Origin: Branchiostoma floridae
Lineage: Eukaryota; Chordata; Leptocardii; Amphioxiformes; Branchiostomatidae
Direction of reading: 5' to 3'
DNA: 64,000 nucleotides
NCBI RefSeq assembly: GCF_000003815.2
Contig: NC_049982.1
Coordinates: 8,490,542 to 8,554,541, forward strand
The notes under the pieces were generated by a model that had not been told where the DNA came from, did not search any database, and worked only from the letters and a program-made list of their open reading frames with translations. The stretch's first letter is position 1. The number at the start of each line of letters is the position of its first letter. The translations under genes and the position numbers were made by a program. Shown in pieces: positions 1 to 64,000 of the stretch.

Positions 1-611
1 CCCGCTTCAGCAGAGCTTCCCCAAGGGATATCGCGTACGTCCGTGGGTGAGGCTATGTTTAGTAGAATGATGTGAAGCTATCATGGGTGTGAATTTTTTC
101 ATGTAAATTTTTTAACTTTCCAAATGAGATTGACAGCACTTATGAAAGAAGCAGGTATATGTAGGCATTCTTTAAAGTGGTGTCATATTTTTATTGGGGT
201 CTTTATTTGCAAACTCATGTTCGAAACCTAGTTGCAAGGGAACATACAAATGCAGTAAGGTAAGAAAAAGTAAGCAAATGTTGGGGGCGTGTCTTCTTCG
301 TTGGAAACAGTGACTAACTAGAGTTCGGCGACCTCATACCTCCATGAAAATTTAGAGCTTTCGTAAATTTCATGCAATTGACTAACACATTAACATAATT
401 CATGCATGGTATTGTTCATCATTGACTAACGTACACATGTCACAATTATAAAATTCCCATTATTAATCATAAAGCAGTTTTGCAAATTTTACATAAATTA
501 TGCAAATAAGTTCATCATTACCATATTTGGTATCTGCTTATATTCCACCTATCATAATTAACATGTGTTACATTTATTGAAGTCCAGTTATTGAAAACAA
601 TGGAATTATAC

Positions 612-1400
612 AATTTCCTAATTAATTATGCAAATTAAGTCCTCATTTGCATAACATGTATATCATTATAAACATCTTTGCCTAAGGTACCCGCATGCCT
701 AATATTTTGCCAATCCATCAATCCATTCTGCAGTTATCCTATTTAGAATGTCTTCACAAAAACGCCCCTGCAGTTCCGAAATTAAATGTTAGGGGGCTGA
801 AACCTGCCCCACTTTGTCATGACACTGCAAGCTATCTACCAGCCAAATGTTAAGACCATATCACATCCAGGTCAAGAGATACATTGAAAAAACTGCCATG
901 ATATAATATCCTAATTAATTATGCAAATGTACTCCTAATTTGCATAATTAGTATTTAATCTTGTACAACATTGTCTAAGGTACCTACATACCAAAAATCA
1001 TGAAAATCTGTTGTTCCCTTCTTGAGTTATCCTCGTCAGAAGTTTTTGACAAAAATGCCCCTGCTATCCCCAAACTAGACGCTAGGGGGCCCAAAGTTAC
1101 GTCATTTTTTCCTGAGCACAAGAGCTATCTAATACTTAAAAATCTTGACCATAGCATGTTCAGAACACCGAGATAGCAAAACCGGAAGTTGCACTGCAGT
1201 ACCAAGGTCACACACCAGGGGGCCCAAAATTGACCCTGACCTTCGTCTTCCCAACCCCTACCTACATAACAAATGTCATCGTAGTTCTCAAGTTATGCTG
1301 ACCACAAATATGCGGACACACAGACAGACACACACACAGACACACACACACACAGACACACCAAAAACTATACCTCCATTTTTTCATGGAGGTAATAAAT
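612..1400. repeat. Degenerate tandem repeat, ~290-bp unit, ending in a CA-rich tail
   Basis: Two clear units start near 618 and 911 with the same A/T-rich opening (CTAATTAATTATGCAAAT). Each then has GTCTAAGGTACC-like or GCCTAAGGTACC-like text, a TTGAGTTATCC-like segment, a CGCCCCTGC or TGCCCCTGC box and a TTAGGGGGC or CTAGGGGGC box. A third, more decayed unit runs to a (CA)n tract at about 1318-1366 and a short GGAGGTAATA end. A related single copy lies at 8870-9000, and the CA-rich terminus recurs near 2941-3016. This looks like an old interspersed repeat; no coding capacity is visible. The first 600 bases are A/T-rich and hold nothing else I can identify. Confidence 0.6.
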
Positions 1401-1532
1401 AGCCCCACGTTTAAGGATAAGTGGGATTTGTGATTTAAGTACACATGAATTGTTTTTTAAGTAGATAGTGAAACTCAGAGACCTCCCCTTAACTTCAGTC
1501 TCCTATCTAGCTGATTCATGATTTGCTTGTAG

Positions 1533-1713
1533 GAACTGCATCGGGCAAAACTTCGCTATGAACGAGATGAAGGTGGCGGTGGCGCTCATCCTGCAGCGTT
1601 TCCAGCTGGAGCTGGACCACACCAAACCTCCAGCCGTTCCCTGTACCAGGGTGACCAATCAGGCTGAGGACGGGATCTGGGTGAAAGTTCACCCGCTCAA
1701 GACCAAAACGTAA
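1533..1713 (+). CDS. Cytochrome P450 family 4-like, last exon only (5' part outside window)
   Basis: Only the terminal exon is inside the window. It follows an AG acceptor at 1531-1532, starts inside an Arg codon, and encodes about 59 residues to a TAA stop at 1711-1713. It opens with the [13 protein letters not shown] segment, the haem-binding Cys ligand followed by the L helix, which is typical of CYP4 (CYP4F/4V) enzymes. These are ER-membrane monooxygenases that usually omega-hydroxylate fatty acids and eicosanoids. The remaining residues fit the CYP4 C-terminal beta region. The rest of the haem loop and the whole catalytic body lie upstream of the window, so subfamily and integrity cannot be judged. 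Family assignment is established knowledge; substrate is inference. Confidence 0.85.
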
Positions 1714-4700
1714 TGTCGCGGACGTACAGGTGTAACGTTACTTTCACTTTTCATTGAAAGTTTATTTTGTAAGTTGAATGCTAATTTGGTAGATATATCG
1801 GAAAAATAGTATTGCATGTGACAAAGACAGTGATTGGCATATTGTAACATGATGCTAATCCAAAGTTATTGTTAACTATGTATGAATTTATATCATATAA
1901 TAAAGTATCTATATCATCGGAAGCATACATATGTGAAAAGACAAAAGTCTTGAAATACGTGGAATGAAATTCAAAATGAAAGTTACATGCAAGATCTTTA
2001 GAGGTTCTAGCTGTTTGAAGGGCGATCATGGAAAATCTAAATATTTTGAAATCTGAATAATGAGAGACCATACTGATTCAGCCATACAATTCTAGATATG
2101 TGTTTCAGCCCTAGTGCCATTTGGGATGGCACGGTCACTGGCAATGGTAGACTATCAAAACGCATTACGGGTTTCTGTACATTATATAAAAGTGCTTCAG
2201 GTAGTTCATTAAACAAATCTTTTGTTGAAAAGCTTTCTCACCAAGATAATCCAATAACATGTAAGATACTAGTACTGTCGGGATTGCTCGAGGCATGTCC
2301 CAATATGACGTCCATACGATATTTGCTTTGAAAATACCCTATTGTTAAGATTCAGTCATCTTTTATTTTATTCATTTATTTATTTATTCATGTGTCTTCA
2401 GGGTTATCCCTTCAGTTAACGTATCTGTGGATTTCGTGGAAACAAATTAACGATATCAGGTCACACTTACAGACGGCAGGTCATTGACATGTAGGGGTTT
2501 TAGATGGTCATCAATATTTCTTCAATAAAAGAAGGGGGGATCCGAAAAGCTCCAACAGTCCTTCATTTGTCGCATTCATAGTTGTTTCGTTAGTAAACAA
2601 CAATCCAAGCCTTGCGGGTATTTATCTGGTTTCCATTTTGTGGCTCTTTTACTACTTCTGTACCAGTAAATGGAAACTTAAGCTACCACAAACACATATA
2701 TGGTCGAATACGCACAGTAGACACTTTGAAGATTAGTTTGGTGGGGGGTGGGGGGAGGGTAGTGGGCGTGACAGGCCGATAAGAAAATTCCTGTCTTTCA
2801 GAAAATTAGAGCCGGGTGCACTTACAGAACGTATCGTATATGGACACTACTATAAAGATACTGTCCCGTCTATATCTTGACGTGTTGTAAAAAGATATGG
2901 TACGTAACGGACGAGATCATGATGCAATCTTGCCCAAATATCCATCATGCAAACCACACGCACGCACACACACACGGACCCACACACGGACCCACCAAAA
3001 ACAATACCTCAATTCTATAACCAGGAGGAAATAGTCTGGATTATTTTACAGAACAGTGTATAATACAAAGTGTGTGTGTTTTTGACACGATGTGGTATAC
3101 ATTAGAGGTCAAACACAGGAGGTGAAAACCACAGGCCACCCGAAGGCCTGCCCTATATCCTGCCGTATTATATACCTTAAAAGTCAACAGCTAGACCTAG
3201 TTTATTTTTGGCGCCCTGACGTCACAAGGAAGTAAAGTGACACAAAGGACAGGCCACGCGGCTGGGAGCTAGCCGGGGATTCCCCACTTATAAACACAAT
3301 GCAAATAGTCAAGGAAGAGGTTTGTTATTCATGGTTGCTAAGGTTAGCTTATCATGTTAAATGCAGATCTTATGACAACTCTCCTGATCTCTCATTGTTG
3401 TTGTCACAACCAACTGCACACCATTCAATCGAGTCAGCTGCATCCCGTGAAGCTGTTTACGTTCCTATTGTCGATTGCAACATTCTATACATACTAATTA
3501 ACAGGCACCGCTTTCTAACATAAGGACCCGCGTGCGTCATTTTTTATATCATATTACATCAAGGTGTTTCGGCAACAATGATGGGCGAGGCGTGGCCCAC
3601 TTGAATATAAGTTCTTTTTTTGGGGTCCGAGTTGAATCCCCACACAGGAGTCGTCTGCTGCGGCCAAACCTCTCCACGGAGCTCTCAGTTGAACGCACTA
3701 CCCGGTAAGTTGTTACTGATCCCTTGTTCGCACCAGACCTCTTGGCAAACAGAAAAAAATGGTCGTGTAAGGTCAAGAAAAGGCTCATTCCTTCCCCTGC
3801 TTGGAGAATATGCTTTTACTACCTCAGTTTCCTCCGGTTCTACTCAGTGCGTCGCACTTTTCGTACATGTTTGTAGCCCCAAGAAAGCGCGCTCCTGGTA
3901 GTTATAGAGATATGTAGAAATGCAGACAATTCCGATTCATCTGCTTGGACATTTATATAGATAGTTACCTGAAAAGGATGTTTGCGTTCTGTAAATATTT
4001 TGCATCTTAGACCTCTGTTTATCGGAAAGTGATACACGCAGTTTTATTAGTCTCTCTAGTAGAAAAAGGCATATGCTGGCTTCGGGGGGGAATAATTTGC
4101 TATGGGTTTCTGACGTTTGCCAGCGCAGTCATAGGATATTCCTTTCCAGCGGAATTACTCTCCTTGTCAAATATTCAACTTAATTACTGTCAAATCCTAC
4201 TATCCATAACCACGCATAAAGGCTGGTGGTGGCGGCCAAAGTTTTGCAAGCGACTGTAGCGCGCCTTACATGTGCCATGTAACATCCGTAGATTGAAGCG
4301 CTGAAGGGGATCCGCAAGCGAATAGTTCAGGGTCTAAAACGTCAAGATTTTTTTCCTGGTCAAATGGGTAGAAATCCTGGCAGTTTTGAGGTGGGTGTGA
4401 CATGGGAGGGTTTCTACTTTCTGATTAGGGGAAAAAAAAGCTGAGTTTTTGTGGTTGTCAGGGGATATAAAGTTGGGACTTTTTTGTCCTAGCACAAGGC
4501 CTCACTGGGCTGTAGTGCGGTTTTGAGGTCAATGGTCAATTTTTCACTTTCCCGGAAGTTTGTGCCGTTAGATTCATGGTGAAATATGCTTTTTTGGATA
4601 GCTGAGATGATGGGCTTTCATATGAGGGTATGTTTGGGTGCCAGTAACGTCAGAAAGTTGAGTTATTAACACTTGCTTTGTCCTCTTTTTTGTATTGGAA

Positions 4701-4851
4701 ACCATTGTTATTAAAGAGGCTGTATATTGAATCACTGGCGGATACCCTGAATTTACGCATGTATGCAGCCTTGTGTACTGCCAGCAGATACAACAGCTCA
4801 TAGCCTCAATGATTTTTTTCTCCTTCTGTCAGAATGATATACTGAGTCATC
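1714..4851. other. Intergenic, no gene recognised
   Basis: Between the P450 stop and the TIL-WSC gene I see only short ORFs without recognisable motifs. A (CA)n-rich repeat terminus sits near 2941-3016 and resembles the end of the 612-1400 repeat. The sequence just before 4852 should contain the promoter and 5' UTR of the TIL-WSC gene, but no convincing core element stands out. Confidence 0.4.
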
Positions 4852-7800
4852 ATGGCCATGAAAACACTGACACTACTCACCATGGTGATGGTGACGTCAC
4901 CCGTGTCTCTACAAGCCGAGTCTTCTACCCACTACCCAGAAGTTGACCAGACAACCCAAGACCCGGTTGAGGTCTACCGTGGACCGGCTCTTTCAATAGA
5001 AAGGTGCCCCGCTCATAGTCGCATGTTGTGGTGCGGCAGGCGATGTCGACCCACCTGTACCAACCCCAACGGCAAGCCTACCATGTGCGCGCGCATGAAG
5101 TGCGAATCGGGCTCCCAAGGATGTGTGTGTGAGGAAGGGTATCTCTGGCGCAACGGCGTGTGCGTCCTTCCGTATGAGTGTGAAGGTAAAGTCATGTACT
5201 CTATATGTAAACCTCTTTATTTATTTCTGCCTATACACTAGTACTTCGAGAAGGTTTGACTATTTGCCAGGACTAAAATGTCGCTGTAATTGTTATAGAA
5301 TAGAGCCTGAGTTGACACGCGGCAAAAAGTACAGCTACTTTCGTACGTTTCTACTCACTCACAAATACCTTATTTTGAGACGGTTGTTGTTGCACACCTG
5401 CATGCACAGGAAACTGTCACATTCTCTATGTGGTTTGCAACCACACAAATCAATAATAATGAATGAATGAATGAATGGTTTAGCGCCAAAAACAAGTGCG
5501 CATGTACATCATCATTACAGCCATACATGCAAGGGTGTATGATACATAAAACAATAGTTAAAACTTCATTAAGATTCATTTAACAATGATACAATGAAAG
5601 GAAGTGTGCTGTTCCTGAATCTGGATGATCGGCACCTAAACTGTGTGTAGTTGTCCTTTGTACGTAGCTCCCTGCCATGAACACTTTTCGGGGGTAACCA
5701 GTCAGAGAATAGTGGGGACTTCGACACAGACAATGCAAACTTCAAATTAAAATAAACAAAGACTGCGGCGTCTCAGGTACAGCAAAGTAAGTGACAGCTG
5801 TTCTAGGACTCTGTCGTAGCCAACATAGTGTCTACCTAGAATTATTCTGCACGCCCTCTTTTGTACAGCTTCAGTACACTTTGACTGGAAAGCAGTGAGG
5901 CCTGGATGCCTCACTGGGCAAGCATACTCTAACAATGGTCTTACAAACCCACAGAAAAGCTGGCAATACAAACTGACAACACTGATGAAGTAATGAGAAC
6001 ATTGAACACGATTTTTCTTACATCAGGTTTGACGTAGCTCTGTTGAGAACTTCCCTGCGTATGCCTGTCCTTGGTACTAACTGCACCTTCTCTTGTATCT
6101 GTCCAGAGACGACGGAGTTTGTAGAACTTCAGCAGGAAGTTAATCAGCTGGCACGTGAACTGCCCAGGACTCTAGCGGAGCTGGGACTGACCAGTGTGGT
6201 GCAGCATGTTCAGGAGCTGAAGACAAACGGTAAGGCCTGCCCCATCCCTACCCTCTACACTTAGTGTTACAATGTACGGACAGACAAGCTACATTTAGAA
6301 ATTAATTCCTTCTGTACCCGACATTGGCAATAATCCCTTGCTATGCTAAGTTTCAGAGAGTCACCGACGAAAGATAGTAGTGGATGCTAACTAAAACTTC
6401 TATCTGACCGTTTCCAACTTCATATCCAGAGTAAATGTATTGCTATTTGGTGAATGTCATGTTAGTTACTAGATGATACTTCATGACAAATATTTCGTTA
6501 TTCTTAGAATACCTTGGGTGCTACCAGGACGGCTCCAGTCACAGCTTTCCGAGAAAGGTGATGACGTCAAGCGCCATGACGACTGAGACGTGCATAGCAG
6601 CATGCCAGAATGCTGGCTACACCTACGCTGGTTGGTCCATGTTTCATATTCAATGACCATATTTTCTTTAGATCATGAGGAACATAATGGCTTATAATTT
6701 AATTCATGGTCAAAGCGAACCAAATTACATTTGGAAGAGAAGCCATGCAAAATCTTCTTTCTCAGTTTGTAATTATGTTAACAGCGTTACTTGGTGAAGG
6801 TAACTTTTAACAACATTTCAGACACGACTCTCATTAGACAGTTGATTTGTAAATCATGAGCACCATTCAGGAGAATAACGGCAAGGACGTTTTCCCTGCT
6901 CTGTAGCCACCGAGGTTTCCCGTTCTATGGGCTGGTGGTGGCGGAGCCTACATGACTGCCACTGCGGGAGGGAGGCGGACTTCAACCGGCTGGGTCAGCG
7001 GGTGTGTGACAGTGAATGTAACAGCCATTGCCGTGGCAACAGGAACCAGAAGTGCGGAGGAAGGTACAGAATGTCCGTGTACAAGATCGACGCAGGTGAT
7101 TACCTTGTTAGATACCCACATTTCAAACATAGCAACAACAGTCCTTTTAAAAAATGATAAAATTGGCATCACCCACACAATACAGGGGCTCTCAAATACA
7201 ATTAATACAAAATTTGCATTGATTGTTTTTTAAGAGCCCCTGTATTGTGATGGTGATATATGCCAATTCTATCAGTTAGCAGGCGACGAGCACTACTCAA
7301 GAAAAGACGTCACGTTAGTAGATGTAGAAAAAATACACAGAACTACGTTCATGATACATTTAAGCTCGTAGCCTGTTCCTAGGGAAGGGGAGAAAAACGT
7401 TGACCACTAGATATATGTATGAAAAGCCTCAAAAGCACGTGTAAAACATGACATTACATCACAGGTGATTAAGTTGTTAGATTACTCACTATGAACATAC
7501 ATATGCTTGGAGATTTAATGTCTTTAAACCTGCCCCCTTCTTCTCCAGTTCCCAGTTGCCAGGACTCGCCCCGACAGGTCGGTCCTCACTGGTACCAGAC
7601 TGGGAACACCACCCTGCTGCAGTACCAGGGTGACCCGCAAGACCGTCCTTTTGCCTTCACGACTCCTGCCCTGGATGGGAAGGACGCTATCCCCATTCAA
7701 AGTGAGAAAAGTTTGCGTCTTCCAGTTGCAAAATAAACAAGTGCTTTAAAAAAGCTGGCATTTTGCCAAGGTTTGCGTGTGTACACGGTTTTTTTCTAGT

Positions 7801-10800
7801 TATTGGAATGTGCTGAAACTATTGTTTATATTAAATGGATGTAAAAAGGAAACAAGAACAATTTAAAATCACCCTCCCCTGGACTCGATCCCGGACCGTA
7901 GCTCTGCAAATCAGGCTGACGTCAGAGGTATTTGTGTAGTAACCCCTGAACCCGGAAGTCACTTCTCTGCACCATAGCGCACTTTTCAGAAAATGATATC
8001 TCAGCAATCGTATACCCCTGCTTTAACATTTTTACATTGTCACGGTCTCCATAGTACATACTACAAATCTGGTAAGTTAGAAGGTCCAGTTCTTTTTCGA
8101 TAATACAGGGCGATCAATGAAAAATCGTGGCAATTTCCATTTTCGCACTGGAAATCCTACTAATGTCATAGGGTTTCCAGTCGAAATTGTTTTGTACCCA
8201 GGGGAATCAGAACATTTGTGTTCCCTAATAGAGGGTGTTGATTTATGAAAAATAAAAGTTACAGAACAAAAATCGGACCTTCCGTTCCAGAGATATGGCC
8301 CTTTAAAGTTGCTGGGCGGTGTCCGCAGGTGTGGCGCCAGGTGTGAAAATCGCATTTCTAATTAGCAATAATTAAGAAAGTAAAAACATTGTGCCACTCA
8401 AAAGTTCTTTTCTGCACAGTCCAAGTAGTATTTTGTAGCAATCAAGTAAAGATAAGATGTTTATTTGCCTTTTTCTTTCACTACAGGTGAGGTCAACTTG
8501 CTGAAAATTAAGTTTTTTCAGCATGGCACATGCACAGCTGGAAAAGTGGCCAATCATTTCCAGATGACCCCTTTTTGAAGAGCGATAATCAATAAACTGT
8601 TCATCCTATAACTAAGATATTTCAGATATTGGAAATGTGTAGTAGATTCTCTTAACACAGTTTATTGCAGACATTCTAGAGACATGGTTACGAGATTATG
8701 TGTAATCAAAAATACTAATTTGTAACATATCTCAAAAGGTCAAAGGTCATCGGCACCTGTCACTTATATAAGTCCACATAAAAAATTACCTATCAACATT
8801 CTTCTCTATCTCAGTGACAAGTATCACATGTTTAATATAACAGAATAGAAATAGTTTAGATAATTTCCACATCAATTATGCAAATTAGCTTCTGATTTGC
8901 ATAATTAATATTTAATTACATGAAGCATCACTTAATCTATCTACATACCAATAATCATGATGATCCGTCAACCCCTTCTTGAGTTATTCCCTTTCACAGT
9001 CTGACCATAAGCATTGAATATCAGCATACCTTACTACTAAAGGGTTTTGGCACATGCTAATTCTAAATTTGCCATCAAAACTATCACATTTCACCAGGAA
9101 ATACTACTTTTACGACATCTAATGACCAAAAGTATATAAAGATATTACCTATGAACCATGACCACCTGACTTTGTAACTGGTTTATTCAAGTTTATTGAA
9201 CAATTGATAATTCTTTGACATTACAACATATGTTTGAAAAGACTTGGTAGCTCCTCTTCTAAGCTGCACAGCTTTGAATGGTTGATACATTGTAATTCTC
9301 CCTCTGTGCCATCTCAATTTCTTCTATGATGTTCCAGGTGCTATTCCCAATGCAGCATCTTGCAAATCTGAAAACTTTTAACATTGGAAATATCAGCAAA
9401 AACCTCTATGCCCTTGATATCACATTCAACAACAAACACAACTTGCTATGTTATTGATTTTTTGGATCTTACAAGGTAAAAATTGAACTTCAGTGATCAT
9501 CTCAACGTAAATATGCTCACGTTGGACACATTTACAAATGATGTTTCCTTTCATGAAGTTGGTGACAAAGAAAACAAAAGTTTTGCGTCTCAAACCTGAA
9601 ACAAACGTGTCCGAACATACAATGTATCTACACTTATAAAGGCTATCTGTATACAATTAATGAATATCAATACGCTAATTATTTACATGGAAACGAGAAT
9701 ATTTTGATAATTATGGACCCGCCTAACTAAATTTATATGCAGGGTCCTACGGCCGTAACTCACGGCCCGGACTCGGCACACCACACGGAGCGAGTAGCAC
9801 ATGTTGAACATTCACATCGCTAACTCACAACAAACCTACACATGTTATACATCATTTTAAAGCTTAGAAACCGCTTGTTACACACATGGATGCTAGAAAC
9901 CGCTTGTTACACACATGGATGCAACTTTTTGAAAAAATAAGACATCAATGGTGAAAAATGCCATCTAAATTTGCAAACTGGAGGTAAACCACCTTAAAAT
10001 TGCGGTACAAGAAAGTTTCACGTACCAAATTGTAGCTTGTTTTCTTGTCTATCCAATCCTACCATATATGGGTTGCTTCCAAATAAGGCTGAGATGCAAA
10101 TCAGGCTGACGCAACGCCATGCCCGCAGAGCGCTCGAACAGGTAAACGCGGAAGTGACTTTCCCGTCTCGCGAGGCATTTTCCCGAAGGCCATATCTCAA
10201 CAATCTTTTATCCCCTGCTTAAAATTTTTACATTGCCAGGGCCTCCATACTACATACTACAATTCTGGTAAGTTTGAAGTTCTAGGCCTTTCTCAATTTT
10301 ACACGGCGATCAATCGAAAATCGCTACACGCACGGAAAACACCACCGCCGCACGCATGAATATTAACTAAGTCGCAAAGGAATCTGGGATAGGCTATATG
10401 TAACTGTTATATATATATATACACGATTTATTTGGAAAACATTTCATCTTTATGAATTGGTAATACAACGTTAAAATGTAAGAGCAATAATTGGATTATA
10501 TGCTGCACCAATCTTAGGAATATCATACTTCATTCATTTAATCTAATCAAATATCAGGCCCCATTACGGACCACAGACAATGACTCACGACAGAGCTTTT
10601 AAATTGTATACAAATGCATTGCAGATTTTGAACAGGTCCGTTCATCTCAACATCACAACATCACTCCATCACTCCATCACAACGGCAACTATTCTGGTCT
10701 CAGGGCATTTTGCCGCTAAGGCGGCAAAATGCAAAAAAAATACTAAGTGGAAAGATAAGTGTCGTAAGTACTTGAAAAAATAAACCAGCAATCCCTTATT

Positions 10801-11342
10801 TAACAAAGTTGAAGTGCTGTTGGTCATTTTTTTTGAAGTTAAAATCCAAATGTCTTTTGTCCCAAATGTTTTTGCAAAAATTTAAAATACACCCCCTCCA
10901 AAAAAACAACAATTAGATGGGACTTATTGAAGGGGGCGTGCCAATGACCCAGAATAAGTGACGGGTGTCATCTTATCCCGCATGGACCATGAGCTTTAAG
11001 TATTTCAATGCTGTTTGCATTTATCCAGGCACACTGGTGAACATGAGTGCAGATATTGAGGGCTTCCCGAGTCAGTACCCCGCCACCACTGCAGAGGGCA
11101 TGCCCGACCTGGTTCCAGACTACACAGCTCTGCTAGCCTCTCTCCAGGCCCCCGGGCTGCGACTGACGGCAGGGACGGACACCGTGTTGGAGCTGGACCA
11201 ACACTTCTCCATCAGGTCCTACTCCTGTAGTCTGGAGTACAACCCTGGTATAAATGGGCGGTCAGGGAGAGGGATTCGGATGAGGATCATAGTTGTCAGT
11301 GAGAATCCGTATAAAGTGATGGTTGAAATCATTTGTTATTAA
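4852..11342 (+). CDS. Secreted TIL-WSC protein with unrecognised C-terminal module (6 exons, 411 aa)
   Basis: Exons: 4852-5185, 6107-6229, 6508-6630, 6907-7095, 7549-7701, 11029-11342. Every internal junction is GT-AG in phase 1, and the joined frame has no gap. Residues 1-22 form a signal peptide. Residues 52-110 are a trypsin-inhibitor-like (TIL) domain with ten cysteines. Residues 112-152 are a helical linker. Residues 153-256 form a WSC domain on two exons (GCYQDG start, CDSECNSHC and CGGRYRMSVYK end), a putative carbohydrate-binding fold. Residues 257-411 match no family I know but align with the end of the secreted protein at 19.3-21.7 kb. The product is probably extracellular, but whether it is an inhibitor, lectin or matrix protein is open. 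The long last intron is full of repeats. A downstream in-frame ATG (codon 3) also exists; I chose the first. Confidence 0.82.
5459..5476. repeat. (GAAT)n microsatellite
   Basis: About four and a half copies of the tetranucleotide in the first intron of the TIL-WSC gene. Confidence 0.8.
5747..5971 (-). pseudogene. Non-LTR retrotransposon (LINE) reverse-transcriptase C-terminal fragment
   Basis: The minus-strand frame holds an RPLLEYACPV segment, then EAVQKRACRIILG and a late LRRRSLCLF. This is the pattern at the C-terminal end of LINE reverse transcriptases of the CR1/Jockey/RTE type, after the catalytic palm. No palm motif, endonuclease or 3' tail can be seen around it, so this is a short dead remnant inside the first intron of the TIL-WSC gene, antisense to it. 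The family assignment rests on the peptide pattern; the clade is uncertain. Confidence 0.7.
7156..7273. mobile_element. Short hairpin MITE
   Basis: The left arm (GATAAAATTGGCATCACCC, then ACAATACAGGGGCTCT) is mirrored by the right arm with a few mismatches and a small indel. The loop is A/T-rich. Total about 118 bp, in intron 4 of the TIL-WSC gene. There is no coding capacity, so it would depend on a transposase elsewhere. Confidence 0.7.
7850..8355 (-). repeat. SINE-like interspersed repeat with degenerate B-box
   Basis: Read on the minus strand, a GGGATCGAGTCC segment near 7887-7900 resembles a pol III B-box (GGTTCGANTCC). It is followed by a tail (GTTCTTGTTTCC) that also follows the tRNA-like sequence at 45.84-45.92 kb. 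The part at about 7905-8130 recurs at 10092-10330 (TGCAAATCAGGCTGACG, CATACTACATACTACAA-like and GGCGATCAAT segments). I infer a tRNA-derived or composite repeat; its exact ends are unclear. Confidence 0.5.
8870..9000. repeat. Single copy related to the 612-1400 repeat
   Basis: TTATGCAAATTAGC, TTTGCATAATTAATATTTAAT and CCCCTTCTTGAGTTATTCC occur in the same order and spacing as in the 612-1400 units. It lies in the last intron of the TIL-WSC gene. Confidence 0.6.
9865..9922. repeat. Perfect tandem duplication, 2 x 29 bp
   Basis: The 29-base unit beginning TAGAAACCGCTTG is repeated twice head to tail without mismatch at 9865-9893 and 9894-9922, in the last intron of the TIL-WSC gene. Confidence 0.9.
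10092..10330. repeat. Second copy of the 7.9-8.1 kb interspersed repeat
   Basis: It shares with 7905-8130 the opening ATGCAAATCAGGCTGACG-like text, a CATATCTCAACAATC-like segment, CATACTACATACTACAAT and GGCGATCAAT in the same order. It lacks the B-box part, so it is a partial or diverged copy in the same intron. Together the two copies show that this intron grew by repeat insertion. Confidence 0.6.
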
Positions 11343-12011
11343 GCACCACGCACGGGATGCTTTTAAGAGGCTTGTTGTGTGTATATCTATTCCTTCAGTT
11401 CAACTATGACAAAGAAGTTGGGGGGGGGGGGGTGGTAATGTTATAGTAATCATGCTTGCTTGACAATATACAATATATGTATGTAAACTGTTCTTTTGTG
11501 GTGAACTATACAGTACAATGAAGTTCCATTCACTATTATCTCAGTCAATCCTGTGTTTGTTTGTCTCGAGTGTTTCAAACTAAGAAACTACATTTTTTGG
11601 TTTGTGGGCCTCAGGCAAAGCAATTAAAAACGAAATGATTGTCTATATGTATCACATGCCATAAACATGAACTGAGGTCTTAGTTACTACTAGTAATTGG
11701 AAATAGAAAACCAATGGCAGAATGGTGAGATTACTACCAGTTGAGCCACAGGGACATCCTTCTGGTATCACACTGCTGTTTGTTAATAAGTCTCCTAAAA
11801 AGTCATTGGGTATGTTGGTATGGCACTCCTGTCCTAAATAAACTTCAAAAGAGAACCAAAGACTGTGGTATAAAAAAGCTGTTTAATGTCCAGTTGACTT
11901 AGCCACAGTGCTATCTTACTGATGCCTCTTAAGCTCAACCCACAGTGGTATCAAACCACTGTTCAATTCTTAACTGCATCAGCATCCATTGTAGCATCCC
12001 AATGATGCCTG
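11343..12011. other. Convergent intergenic region with a probable poly(A) signal for the minus-strand gene
   Basis: The region lies between the stops of the TIL-WSC gene (+) and the neuralized gene (-). A G-run lies at 11420-11432. ATTAAA read on the minus strand at about 11879-11884 is a plausible poly(A) signal of the neuralized gene. For the plus-strand gene, ATTAAA at about 11620 is the best candidate. Confidence 0.4.
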
Positions 12012-14037
12012 TTAGGCTCTGTACATCTTGATAACATCGAACAACGGAGCGCGGCAGATGGGACAGTTGGCGTCTTCCACCTTCAGGAGGAGTCCGCAAA
12101 TGTCGCACATGCAGACGTGTCCGCATGGGTACGCTACGCTGTTCACGGGCCGCTCATAGCAGATGGCACACGTCTGGTCATCGCGGTACGGCTGGCGAGG
12201 TTCTGTGTCCGGTGGTGGATGGTCTGTAGGGATGGGTGAAGATGAGGAGGGAGCTGGAGATGGTTCATCTGCTGGTACCACACCTGCAGGAGAACAATGT
12301 GGAAACTTTGATTTATCTACCTTAAAAGAAATTTCTTTGCATGACAAAGAAGTCTGGACTTTCTCTTTTTCAATAAAGAAGATCAAGACTATTCTTATTG
12401 GTGATAGAAACTGCAATGCATACAAAATTACAAAGCTGTATGACATCAAAATACATGATATGTTCATTTCTACCAATGAGAATGACGGAAAGGCCCCTGC
12501 AGCTGATCCAAACCTGCTCTATGATATTTAAAGTTTGTAGAAGCAAATCACAATGCTTAGGACAAATAACATAATCAGAAAAGGAGGTAATAAAAAAAAT
12601 GTCTTTCCCACCTGCTAGCCTGATTTTCCTGACAAACAGAGTGAGGATGAAAACTGCCCAGAGCTGCTGTCCTGTCTCCACCTCCAGCACCACCTGTAGA
12701 TCACCCCCGTTCACCCCATAATGGACTCTCCCGCTCTTGTCCAACAGGAAGGTCAGCTTGTCCCCACTCCTCAGTTTCTCCAGGTATTTGAATGTCCAGT
12801 ACTCCTTCCTGCGGCTGGCTGCGGCGCGGCTCGACGGCACGTCTTTCTGCTGCAGGGCTGCAGGATTCACCGCAGTCAGGCCAAAGTCAAAATTGCTGAT
12901 CGACGAATCAGCTTCCAGTATGTAAATGAGGAGCACCTGCCCCGGCTGCAGTGGCCTGTATGTAAAGACGAGTCCGTTGAACATACTTTGGCTGACGTTG
13001 GCAGCGACACTTTTCAGCCCTTTTTGATCAGATTCCAGCCGTACATTGCTACCATGTACGGGATGGAACAGGCTTGCTGTGTACGCTGACTGGCTGTTGT
13101 CAAGACAACGTGGCTGTGATAACATTGACCTTGAGCTGGAGGAAGTTTGTAAAGTTCTGTGAGGTGCCAAGCTTGTTAACGGTGCCCTTCTCATTTGCCT
13201 TAGGTTTAGAGTTTGTCCATTTGGAGGATGCGATTCAGGTTGGGAGGAAGTTACATGGCTCGGAGATGCAGCATTTAACATGTGGTCTGCTGAATGCAGA
13301 GCTGTGTGTGCTGGTACATTTTCCCTTTGACCCGCTTCCAGAGCTGGAGACAGTAGTCTAGTCCTAGCCACAGAGTTTGGTACCCCAACACTTGCACCCA
13401 CACTTCCACTGACAGAGTCTGGATGCTCTCCACTGGATTGCAAATGAGCTGAATCTGTAATGTTGGAGCCAGTTCTTTGAGTAGTGCTGCTTGAGTCTGT
13501 ACTGTGAACAGTGTTTGTGTGAGACAATGTGTTGGTGGAACGACCTGCTGTCGGTAGTCCAGGCTGGTCTGTCACAGTTCTGATGGAAACTCTGCTGTCT
13601 GTTCTGTCTTCACCATTATGTAAGACAGGATCTACTGTTTGAGCAGTAGCTTCCAGGGAAGTTGTTTCCGCAGAAGTGTCACCTGTAGAGATGGCCTGAT
13701 GGTTGTGCTGCAAGATGTTTGTAAAAACACTATCTCTGCAAAATAAGAAAAGTAGATTATTGGTCTGGGAGTATCTTGTATTAAATTTTTAACTGTAGAA
13801 ATTTGCAACTTATTCAGGTGACTTTCAATGTATATTGTCTATGCTACCTTGTTTCATCAGTTGTGCTATGTGACCCTTGACCATTGGCCTGTGACCCTGC
13901 TGGGCACAGCTCCATAACCCCAGGTTGTGAGGTCGATGCCCTCAGCACCAGTGCCCCCTGACCTTCGCCCCTGGGGGTCAGAGTGATGGCATGGATCTCC
14001 CCATGGGGACTGGCTGTGACAGTGATGGCTTTGTATC
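12012..14037 (-). CDS. NEURL: Neuralized-type E3 ubiquitin ligase, NHR plus C-terminal RING (5' end not found)
   Basis: Three exons on the minus strand: 14037-13848, 13735-12612, 12283-12012. They join in frame across GT-AG junctions to give 527 residues ending at a TAA (12014-12012). The first exon starts inside a codon, so at least one 5' exon is missing. The middle exon encodes a long Ser/Thr-rich linker and then a neuralized homology repeat (NHR) with FHPVHGSNVRL, a YWTFKYL segment and VHYGVNGGD. The last exon encodes a C3HC4-type RING with CAICYERPV, CGHVCMC and CPICRAP, ending DVIKMYRA like NEURL1. Family role: NHR binds substrates such as Delta/Jagged and RING transfers ubiquitin, promoting ligand endocytosis in Notch signalling. 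One NHR is visible, so NEURL3-type architecture is possible; a second NHR could lie in unseen upstream exons. Confidence 0.88.
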
Positions 14038-14398
14038 CTAGCAACAGGAAGAAGCAGAATATGTGACTTTTCAGTGAACACTTTTAGCTTCAGATTTTAG
14101 TACCAACATTATTGAACACATCACATGTATAAGTTCCAAGGAAGGACAAACATTCCAGGCCACATGACAGCAGAATATTCAACGACCTGGTTTTTCTGTA
14201 TGAAATAAACACAGTTACTTCTTCGGCCCTTGGTTATAGGAATCCAACATCGACCTGCTGACAGATTTGAAGATCAATTTGCACTACTTTGACTGTCTGT
14301 ATTCCTGTTTACACTGATACAGACACTAACAACCAACTTAAAAAAAAAAAAACTTTTCTGTGTCTGCCAAGGCACTTTATCCTATAACGTTAACGGGA

Positions 14399-14434
14399 GG
14401 GGTCCAAAGTCCGGTAGGGGTCCAAAGTCCGGTA
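14399..14434. repeat. 2 x 18-bp tandem repeat
   Basis: Two exact head-to-tail copies of GGGGTCCAAAGTCCGGTA. Each contains CAAAGTCC, the core of HNF4-type nuclear-receptor sites. It lies upstream of the visible neuralized exons and could be regulatory, but that is inference. Confidence 0.75.
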
Positions 14435-16936
14435 GGATTTTAAAATCATTTTTGCGGAGATATGCATAAGTGTCTGCACATAATAAGTGCAACTTGTTAT
14501 GGACTAAACCTTGTTGTAAATAACTGAAAAGTCAGAGTATGTGTCCAAGTTGGTAAGCCCCAACAGATAACGATTGAAAAAAGTACACAAGTTTGACGCC
14601 TTCCGTGCATGCTGACGAGCGAACATATCGAGAACATGGCCCGGGAAACTATTGAATAATTCATCGTCAAATACGAAATGTGAAAAGATACCACCACAGA
14701 TGAGAATGCTATCTATAAAACTTCCTAAATAAGCACAGCTATGCCGTGTCTTTGCTTTTATAGTTGGATAATCGGAGCTAAATTATGCCGCATGTTCACG
14801 GCCCTGTCAACCCCGCCATCTTTGTCAATCACCTATGAAGGAAGCCGAGCGATGCTCAACACGATGGAGTTAGTCAACCCGTCAGTAGAGTACCAATCAT
14901 TCAAGAAAATCGATCCCTACCGACTAAAGAAATCCTGTAGTCATTTCTGCTGTTAAAAACGAGGTTGAAGCTGGAAATACAGAAGCCGAAAGTGAAAAAG
15001 TGTAATCGCAGGCAGACGTAAACAAAGTGCCGCCATTTTTCTTTTTGGCGACAGGTTGGTTTCACCGTGAGAGGTAATCCTTGTAAGTAAACGTATTTAA
15101 ATATGCATCGTAATTCGAAATATTGCATATATTTGTGACCAAAAATAGTATTGAAGAAGCTTAGTGTTATTTTGCATGCATAGGATGCTTAAAGATATGC
15201 AGAGATGGATTGGTTGTTAACTTATCGGAGTTTGGACCCCCTTTTTTGTGTTAGAACGTTCCACTGAAACGCAAGTCCAAACCTGCCAAAACTTTCGCGC
15301 GCTGTCAAAGTAAAGTTCGGAATGCTGCCGTTAAAGGAAACATATGTCTATACAGCTTAAATCACAGTTATATGGTTGTTAACAAGATCTTAAATTGTTT
15401 TTGATGGGTTGTCAGTAAAACGTACGATGACAAAAGCCATGCGCATTCACTTAGAACAGTTACCGGACATTGGATCCCCCCCGTTACTGTCACCACCTAT
15501 GGTGACATGGCACACTTTGTAGTCACCACAGATGCTAACACTGCAGAAATTACCATCATGCCTATTTTTTGCTTAGGCCACAGCAAATAAATTTCATGTG
15601 TGACATTAGCACACTCAATAATAATTTTTGCTTGATTTCAGAAAAAAACAAGATTTTTTTTCTCACTGGGGATGGTCAACATCACGAAGTTTACAAGTAG
15701 GCAAATGGGTTGTGTTGTGGCCTAATGATTGTACATGTAAATTTTAGAAGTGACACTGGTGCACAGTAACCATGACACTGTAGTTGCTAACTTGGTACGT
15801 ATTACTAAGTGATGCCAGACTACCACAGTGGCAATTTTACTACAATATATTTAGTGCACGTCTCGAATACAGGAATGAATGCCTTGTTGAATGCGTTGCC
15901 ATGTGTTTATGGTGTCAATTTTGAAAATTTGCCCATCTTGTTTTTTTCGTCCTATCTCGTTTATCTTTGCAGTCTGCAAGGGTGTCAACCATAAAATTTA
16001 CGTCACAGTGCTGTGGCCTGCATAGTACACCCCCCCCCCCCCAAAACTTCACCTGTAGTTGGCACATTCACTGCCGCCTCGCGCCCACTAGAAGCGGCGC
16101 TGCTGCCCGTTCCCATTTTCAGATGTTCCTACTGACACCGCTTAAGCCATGTGGAAGTTGTTTGTGCCTCTGAAATCTCAACTTTTGAAGTAAAACCAAG
16201 TTCCGAACAGCAGACATCATCACACTCTCTGACGCTGTTGCCAAGTTACTTTGTTCACCTTTGACCTTACGAAGGCAGCAGAATGAACAAAAAGACATTC
16301 TGTTGCCCTCAAAACATTTTTTTTCAAAAGGATGAAGTAAAGGTATGACCAAACTCCTTAGTATGACATTAGGACATGGGGCAACTTTAACATGAACTGT
16401 ATATAAAAGCATGGCTTATAAAAGCATGGCTTATATGTAGAATATTGGAATTCAATTTCTTTTCCAAACTTCCTTTACCAAACTTTCGCGGTTCACGGTG
16501 GCGGCAGGTGTGCAAAAAAAGAAAGTCGGCGATTTTAATAATACGGTAAGAAACCGGTGTGTGAAGAATTAATAGCCGCTACAAAAGACAATGGTCGAAT
16601 CGGCTGTACGCGCGATGTTACAGACCGAGGTGTGAAGGAATCATAGATTAAAGAACAACAGGTGAGTCGGCAAACAGACGTCGGCGAGTCAAGGCTTTTG
16701 TAAGACAATCTCTCGCCGCGCGTCCCTAGCGCACCGGCGGTATCTTCTATAAGGTTCACAATTTTGAAAGTCAATTGTGCGCCGCTACAACAGACTTTAA
16801 TCAGTCTATTCTTATTCACAATACCATTGTAGACAACATTGAGGAATAAGCTATAAATTGTGACAATCGTTTTACCTGGTTCATTCCTTTGTGAATATTT
16901 GACGAGAGACAACGACCGGCGAATCACCGAAGCAAT
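14435..16936. other. Intergenic region, probable promoters but no recognisable exon
   Basis: The missing first exon of the neuralized gene probably lies here or just beyond. On the minus strand two YY1-like ATGGCGG contexts are visible, near 14811-14822 and near 15030-15040, but neither opens a convincing reading frame. A C-run lies at 16030-16042. A 14-base tandem copy of AAGCATGGCTTATA lies near 16407-16436. Otherwise nothing is recognised. Confidence 0.35.
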
Positions 16937-17506
16937 ATGTTGAGCTGGCTGAAGAAGGCGAACCCGTCCCTGCAGCGCCCAACACCCAGTCCCGGGCGGC
17001 CGAACCCTGTGGACAAGACGAGCCCGTCCAAGCAGCGACCAAAACCCAGCCCCGAGCTCTCGGACGCTGTGGACACGGAGAACTTGACATTGGAGCCACC
17101 AACTTTTCCCGGGCTGCCAAACCCTCTTGACACGGAGGACCCGTGGCTCACCGCAGCTGCCAACAGGGAAGTAGAGAAGGCGTTGACGGAATTTTACAGT
17201 CGCAAGAGGAAACGTACCAGCTACGGGAAGTACACGCCCGAGACGCGAGCGAAGATCGCCCGACTCGCCATGGAGATCGGCGCCCAGAAGACAGCCGTGC
17301 AGATGTCAGAAGAAGTGGGGAAGCAGCTAAGCGAATCGACCGTCCGCTCCATCAGGAAAAGCTACGAGAAGGAAGTTAAGCGACAGGGCACTGACGCCAT
17401 CGCTAGTTTCCCCAGGAAGAACGTAGGGCCGCGGAAGAGTGGCAGGTCTAGTCGCCGACTAGCAGAAGTTCGTGTGGTGGAACTGTTTAAAGTCGCTCCC
17501 GTGTAG
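16937..17506 (+). CDS. Intronless basic protein with helix-turn-helix-like region (189 aa), possibly transposon-derived
   Basis: A single open frame from ATG to TAG. Residues 7-65 are three imperfect ~20-residue proline-rich repeats ending PNPVD, SDAVD and PNPLD. Residues 89-94 are a basic RKRKR-type nuclear-localisation candidate. Residues 97-150 (YGKYTPETRAKIARLA, then SESTVRSIRKSYEKE) look like a three-helix DNA-binding fold. From memory this resembles the N-terminal part of uncharacterised proteins and DNA-transposon products in aquatic invertebrates, with a similar TPE.RAKI....E.GA...A pattern. That is recollection, not a search. The frame ends soon after this region, so it may be a truncated transposase or a domesticated short protein. 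An AATAAA signal at 17650-17655 supports an intronless transcript. No catalytic domain is visible. Confidence 0.6.
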   Translation: MLSWLKKANPSLQRPTPSPGRPNPVDKTSPSKQRPKPSPELSDAVDTENLTLEPPTFPGLPNPLDTEDPWLTAAANREVEKALTEFYSRKRKRTSYGKYTPETRAKIARLAMEIGAQKTAVQMSEEVGKQLSESTVRSIRKSYEKEVKRQGTDAIASFPRKNVGPRKSGRSSRRLAEVRVVELFKVAPV

Positions 17507-17649
17507 CGGTTAACTTACTTGTACTAAATTAAGTATGTTATACTTGTAGTAATTCCTTGAGGTTCCTTTTTCAACCTCCTTGCTTGAACGTTATCCAGTT
17601 TGTAATTGTATAACGTTACATGCCAGTACAAGTGGCGGTAGAAATGTGG

Positions 17650-17655
17650 AATAAA
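17650..17655 (+). promoter_or_regulatory. Poly(A) signal AATAAA of the 16.9-kb ORF
   Basis: Canonical AATAAA 144 bases after the stop codon, on the coding strand. Confidence 0.55.
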
Positions 17656-19327
17656 TCATGAATGTTTTATTTCTTGAATAGAATTTGTGTTTGAGTTGTT
17701 ATTGTGGCGATTATTGCGTGTTGTTGGGATGTATGATGAAAATGCATACTGTACATCATAGAAAACTACAGACATGAAGTAAGTACAAGTAGTGCCAGTG
17801 AGGAGAGAGGGAAGGGGCGAAAGACGAAAGTTTAATAGAGTTAATGCTAACTTCGTTAAAAACATAAAAGTAGTGGAAACGAACATATAGGAGTTACAGT
17901 ATTCCGGATAAATATTTCACAACAAGACAGGTATATTTCAAGACGGTAATACATGCGCCTCCTTGCGATCTACTGTGTGCTTGCACCTTGTGCAAAAAGG
18001 TCTTTTTTAACCTCCTTGGTTCTAAATGTGCGGTGGGCGTAAACTTGTAGCCATTATAACGATTTCGGAAAAGAGAAATGTTTACTTCTATTGTTAATAT
18101 CAATACCTAACATTATAATAACGTTATGTAAGTTTCCTTGCAGCATTGATTTGGGGTCGATTACCCATCCGTACCCTTTGTGGTGACGTAATGAGTGTGT
18201 TGGTGACGCAATATGACTGGGAGACTAGCACTACCAGTCTTTAGAATAAAGTTCGTCAGTGGAATCAAGGACATTGATGGTAGAACAGACTATTCAATGT
18301 AGTATCTAAAAGTAGGAATCTAGACATAAATCCCCCCAACATGGCATCATCTACAGATGTACATGTGAAAGCAAAGGAATGGGACACATACATATACATC
18401 TGTAGTTATAAATATATGACCGTTTGTACTTTAACACCACCTCCCTCTACTAGTTGTCCAGTGGTACCTCCCTACTGAATGAAAGTCACGAAGCTATGCT
18501 CACTTTGACGGTTAGTCACTGATCATACCAACGATATGGTCGTGTATGCATATGTGTAATTCGCGTAGCACACGCTGTGCACACGTATATTAACTGTCCG
18601 GGTCCTCTGAAGCCCTTACAGGTGAGTCTACTACATGTTAATGGCTTAATTTCAAGCCTGATCTTCGGGACTTCACGTGGTGTGCGTAGTAGTGGCGTAA
18701 CTTACAAATGTATAATGAGAGTAACCTTACGAAATTCTCTTGGATTCCTAAAGTTTTATTTAACTCGAAACTAGCAAAGCGTTCAATTTGCCTTTTTGGA
18801 TACATCTCTTAGTGTTTGAATGACACATGACTTGGTGTTTGACAAAACGCAAATCATTGTGTTACAATACTAGTAGTTTGTTTTGCATGGACGGGTGTAA
18901 GTTGGGACAGGGACTGGTTAGACGGCTCTCCCGACCTTATATCACCTGTGCCCTTCGCCTAAAGGGAGAACGTGGGTATCAACAATTACTCATGTCGTTC
19001 TGGCGAATCTTACCGACGTGGTGTCGTTTCTCATGCATTAAGACGGCTTTACGTCAATTCAAACCACGAATTTTCTTTTTATAAATTACTTCCGGGATCC
19101 AATTCACCAGTCCAATGTAGATCTTGCAGTTGAGTAGGATTGCGTGCCGTACTTGCACACAGTTCGAACGAGAGAAAAACACAGCAGCCAATCCGGGTAT
19201 GTACGGAAGATATACAGGCACTGACACATATGACTCAGAACTATATGCAGTAGATTAGCTAGTGTTGTTGAGAGTATGTGTTTCTGTCTATCATATAGGA
19301 CGCTACGGAGTAGACGGTAACTGCCCA
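17656..19327. other. Intergenic, nothing recognised
   Basis: Short ORFs only, no recognisable protein pattern. The last part should include the promoter of the 19.3-kb secreted-protein gene. A pyrimidine-poor AG acceptor candidate near 19296-19297 could mark a split 5' UTR. Confidence 0.35.
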
Positions 19328-21737
19328 ATGAAGTACGTAAGTGTGGTGTTGTTATTGGCCTGTTTGGTATGTGTAACACACGGGGGATGGCGGCCGTGGC
19401 TGACGAAGTTGGTACGGAACAAGATCGCGCAGGACGTGTCAGACAGAGACGTGTGCCACTGGTGCTTCCTGTGTGGGGAGGACTCAATTCCACAATACAC
19501 TAAGTACAGGTGAGTTGTTATTGTTTTTAACGAGTTTACTCCGTGCAGGGTCATGGGATATTTCTCTCTAAGTTGACGGGGGCATATATAGGTTCATATA
19601 TGTTGAGTCCAATAACATAAGTAAGGAAATGGCTGCGAAATGCTGCTTATGATTATATAAAGGCTTGTTTGAGGGAGGTCTGGGAGAGATTGCTATTTGT
19701 GAAAATCATGACCAATTATGTGTGAAAATTAAAAGATTTTTGCAATATTTTTGCTAACTTGATGTATCATTTTTTTTACACTGATGGAAGGTGAATTATG
19801 GTTTCCTGCATTTGATATTTATGTTTTTTTTTCATTCTGGCTGTTCACAGGTTGTCGCGACATTTATGCCAAATGTGCAGAGAGGACTGTGGTCCACCCT
19901 GTAACACCACATGTACACAAGGTGATAGCCAGTTCTCTATTCCGCAGAAGAACGATCACTTCCAGTAGACACACTTTATTGAAAGCAAAAATAACATGGA
20001 GCTTGTAAACTTATCATGCCTTTGGGAAATTTGACTGATCGTTTCGGCAGTTTCCAAATACCTGAAATATAGGTAAACCTAACGTTAACCCTCATGAAAA
20101 GAATCACGCAACATTTCACCTTTCCTTGCTAGAATACTCAGCACTAATGAGGAAGACTCAGAGTATGGAAGTTAAACACACATCACTACCAGCGGACCAG
20201 CCCCCTGCTGTAGTGACTTGCACAAATGTGTGGCCCAAGGGCTTCGAAGTGGAGATGGGCACCACCCTACGCATCTTAGATGTATGGGAAAACTTTACCT
20301 TTACTTTGCTAGAATATGTAGAACAACCCCATACCCTGTTCTCCACAGAACTACTGGATGTGCCGGCCATGAACGCCTCCATGACAGCCATGATGGGCGA
20401 CATGTCTAACCAGACGTCGACCGAGATGGGGATGCACGACATCATGGACCATCTACAGGAGCTGGAGTATCTCGGTAGGCTTTAGCTAGCTATAGATATA
20501 GAGAATAATAATTAAAGGACGGTTGGTGGCCTCGTCAAAATATTGTGTATTCAATGACGAGGAACCAACGTTGACTGGACAGAGGTAGAAATAAGAGATA
20601 AGAGCAGAGCAGAGTCGGATGGAAGACTGCAGTGGGGGATTATCCGTAAGGCAGATGGTACCTGAAATCCTTGACAATCCTTCCTTTAAGTTGAAAACTT
20701 TGGCCCAATCTGTAGACTTTTTGGGTTTTAAAGAATAGGTAGGATCCAAGCGTTCCCGTTTTGGTAAATATTTCAGCCTTTTTGGTTGCTGTAATATTAT
20801 GTATCTTGCTTTGATAAGAATAATGGTAGGGTTGAACACGAATATATAGATTATGACTGAACTGAAGTGACATTAAAAAAAAAAAATGTTTGTTCAAAAT
20901 ATCGTGTCCCCAGAGCCAACATGCGGTGCCCGTACCGCACACTGGAGGCTGACGGGGCAGCGGGTGATGCTGGAGTATCACGGCGGGGACCAGAGGATGG
21001 CGCTGGGATTCTCTGATGAAACTTTGGACGGCCTAATGGAGGACCCCGACTTTACAGGTGCATGTTTTTTTTAGGCATTATGACTTTCTCAGAATCTGTA
21101 AAAGCCATTGCAGTCCAAGCCGCGTTTACGTAAAGATAGGTGTGTTTTTTCCCCATGTGTGTCACAGTGTGCACGTGCACGTGTTAGTATGCTCCTTTGT
21201 AAAGTTTAGCAATTTCCTCTATAATGCTCCTTTGTGTTTCTCTCTCACTGTGTGCACTTGTAGTTTTGGAACTAAATATTGGACGTATGATGATTATTGG
21301 GTGTTATACAAGTCAAAACATCGAAAATTCGTGTAGAACAGAAGAAATTTACAGAATCGGATGCAAAGAATTATCTACTGATGCTGATACTTTTACTGGA
21401 TTTCTCAAATTACAAAGATGATTGTCCGGAGTTCATGTCCAAGATGGGGCAGTGTGAACTTATGGATGATGTGGTCGACCAGTTTCCCTCCATGATGTCG
21501 GACATGATGTCGGAAATGGTACCGGACTGTCACGCTATGGTCAACTCCTTTAACTGTACGGACGACATGGAGATGTCACAGTCGGGCGATACCATGATGG
21601 AGATGGGGGACAACTGGGCCATCAAAACCTACCCCTGCACGCTGGAGTACAGCCCGATTGTACGGAGGGGCTTTTGGCGGTGGATCATCGTTAATGGCAG
21701 ACCACTAAGAATGAAAGTACAGATCAGGTTTGGTTGA
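19328..21737 (+). CDS. Secreted Met-rich protein, paralogue of the 4.85-kb gene (5 exons, 352 aa)
   Basis: Exons: 19328-19509, 19851-19921, 20133-20474, 20914-21057, 21418-21737. All junctions are GT-AG and the frame joins to a TGA at 21735-21737. Residues 1-19 are a signal peptide. Residues 46-83 are Cys-rich (HWCFLC, LCQMCREDCGPPC). The middle region carries several N-glycosylation sequons (NFT, NAS, NQT). A helical stretch ends at about residue 198 with DHLQELEYLG. Residues 199-352 align with the last two exons of the TIL-WSC protein: an HW....G......Y module, then MVPD, SGDTMMEM and YPCTLEYSP. The C-terminal part is rich in Met and Asp. No known domain is recognised. A secreted or extracellular role is inferred from the signal peptide; the biochemical function is unknown. 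Confidence 0.8.
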
Positions 21738-21877
21738 GAAATTATTTGTTGAGAGTATGGAAATGTATCTCAAACGACTCTCTGTGGTCCATGAACGCTT
21801 TGTCTAGGACGACTCCTTGACATAGACACATTATATCGAAAAACATGTCTGTTCCTCTACTTCTACTACATTGTATG

Positions 21878-21883
21878 AATAAA
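21878..21883 (+). promoter_or_regulatory. Poly(A) signal AATAAA of the 19.3-kb gene
   Basis: Canonical AATAAA about 140 bases downstream of the stop. Confidence 0.6.
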
Positions 21884-24800
21884 AAGGGGGAGGTTGAATT
21901 TGTCTAAAGTTAACGTTAGTTACGTTGTATTTACCTTGCTTTGAACGATTTATTGTGACATGTACTGCCAGCTATAGATAGTAGTGATTGTTCTTTCGTA
22001 ATCCACTATGCAACTTCTCTATGAAAAAAAATCTTTCAACATACATATGCATAAGTCTCAATGAAACAGCAGAGCACTTTTGATGGCAAACAATCTGCTT
22101 TATTGTCACACCAAAAGTTTAAATGGTGCAGTATAAGACAGAACTGCCACCTAGCGGTCGAGAACATTCTTACAACCAAAACGTTCAATCGTCATCTTTT
22201 CTAATGTAACAATATGGTTGTGTATCTTTTGTGAGAGGGATATTAGATGTACCAAGTATACAACAGACTGATGTGGTGGCACAAGTAATTATTACAATTA
22301 TCAAATATCTTCACATTCCCTTATGTTTGTACAAATTCATGAAATAGCACCATTGAAAACCAATGGCATCAGTGAGATCCTGTATGCTTCTCCCAGTTGC
22401 CTAATCCTGCGAACAATAGACAAGTGGTAGCCAAACAGAGACTTCAGTGTGCTGGAGGATATAGACAAAGCTACAAAATGTTCTAATGTGTCTTCTTTAC
22501 AACATGAATGTGTAGAAACATGAAACAATGGTCTATTTAGAAATCTTGACACACACATTAATCAAAGGACTTTTAACATCGATGCAACTCACACATGCAA
22601 ACCAGAAACACATGCGACAAACCTTGTTAGATAGTGGATGCTATCTGAAACGTATGACCATTTCCAAAATCATATCCAGTTTCTTGAGTAATTGCGTTTT
22701 GGCATATCTTATTACCTGGATGTCTAACCTTCATTGACAAAACAAACCTTAACTTGTGATTGAGACAACAGTTGTGACATATCAAATCTCACAGCAGAAA
22801 AGAAAGATAGACTGGGCACTATCTACATGTGAAATCCTTGTTAATACATAGCTGCATTATTAAGCTGGTGGTCTGGAGTGGTTGAATGAATAAATACTTA
22901 TCCTTAACCTTTCTCAGAAATACTGCTTCTCACATTATAATACATGTACTAGCACTAGTAATTCGTTGGATACAGGGTCCTAGCATATGTACGTACTGAT
23001 GGAAATTTCTTTCCAACCTCTGTTCCAAGTACATGTACAATAAACATAATCTGTTCTTGATAGTAAGGTCTTGTGTATTTGTTGTTCAATCATTAAGTAC
23101 AAAGGTATGCTTTAACTTACCAGTAGGCTATAAAAAGCAATGCTGTTGTAAATTGAAAAAAATAAATAGAGCATCTCAAATCATTGTGTCCCAAAACATA
23201 GAAAGACATCACAATCTTGCAACTACAAATGTAATAACAAATGAAAAATGCAAAAAATAAACCTCAGAACTGCAACAATGTCTCAACACTCATGTAACTT
23301 CATACATGATACTACATGTATGTACAAATGTCAAAGTACTCAATCTTTGCTACAAATGCCCAAAAGTGTTAATATATACACATCACAAAGGACCTCAACA
23401 TGAACTGAGTGAGGAGCTCAGATATTATATACAGCTGTAATCAAATTGTCATCCCGGAGTCAATCAACTTTACCATATTGAAAGCGAATGTTTGGACTGT
23501 CTCTGTGAGCTGGCTGCATGTACCTCATGACCTTCCCAGAAGCTGTGTCTCCTGACCAATATTTGCCAAATTCTACAATCTATACCCCTGTATGAAGACC
23601 ATGGTGGAGAATTATGACATGGTGCTTTAACCATCATCTTCATGTTGATTAAAACAAACTTCAGTGAGGGAGGGGTTACCACTTAGCAGGAATAATTGTT
23701 GCAAACATTGTTGCAAGGCTTTAGCCAACAGTTCTTCTTTTTAAAGGCAAAATATAAAACTGTTGGAATTGGGATTTTGGATGGGGTTCTATCAGCATAT
23801 TACATAACCCCAAAGCAGCAAGAACATACACATGCATTGTCAAATACATACCTACAAATACGGCTTGTGGTACAAACTTGACCAAATGTGTGAAGCTTTA
23901 CCCTAAATCTTTTGAGTGACCTAACCTTATGCTACAAACTCTCATGACCACATTTCACACCATCATTGTGACCACCGGGCCATTACAAATATAGTAGGCT
24001 ATCAGGTAGGTGAAGAGTCAAATGTAGTGTCACATCACATCACATCACATCATACTAAAGAAGAACATATTTACTCCTGGGGTACCGCTTATCGCTTATT
24101 TACTTCTGGGGTAGCTATGATTAACAAAGGGATTCTACACATGGATATAGATGAATTGTTCTTGTAGCATAATACTGTAATTCATCAACCTTGTACATGA
24201 CCACTGCACCCTTAGAACACAAAGTGTCACGCTCATACAAAAGCTTCATCAATTAGCTTTCTTGAAATCTAGCAACAAGTTCATAGATCTTTCAGGTGTA
24301 ACCACGTCCTAGTAAGACCCACTTCCTGCTTGTGGCTGATTTAGTAGCTTGTGCAAAGGAGAAATCTTCCTTTAGATGTACAAAGTTTTATAAGTACACG
24401 TACATCATAAACACTTTTACACAACAACTTTACATTTGTCTCTTGATACTTTCATACATACAGACTCTGCAACAAAGCTACCTTTTGTACCATCTCATAT
24501 TCAACCTGCCCCAAAGGGACAATACAAAGTTTGTATTTATACACAGTTCTACTACTGTAGGGAAAATATATATATACATGTATATCTTGGCTATTCATAC
24601 ATGTTCTAGAAGTTTTGGCGACAACGTGACTGGAATACACCTACATTTGCATGTCTTTCACTTGTTGTAACCTATCTTTTGCTACATATGCCACTTAACT
24701 GTTATCAGGCCACAAGGTGGCAACTCTGAACATTCTACATTATTCACTCCCAACCTGGATAAATTCTTCACTGCTCTACATTGTGTTGAGGGGAACAAAG

Positions 24801-25040
24801 GCCTGAAAGTAATGCCACATGCAATTATAGAAAAACAACAACATTATTTTCCAGAGATAAGCATATTTTCTTGGCCAGGTTGTTCACAAGAACAAAACTT
24901 TCAATGTCTTGGTGACTAAATACTGCAGGAGTACCCAAGTCCTACTAGATTTACGAGTACAAAAGACAAAGGTTTCAATCTACATTCAGCTCCGAATGCC
25001 TGTCTGCAACATCAGCTGGGTTGTTAGGTTTGTTGTCCCT
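21884..25040. other. Non-coding; probable long 3' UTR of RIC3 (minus strand)
   Basis: No gene is recognised. Read on the minus strand, an AATAAA (forward TTTATT) lies at 22099-22104 and is a candidate end of a RIC3 transcript with a ~2.9-kb 3' UTR; this is inference. A (CACAT)n stretch lies at 24031-24052. Confidence 0.35.
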
Positions 25041-28000
25041 TCAGTTGTTGTTGTCCTGGTCCTGCAGCAGGTTGTCAGCTTCAGGACAGTCCCAGGTGTT
25101 CATATTGGCCCTGTCTGAGGCTGTGCCTGTACTGTGGAATGGTCCTGACGAGTTCTCGGCGGTTCCAACGTTCCTGTCATCTGTTCGCTCTGCCTCTGGA
25201 ATGCTGTCCTGGTGAATCCTGTACTTCGTAGGTAGCTCTTCTTCTTCTTCATCATCACTGTCTTGGAAATGAGCAGGTATGTCTTCGTCGTCGATCCTTG
25301 CCTCGTCAGCGTAGATATCATCGTCCTCCACGTGGCCCAAGCCAAAGATGTCCTCTCCGCCACCCCCTCCAATGTTTCCATTATCTGCGGCAACGCTGTT
25401 TGGCAAACCTTCATCAGCCTGGACGTTGTCATCTTCCTCGGCATCCCGGTCCTTGTCTGCAGCAGCCTGGTCCTGCTCGATGGCATCCTCCTCGCTATCC
25501 CAGACATCCTGGCGGCTGAACTCCTGAAGGACCTCCTCCGCAAGCTTGGGCCCGACGTTCCCGTCCTCCGCCCCCTCCATGACAAGGTTCTCCTCCCCGA
25601 GGTAGTCCTGGACAGCCTCCTGAATCTCCTCCAGGTCCTTAGCGGAAAGCTCGCCGGTGAAGTCCCAGCTCTCGTTCACCGAAGACTGCTCGGAATCTGG
25701 GTCGTACTGCACCTGTGAGAGACACAAGATGTTCAGTTCAGTTCATGCAACAGAACCAACCTCTGTCCTCTCTGTGACATTTTATCTTAGTTATCGATGT
25801 TCATACAAAATGTAATTGTGTAACCTAAATTAGCTGTAATTTTGTTAAAGGTTTATTGGGCAAATCTGCACTTGTGAAAGACAAAAGATGTAAGATGAAA
25901 CAATGCTGACTCCTGATCTCTTTGCGTCATGTCATCTTAGCTCTCATTAATTCTAAGGAAGTTTTCTAAGTAACTGTGTAGCCTAAATCAGCTGTACTTT
26001 TATTTAAGGTCAATCAACAAAAACTTATGTATAAATCTGTAATTGTACATAGAATAGGACTCCAGGAAGAACAGTAACTATGATATATGTACTAACGGAT
26101 AGTCTGAATACACAAACAAGTAAACAAACCTCCATGCTGCGGACAGACTCTTCATACTCGTACTCTGACCCCCTCCTGTCGACGCGCAGCGAGCCGGAAT
26201 ACTTGTCGTAGTTGTCGGGATCATCCTTGTCGTAGTTGTCAGGGTCATCCTCATCCCCCACACCCCCCTGGTCGCTCTCCGGCTGGGTGAAGCTGAACTC
26301 GATCCCGGGACCGCGCCTTTTCCTAAGCTCGGTCTCCAGGGAGGCGTGGACGTTCTCCACCTGAACCTTCTCTGCAACATCGCCCCCCTCCCCACCTGGT
26401 GGTGCTTCCTGACCCCCCTCCCCACTGCCGTCCTCTTCAGGCAGGTCGTTCAGCTCCTGGTCCGACAAGTACTTCTCCTGGTACCGTACCATCTCCTCCT
26501 GTTGTACACAACAAAGCTAACAGTTAACATGGTGTGAAAAATAAAAGGAATAAGTTCAATAACTGCCTTTTAGTGAGAGCAGCTTCTTCAACATGTTTAA
26601 TCAAAAAGCACTTATTGATTTGACAGGTTTTGACAAGGACTACTGCTAGTAATTAGTCAATCAAGCAATTAATTGATCAGTTAATCAATCACTCTAATTA
26701 CAAGAAACAGATAAACATACTTTTTATCATGGCTCCATTCCAACTCTGAAGGGGGAAAATCTACCATATTTTTTGTGGTTTGCCATTTTATTTCATTGCC
26801 TGATTAATGCAAGATTTGGTGGGATGAAACAACCTTAAACAAAGAAAGTAGGTATAAATATCATCCATCTGAATTCTTGTTTTGTTTACCTGGAGCTTTC
26901 CTGACACATCTCCCATCTTCTCCATCATCATGTTCATCAGGCGCTCTGTCTCATGCAGCCGCATCTCCAGCTGACGTAGCTCCAGCTCACCTGCGTGGAC
27001 CAATCACAGTGTTGCTGCTTTGTGCTTAACCAATCAGAGATCATGTAACATAGCATATGACCAATGGCAGGAAGTATACTGCATAGTTATGTGCACAGCG
27101 GACTCAAATTGACTTTGACCAGTGACAAATTTTCAGCCCTAGTTTAGCTGTGCTGATTTGCTGGAAAGTGCAACAGTGAATAGAAAAAATCTACTTTATA
27201 GCATAAGATTTGAAATTGAATGAACAAAAGCTAAGGTATTCATCAATCATTTCAATCTTTCACTCTTTATTCACTAAATCAACATTGCAGAGTTACCCCT
27301 GAGCAGTAGTACCTTTGAATAGTGCTGACTTTACAGCATGAAGTAAGATCACATTCCAAGATAACTAAGCACAGTAGACATGAACAGTACATAGACCAGA
27401 AAACACTTATTAGCATTTCTTGCATTGATAGAAGCACAGCAATACTGAAACTCTAGTGAAAGCCAAATGCAGTTGTCACAGTATCTGTGAAAATGCAGGA
27501 ACACAGCAAGGCAAAAGTGCTAATGGAAGCAAGGAATCTTAAGTAAAGAGCCGTCCTTACTGATGGTGGTGCCCCTGTCGATCCCCTCCATGGGGTTGGG
27601 CTTCCTCTGCAAAGGGTCTCCCTGACTCAGCCGGTTCAGGAGGTTGGCTTCGTTCGCTTCATCTATGTCCCGGAAACCTCGGTCACGCCAGCTGTCTGCC
27701 TGTGGTCTTGGAGACGGCTCATTCTTCTTCTTAAGGAAAATCTGGGTAGTGTGGTATACTAGTATTCAATGTGCTAGATGATACACAGTCCATGTGACTG
27801 AACAAAAGTGTCTAGATCTCTTAAAGTATTAGTATACCTAGTGACCCGTATGAATTCAAGTTGCATAACCAATTGACCAAGATTTTCCACTGGTCTGTAA
27901 AATATTATACATGTACATATAGTAAGGTTCTTTTAGGACAACCAGAGAATAACTTACTTCCGACGTTTCGGTGTCTGTCAGACACCATCATCAGGGTGGA

Positions 28001-31000
28001 ATGACGGGAACTACTTCTTGCTGCTACTTATAGCCGATGTAGGTGGCGTTGCAGCAGCAAGAATGCCATCCCAGACGTGGCTCAGCTTGTATCCCCCCTC
28101 ATCTCTGTTCATGACTGGCACTGATTTTCTGAATATATATTCTGAACTATATGAATAATTGCCAACCTGATGAAGTTATTCACGGATGTTAGAGATAAAT
28201 TCGGACAGATTACGGTCAAGCAAATCCGCGACTGGGAGTCCCAGACAAAGAAGATCGCTCGACATCGCAACCACTTGGTTTACAACTTACGCTGCAGAGA
28301 CGAAGACCTCACCCCTCCCAGCCTTAGGCTAAAGACTAACATCAAAACGCAAAATGCCAACCAAATAATCCGTAAGGCAGAAAAGGCGTTAGTACGGGAA
28401 CGGATTCGAGTCATAAACAACAAAATAGTTAATCTGAAAGTTCAAGAACAAAGAATTGAAGAAGATCTACGCGCGAAACTGCCTACCGATCTCCATGACG
28501 CCGTACGTTCGCATGTAGTCAAAACCCGGGAACGAGAGTTCACAGCTACAAAGACCCGCCATCTTGAAAAGTTCTCCCGTCTCCAGCTCGCAAAACAACG
28601 TGAACAGAGTGACAAAGACATCGATTTATCGGGCACCCAACTCAAAAAATGGGTCGTCAACATTTCGAAGAAGGTACTAAACAGCCACCAGACCGGTATT
28701 TTGAAGAAAGGTCTCAACTACGCGGTGACGCCAGACAAAATGCCGGTGGAAGATTTCATCGTCGCCACAGAAAATGCATGTTTGTGCTTACCGCCGCCCG
28801 AGGCACAACAGCTCAGAGCGCAGGTTGCAGGAGTCCTGACGAAGGCGAAACTCCCGGTTCCCAACATCAGCAAAGAAGAAAGAAAGGCCATACAACAGCT
28901 GAAGAAGGACAAGGATGTTATGATACTGCCAGCGGACAAAGGAAAAGCGACAGTGATTATGGACACGGAGGACTACGAATCCAAGGTAAACCGTATGTTA
29001 TCCGACGAAAAGACCTACCAGAAGCTCGACAAAGATCCAACACAGAAATATAAACGTAAGCTGCTAGCCATTCTAAAGAGGCTGAAAGATGGGGGGAAAA
29101 TTTCGGAAGAGCAGTATAGATACTTATATCCAACGGCAGAGAATACTCCTAGAATGTACGCTACTCCTAAGATACACAAACCCGACAACCCGCTTAGACC
29201 GATTGTAGATTACACCGGTTCGATCGGTTACAATACGTCACGAGCGCTAGCTGACCTTTTGGCCCCTTTGGTTGGGAAAACTGAGCACCATATCAAAAAC
29301 TCCAAACACCTCGCCGAAGAAATGGCTAGCATCATAGTAGAAGAGGGTGAGATGTTTGTATCTCATGACGTAGTGTCACTTTTCACTAACACTCCAGTGC
29401 CAGAGACTCTCAACATTATCAAGGATAGACTACTTGCTGATACTGACCTCAAGAACAGAACCAAGCTCCAAGTGGAGGACATTATGGAGTTGTTAACATT
29501 CATAGTCACCACCACTTATTTCAGTTTTAGAGGCAACATTTACCAACAACGGTTCGGTACAGCGATGGGAAGCCCGGTCTCCCCGGTTCTAGCTAACCTC
29601 TTCATGGAATGGCTAGAACAGCAGGCCATGGCCACAGCTCCTGTGAACTGTAGGCCGAAACTTTGGAAGAGATTTTATAAGACAGGGGACACAACATGAA
29701 CTTACCGACCACTTAAACTCCATAGACCCCACGGGTAGTATCAAGTTCACCCATGAGGAAGAAGATCAGGGCACTCTACCCTTTCTGGACACCTTACTAG
29801 TGAGGAGAGAAGACGGCACGGTGAAACTTTTGGTCTACAGAAAAAAGACCCACACAGACCAGTATCTAGACTTCAATTCCCATCATCCGCTCCACCAGAA
29901 ACTAGGAGTAATCAGAACGCTGATGGACAGGAGCAAAACAGTGGTCACAGAGGAAACAGACAGACAACAAGAGGTCGAACACATCAAACAAGCCTTGTCA
30001 CTCTGTGGTTACCCAGACTGGACTTTCAAAAGAGTGCAACATCAGTCCAACAAACCCAAACCCAAGAAAGAAAAGAAGAAAGAAGAACAGAAGTCTAAGG
30101 GCATGATCATCATACCTTATGTCAAAGGCATTACAGAGACACTTGAAAGGATTTTCAGAAAACACGCCATTGCCACGGCAGTTAAGCCCAAGACCACGCT
30201 CAGAAACTTGTTGGTGCACCCCAAGGACAGACTGGAAGACTCCTCTAAAACAGACTGTGTCTACAAGATTCCGTGCAAAAGTTGTGACAAGGTGTACATT
30301 GGAGAGACGGGTAGGACATTCAACACCAGACTTGAAGAACACAAAAAGGAGGCACAAAACAGCAAAGGCAGTGCATACACAAGATCTCAGAAGAAGGCAG
30401 CAGAACAAACAGAGAACAAATCGGCAGTCACAGACCATATTCATAGAAACAATTGCGTAATAGACTGGGAGGGGGCAAGAGTCATTGACAGAGAGGAAAA
30501 CAGAAGAACTCGATGGATTAAAGAAGCAGTTTGGATCAGAAAATCAGTGCCAGTCATGAACAGAGATGAGGGGGGATACAAGCTGAGCCACGTCTGGGAT
30601 GGCATTCTTGCTGCTGCAACGCCACCTACATCGGCTATAAGTAGCAGCAAGAAGTAGTTCCCGTCATTCCACCCTGATGATGGTGTCTGACAGACACCGA
30701 AACGTCGGAAGTAAGTTATTCTCTGGTTGTGCTAAAAGAACCTTACTATATGAATAATTGCCAACCTGATGAAGTTATTCACGGATATTATACATGTAGT
30801 TTAGCTTTTGAATTCCTTGTGAACTTTGTGAAATTTACTGGACATTGCACAAAGGTCAGAAAGATATGTGATATAATTTATAAAATCTTGCAGCCTTTAA
30901 AACCATGAAAAATGCAGCTCACAGCTGCTGTCTATGTTGCTAAACTGTACATGAATAGGACAATGAATCTTTGATAACATGCCTTTGGCTGCAACCAATT

Positions 31001-32371
31001 TAACTACCAGTACTACTGTACAATTACGGAGATGATCATGGGAGATATGTAAGTAAAAGGCATACCTTGTAGATAACGTAGACGAAATAGATAAGTATCC
31101 CCACAGTGTACATGGGGAGGGCCACACCGATCCAGCCCCGCCCCTGGGTCTGGGTCGGGGCCGCCTCACCGCCACTGGCTCGCATCATCCGCTTCTCGTT
31201 GAACGCTTGCTCGCCGAACCCTGGTCGTGTTATCGGATCCAAGCCGGCTCTGGCATGGGCACCTTCCCCGCCACCTATGGACAGACAGAGCACAACCTGT
31301 TCAGCACTGTTTAGCTGTGTGAACTTGTGTCTTTATGAATTTGTCAGGTCAGCTTTATAAATAACACAATTGGGAATGACTCAGAACAACCTAGGACGTG
31401 GAATTTTGAGCATGTAAGGTAGGAAACCTTTTGGGAACCATAGGAGTGCACAATATCAAACAGCGTACATACTTACATGTTATGCAGAATGAAAAAGTAA
31501 TAAACCTATTGCCTACTTACCATTTTAACATACTCAATATACAAAGGAGCATTATCTACATTCAAAGTAATAAATTCAAAAGCCTTATGAAAAATTAAAA
31601 AAGCTATTCAAAGAATGTAATTAACTTGATGCAATACAGTTATCCATGAGGTGGTAGTTTTACTAAATAACTTGAAAACTATTATCCGGAAATGAAACAT
31701 AAGGTAGGTACTAGCATGTAGGATGGAATACTGACCACTCACTTTAATGTTGAGTTGATGTCCCATGTTACAAACCAACATACTATTAAGTCCATTGGAA
31801 ATGCTGCTTTAGTACTTTTAAGAGAGGGTTTATCTTTTCCAGCCAACCAGAACAAATGGACTTATCATGGTCTACTTCATGACTATTTCCTTCAACAACA
31901 GTGTCAATAAAACAGCATGGGGGAGATATTACATGGGGGAGATACTACTTGTCAGAGACTGCAGTTTTACATTTCACATTGCTCCATTAAAGGGTATTTC
32001 ATTGACTAGAAATGGGGTGGGCACCGTGGCTAAAAAAACCCTCTCATGTCCCTGCCACCATCTGCATTTCTAAAGTAAAAGGTGTCCAGACAGCCCAACT
32101 GCGCTGCTGAAATGGCATAACCCCTTCTAACTGGCCAGAACCCTACACCTGCTCCGTTCCACCCCACTTCCTTACGTTTTTTACCGTGTGGTCCAGGGAA
32201 GGGCTGGCTTGCGGGCGGAGCCGGAGCCTCTGGGATGAGGAACCTGGGCAGCACCATGGCGATACAGAGGACACACACGCACACCACGATGATGGTCTGG
32301 GTCCCGGTGATGCCCTGCTGCGGTACGGGCGCCGGGCGGTCCGGGACACGCTGGTACTCACGCTCAGCCAT
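25041..32371 (-). CDS. RIC3: RIC3, acetylcholine-receptor chaperone (6 coding exons, 568 aa)
   Basis: Minus-strand exons: 32371-32185, 31274-31066, 27729-27561, 26990-26890, 26498-26130, 25712-25041. All are GT-AG and in frame to the stop at 25041. RIC3 is an ER membrane protein that assists folding and assembly of nicotinic receptors. Evidence: first transmembrane helix at about residues 25-46, a Pro-rich spacer, then GRGWIGVALPMYTVGILIYF (second helix, about 109-132), matching the diagnostic GRGLMGQIIPIYGFGIFLY block of vertebrate RIC3. A coiled coil follows at about 189-222 (LELRQLEMRLHETERLM). The tail from 223 to 568 is very acidic and longer than in the ~370-residue human protein. It contains a perfect tandem DDPDNYDK octapeptide. 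A CAG acceptor lies two bases before the ATG, so the 5' UTR is split. Intron 2 carries a Penelope-like element. Confidence 0.93.
27902..27915. repeat. Target-site duplication, left copy (14 bp)
   Basis: ATATTATACATGTA directly precedes the Penelope-like element and is repeated exactly at 30785-30798 after it. Confidence 0.88.
27916..28132 (-). repeat. PLE left inverted arm
   Basis: 217-bp reverse complement of 30536-30752. It contains an antisense hammerhead core at 27962-27994. It also holds a reversed copy of the 3' end of the coding frame, from an AACAGAGATGAGG-like stretch to the stop. Confidence 0.9.
27962..27994 (-). ncRNA. Hammerhead ribozyme core (minus strand, in the sense of RIC3)
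   Basis: Read on the minus strand: CUGAUGA (27994-27988), a 7-bp stem II closed by a 3-base loop (GGTGTCT/AGACACC), then GAAACGUC (27969-27962). These are the invariant hammerhead core elements with cleavage expected after GUC. The stem III bases form the palindrome ACGU, as in the minimal ribozymes described in PLEs, which are thought to work as dimers. Stem I is short and irregular, so activity is uncertain. Confidence 0.7.
28170..30657 (+). pseudogene. PLE reverse transcriptase / GIY-YIG endonuclease, frame broken at the catalytic site
   Basis: Frame 1 (28170-29699) holds a basic, helical N-terminal part, then RT motifs: ADKGKATVIMD, YATPKIHKP, RPIVDYTGS, SHDVVSLFTN and the QRFGTAMGSPVSPVLAN block. 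After LWKR at about 29660-29671 the frame leaves the family pattern and stops at TGA 29697-29699. The protein resumes in another frame with ELTDHLNSID, FTHEEEDQGTLPFLDTLL and, past 29800, a Cys-containing linker and the GIY-YIG nuclease (KVYIGETGRTFNTRLEEH), ending at TAG 30655-30657. The expected YVDD-type palm motif is absent just at the break, so one deletion of about 20 bases explains both loss of the catalytic aspartates and the frameshift. This copy cannot make active enzyme. Confidence 0.9.
30536..30752 (+). repeat. PLE right inverted arm
   Basis: 217 bp, inverted counterpart of 27916-28132. It spans the C-terminal coding end, the stop codon, the hammerhead core and the following segment. 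Confidence 0.9.
30674..30706 (+). ncRNA. Hammerhead ribozyme core (plus strand, sense of the PLE)
   Basis: CTGATGA at 30674-30680, stem II 30682-30688 paired with 30692-30698, GAAA at 30699-30702, then CGTC with predicted cleavage after 30706. The core is identical to the antisense one in the left arm. It lies 17 bases after the end of the coding frame, where PLE-encoded hammerheads are known to lie in the terminal repeat. Stem I pairing is weak beyond two base pairs. Confidence 0.75.
30785..30798. repeat. Target-site duplication, right copy (14 bp)
   Basis: Exact repeat of 27902-27915 flanking the PLE. Confidence 0.88.
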
Positions 32372-33226
32372 AGCTGGGGACGGGATTCACCAAAAACACT
32401 GGAAATAACAGGAACAAGGAATGTTACCTTTAACACGCTTCTTCAACTTAACTTTGTAATATTTCTTACCAGGTAGTAAAAGTAACCCATGGTAATCTTT
32501 ATGATCTGATTTTGAAGAAGACTTTAGAGGAAGAAATATATACTCGGATGATTCTAGGAGCAAAAATATATAAGATAAACCTTTTCCTACCAAGGTTCCT
32601 AGGTAGCACTACTGAAGTTGTGTTAAACATTCCATGTTTCATTTAGTTTACTGGACTCCTGGAGTTTTATACATTGTATCTGTCAACATTGGTCATTCCT
32701 GGTGTAATTAATGTAAAAACCTGTTAGTTTTCCAAGCATGACAGGATCCATTCCTGATAGATGACATAATCCATAAAATCCAATTACTAGCACTGAGGTT
32801 ATGGTTTTAATAGAACACATTATGCATAATAAAATGTTATTCAATACCTCTATTAACCAAGACGCCAGACATACAGGTCCTTAGTAATAAGATATACAGG
32901 ATATCACTATCACTGTATCAGTTATGCAAGTGCTGGATAGATTTTGTAAAATATAATTTTTTTCTCCATAAAAAAAACAACCCTGTAGCTTGAATAGCTC
33001 AAAATAAAACTCCATGAAAACCTCTCATTTCATCCAACTGGGAAACACAACCACAGCGAAAGTTAATGAATTTATAGTCACTCCAGACAACTTCATTTTC
33101 ATTGATCAGTCTGACCACTTGCCATTCAGCCACACATGACAGCCAAATTAGGCCATGATTTAATCCAGTCTGTGGTTATCCCAGCCTCCCCAGGGAAGCC
33201 TCCATATCACAGGCATGATGTGTAAT

Positions 33227-33667
33227 GGGTACAGATCACCAATAGCCGGCAGGCACCTACAGCATTCATAACATGTCAGAAAAAGGCTGTCAAAAGTCAC
33301 CTACCTGAAGTTTAGTCGTTGGAAAACTCATATTGGCAGAAAAGTATGGCTTCTAAACTGTCCGTCTACGAAATTTGAAGCATTTTCGTACAGTGCAAAG
33401 CAGCCAAACGCACCCGGGTGACCTTTTGAGGACAGCATCTAAACAATGTAAACAACACATATTCTATACTGCCCAGGAAGCCAAAAACATGGCTAAAAAC
33501 ATACTTTTTTTGCAAAATGAAATAACCAGAACTCTTACCTGTAATTTCCAGCTCCAAAATGCCAACATTTCCCAATAAAGAGGCCTCTAAACTTACTGTT
33601 AACAAACCAGGTTCTATGGCATCATTTTGCCGGGTCTGCGCATGTCTCTAATGGTGACCTTTCACCT
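33227..33667. repeat. Duplicated ~440-bp block, copy 1 (upstream of RIC3)
   Basis: Nearly identical in order and orientation to 34550-34998. Read on the minus strand, the sense of RIC3, it carries an AGGTGAAAGGTCA (DR1-type nuclear-receptor site), an ACATGCGCAG NRF1-like half site, a CAG|GTAAGA donor at about 33540 and a CAG|GTAGGT donor at about 33305. The coding exon of RIC3 begins with a splice acceptor at 32374, so a non-coding first exon must exist upstream. This block is a candidate. That role is inference. Confidence 0.75.
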
Positions 33668-34549
33668 GTTACAGGCTTCAAGTTCAAGATAGACAAATTT
33701 CAATTATTTCACATGGTGCGGAAAAAGGTTGCTCAGTATTAGCCTGAGTTTCAAAGATTTCTGACAAAGAATAGTCTCTTGGGAATAGTTTGGATAACAG
33801 GTGATAGAGAGCTGTCCTCAATGCTGTGACAGTGGTCTGAGTCTATATGGACAGGTCCCCTGTCATTTGGCCAAAAGTGACAATCAAAGGAAAGGGAGTT
33901 GAAAACTGCTCACCTTGACACAAGGGGACAACTCTACCTCCATTTAGGCTCCTGAATCAGTACTAAAATGCTGTTAATTTAGACCTGTAAGCACTTGATG
34001 AGAGTACATATTGCAATATATAGCCAAAGGATACAAAAAGTTGAAAAACTGACAAAAAGGACAAAAAAGTATTAAAATGGAAGAATTTCTCAATGAATCT
34101 AAGTCAAGGGAGTTAATTGAAGCTTGCCCCGGGGTCACATTACCAATTTGAGGGGAAATATAAGCCACAATGGCTCACCTACACCCCCCCCCCCCACTCT
34201 GTGCATGTATGCACTGTCAGTAAATGCTTGAAAGTGTAGCCTAGCAGCTTTTATATACAAATTTAGGTGCCCAAATTGAGGAACAGTAGCCTCTTTCTGT
34301 CTGGGGTAGCAGATTATACCATTTCTTCCTTCTAAGTGCCACTTTTTGCAAAGCAATATTGAGCCAAACCATAGTCTTAGACCTCCACCATAGCCCTCGT
34401 GACACCTGAGTTAACTACTCCCAGGGGACTGTTCCTGGGAGAACGGTCTCCGGGAAGTCTTTGAAACTTGTAACGACCCTGCCTCGCATCACTCGAAGTG
34501 ACCGACACTTGTCTACCTTGAACTTCAAACCCATATGAAAATGCTTGGA

Positions 34550-34998
34550 GGGTACAGATCACCAATAGCCGGCAGGCACCTACAGCATTCATAACATGTC
34601 AGAAAAAGGCTGTCAAAAGTCACCTACCTGAAGTTTAGTCGTTGGAAAACTCATATTGGCAGAAAAGTATGGCTTCTAAACTGTCCGTCTACGAAATTTG
34701 AAGCATTTTCGTACAGTGCAAAGCAGCCAAACGCACCCGGGTGACCTTTTGACCTTTTGAGGACAGCATCTAAACAATGTAAACAACACATATTCTATAC
34801 TGCCCAGGAAGCCAAAAACATGGCTAAAAACATACTTTTTTTGCAAAATGAAATAACCAGAACTCTTACCTGTAATTTCCAGCTCCAAAATGCCAACATT
34901 TCCCAATAAAGAGGCCTCTAAACTTACTGTTAACAAACCAGGTTCTATGGCATCATTTTGCCGGGTCTGCGCATGTCTCTAATGGTGACCTTTCACCT
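34550..34998. repeat. Duplicated ~440-bp block, copy 2
   Basis: Same content as 33227-33667. It has an extra short tandem that doubles the TGACCTTT box, so that on the minus strand AGGTCA half sites stand as AGGTCAAAAGGTCA (DR2 spacing). Both donor sites are kept. The two copies are about 1.32 kb apart. Confidence 0.75.
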
Positions 34999-37750
34999 AA
35001 TCTGTGGGGGCACCAGGGGATGGGCAGGCTGCCAGTAATCAATCATGTCATGGATTTTTTTCTAGAAACAAAAAAAAATGGCAAGAGGGAGCACTGCAAA
35101 ATTGCATGTTTCCAAGATTATCTGCTCTCCAGGGTGAAGGGGCACATGGTCAAGGTATCAGGCAGCAAAGAGCACCCTTGTTCCTCTGGCATTAAAAGAA
35201 GAGCTGAGTCAGGAGAGGATCCACCAGATTGGAGAGAAAAATGAATGTACACTTTATCACAGTCAAGTCACAACAACATGTACACTATTTGAAGTATTTC
35301 CCCTGTAAAAATACTGCAGGCAAAAAGGAAAAAGAGGTTTTGTCAAGTGAGGCCTAGTAACGTTTGGGGAATTCATTGAAGATGTAATGCTTTAGTATAC
35401 AGGCTTTTTGTTCACGTCAAGGATTTGAATCTCCCCATGACCAAGTTGGAGTATAGCATGTTGGCATGGTACACAAACACCTGTCTACAGTAAAAGGACC
35501 ATAATGAATTTCATTACAGAGGCAGGCTGCATTTAATCAATGAGCTAACCTTAGAAGTCACAAGGAGGTTATATAGAGATATAACCTCATTGGTAGTCAT
35601 AAATGCATTACAGTATGAGCATTAGTTTGGGGATTAACCTTATTACTCAGCACGCTCTGATTCTGATGTGGCTCTCGCATGACTTTGCCGCAAGGGGAGA
35701 TAGATGACATACTAGTATTAACGTTACATGGTTAGACTTTGACCAAATCATGCTATCTTTCAAGATGTCAGCAGTATTTAGGATCCCATAATCATGTGCG
35801 TTCTGACAAATTCAGGAGACTTGCCTATGAATTATGCTTAATGTTTGCCTAATTTATTATTGTTAAGAATTTAATGAAACTACAATACATGTAGTTGTAT
35901 TTTTTTTCTGTATGAATTACAAGAAATTCAAATAGCCTGTCAATGGCATATGAAAAAGGGCATGCAGGTTCCCTCGGCCACCGATATACAGAGCCTTGTG
36001 TCATATCAAGTCCTTAGGCAATCTCAGTCAGTCTCAGGAACTTATAAAATTCTATAATGTCTCAATCCTATGCACCAGTTTGTTGCACCACCATTACCAC
36101 CCCACCCTCTGAGCATTATGCCCTACAAGAAGCTTTACTCAGTATACCATAGATGTAGATTGAAATGTACCTACTGGTTCTTTTGTTCTAATTGACGAAT
36201 CAGGTTGTTGATACAATGTACATATTGATGTCACATCTTTTGCTCTTTTTTGGCGATAAACTTGAGTTTGTTCGGTTGGGCATGATACAAATAAAATATA
36301 ACGTTGGGTATTCCATATTGTCCTCATCCCAACCCTCCCAAAGGTCAGATTGCCTATTGTGGGTGATATGGAATATCCCGTGTTGTATTCTACATACACA
36401 CAGCATGTCCCTACTGCCTAACCCTAAAGTAAAAGGGTACACAATAGATAATAGGTTGCCATACTGCTACTTCAGACTTCAGTCAAGTTCAAGTACCGGC
36501 TAAAGCTGACATACTGACCTACAAACGTGCCAAACGCATCACAACGCGTAGCCGAGTTTATCAGTACCAGCAGCTCTTTAAGTCTTTTGTCCTTGTCCTA
36601 TACTTGTGGAGAAGACGAAAGAGACTCAAAGTTATAACAAATTTGAATACCTGGCTAGCTATCGTGATTGTGATTCTTGCAGCAAGCATGATACTAGGCT
36701 AGTTGTTGTAACGTTAATAAATTATGTAGAAATATCATATTCGTACATCTGGCACTAGTGCATGCAGTTGCAACAATAATACACATGTAATGTAAAATGT
36801 ACTATATGTGACCAAATCTAATGTTCCCAGAGACAGCATGTACTATAAGTATAACGTTACACATGTAACACATTCGTCAAACATAATAATTTTTGCCCTA
36901 AATAAATGCAGTTATCAAATTAATAAAGATTTTAGTTAACCGTGGCTTGGCATTTACTAGTCACAAACTATTGTTGTATGTTGGTCTCCCTTACTAGACT
37001 ACGCGGTTGTAACAAGTATCAACAGTTATCAACGAGTTATTGTTTAAAAATTAACGATAATTTCCTCCCCGACCCACCCATCCATCTTTGCAACACACAG
37101 ATGAAAACACGATCACCAAAACATAGAAATTCTCACCAAAAATCAGCCCTCAAATCCACTCCCAGAACAAAAATGGCGGGCCGTGGGTCAGTGTGTGATT
37201 ACTGAGTCTGATTTCGTCAGCAAAAGTAAACAGAAGATCTTGTTACCTGAAACAATAGTCCTCCGACACTCACATTTCTTGATGAAACAAATGTTCTCAA
37301 ACCTTTCAAATAGACATGATGGACGATTACATCTGCCTCAGAAAGGGAAAGCTCTTAATTTATTATCATAATATTAGAGGTAATTGAATACCAAAATGAA
37401 TAAATTTACTTAGAATTGTAATTGTTGTTTATTAATTTACTCTTATGATTGGTATTTACGCTTACATTGTTAACAATTAAATTAAATACGTCTTTTATTC
37501 CACCCCGCTGTTCAGACATGACTAGAATATTCCATTCCTGATTACCCTACTTTGGCTGCATACGACCGCTTGTCGATCGTCAGTAAATTTGCCTACAGAG
37601 TATTTATGCAAGAACTATCCAAATGCACGTTACCAGACATAATTTACTTCAATACGTAAGATTGTACATGTGACGTCGCAGACAAACTTGGGAACATTTT
37701 GATCATGTTTTTATCATAACATTTTCTCCAGATTAGCACATCGCGCATAA
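34999..37750. other. Intergenic between RIC3 (minus) and RPS11 (plus), nothing coding recognised
   Basis: A/T-rich with short ORFs only. An imperfect inverted repeat around 36307-36390 (GGTATTCCATAT-like against ATATGGAATATCC) may be a small MITE. An AAATGGCGGGCC context at about 37170 is a possible start site of a short non-coding transcript. Confidence 0.3.
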
Positions 37751-37829
37751 TCTCGCGAGAGTTTCACGGAGTCCCTTGAATTTCTCCCCCGGAAACCCCG
37801 CCAATCTTTCTCTTTTCCTCTCATCGAAA
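37751..37829 (+). promoter_or_regulatory. RPS11 promoter with TCTCGCGAGA box and 5' TOP tract
   Basis: The palindrome TCTCGCGAGA at 37751-37760 is a known element of TATA-less housekeeping promoters. Downstream, CTCTTTTCCTCTC at about 37810-37823 is a pyrimidine tract just before the ATG, as expected for the 5' terminal oligopyrimidine start of ribosomal-protein mRNAs, which puts translation under mTOR control. The start site would lie near 37808-37812. Confidence 0.65.
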
Positions 37830-39718
37830 ATGGCGGAGGCAGCACAGGTTAGAATCCTGCATTTTTGGGCCGTTTGCACCAAAGTCGAGGAAAAACCTGT
37901 AGTTTTTACAATGGTTGTTGATAGATTAGGAACAAATAAAAAGATAGGAGGACAAAGAATCCCCAAATTGTTCTCGAATTATTTCTCAATATCATGTCTT
38001 TTCACACACATGGCCGAGTGGGGAGGGGGGCACCCATACTTCAGTGTCAAAATTTCCTCGTTGTGATATAGTAAATAAGGTAGTAAGTTATAGACTTGCA
38101 AGCGGACTGCTGCCCTTAGAGTGTATGCACATAAACGATTCCTGCATGTTTTGACAGGAGCTTTGGAAGCTACATGGCCCTGTACTATTTGTCTTATCTC
38201 AATAATTTTCAAATTATAGTCCTTATGTTTAAAACCCAGACGGCTAGACCCTCATCCCGAATATATAACTAATTGACAACTCTTCCTACAATCCATGGCA
38301 TTCATATCACAATGAACAATAAAATCACTTCTGACAGGTTCAAGAAACTGAGTTGCTGATTAGTAAGCAGATAACATAAAAACTAAAGCTATTAACTTAT
38401 AAGATTATACATTAATTATGTGTATATTTTTTCCGTTTCCAGACCGAGAGGGCTTTCCAAAAGCAGCCCACCATCTTCTTGAACAAGAAGAGGGTTCTGG
38501 GCAGCAAGATCAAGAAGAAGGACATGCGCTATGTTAGAAACGTCGGCCTGGGCTTCAAAACTCCCAGAGAGGTAAGAGCTTTTGCAGTTTGTACAAACTG
38601 TCAGAGGAAATGTATGCTTCGTTCATTATCAGTGTATTATTTCCAGTCCCGTAGCTGGTGTGTTAGACTTAGAGAAGGTCTTGTGCATCAAAATAGTTTT
38701 TGTGACAAATGGATCAAGAAGTACTGCAGAAGAAGAAGTTGGGAGATGTAGAAATGAAATTGCATATCCCATCATTGATATGTTTATTTTAAGTTGTAAC
38801 ACAGTTCAATAACCAGTCCTTTTAATGACATCCTCAGCAACATTTGCTTCAGTATCTTATGAGTGGTATTACATCAGAGTTCTATACAATGACCCTGTCA
38901 TAAAAAAATCCTGTTTTGTTACCTACCCTGAGTATGACTTCTTCCTCATTCCTCAGGCTATTGATGGGACGTACATTGACAAGAAGTGCCCGTTCACTGG
39001 CAATGTGTCGATCCGTGGGCGAATCCTGACGGGCATCGTGGTGAAGCTGAAGATGCAGCGCACCTGTGTGATCCGCAGGGACTTCCTCCACTACGTCAAG
39101 AAGTACAACCGTTTCGAGAAGCGCCACAAGAACGTGTCTGTGCATCTTTCGCCTGCCTTCAGGTGTGTTTTTCGATTTTTCTAAAAGGTCACTTTGGGAC
39201 ACACTGGTTGGTTCTAATTGTTGGTGAATTAGTAATTATCTTAGTATGAAAGTAGCCAGAGATTAAAGCTTGTATGGTGTTTTTTTTAAATTTTAGGGTG
39301 TGCCATTGTAAGCTTAATATTTTCTCCTCTGCTGTTTCCAACTTGTTTTCATACTAAAGTAAAAAGTAGGATGTAAATTTTAGTATGGTCAATGTTGACT
39401 GACAAGGCTATGTATGGAATTTGTATGTTCTTTCCTCTGTAGATGTTACTCATTTCTGCAATGTAAATTGTTTGTTTCTCAATTAACTGGAGTCACTATT
39501 TGATATTGTCTTCAGAAACTTTCTTCAGGTATGTGTGGTCTGTATCTAAATAAACTTCATGCAGTTTTGTGATGCTAGTTTCTGTTTTTCCCAGGGATGT
39601 GGCGCTAGGTGATGTGGTGACTGTTGGCGAGTGTCGGCCACTCAGCAAGACCGTGCGATTCAACGTCCTCAAGGTTACCAAGCGACAGGGCAGCCAGAAA
39701 AGCTTCGCCAAGTTCTAG
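37830..39718 (+). CDS. RPS11: 40S ribosomal protein S11 (uS17), 4 exons, 158 aa
   Basis: Exons: 37830-37847, 38443-38571, 38957-39162, 39595-39718. Splicing gives 158 residues, the same length as human RPS11. The protein is a structural component of the small ribosomal subunit that contacts 18S rRNA. Diagnostic stretches: [60 protein letters not shown] and [18 protein letters not shown]. The first exon encodes only MAEAAQ, a common layout for ribosomal-protein genes. The N-terminal [13 protein letters not shown] segment differs from vertebrates, as expected for this variable part. An AATATA just after the stop (39736-39741) is the best poly(A) signal visible. I saw no convincing C/D-box snoRNA in its introns. 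Confidence 0.97.
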
Positions 39719-39741
39719 ATGAAAATTATGTCAGAAATATA

Positions 39742-40203
39742 AAAAAGAACTTCACAACTCCATTGCCCTTGTCTTCATTGTCTACCAGTTACTTGTCTAT
39801 GTGGTAAGACTAGCATGCAATTGCAAGGCTTAACAGAGGCCATGGTACTACTGACTAAGCATACCAGTACTGTTACCCGAATTATTTGATACAAATTACT
39901 AGTTCTACAGTCCTTGTCTCCAGTACATAATTACTTACTATTAAATACAATGAACCTGATAATGACTCACAATCACACCAAGGTTATCAAGTTTTTTGTT
40001 GTTGTAATTTTGTAACAAGCAAATTGGTGTATTTCATACCTGTATATGCTGTGAGTTTTCAAGGTAAAATAAAACTAGACTTCATTCTCCAGGGCTCAAA
40101 TTTGACTTTTAGGCACCTAACCTACAAAATTGGGTGCACATTATTTTTTTTGTGTGCAGAGTAGAAAATAAAGCAGAATGTCAGTAAAACCTAATTACAA
40201 ACC
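39742..40203. other. Intergenic, nothing recognised
   Basis: Downstream of RPS11. It includes a GGGCTCAAATTTGAC / GGTGCACAT stretch near 40092-40140 that looks like an interspersed repeat, similar in style to 41390-41470. Confidence 0.3.
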
Positions 40204-40595
40204 TTAGGCCTCGGAAAAAAAATGTTGTGTTTCCTGTTTCCCTACCTTCTCTAGAAAAACCTGCCGACCCTAGACTTTTTTTTGGGTGGGCAGTGGAGTC
40301 ACATAGCTTCCAGTTAGAATTTTTATTCAGCCTGCTTCCTATTGAAGTAACAGTCTGCTTGTCCTATCTAATGAAGGATTAATGTATCTATTGTGCACAA
40401 AATCAAAGTTTGACATTGAAAGACAAGTGTCCTCATGCATTTCAGTTTCCTTTGTTCAACTGTATTGTAGTATGTATCACTAGATTTTTGGCTAGCCTAA
40501 AAAAAATTACCAAAAAAAAAGATATCCCCTACCTACCGACCCTAATTTTTTCAGGACTGAAACAGGAAACACAACATTTTTTTTCCTAGGCCTTA
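40204..40595. mobile_element. MITE with ~37-bp terminal inverted repeats
   Basis: The left end (TAGGCCTCGGAAAAAAAATG then TTGTGTTTCCTGTTT) is mirrored at 40559-40595 with two mismatches. Inner copies of an ACC(T/G)(A/G)CCGACCCTA motif also lie in inverted layout. 392 bp, no coding capacity, between RPS11 and HSD17B12. Confidence 0.75.
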
Positions 40596-41228
40596 CTGCT
40601 TCTCTTCAGAGCTTGAATTAGAAATTCCACAGGTTTTAATATATTTTTTTCTGATCCTACATGTCAAACATGCATGCTGTATACTGTCACAGTATACAAC
40701 AGTACCTTGAATAGATTCCTTGGTGTACCTTGTACAAAATTATGGTCCACAGCTCAAATTGGGGTGCAAAGAAGTGCATGTAAAATGGTACATTGTACAT
40801 AACTATCCTCTCCATTGCTATTTCATAACATGGTGAACATGCATTTCCATTACTAAAAAACTGCAAATAGGAATTTACAGCATTAAATGTACACCTAGAC
40901 AGTACATGTACTAACAATTTGTCTCATACTATAGCAACATTACTTTGTCTTACAAAAAACAGGAAGTTATGCTAATGGGGAGGAGTGATTCACAGTTTCT
41001 TCTATGCAACATTATGATGAGTAATTAAAACCTTGATTGCAGTGATTGCAAATATGGTGCACTTAGTCAGTTAGTGGTACAAAACAAAACAAAATTTTCA
41101 GTACTCTACATGCTAACCTTTTACATACTTCAAAATTTTTCTACTTATCATTGGATGCAGAATGCCTTAATGTACCCAATGGCCCATACGTCCATGGACA
41201 TACAGACAAGTGCATCAGTACAGAATCT

Positions 41229-44200
41229 TCACTTTTCCTTCTTGCGTTGAAGCTTCTTGAGTGCAGCCTTGCGAACACCAAGAAAAATTGACATGGTAAC
41301 GCTCATGTACAGTCGTTGAGGAAGCAGGTCAAACAGCCAGCCCTGTATTTTGTATGAAAAATCACGAAGTTAGAAGCTGCATATACAGGGCTCGAAATAC
41401 CATCTGCATATGCAGGTTAGTGCAGGTAAAATTGGAGCTGTGCAGGTATTTCTGGTGTCTACCTGTACCTAACCTGCAATGGTCCATGTACTGGGTTTTA
41501 TACATAAAATGTCCTATGATGTAGGTGTATGTGGATTGCTATTAGCTGCATTCACTGTTACCACCTATAAAGTATATAAGAAAAAATGGCAATGATTCCT
41601 GAACAATTTTACTATGACTAATTTTACTATGATCCATACATAGGTAATTTTCATATTGCTTGAGACAAAGCCTAGTGCATATTCCATAGCTAGTGCAATT
41701 CAGCTGTGCCACAGCCAGCCTTATTGGCCAAGCACATCTAACCTAAGAATAAATGTTTTGGGGTCTGGACTGTGCAGAAATTTTATGACTGGTGGTATAC
41801 CCCTTGATCCCTCTGAATCATTCCTAGTCTTTCGTATTCTGAACTGACATCCTATTTTTTATAGGCAGTTCTATCCTGTTTGGTCAATGCTTTGAAGTGG
41901 AAATGTACCATTTTGAATTATTGAATAAATGTGGCTAGCAAACAAGTTTATGTGCCATCAGTAAATTTGGTATAAAGTTGGATATATGATTCTACTTACC
42001 CTTATTTGCAAATACATGTATATTTTACTTACACCCAAAGCATGTGTTGAGTACCCAAATGTATGATCAGCCAGTCCGACAGTGTTCAGGGCGCTGCGTA
42101 CGTAGGATGTCGGAGACGGAGCGAAGAGGCTTGTCTTACGGATCCCGCTCAGCTTGGTGGCCACAAAGTTGGGAGTCACACTCTGGGGGATGGGACAACA
42201 CTTCATCAGGTTGAGGCAATGTATTGTTATGTTATAAAAAAATTCTTAGGAAGACTGCAATAGGACAGTCACGCTAATTTTTATTTTGGTGGATCAAAGT
42301 TTTAGCTCTGTGTTAACTACCGACACAAATATGTTAATAAAGATTACCTGTATGATGATACCCTTGCTCCTGTATTCCTGTGCCAGGCAGCGAGAGAAGT
42401 AGTCCACAAAGGCCTGGAAAAGATGGGAAGTATTCACGACTGCCTGAACTAAACGTTTAGTTGGTATTGTCTTCTAACTTATCTAGATTGCAGTATCTAC
42501 ATATTCGTTGTTCTAGAGTGGTGCGGTTATGTCTTCCGGTTTCGATGTGTAATTTGTGGCAACTGACTCGTAGTTTTGTGACGGCCGTCCTGTGCCGAAT
42601 ATTGTCAATATCCAGGTATTGTTCCACATTATAAGTGGACTTGACTAGCTTTCTTGAATTGATGCTAGCCCAAAATGATGAGATGGTCTCCTCTATGAGA
42701 TTCCTTGACAGTATTTTCCATTTATCTTACAAAATATACACACATAAAGACTCTGTACCTTGCTTGCAGAATATAGGGATAGCAGAGGTGTAGGGATAAC
42801 TCCAGAAGCAGAGGAGATGTTCAAGATCACACCCTTCTTCCTGGAATACAAAACAGCATATTTCTTGATAACATAATGGTTTTAGCACTACATTCCCATA
42901 TGCTAGCAAGACACAACCTTTAGAGTATATCTTTTACCAAGTAATTAGCTATTACATCCCTACTGTACACGTGTTCCTGCACTCCAGCAAAGCTGGCAGG
43001 AACAGGTTGATCAATGGACACAACATCAGAAAAGGGATCAACAATGTTTACCTCTCCACCATGCCGGGCAGCACAATCCTTGTCATCTGAAATTCAATCA
43101 TAGGTAGGTTGTGAGAAAATTTATTTGTGAAAACATCAAACTATGAACACAAGTGCAGCGTAGGCATTGTTTTTCCATCCCTATCTATCTCAAAAGAAGG
43201 AGCTTACATTAAGTACAAAAACACAACATTCTCTCAGGACATGATTAAGGTGTTCGTCTAAGACCAAGACATACCTTGACGACGGACAAGGAGTTGACAT
43301 TGAGCATCATCTCATCCATCTGCAAGAAAAAAAGTAAATGAAAGGATGAACACACCTATAAGTATCCCAACATGATATCTGTTCTGAATGCTTTTAAAAG
43401 TCAGCCATCATTTGGGTGTGTTAGGCTTTACCTTTACAAATGCAAACAGCAGTGTGCTTTTAGGATCTCAATCTCCTTTAGAACACAGTCATATACATGT
43501 GCTTCATGAATGGCCTGAAATGTTGTCACTTAGTTTGACTTACATCAGCAGGAGTGTTCGCGTAGAAGTCAGGGAACTTGTAGCCAACCCCAACATTGTT
43601 CACTGGTCAAGACAGAAATATTTCTGTTAGAAAATTCACCCTCACAAAAATCTCTCTAGAGGGAAAGGTACATTATAAGTTAACAACAAAAGATAGTAAT
43701 TCTTGCTTTCTACTTTGGTTGTAGGGGATTTCTTGTCAACACTACACAAGAGTTATAAGCGAATTGGCAGAATGTGAAAAACAACACATGCAGAATGTGT
43801 ATTGCACATGTAGTGCAGGATGGGTGTTACTTACCCAGACAGCCAATGTCAAGTCCCTCCAGCTGTAGACTGATGTTGTCATAGATGTCCGCAGAAGAGA
43901 AGTCTGCAACCACTATCTTAGTCTGGACACCAGCTTTTCCCTCTGTGCATAAGACATGAATTTGATAAAACTGAACTGTACTGAAATCAACGATCTTAAA
44001 CTTACATAATACAAACTACAGAGTAGATTATACTCTTATATTCACAAACTACAGAGTATACTTAGTACTCTTCATATGTACAAGTCATTGTTGTGACATA
44101 AAGATTAAAATTTGAAATGGCATATCTATTCTTTAGTATGATCAGGTCAATTATTGACTGGGCAGATGAACGTTTTAGGAGCTTTCATAGCAACAGAAAT

Positions 44201-45030
44201 GATAACAACAAGATTACTCTCTCACCTATCTCTGCTGCTACAGCCTTCAGTTTGTCTTCTGATCGGCTGATCAGAACAATGTTTAGTCCACGAGCTGCCA
44301 GCTGCGAAGGTTGGAGTGGGCAAAAAAGTTTATCAGTGCTCCATATATATTACTAGTTTACTACTGAGCTACTTTTCAATTCCAAAAATTTTGAAACTAA
44401 ACAACCTTCGGATAGAATTAAATGATGCAATATTTACACTACACGCCTTCTTCTCAAACAATGTATGTTCATTATGTTATTAACGTTAAAGACTATAAAA
44501 ATATTCAAAGCTATTGGTACCTCCTCTGCATAAGCCTTGCCAATGCCATCAGTGGAGCCCGTCACAACTGGAAAACAAGGAAGTTGATTCAGACTTTTGA
44601 CATACATGTACTTGACATTTTACAAGCAAACATGTCGGCGTCAAAGTGGTTACTTTTATATTTCAACACAAAAATTACCTCCAGGCCGCGGTACTTACAT
44701 GGCACACAAAAGCCTTTCCTACACAATACCAGCAGCTATAAATTACCATGGTAGCAAAATACCGATTGCGTGATTATAAATCATAATCTGGTTTGGTGCC
44801 CTGAGCTTAGAGTACAAAGATCAAAATCATCCAACCCTACCAACAAAGCCTGCCCCCCCTCCCCAACACACACAAACTCTCTCCATACCTGCCCAGCTAC
44901 CGCAGTTTTTGATGTTGACAGAAAGCCCCAGTGGCCCTGACAGCATGTAGTTTCTGATGCCCTTCAGAAGAGACCACAGGAGTTTGAAGCCGATGTACGA
45001 CAGGGCGACGATCCCGGCCGTTTCCAACAT
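41229..45030 (-). CDS. HSD17B12: Very-long-chain 3-oxoacyl-CoA reductase / 17-beta-HSD 12 type (11 exons, 307 aa)
   Basis: Minus-strand exons: 45030-44889, 44567-44521, 44301-44226, 43942-43835, 43602-43544, 43319-43275, 43086-43052, 42840-42759, 42413-42348, 42182-42033, 41342-41229. All are GT-AG and join in frame to 307 residues (human 312). The enzyme is an ER-membrane short-chain dehydrogenase that reduces 3-ketoacyl-CoA with NADPH in fatty-acid elongation; some family members also reduce oestrone. Motifs: N-terminal hydrophobic helix (LETAGIVALSYIGFKLLW), cofactor site TGSTDGIG at 50-57, NNVG at 126-129, catalytic Ser181 in NISSASG, Tyr194 and Lys198 in YSASK. The C-terminus ends KKEK, a KKXX dilysine ER-retrieval signal. 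All catalytic residues are present, so it should be active. Confidence 0.95.
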
Positions 45031-45154
45031 GCTGTCACCAAGGCAGTCGAACCGCAGGTCACCCTAGAACGCGTTATTCTCTGAAATACGGCTTACGCCG
45101 GATCACTGACTGACCCCGCTGCATGGGTGTAAACTACAGCTTATTTTGCAACAA

Positions 45155-46164
45155 GAGCGAGGCTATTGACACACCCAGTGTGTCAATAGCCTAACAGGCT
45201 ATTGACACACTGAGTGTGTCGATAGCCTGTTTAGGCTATTGGCACACTGAGTGTGTCGATAGCCTGTTAGGCTATTGACACACCCAGTGATAGAAACCAC
45301 TAAAATGAGGAAATCTTACGATTATATTTGACAATCAACACTCTGAAAAATACAAATGGCATCCTGTGTCCATTATCAACCCAAAATACGATCTTTTTCA
45401 CGTGTTTACGGCACAATTTTAAACATCGGAATCTGCTATCATATAGGGTGCTAGTCAACTTGGGTGCTAGTTTTACTGTCACCGCATGTGATCATGGCAG
45501 CCATGTTGGATCGGTTAGGAACACGTTTTCAGTTGTGTTTACCGACGAATTCCTGCCATATTGGAGAATTTTCGGCCTCAAAACTTATATCACTAAGGAA
45601 GCGAAGTTATAGTTGTTGTTTTACCTCCATTATTTTTAATGTGAAAGAAATATTCTTCCGAGTCGCTGCCGATAGCGCCGGAACCACACGGCCGAAAATT
45701 ATGACATGTTTTGTGGTCAGTGTTATTTTTGGTTTATATTGTTAACAGAAACTTTAAAAGTTGTTTATATATAAAATATTCTTATATCAAATGGATGTTT
45801 AAAAAGGGACAAGAAAAATTGAAAAAAAAAAAATTAAAAAAACTCCGGCGCGGACTCGAACCGGGTCGGAGCTAGTACCATGAATTCCCGGGTCAACGCT
45901 CTTCACCACTACGCTACGGCAAACACACGCGATGAAGGCTGTATTATTAGGTATCCAGATGTAGGGCATAACTTGAATACGTCCGTTCATTCCAAGATTC
46001 AAAGATTCCAATGTCTAATCTTCCGAACAATGTCTAATCAACTATTGCTTGTGTAAAATATTGCCGGAAAGGCATGTTACAAGCTCTGATTGGCTGACTG
46101 GCATCTCGGTGTGTCAATAGCCTGTTTGGCTATTGGCACACTGAGTGTGTCAATAGCCACAGCG
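45155..46164. mobile_element. ~1-kb palindromic element with candidate 9-bp target-site duplication
   Basis: The left end is a tandem array (36-bp period, about 45161-45296) of a 31-bp palindrome of the type GGCTATTGACACAC...GTGTGTCAATAGCC. The right end (about 46110-46158) has one and a half units of the same palindrome. TTGCAACAA occurs at 45146-45154 and again at 46165-46173, a possible 9-bp TSD. That length fits MULE-type or foldback elements. The interior carries a tRNA-like sequence and no transposase. It lies just upstream of HSD17B12. Confidence 0.6.
45842..45921 (-). repeat. tRNA-derived SINE head
   Basis: On the minus strand a TAGCGTAGTGGTGAAGAGC A-box-like stretch (45916-45898) is followed by a perfect B-box GGTTCGAGTCC (45862-45852) at tRNA-like spacing. 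Arm pairing is poor, so it is not a functional tRNA. The T-rich tail continues to about 45790 and resembles the tail of the repeat at 7.85 kb. Confidence 0.65.
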
Positions 46165-46188
46165 TTGCAACAAAGACACCTTAGATAT

Positions 46189-47306
46189 ACATAATGTCTA
46201 TACTTTTTCGTATCTACAGGATTTGCCCAGCACAGCCAAGTGGATATTTATTGCATTGCAAAAGATCAGCCAACGTTGTGGCCCCTCGAAAAAAAGCAAT
46301 TTTCGGTCTGTGTATTTGTGATTATCTTTTCTCCAGTTGGCCGGGGCACAATCAGTTTTGTCCACAGTCGGACAGTCCAGTTCCTCACCTTTACATTGAT
46401 ACCAAACTTGAAGGGTAAATTTTAGGAGAAACGGTTTTGCCCCCAAATTAACTGCGAACATGCACAAATCACAGTGGTGAAGTTTCAGTCTGGTTGTAGC
46501 TACCCAAGCACACTACCCTGCGGACGGACCCAATTTTTATACATTTCGCATTGTGTCACAGACCCCATTTCTTGGTATAAGAATTTGAATGGGTGCGGCT
46601 GTCACATGCAATATAATAAGTGGCATGATGATAATCAAACACACATAGACACAGAGTTTTAGTACAAAGTAAGAGTTTTTAAGATTCATCATATTTTTAG
46701 TCAATCTGTTTCGAACTCCTGGTCCGAACCTGGGTTCGAACGGTGGAACCCAGCCGGTACGTTCCATGTTCGTGCCGCGGGGGTCAGGCCTAAAGTTGCA
46801 AGTTCAACCAGCATTTGGAAAAGTTGATATAACTAACGGCTCAAGTATTGCCATCGCAAATAGATTTCGGGAAGCCCACCAAAATAAAACTAACATTATC
46901 CAGAAGTCAGAATAAGTAGGATTCATGTGCAAGCGTAATGATGTCAAAACATCATGGCTGAGTTTTGTAAAGCATAGTGAAAGATTAGTGTGTGCGGTTT
47001 CTCATTCGAAAAAAGACGCCGGGGAATTTGACATGGCTGTAGTTTTTTTGGGGGCAAAACCGTTTCTCCTAAAATTTACCCTTCAAGTTTGGTATCAATG
47101 TAAAGGTGAGGAACTGGACTGTCCGACTGTGGACAAAACTGATTGTGTCCCGGCCAACTGGAGAAAAGATAATCACAAATACACAGACCGAAAATTGCTT
47201 TTTTTCGAGGGGCCACAACGTTGGCTGAACTTTTGCAATGCAAAAAATATCCACATGGCTGTGCTGGGCAAATCCTGTAGATGTGAAAAAGTATAAACAT
47301 TATGTA
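46189..47306. mobile_element. Foldback element with 259-bp inverted arms
   Basis: 46189-46447 and 47048-47306 are near-identical reverse complements separated by about 600 bp. Each arm contains a short open frame (VWYQCKGEELDC...), but the differences between the arms change amino acids more often than not, so these frames are probably not under protein selection. No transposase is visible. It starts within 20 bases of the neighbouring 45.15-46.16 kb element, so nested or serial insertion is likely. Confidence 0.7.
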
Positions 47307-48875
47307 GGTCTGAGGTCTTTTTGTTGCACAACAGGCAGTTGTTTATACGCATGCAGCGGGGTCAAACCAGGACAAACTGCGTTCCGGCTTATGACCTGTC
47401 GTAGAGAAGGCTGCGCAGAACGGATGCGCATAGAGCTCTGCGGTTCGACTGAAGGAGTGGCGCCATTTTCTTCTGTAGGGTCAAAGGTCAACAGGAGGGC
47501 GTGGCATGTCCCAGCTGTGGCGGGAGAGCCCTTGGATCAGGGATTATCAGGAAAAGGGGGATAGAAACGGTATTCTCATTTCTCCAAGCTTGTTTTGGAC
47601 GTCTTTTTAGGCCTTTCAATCGGGCTTTCTATTTTGTGAGATTTTCTTTTGTCCGTTTAATAGCTTTTGAAGTTTGGACGTCGCCAGAAAGAAAAGTTGA
47701 CAAATATGAAGTCATCAGATCGGAAAAGCGCCTAAAAAGACGACCAATCAAGCGTTTCTGGAAATAGTGACGATGACGAAAATATCACGACTAAATGAGT
47801 GGAGGGAAAATGCGAAACTACATCAAAATAAAAGCCATGAAAGAGAACGATCGAAGAATGAACCTTTTTTTTTAAAAACTTGAACATCGCTTTCCAAAAA
47901 AAGATGTTCTCTTTGCTTTTCCTTATCAATCCTTTATGTGTTTTTCCCTGTCGTCCTACGATTCAACCGGGATGTCGAAGAATTGTGGCGGCTGTGACAC
48001 AAAACAAACAAACAAAAAAGATAGCTCCATCAATGATTTAAGACCTTTTCCGTAATAACAAGAAGTCAATTTTGCAGCGGACACCAGGACGGTTATCGAA
48101 AGAATGCCCTCAGTTTACGATCGCACGACGGCGTTGAAGGCATTAAGGGCCCATTAAGTTGGTAGGAGTTTTCATTCTGGACTGTCCTTTACTTGATTTC
48201 CTTTGGACAGTGATAGATACATAGGGAGAAGCTAATACATATCTGGAGTGCGAAAGATGGAGGAAGAGCCACGTAACCGCACGAGTTCCCTATTGGCGCT
48301 GAAAAATCCTGAATGACAGCCTGAACTTTTTTTTGTAATCAGGGAAGACAGAAGAGAGACTTTGATACTGCAAATGTAAATGCACAAAAGTGTCAAATGT
48401 TTGGTTCACTTTGCCTGGCGTTACTTACTGACTATTCCCATAAAGTTTCAAATTGAATGTGTGTTGTACCTTTTCATGATCTCATAAGTAATATTTCCGC
48501 ATGGCTACTTTCATATTGAAAAGGTGACTAGATTCGGTGATGATACTAGTAACGTTAAGTAAAGATATTCGGCCAATGAGTCCAGTTATCATAACGTAGA
48601 TCAATTATGAATATTGAAAAAACGCCAAGGTTGCTTAGATGCCGAAGTAAGAAAATAATCCGCATTCTTGGTGATATCCATAATTTGTCATCCATGGTAA
48701 CGTTATCAGAGGATCTCAGAGTCTTATGACTGAAACTTGACTAGCTTAAGCTTTGCAGGCAATCACGAGGGTGTCCTTTGTTCAAACTGACCCAAGGACA
48801 ATGACTAAAAGTAAACAAATCAATTTTCTGCCTTTTTATCGACTTTCTGCGGTCCCAACGGTGGGTTGGGTGCGA
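47307..48875. other. Intergenic, nothing recognised
   Basis: Short ORFs without motifs. A GGCGCCATTTTCTTC context near 47460 is a YY1-like site on the minus strand but no exon follows. Confidence 0.3.
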
Positions 48876-49062
48876 CCGGAAGTTGGTTGACTCACGTGAC
48901 CTGAACGGTAATCCGACCCAACATGGCGGCGCAGGCCTGAGGCAACTCCTATCAGTCGTGTCAAATTTGCTCCGAAAAACTCTGTATCCAGAGCCTTGCC
49001 TTATCGGGAACGAAATCGTAGCGTGAGAGCAACAGTCGTGGATTGTGGACCGAGATTTTGAG
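48876..49062 (+). promoter_or_regulatory. TATA-less promoter and 5' UTR exon, probably of liprin-beta
   Basis: CCGGAAGT (ETS/GABP, 48876-48883), CACGTG (USF-type E-box, 48893-48898) and AACATGGCGGC (YY1-like, 48920-48930) stand in a G/C-richer island. A good donor (GAG|GTAGGT) at 49063 ends a non-coding exon that would splice to the acceptor at 56698-56699. Linking this exon to liprin-beta is inference from position and strand. The short ATG frame inside it ends within six codons. Confidence 0.55.
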
Positions 49063-52000
49063 GTAGGTTCCGTGTGTAGTTTCGGAGTACGGGCCCGAAT
49101 TCCAGACCTGAGTTTTGCGTCGGGAAGTTGCCGTGCAGTTTGATTGAAACTTCGCCAGGGAGGGCGGCCTGTTGAAATTATGTCGCACTCAGCACTGTTG
49201 TGCGCTGTCAGAGATGGGAAACAGGCCTCTCCTCGGCACGTTTCTCTGGTGTTTACCACCCAAAACTGTGTGTGGCACAAACGCGTGTATATTTAAGCTT
49301 CCTGGTAATGAATTACACGATGTTTACCGGATATAAAAGACGATTTTAATTGTAGTTGATCGAGTAAAAATATTCATGTTACTCTGTTATTGTGCTCACA
49401 AAGCTTCCGTCCCCTGTAGTACGGTATATCAGCATATCCGGCCCTCTACTCTAGCTGAGTCACACATACTTCTGTCTGGATATCTGGTGCTCCGGTACAT
49501 TCCCGGCCTCCCCAGGTCGCCCACATTAAACAACACGTATGTAGAAGCCGCAAGTTCACGGCCGGGCTCGGGATTGTTCCAATGTTGTGGTCTGGTAGAA
49601 CAATAAATCTGATAGAAGGGACAAAGGTGAATGAACTCCAGCAATGTAACGTTACATTCATTGTACGTACACTGTACATTTCGAGATTGGATTACAAATT
49701 CTTTGGAAAATGCTATGTACAACAACACTGTACAACCATTTTATTGTCATTTTTAAAATTCTCTTTTAGTTAAGTCTGTATCGTAAGGGAGAAATTTTAT
49801 TTAGAAATGGATAAGCAATGCCAAGCAGTTTCATAACAACAGTTCCAGATTGGCCCTTGCACTTTATGCTAATACAGCCATTAGATAAACATAGAGTATA
49901 GTACTAAATTCCTGAATTAGTTGTTATCAGTTGGGTGAGAACACACCTTTTGTTTGTCCAAATTAGAATATGAAAAGTAATGTATGGTCATGAGTGTTGA
50001 TTCTTACAGCAGCTTGATCATGTAATTCTAGTGCATTGTGAAAAGTGTCAAAAGGTACTGAACGATATTTATAGAAAAGTATGCAACAACAACAGATAAC
50101 AATCTCTCCAAGTAAGCAGCTATTTTGCTGTTGTTTATTTTGTTACCTTTTTTGTAAACTACTCTTAGAACTGCAAACTTATCCCTAAATGGTATTAAAA
50201 CTGACAGAAAATAACCTGGTTTAAGTTGTTTTGGGCTTAGCCCAACCACCCACTTGATACAGTTTCCACATGTTCATTTGGATGGCTTTCAAATTTGTAT
50301 AGGACATTGAATGACTCACACTTGTACTGTTGCATTTATGGATAGGGTTAGATACTAGCAATTTCTGCAAGCTTGCATGATGAAATGTGCCAAGATGATT
50401 CATCTCCAAATGAAGTGATCAATCAAACATGCCTACATGATGTTTGTATTCCAGTCCAGGCTGCTATGGTGCGAAACACATCATTGAGTATTTGCATTAC
50501 TGACAAGTTGCTTTCTTTGGTTCTTATTTCATTAAAGATAAGTGGGTCCTCAGAATTAAGTGTAGTCGCACAGGGTCTGGCAGTATTGATGGGATAATTG
50601 TGTAACCTGCGACCCCCAATGCATAACAAACATTCTGCTGTATAAGCCAGGACAAAAACTGGGGTTTGTTATCCCAGTGACCCTTGTAAGGTGTCTTGTT
50701 GATGGTTGTAAACAGTATTTCTACCTGTTCTTGTGTGTGCTGCTTCAGTTATCCTGTTAGAGTCGTTGAAGTGATTTGGAATCTTGTTGCTGTGGTCTGT
50801 GTTAAAGTGGCAAGCGACATTCTTGTGCGGCTCGTTGGCGTTGGGAATTCTTCATTGTGCGGGTCAGTGGTGCTGGGAATTTTTGGGTAACCCAAGTAAG
50901 GACAGTCTACTTCTGGTATTTAAAAAAGGACTGCTTAGAAAAGGCAGTGACAGTGGGGGTTCTAATTTGTCAGTTGTACCTTTTACAACCAATCATTAGT
51001 CATGCCAATCCTGTTTTGCTTCATTTTTAAGAATGTATTTAGGCAATAATTATGCCTTTTAGGTCATAATTTGTACTTTCCCATATCTGATATGCCAGCT
51101 GTTAAAATGTTCTGCAGTAACAGCTTTGAAATGGCTTTGTTTCAATTGTGGAGCTTTTGTTGTATGTTTCAGAGTGATCAATGATCATTTGAAAGGCTGA
51201 ACTATGACTGATATTATAAACGTTATCAGAAAAACACACATGTATCTCCAAGTCTACTGTAATATGGTTTTGGTGGTGGTATGTAGTATTCAATGATTAA
51301 ATGTTACACTCTAAGAAAGCCTCACCAACAATGTAAATCTGGAGGTTGACTGTCAGAAAAACATACTTTTTAGAAAACTTCATGATAACTACCTCCTAAC
51401 ATCTGCTTGGAGATTTGGGATATAGCTCTCTGACGCCAGGGGGAACAGGAAGACTGTGAAGTATTCTGGGAACATGACCTTGTCTGACCTTGGGATGTTT
51501 TGATGTTTGCCCGTCTAGTTTAGCATGTTTGTTTCCTGTCAGCTTTTCTTCAAGGACTTACTGTTGTAAAAACATTCATGTGTGCCCTTATGGCCATACC
51601 TGCCGTTTCACTAAGTGCTGGCTGTTTTTACCATATTAGAGTGTGTAAGATAGTAACCTTCGTTATGATATGGACAACCTTAAAATTTGAATGGGTTGCA
51701 CTGGTTAAATTATTGGTAAATGTTGGTTGAAATGACAGGAAAGTTTTTTTTAGAAACAACATAAAATATATCATTTTCTTGTGAACATCATTGCTGATGC
51801 TTAATTCATTTCAATTTATCAGGAGAGTAAAAGTCATAAAACTGATAGCCAATGATTTGTTTCTTTGTGACTTCTCAATTTGCTCCTTGGAACATTACCA
51901 CTAACAAGCCTCCTGTTCCAGTCATGATAATGTCCTACACACCTTGGTCTACGCTGTACATTCCTTTGATGACTTACTCGGTTGCCCCATACTTCTGACA

Positions 52001-53094
52001 ACTAGTTGGTCCCTATTTTAAATCCAAGATAGGATTTCTATGTTGTGTTTACCAAATTTTGAATGTGAAAACACTAAGCACAAGAAGTGCAAATGCGTCT
52101 CTTTCACCTTTGTTAGTGTTTGTAATGCTTTGCCTTTATCCTGTATAAAATTACTGTTATTTCAACATTTAACTCTTCTTATCAACATTTCATGGAGTGT
52201 TGTTCATGTTATTCTTTGCTGCATTACCACTTTGTAATTATAGAAATCAAACGTGTAGTGATGGAAGACAACTAATGGCTATGTAGGTTGGCTTTTACTG
52301 TAATGATACGCTGCAGTTGACACCAAGTGCCTTATTTTGTCAATACTTTTAATTAGCCTTTATTCTTTAGAAGTGGTGAATATGGAGTTGTTTAGCACGG
52401 CTTTCACTTAAGCCTGTTTTGTGGAGACTGGCCCCCAGCATTGTTGGAATTCTTTGTGGCTTTACTTTGGCGTCACTTTGTCCACAAGCCAAGAACAACA
52501 CAGAGGGGCTTTACACATGTGTACATGTCCCTGATGTGGGAGGGGGAGTGATGAGGAGGGTTGGAAAACCCTTGGTGACTGGATAGCTGAAATTTCAATG
52601 ACGCAGAAAAAGCCAGGATGAAAGAAATGTTGAGATGTTTGTGAGTGGTGTCTTGTTTATCGGAATGAGAGGCTACAGGAAGGGGATGTTTGTCAGGACG
52701 ACCTGTGTGCGTATGTTGTCATGGAAATGGGGCATGTCCACACCTGGTCAAATGTACTTACCTGCACAGGCAGCAAGTCAGGTGTGGTGGATCCCTCTCA
52801 CCTCTTAACATACCTGTGGGCCATGCCAAAGAAAACGTTTGGTTCCTGGGTGATGAAATATTTCAATGTTGAGAGAATCTGGTGTCCTAAAAGAAATCAT
52901 CCTAGTAAAAATACCAACTTCAACGTCAGAATCATTTGTTCGTATGTTTGACTGCAGTGCAGTCTATGCATGCGAAGAGTGTTAAAATTAGTCCAATGGG
53001 ATGCAAGTAAAAGCCTGTGGGATGTCTTGTGTCCAATTTTTTTGTCAGCCTAGGTAGGATGTAAAGATTTTATGTTAAACTTTTAGCCTGAGTA

Positions 53095-53252
53095 CTATCC
53101 TCCGTAGTCCGTAGTGACCGCTGGTTCAAATCTTTGGTGACCACTGGCTTTCATTCAAAATTTCAATACTTTTGCTAGCTAACCATGTAGGTCCAGACTC
53201 TGCAAGCAAAAGTATTGAGCCAGCGGTCACTACAGAGGATGGTACTCAGGCT
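53095..53252. mobile_element. 158-bp MITE with imperfect terminal inverted repeats
   Basis: AGCCTGAGTACTATCCTC at the left is mirrored at the right end, and GTAGTGACCGCTGG pairs with CCAGCGGTCACTAC. The pair AATACTTTTGC and GCAAAAGTATT extends the hairpin further in. The left arm also has a small internal duplication (CCGTAGTCCGTAG). Confidence 0.75.
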
Positions 53253-54050
53253 GTTTATGTTTCCTACTGAAGAATTGTTTATAACATTTTGTGTGGAGGT
53301 TGTGTTATATTTGCAGCATTGTAAAGACTGAGGACTGAAAACAGGAGTTTTCCTTGTTTCTGCCATGTAACAGATACCCCACTGTGACAAAATGAATGTG
53401 TACCTGTAATGAATATGGCCATGAGTGAAGTTGTCAAGAAGAAATATGTCCTGGTCTAGCCTGGCAGACATTACATCACAGTGTACATAGACCTGATGTT
53501 GGCCTCTTGTAACAGATTCAGTTTCTTACACTGGACTTCAGTCTGCAGGCAGTTCTTCTTGCTTCGTGGGAGATCTTTTCACATTTTCCTTCATGTATGT
53601 TTGGTGCCAGTGGTGATTTTCATTAGCCTGAGGTATGTCTAAGCTTGTATCTGTTCCAACTGTCCAAGGCTTCCACCCCTATAACTTGTAGCCTGTAGCT
53701 GAACAAGGATGGCTAGGTTTCCATTGTTGTATGTATATAAGGCCAAAGGAAGAAAGACTGTCTGCTATGCTGCAATGTTCCATTAGATTTGATTTGACAC
53801 ATCAGACAAGTCAATTGATGGATATGATTTTGAAGTGTGTGTTGACAACTGCAGAGGGGAATACTTTAATTTGCAAATTGCCAATCTGTCACTGACTTTT
53901 TGCAAAACAGTAGTAACTACATGTAGTAGTAGTACAGATAGTTTATGTATCTATTTTGATTCAACTGTACTTTTATTGGAGTTAAATGTATGCTGATTTT
54001 GCTGCTATGTATGGCTATATAGTATTTTGTAAACCTAGTTTTCTACATGA

Positions 54051-54137
54051 AGTAATTTTAATTACTTCATGTAATTACTTCAATGTAATTTTAATTACTT
54101 CATTTCAATCATTCATACAGAATGAATGATTGAAATG
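54051..54137. repeat. A/T-rich repeated GTAATTTTAATTACTTCAT and 16-bp palindrome
   Basis: The 19-base stretch occurs twice, and an exact inverted pair CATTTCAATCATTCAT (54101-54116) / 54122-54137 follows with a 5-base spacer. Confidence 0.75.
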
Positions 54138-54642
54138 CCATTGCTATCATTCAGTATCAACAAGAGCATTTACTGATTCTTTTACCCTCCCTTGGCAAAG
54201 TTTATGAACACCTGATCAGCAAGTTTAATTAGATCGCAGGAATGAGGGTTGGATATGGGCTACATCTCAGGGTTAGCCTTGTTTACATAGACGTGTGTCA
54301 GCAAACTTGGCAACAAACAGTGGAAACATGACAGCTTCTCTCTGCTTAGTCCAGGAACCAGCTGCTACCTCTTTCCTGCAAAATGGGGCCAAAAGCTGGT
54401 AGGGAAGTCAGCAGTGTCTATTGTGAACATTGTTTAGAGTGTAATGATTATGTAGAAACTATAATTGTCACCATCTATAAAGTATAAATGTTTAAATTTA
54501 CCAGCTAATTGCATGTGAGTGAGTAGTTCTGTATCGTAGGTAGGGCCCTTTATCTTCCGAAGTTCATGCAAAATTGTGTTGGAATGTGAAAGGCTGTTCA
54601 AGTGTGGGCATCGGAGGTAGGTATGGTTTGAGAATAGGCTAG

Positions 54643-54729
54643 TCACTTCTTTCTCTTTATCTCCATCTTGATATTTTCTCTGACTCAGTCAGAGAAAATA
54701 TCAAGATGGAGATAAAGAGAAAGAAGTGA
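54643..54729. repeat. Perfect palindrome, 43-bp arms, 1-base centre
   Basis: 54643-54685 and 54687-54729 are exact reverse complements around C54686. No mismatch is seen. Confidence 0.92.
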
Positions 54730-56761
54730 GCCCCCTGCCTAGAATCTTAATTGGTCAGGTCTCTGTACTGTCAGTTCTAATTTACCAACTGATGATCAAA
54801 CCATACAACTGCTGGGCTCAAGGAATGGAAGAGGGTAGCCCAGATGCCACCTCATCTGCACCCCCTGGTGCAGAAATGTTGGGGTACGCCGGTAGTTTAT
54901 GTTTGCGTTTTTCATGAACTGCGAACTTAAAAGTAAAAATAAAACCACCATGAACATTTATCCATTATAGTATGAGACTGTAGTCTATGGCCCTACTGCG
55001 AAGTTTAAACCACAGGGAATACTCCATTTTCCTGCTACTGCGATTGTAAATCCCTGCAAACTTTCTGCTGGGCCCAAGGAACAGAAGATGGTAGCCCAGA
55101 TGCCACCTTACCTGCACCCCCTGGTTTTCACAGATTAATCTGGAATAGTTAGGGTTTGTTGATTGGTTCCAGTCACTTGACCTCTGACATAGCCAGAAGA
55201 GAGGGGCCAGTGGAGGCTAGACCCCTCATGGTCTCCTGATCTTCCGTGTAATTGACAAGTTTTAGGTGGGTGTAAATATGCTGCCAGGTGAGATCTTTGC
55301 CATGTAACAGCTGTTTACCAGATGGTTTATATTTTGTATGTCATAAGTTTTTGCAACCTATGTTCTGTTATCAGAGAAATATTTTGGAAAATTCTCTCGG
55401 CTTCTCAGAAATTTTAGTGGTAATGGAAAGCAGACTGAACCCGGGGGTGTCCTCTTTGTAGGTTTAGATTTGGTACAAACTCACCATAAACAGAAAATGT
55501 TAATGTTTCTCGAACTGCATTGATTTTTGCAGGATACTGCCTGCTGAGGGTAAAGATGTTGATTGTGGAACGTTCTTTTAGTGTTAACTCCTAAGTATTA
55601 ACTTGTATGGTACAACTTGTGGAAAAGAAAGCAAATACTGTAAACTTGAATTGGTCACTACTGACTCCGGAAATGGTGCCAAGTTAGCTAAGTTTTGTTA
55701 CAGTGCCTGTGTCATTAGTTGTATAAATATGGCTCATGTGCTTACATTCCATGGTACTAGTATATCAGAGGTGACAGTGGTTTGTGCATGGGGTCCTCCA
55801 TTGCCAGCAATGGCCTTTAGTCTAGAGCTGCTTGTAATACATGACAGCGTGGCCAGAAATGCAAAAGTTGTCCAAAGTTTATTCACATTACTTTGTCACA
55901 GTGACATTCTATGTGTATATTGTAAAATGATACATACATGCATACACTTACAGATACAGGGAAAAGTAATTCAGGGATAGCAGGTTGTACATTTCTATAG
56001 AGGTAGGTTCACAAGTTCACAAGACTTTCTGATTGAGATGTGTTTGATTGTGTCACCTGTATGGCCTTGTGGGCAGATGTAACAACCTCCAGCTGACTGG
56101 AGGATGTGTATGGGGGTTTGCAGTTTCAGTCAGGATACACATATTGGCCATGACTCCTGCATCATTCTGCTGTTAAGTTTGAAAAGAGGGTTTTACGGTT
56201 AAGATATGGCAAAGGATTGTTTCTTTAAGCAGAGCCAGTTTGGGTTAGTGGTTAAGAGTTTATTTTTCCAGTAGAAAATGACCCCACCACAGCCTCTGAT
56301 AAGAGGGAATGTCTAGAATGTCTGCTTGTCAGTTAGAGATAAGTGGCATCCTCAGAAAGCCAGGGAAGTTGGTCCTCAGTGCAGACGATAATCTTACTAA
56401 GTGGGAAGGAGATATCAGTGCTGAGATTGTATCTCAGAAGAGTCTTACAAAGTCTTGATATGGAAGTGTGAGTTTGTACCACCCAGAAAGTTTCAGTGTT
56501 ACCATAGCATAGTCAATATTCTATGACTGTCTAACCATGAAACTTGACACCAACATTATAGTAAACATTATAATTACCCCCTGTTCTCACACCAAATTTA
56601 ATAACCTTGACAGCTTGTTCTATATCCAGTCCTTGTGATCATTTTGGTAATAATTCCTATGAACACTAATCTGTTCTGGTCTATTATTTTTTAATGCAGG
56701 TTTGGCTTCTCCACTTTGATGAGTAGCTGGTAACTGGGAAGTTTTGGTTTTAACTGTTGCC

Positions 56762-59700
56762 ATGACAACCAACATCGCCTCCACAAATATGACAACAGAC
56801 GCAAGCGAGATGCTGGCTGCGGCGCTGGAGCAAATGGACGGCATCATAGCCGGTAAGTGTGCATCCCTACCCTGTAGTGGAACAGTCCAACCTTTTGCTG
56901 CATCCCCTCATATAAGGAATGTTCCATTCCTGTTTGTAGGTACATGTATGGTAATAGATATAGTTATTTTTGTATGTTTTTCCTTAAATGTAGAAAATTA
57001 ATCAACAACTTGAGTTCAGAAGTGCTGATTGATTCCCTACCCAAAAGTTGCATGGTACAGTCCTGCATCGTGCCTGTAAATAACTGTTGTACACAGTAAA
57101 GTGGAGCAAACCACATTGTGAAAGGGGTGATAAAATGAGATCCATATATGAAGCTGGGTTAGTGGCAGGCTTCCCTCCCCTCTCATGATGACCCGTGGCT
57201 GCTTGATACAGAGAGGCAGACTAGTTAGTTTGCATGTTTTTCCTACGTGTTTCGTGGTGGCTTGCAGCACCTGCTTACCTCGCTAGGGCAGCGTCGTCGC
57301 GGTGGTGGGTAAGTATTGTGCCGTTTTGTCTCTCCTGTGAATCCACCTCCAGATTTTGTTGAAAAAGACCTAGCAATCGAGGAAAGCAAGCCGAAGACGG
57401 AAACCTCACCACCACCCTCGCCTAGCCCCGAGCCTTTGGACAATCAGGACAAACAGGAGGAAACCCCAAAAGTTAACTTGTCCGAACCCCTTGTGGAAAA
57501 CAACAACAACACCTCCTCCTCCCATACACCAGGTAGGGTGGCGTGGTACTGCTGTGCAGGTAATTTCTCTAACAGAACTCCCTGTGGTGGCTTCTCTTGG
57601 CCTGCCTTTGGGACTAGTCTATCAACACACACCCTCTAAATACAGCCTGATGTTTGTTTTGAACTTAATATGGAAGCTGTTTACACTTACAGTAGGTGGA
57701 GGGTAGTCTTACTACAAGGTATCACTGTGTCAGATGGAGGATGGTAGTTTGTACTGGCTCTGACAGCACAGACAACACCAACTGCATGGATCCATTCATT
57801 CATTGACTTATAAAGTAATGGGAGTCCCCCTGGCCCCTGGATATAGACCTGGGCCACCGCCAAGAAATATCTGCCTGGATTGACTTACCCCAATCCTCTG
57901 TACAGACTGGATTTAAGCTTTGTATGTTCAACGCATGGTTCCAAGGTTTTTTGACATGCTTTTCATTTTTGATGTGATTTTGATTATAATATTTTGATTA
58001 CCAGTAAATCTAACGCTGTAAAACTAATGAAGTTGCTTGCCCAAGTTATAACAGGTTCACATAATTGTCGATGTCTAATTGTGAATGATATTTTGACATA
58101 GACTGATTGATGACTTGTATCTTAATATTGTATACTTTATTAAGAAGAACTGAATATTGCATGTCGTGAGAAGTTGTATTGTGCAGCTGGAATTTTCATC
58201 AATATTATTCAAATGTAATTTCTCTCTTCTGTGGTATTGATATCAGTATGTAGACAATGATATTCAACAGTGTCTGTTACTGTTACCGTTGTTGTTAGTG
58301 TACATATGATTATGAGTCAGCAAGTCCTCCCATATGAGTGTGAGCAGAGGAAGCTGCTAGTATGGGGATGTTTGACACTGTGACAAACTGTTTTGACACT
58401 GTAACAGTCCCTTCAGAGGGCGGTCTCTCTAAAGTAAACTCACCCAGGCTCCCCCTGACCCTGTTGGCTGCCTACTGATTAGGTCAACAGATGGTATCTC
58501 CCTGTTGCCTCTGCCAGAAAATCATCATCAGGGCGACAAAATGCCTTTTCATGTTATTGTGACATTCAACAAGAATCTAGCAGGGACTACAGAATGATGT
58601 AGTATAAACTACATCAAGCTAGTGAAAATATTGTGATATCTGTGACAAGTGTAGAACATTTGGCAATTAGCGAAATAAAAGTTTGAAATTGTATTTTAAC
58701 CTTGAATCTTTACCTTGAAGCACAGCAAATCAAGGATGGCTCTGTTGTAACTACACTAACATAGGATGTGCCAAAAGTTAATTTGTGCACCCAGTTGGAG
58801 TTGGGCTAGAATAGAGTGGTACAGTCTGTCATACTTTTCTCTGGCACCGGAGTCCTCCTGTGGCTACAGTGATTGCTGATGCAGAATTCTCTGCTTTGTG
58901 ATTAAACCCAGAGAATTACAGAGTTTCATCTGTGGAAAGTGCCTGGCTTTGGTAGTGAAATTGCTTGCAGTTCATCATGTGACAGTCTTGTGTCCTTCTA
59001 GTCACCCCTTAGAGCTTGTGCCTGTGATGATACAGCTGTTTTATGTTGTATACATTTCAATTTATGTTCCTTTAAATTCTGGTAACAGTATGTTTCACTA
59101 GAGCTTGGGTCACATATAAATGTGTCGTGGATTATGTCCTGACGGTGCTAACATAGCCTTGATGTTTATGGTTCCCAGGTTCAAAGACGGAGTTCTTCAA
59201 CGGTGTCATCGAGCCTCGATCTCCGCAGTACACTGCTGAACCATCCAATGAGGTGCTGACGTTGTTGGATGGCGCCAAGTCATTACTGGAGACCATGGAA
59301 GAGAACGACCAGGACACCGTCATGTCACAGCTTCCTGAAGGCACGAGAAATTATCTAACGCAGTGGTTACGACCAAACAACTCCGAGACAAAGGTGCGTA
59401 CCTTGTGTGCTTTAGTGCCCAGAATTTGTACAATAGATGCAAGGATTTGTCACATAGTAATTAGTTGGACTGTATAGCTGTAACGTCAAGTTTCAGCATT
59501 TAGAATAGTTTGAATACAAATGCAAATGATCGGTTCACTGTTGTTCTATGTCTGATTTCTTCTTAGGATTTCATTTTATGTGCTTGTAAACAGCAGAGGT
59601 ATGAAAAAATCCTTTGAAAGCACAACTCAATCTGTTGAAACATATGATATACAGTTTCAAAATGGCAAAAGTCTAAAGTTATCCAGACGCCCCCTGGTAA

Positions 59701-62700
59701 AGCCTTTGCCCTGTGCCAGACATAAATCTCTCCCAGCATGGTAAAGGTCAATGTGTAGGTGGCGCAGAGGGGAACTGTTGCCTTGAACACAGCTGGCCTT
59801 GATTCCCCTGTTTCTAATTTAATCAGTTTATGCTAGTCCATCTTCTGAGGTTCAGCAAAAGCTTGTGGAAGTCTAACGAAGGGCTGTCTTTGACTTTTGA
59901 CTTTTGAGAGGCAGCTTAACAGCTTGCTGTAAAGTCAACCCTTGTGAGTGTTAGAGTGCTCTGAGCAATCTGACTCAGATGTGGCCCGGACCTTTGGTAC
60001 ATTCTGTAATGAACATTGTAGCTGTTCACAAGGCACAGAGTTATAACTGCACACACTGAAATGTCTGGAGACCAGAGTTTTCACTCAGATCAGCCAAAAG
60101 GAACACTGGTACTTACTCCCCATAACCCATGACCTCTACCTCCCTTTTTCTCAAGTCATTCTTCCTTCAAATCTGTTGGACAGATGTAGAACTTTGAAAG
60201 CTCTAGTGTTTTTATTTTAATTCGTGAATCCTGATCTTAGCAGATATTTTACTGTGAGTCAGTGTGACATTTTTTTGGCTTGAGTCGACCATTGAAAGGC
60301 CTGTAATGAATGTACTGATACGCCTCAAACTTAGCCTGGTATCCAGCCATAATATAGCTCCCGAGTCTCTTCTCTCCTCTTTGCAAAGAGGAGAGAAGAG
60401 ACTCAGGAGCTATATTACGGCTGGATACCAGGCTACCTCAAACTGCCAATGCCAAGGCACTGTTACAGTCATGTACAGTGCATTTATAGGTGGTCTATAT
60501 ATAGCCTGACCTCCTATATTTGTTGATGATGTATTGGCGATGGTTCAGAGTTGGTGCTGTCAGGTGGTGAGGGTTGGACAGTCCTGACATGTGGTACCCA
60601 TGTGTACATGTGTTGGGATGTGCTGTAGCTCTGTGGAATATCTGTGTTGTCACAGGTGTATACATTTACAGGAGACTAATACTATCTGAAATAGTAAGGT
60701 TCTGTATAGCAATATAGATACTGTATACAAAATATATGCAGTTCCAGCGTGCAAAATACCCACTTGCACATTGCAACCACTTTTTGCTTGGTGCAACTTA
60801 CTTCTAAATTCAGATTGCACAGGGTGCAACTTAGATTTTGAGCCTCAGAACTCGATTTTGTTGACAATTTACTTGGAAGAAATAAATGGATCGGAGCAGC
60901 TTTGTTTTATATCAGCCAAACATGTCAGATTTCTTGGCAGATGGACATTTTTAATAGTGAATTATAGGTGGTGCAACTTGAAATTCAGTTGTGCAACCTA
61001 ATTTTTGCCCCAGATTGCACACTGTGCAACCTGGCTCAGAAAAGTATTTTGTACACTGAGTTTGTCATCATTGTCATAAAATGCATTTTATAACTTATTT
61101 GAGCATATTTGGCCCTATTGCCTTCAGAAAGATTCAGAAAGTGTACTGAAAAATGTAGTCTTGTCTGTTCTCACATCAATATATTACCCATTGTCATCAA
61201 CATATTACCCATCATTGTAGAGATCACGATCCAGGAGAATCGCCGATCCTCCTAGGAGAGATCGCGATCGGAGTTTCTCCTAGGAGAAACTACGATAGAT
61301 ATAAGAAACAGATCCCGATCGCAATCTGTACTAGTAGAATCGGCGATTCTCCTGGATCGTGATCTCCACTGTGACATATACATGGCAAGAACAAGCTAAA
61401 TTGTGAGAAAAGTATTATTTTTCTGATTCTGTATTTTACATGTTTGATTATTTTGATTACCTACTTTTGTTATGGTACAGTGTATTTGATACATTTATGT
61501 ATGATAAGGGCTTAGCTTTGACACTAAGGTTACATGTGAGATTTGTAATTTGAAATTCCTGCCTTCACAGACCAACGGCCATGCCTACCCCAGTGATGGT
61601 TACGAGGAGAAAATCCAGAAGTTGGAAAATGACAAGGAGAGTCTCATCCTTCAGGTAGGGAAAGTTTTTATTGTCTACCACTGAACCAGCACACTGTCTA
61701 CCTCTCAAACTGGCAATTAACTGTCAGGGTAAAGTCACTCTCCCCCAGACCTGGAAATGGTCCAATACATGTACATTCAAAACAGCTACAATGAGATCAT
61801 GGGAGGATATGCCTTTCTCATGGCAATAGTCATTGTTTAATCTGGAATATACCCACATCAGAGACAAACTCCCCACAATTCATTAACCGTCTTCCAGCTG
61901 CTTGTCTTTGTATCCAATACAAATTTGGTGCCAAAGGCTACTTCAACCGTTAGAAAGAAACTATGACCAGGTGTGCATTATAGTTTTATGGTGAATGAAT
62001 AAACTGGAATTATTGTTCAGTCGGAACAGGTGCTGTGTACCAAGGGAACTATGTTTTTAGCTCTTTATGTCATAAGCTGTCTAGAGACTTTGAGTATAAG
62101 TTCATATATGACAGTAATTGACCCTGTAAAGATTTTATATGCTATTGCCATACAGAGTAAATTGCTAACCAATGAGCTTTCAATCAGTCCTCTTAGTACC
62201 CATGTCAAGTTGAAATGGCCTTAGACATATGTCATGTGACCCAAATGGAAGTGTGATGTCATCAACGGGTCAAATGTTCCCAGCAGTTGGTATTTGACCC
62301 ATCTCAGTGCAACATGAGAAGGACTGTTGGTCAGTGCTTTATTTTGAGTATAAAAATAGGGTATAAGTAGTAGAGAGTAGTTGAGACATATGGTGTTACA
62401 AAGCGCTGTTGGGGTTAAACCGCCTGTTACTGTACATGTGTGACATACCCTTCCTTTTAGCTGAATACAAGATGGGGATGCGCTAGGTATACCAAGCCTC
62501 GATATAAAATCTTGATAGATATAAATGCTGAGAACATGTATGTACCATTCCTAATGTTTGTGTTCCCTGTTTGTTGTGTAGGTGAGTGTGCTAACAGACC
62601 AGGTGGAGGCTCAGGGAGAGAAGATCAGGGAGCTGGAGAATGGCATCGAGGGGCAGAAGGACCAGCAGGCGGACACGGAGGAGATGCTGCAGCAGGTAAC

Positions 62701-63778
62701 CAGAGGACATGGGCTTGATTCCTACTGGTCTTAATTGCAATTCATGTATAATGAAAATGCGAGAATGAAAGCACAAGAGAGCTAAGTTACTGTAATTGTG
62801 TCAATCACTGAAAGAGAACTACACTTAACAATGAGGTGTGATAAGTGATAGTATAGGTAGGAGAATGAAAGCATGTCTCATGTAGGTAGGAGACAGTTTT
62901 TTTTCCAGATATCAAGGCAAACATTTGCAGTGTAGACTTGTATCTTTGAAATAGAGTGGTCATTTGTGTTAGGTCTACCTAAACTACTACAAAGACTAAC
63001 AGGCCAAACAGTTGTCCCTGTACCTACCTGTGTTTTGGCTGTTTTGTATCTCTTTAAAACAGAAGATATTCCAGACTTTTCAGTAGACATATTCTGTCCC
63101 CAACAGGAAATCCTGGCCAGAAGTTCCCTGGAGACCCAGAAGCTGGACCTGATGGCTGAGGTCTCCAACCTGAAGATTCAGATGGCTTCTCTGGACAAGG
63201 AACGGTCAGACCTAGAAGACAAGAACCAGACAGCACAGGTAAGAACCAGTCAGAGGATTGTCCAAATATTAACCAACCTTTGACAGGATTATATGTCCTT
63301 TTTCTTATTCTAAATTAGGTCCATCCCTACACCTACTCATAGGAACCCTTTTAGGAACTGCAGCCTGTCCTGCTTGGTCTGTTGTCCTTGTTTCAAAAAA
63401 CAAACTATCAGTAATTTGGTATCTGGTCCAAACTTTGATACTCTGTACTCTCCCTTCCTTCTTTGTGTGAATTTGTATTCTGTGTTCATCTTTACCCTGT
63501 GTGTTTACTGTCCTTCTCACTGTATCTTACTCTTACGTGTTGTATGTAGTTTTTTTTCTCAAAGTCTCTTCCTGTATTGTTAGCTTGTGTTGAATTTGGG
63601 ATGCCAAATAAAAACACAAAGTTTTAACGTGGTCTCTCACCTGTGTTTTCCTGTCTTGGTATCCTACCTGTGTTTTTGGAACCAGTTCTTGTTTATGGAG
63701 TGCTATGAGCTCCGTACACGAGTCCTGTGCCTGATGGAGGTTATGGAGCAGTGGGAAACCTCCCATCTCCCTTCAGAG
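56762..63778 (+). CDS. PPFIBP1: Liprin-beta (PPFIBP1/2 orthologue), 5' half; continues beyond the window
   Basis: Coding exons: 56762-56852, 57353-57532, 59179-59393, 61571-61654, 62582-62695, 63107-63238, and possibly 63686-63778. All six firm exons are GT-AG and phase-consistent. Liprin-beta is a cytoplasmic scaffold that binds liprin-alpha and acts in focal-adhesion, synaptic and vascular organisation. The N-terminus has DASEMLAAALEQMDGIIAG, as in human PPFIBP1. Exon 59179 on gives LLDGAKSLLETMEE, and later exons give ENDKESLILQ, VSVLTDQVEAQGEKIRELE, EEMLQQ and SSLETQKLDLMAEVSNLK, the conserved coiled coil. The SAM domains lie outside the window. Exon 57353-57532 encodes 60 residues rich in Pro, Glu, Ser and Thr that I do not know from vertebrate proteins. 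PPFIBP1 versus PPFIBP2 cannot be separated; the gene probably predates that duplication. Confidence 0.92.
57353..57532 (+). other. Symmetric 180-nt exon of liprin-beta, likely cassette
   Basis: Phase 1 on both sides and exactly 60 codons. Removing it joins MDGIIA directly to GSKTEFFNG, which is the human arrangement (GIIAGSK). It encodes a disordered, Pro/Glu/Ser-rich insert. Both the acceptor (CCTCCAG) and donor (CAG|GTAGGG) look usable. Confidence 0.6.
57533..59178. other. Liprin-beta intron, nothing recognised
   Basis: No repeat or coding pattern stands out in these 1.6 kb. Confidence 0.35.
60332..60435. repeat. Near-perfect palindrome, 52-bp arms, no spacer
   Basis: The centre lies between 60383 and 60384 (TTTGCAAA). 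Only about two mismatches occur over 52 bp per arm. It lies in a liprin-beta intron. Confidence 0.9.
60735..61035. repeat. Cluster of GTGCAAC / TTGCAC motifs
   Basis: GTGCAACTT, TTGCACA and GTGCAACCT recur several times in both orientations over about 300 bp. This suggests an old interspersed repeat in the liprin-beta intron. Confidence 0.45.
61220..61366. mobile_element. 147-bp hairpin element, 28-bp perfect inverted ends
   Basis: 61220-61247 and 61339-61366 are exact reverse complements. The interior carries two CTCCTAGGAG palindromes and several GATCGCGATC-like and CGATCG motifs. Likely a MITE. Confidence 0.8.
63686..63778 (+). other. Candidate 93-nt alternative exon of liprin-beta
   Basis: It follows a CCAG acceptor, is open for 31 codons in the phase required (0/0) and encodes MECYELRTRVLCLMEVMEQ, which looks helical and non-random. 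The donor (GAG|GTCCTC) is weak, and I do not recall this segment from vertebrate liprin-beta. It may be an alternative exon or chance. Confidence 0.35.
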
Positions 63779-64000
63779 GTCCTCTACATTCTTTTCTGCC
63801 ATCCTCTTCATTTCACTGTTGTCTGTTTGTTGTTCGCATGCCATCATTAACCTGTGACACTGTGTCATTTCTTGATTTATTAAGGCATTGTGCTTTTTGC
63901 TTCCTTGTCTACATGTTGATAATGCTTCTTCTTTTGTCCTGTGTTGTGTTTTCTGCTCATTTCCTTTACTTTCCAATCTTTCATTCCTTCTTTTTCAATT

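Follow-up and report, generated by a model that had tools for sequence, protein, structure and literature searches.

An apparently undescribed C-terminal module in predicted secreted mosaic proteins of Branchiostoma floridae

EGF and sushi domains are examples of extracellular modules that are shuffled between genes on exons bounded by phase 1 introns. The module analysed here resembles them in its phase 1 introns, its varied neighbours and the signal-peptide-like starts of the two genes in which we first consider it; unlike them, it is covered by no family in the libraries that we searched. Two other described domains lie beside it. The WSC domain (PF01822) occurs in one of these genes between two exons of the module, but the shared tail itself does not match WSC, and the TIL domain (PF01826) forms the front of that gene, outside the tail, and is not found in the other. 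The main text of PMC6109156 does not contain the term WSC.

The window is a stretch of 64,000 nucleotides (C4:8490542-8554541, where C4 is contig NC_049982.1) from a genome of 513 Mb in 431 contigs. An earlier note on this window had proposed that two genes within it, here called gene 1 and gene 2, end in a shared two-exon module belonging to a new family. In our best reading, to which we give a probability of roughly 0.55, the tails represent a C-terminal module that is undescribed and has been moved between secreted mosaic proteins by exon shuffling; a role in capping, oligomerisation or attachment to a matrix is predicted for it. As an evolutionary phenomenon this would be ordinary, a shuffled extracellular module like others, while the family itself appears to be nameless.

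Homologous tails in two neighbouring genes

We rebuilt gene 1, using a splice-site and phase check, as six exons encoding 411 residues with all introns in phase 1, and gene 2 as five exons encoding 280 residues, with phase 1 introns throughout except for the first, which is in phase 2 (Table 1). AG and GT stand at the intron ends in both genes. The length given for gene 1 in the earlier note agrees with our model; the 352 residues given for gene 2 would fit an earlier acceptor of exon 3, near 20133, from which the stretch is open. Either start may be used, and the tail is unaffected by the choice.

Table 1. Exons of the two window genes and locations of the module in the genome.
Feature	Location	Strand	Description
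Gene 1 exon 1	4852..5185	+	signal-peptide-like start (by eye), then TIL; ends in phase 1
Gene 1 exon 2	6107..6229	+	helix-like exon, LP.TLAELGL..V...QEL; third shared exon
Gene 1 exon 3	6508..6630	+	WSC domain, first half (Pfam)
Gene 1 exon 4	6907..7095	+	WSC domain, second half (Pfam)
Gene 1 exon 5	7549..7701	+	HW exon of the module
Gene 1 exon 6	11029..11342	+	last exon of the module, including stop
Gene 2 exon 1	19328..19509	+	signal-peptide-like start (by eye), Cys-rich; ends in phase 2
Gene 2 exon 2	19851..19921	+	Cys-rich; ends in phase 1
Gene 2 exon 3	20349..20474	+	helix-like, 8 Met in 42 residues; may start near 20133
Gene 2 exon 4	20914..21057	+	HW exon of the module
Gene 2 exon 5	21418..21737	+	last exon of the module, 15 Met of 105 residues, including stop
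Module loci on C4	8.12, 8.46, 8.50 (gene 1), 8.51 (gene 2), 8.881, 8.891, 8.896, 8.901 Mb		eight loci
Module loci elsewhere	C13 (two), C7, C2, C362 (one each)		five loci

The front parts of the two proteins differ. Gene 1 carries TIL in its first exon (E 8.7e-9, 35.8 bits against a Pfam cut-off of 24.5) and WSC at residues 154-245 (E 1.1e-12, 48.4 bits against 27.8). The Cys-rich front of gene 2 gave no Pfam family above cut-off and no TIL; a match of its residues 11-109 to PBP_sp32 (proacrosin-binding protein) was rejected at 16.7 bits, below the cut-off of 21 (E 0.0045). An exon similar to gene 2 exon 2 was not found in the stretches of the genome compared with it.

The tail of gene 1 (residues 257-411) aligned with that of gene 2 in a single, composition-adjusted BLASTP comparison with 63.2 bits and E 4e-18, at 27% identity over 147 columns. 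Local scores stood far above those of composition-keeping shuffles for the whole tail (z 30), the HW exon (z 11) and the last exon (z 23), and none of 5000 shuffles scored as high in any of the three comparisons. In searches of the whole genome, the gene 1 tail recovered the last exon of gene 2 (E 8.4e-6) and the gene 2 tail recovered that of gene 1 (E 4.6e-6), together with other copies (best E 3.6e-7). An HMM detected the HW exons of gene 1 and gene 2 with i-E values of 2.1e-25 and 2.9e-24, respectively, although the model itself included both sequences. Introns around the module exons are phase 1 in both genes. The alignability, the coordinates, the splice sites and the phase 1 intron between the tail exons thus all held as the earlier note had described them.

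Gene 2 has an odd composition, with 18 Met among the 153 residues of its tail compared to a Met content of 1.9% over the eight other copies included in the count (binomial P 9e-10), and a likeness produced by chance or compositional bias, through the Met- and Asp-rich stretches of gene 2, would have to be weighed on that account. This explanation is refuted by the shuffles, which keep composition and never reached the observed score, and the composition-adjusted E value and the copies found genome-wide also stand against it; we give it virtually no weight. It is nearly certain that both tails belong to one family.

A third exon extends the shared unit. The helix-like exon of gene 1 (exon 2) and its counterpart in gene 2 (exon 3) reached a local score of 45, where shuffles averaged 18.4 and none of 5000 was as high, while the global score of the same pair was matched by 7 of 5000. 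Against a profile of eight other such exons, the gene 2 exon scored 10.6 bits, a value that none of the 4154 scored shuffles attained; in a plain scan of all six frames, a three-row profile gave it only 7.0 bits (i-E 1.7), and the homology of this exon in gene 2 therefore rests partly on position and phase. The two-exon module proposed earlier thus stands as far as both exons are homologous, but the unit is better described as three exons.

Copies in the genome and their partners

Genome searches and inspection of flanking stretches placed the final exon at 13 or more loci on five contigs. This and the following counts are minimum values, as the search scores its best candidates only. At 10 of 13 loci it is open; in the copies at 8.12 and 8.891 Mb on C4 and on C362 the frame is broken, each near the same place. 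The HW exon is present at 12 of the 13, the exception being C7, where neither it nor a helix-like exon was found in the roughly 14 kb examined upstream. The last intron appears by eye to be phase 1 at the paralogues examined. Three copies have HF, RW or PW in place of HW, and 6 of 12 HW exons lack the first Cys; the Cys and HW signature that the earlier note had drawn from the window genes is correct there but does not extend to every member of the family. An array of 142-bp units on C13 was considered as a source of usable mini-exons and rejected because the consensus phases, judged by eye, do not match: the GT sites that follow the coding part are in phase 0, whereas each unit begins in phase 1. 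No bacterial, archaeal or viral relatives turned up in a pattern scan that used just the last exon of gene 1.

Nine of 13 loci carry the helix-like exon, eight by scan and gene 2 through the profile and shuffle test, a count that covers only about 2 kb at C2 and C362; the 8.881-Mb locus, outside this count, has only a weak remnant (9.7 bits). Another helix-like exon lies at 8.8596 Mb on C4, where no tail was found in the flanks examined. In gene 1 and the three copies grouped with it (four of four loci), a WSC domain spread over two exons lies between the helix-like and HW exons, a place where gene 2 has none.

The partners vary beyond the window. The copy at 8.46 Mb on C4 has WSC and, farther upstream, sushi-like exons, four in the same stretch and six more in another upstream one, of which the one scanned was identified as Pfam Sushi. 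Both C13 copies have a WSC partner (one was scanned with Pfam), and pieces resembling gene 1 exon 4 are present in these and at 8.46 Mb. EGF exons lie immediately upstream of the copies at 8.881 and 8.891 Mb, the one scanned matching Pfam EGF. We use "EGF-linked type" for the sequence type shared by the copies at 8.12, 8.881, 8.891, 8.896 and 8.901 Mb on C4 and those on C2, C7 and C362, although an EGF exon was found directly upstream in only the two just named. The differing partner exons (TIL, WSC, sushi, EGF and Cys-rich) are seen as an order of exons in the genome only; order, strand and phase suggest that they are spliced into one transcript with the module. With the module standing behind differing front parts at least 13 times, it appears to be a so far undescribed unit from which extracellular proteins are built.

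These data suggest a module of about 150 residues at the C-terminus, encoded by the HW exon together with the final exon; the helix-like exon often comes before them, and the surrounding introns are in phase 1. Phase-1 exon shuffling and gene duplication would have put it behind TIL, WSC, sushi and EGF domains.

In a tree of nine copies, which left out those at 8.891 and 8.12 Mb and on C2 and C362 and entered C7 without an HW exon, the four WSC-linked copies (80/84) stand apart from four EGF-linked copies (100/99), and three of six inner branches are open. The nearest relative of gene 1 is the inverted copy at 8.46 Mb (98/98) and not gene 2, which sits on a long branch and has an unusual composition, both of which were flagged in the analysis. 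The earlier picture of a local duplicate pair 10 kb apart is not borne out by this grouping. Among seven closer pairs, compared over the last exon or both exons, NG86 dN/dS ranges from 0.24 to 0.47; YN00 gives a wider range, 0.08-0.55, and no estimate for some pairs. For gene 1 against gene 2, dS is about 1.4-1.5, near saturation, which makes their ratio of about 0.5 uninformative. The closer copies are thus very likely to be under purifying selection, judging from their coding sequences.

Comparison with known families and folds

We compared nine of the 13 loci, those of the tree, with Pfam, NCBIfam and PDB. Among 24736 Pfam models there was no consistent match to the nine members; the two weak ones each involved one member, GBS104-like_Ig (E 0.02) and HEAT_EF3_N (E 0.35). 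NCBIfam gave one weak match (E 0.083). HMMER searches of PDB sequences with a nine-row profile and two single proteins gave nothing convincing: a flagellin-hook match (E 0.1) had no stretch significant alone, and two matches to one EGF-type copy had E values of 1.2 and 1.9. The earlier claim that the tails belong to no known family agrees with these scans. Ependymin (PF00811) resembles the module in being secreted and in having, near its start, a Cys, then a W, then a Y-containing stretch (C..W..Y). It was rejected, since hhalign of the nine-member profile against human EPDR1 gave a probability of 0.13% and none of the nine members scanned had a Pfam match to it. No description of the module was recognised in searches of open-licence PMC papers at the level of titles and abstract starts. 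By "undescribed" we therefore mean that the module appears to be absent from Pfam, NCBIfam and PDB and was not recognised in those searches.

The tail could instead be a far-diverged form of a known extracellular fold, invisible to sequence profiles, in which case the family would be new in name only. Several known beta-rich folds would suit the length of the module and its strand-like stretches, and the library negatives come only from scanning single members with hmmscan and from HMMER searches of PDB sequences. Structure prediction leaves the same room: AlphaFold, given the gene 1 last exon with that of gene 2 as sole partner row, returned a single short helix and, after it, strands, with a pLDDT of 38.5, which carries no useful confidence and supports no fold. 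The absence of a consistent match among the nine members in Pfam, the similar result with the PDB profile and the ependymin comparison speak against a known fold, and we lean against this explanation while regarding it as a real possibility. An alpha-plus-beta fold would be our prediction for the undescribed module that we favour; against it stand the low-confidence model and the scattered outcome of a crude propensity guess, which puts strands in the HW stretch and again at the end, with short helix calls dispersed between.

If that reading is true, an unnamed member with its own three-exon layout joins the shuffled extracellular domains, and lancelet proteins so far unlinked could be grouped. 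The family would comprise two sequence types, one with a likely disulfide and the other, in most copies, with a likely furin site, and it would offer a case in which another domain, WSC, sits between two exons of one module.

Residue patterns and possible roles

Two Cys positions vary together. The Cys of P-x-C (HW exon) and that of Y-x-C-x-LEY (last exon) both occur in gene 1, gene 2, the copy at 8.46 Mb (where H-x-C replaces Y-x-C) and the two C13 copies; six copies lack both, and in C2 only the Cys of the HW exon is present. By eye, the rule of both or neither holds in 11 of the 12 copies having both exons. Because the Cys and WSC patterns track one deep split, they represent few independent events, and the co-occurrence of the Cys may reflect a single one. 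On this pattern we give even odds to a disulfide between the two positions, predicted for gene 2 and the WSC-linked copies. All eight EGF-linked-type copies instead share two closely spaced Cys, as in FNC....NC (by eye).

A run of arginines (RRRR) stands right before the HW strand in five of the seven HW exons of the EGF-linked type, and the case for furin-type cleavage just ahead of the module in most copies of that type is evenly balanced. The module might then be a pro-form, with the furin-type site freeing a soluble ligand in the EGF-linked type; we consider this unlikely, as an RRRR-type site is missing from this position in both window genes, in the other three WSC-linked copies and in C2 and C362. 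Under the reading of a shuffled C-terminal module, it would most likely form a compact cap, through which the proteins may oligomerise or attach to a matrix while the front domains bind. That it serves oligomerisation or attachment is a prediction that we regard as rather doubtful.

Met-rich stretches of copper transporters bind Cu(I), and gene 2 is likewise Met-rich in its module, whose exons contain 12 overlapping MM, MxM or MxxM matches. PMC12731240 describes CTR1 as a membrane importer, in which it differs from gene 2, and cites a title on Cu(I) binding by a Mets peptide. A bolder proposal, which we regard as a long shot, is that the module represents a novel extracellular fold, which may be restricted to lancelets or their near relatives and serves as a shuffled assembly tail on sushi, EGF, WSC and TIL proteins, and that gene 2 is a specialised copy in which the Met-rich helix-like and tail exons bind Cu(I) extracellularly.

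The basic C-terminus described for the window genes recurs among the other copies: within the last 45 residues, K+R exceeds D+E in all nine copies counted, by a single residue in the one at 8.46 Mb.

Isolated and frame-broken module exons

The last exon of the module occurs alone and open on contig C7 (locus L022), where it gave NG86 dN/dS values of 0.24-0.25 against two relatives. Neither the HW exon nor the helix-like exon was found in the approximately 14 kb covered upstream of it. About 5 kb upstream of this exon lies an ORF that, from its appearance, we take to be UDP-glucuronosyltransferase-like. At C4 8.8545-8.8745 Mb (L039 and L029), the helix-like exon is continuous with an EGF domain, followed by an EGF array, and these stretches contain neither an HW exon nor a last exon.

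The reading frame of the last exon changes at nearly the same place in three copies, at C4 8.891 Mb (L031), on C362 (L041) and at C4 8.12 Mb (L042). The changes look like separate small indels, and we regard these three exons as pseudogenes or assembly errors.

Repeat units and methionine content

One of the two C13 copies, L019, carries a tandem array whose 142-bp unit joins the final part of the last intron to the first part of the last exon; the array reaches the last exon and continues into it. Its sister copy, L020, has one extra unit. The module exons of gene 2 are strikingly methionine-rich (26 of 195 residues), with MM, MxM and MxxM spacings that bring Cu(I)-binding stretches to mind.

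Other genes of the window

Between the two tails, the neuralized gene named in the earlier note was confirmed by matches to the Neuralized domain (E 5.3e-26) and a RING finger (E 1.9e-14). The ORF described there as HTH-like gives no more than a weak match to HTH_32, below threshold (18.2 bits versus 33.7). Elsewhere in the window, two ORFs resemble a Penelope-type retroelement; they match a reverse transcriptase (E 7.8e-4) and then part of a GIY-YIG nuclease (E 1.8e-4), both under the Pfam cut-offs.

Coordinates of the features discussed
Feature	Position	Strand	Remark
Lone last exon (L022)	C7:4289086-4289397		open
Tandem array (L019)	L019 8561-9767 = C13:2736060-2737266		8.5 copies, next to and into last exon
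Gene 2 module exons	window 20349-20474, 20914-21057, 21418-21737	+	
Neuralized gene	window 12015-13713	-	both domains in adjacent ORFs
"HTH-like ORF"	window 16937-17503	+	weak HTH_32 match, sub-threshold
Retroelement-like ORF pair	window 28170-30657	+
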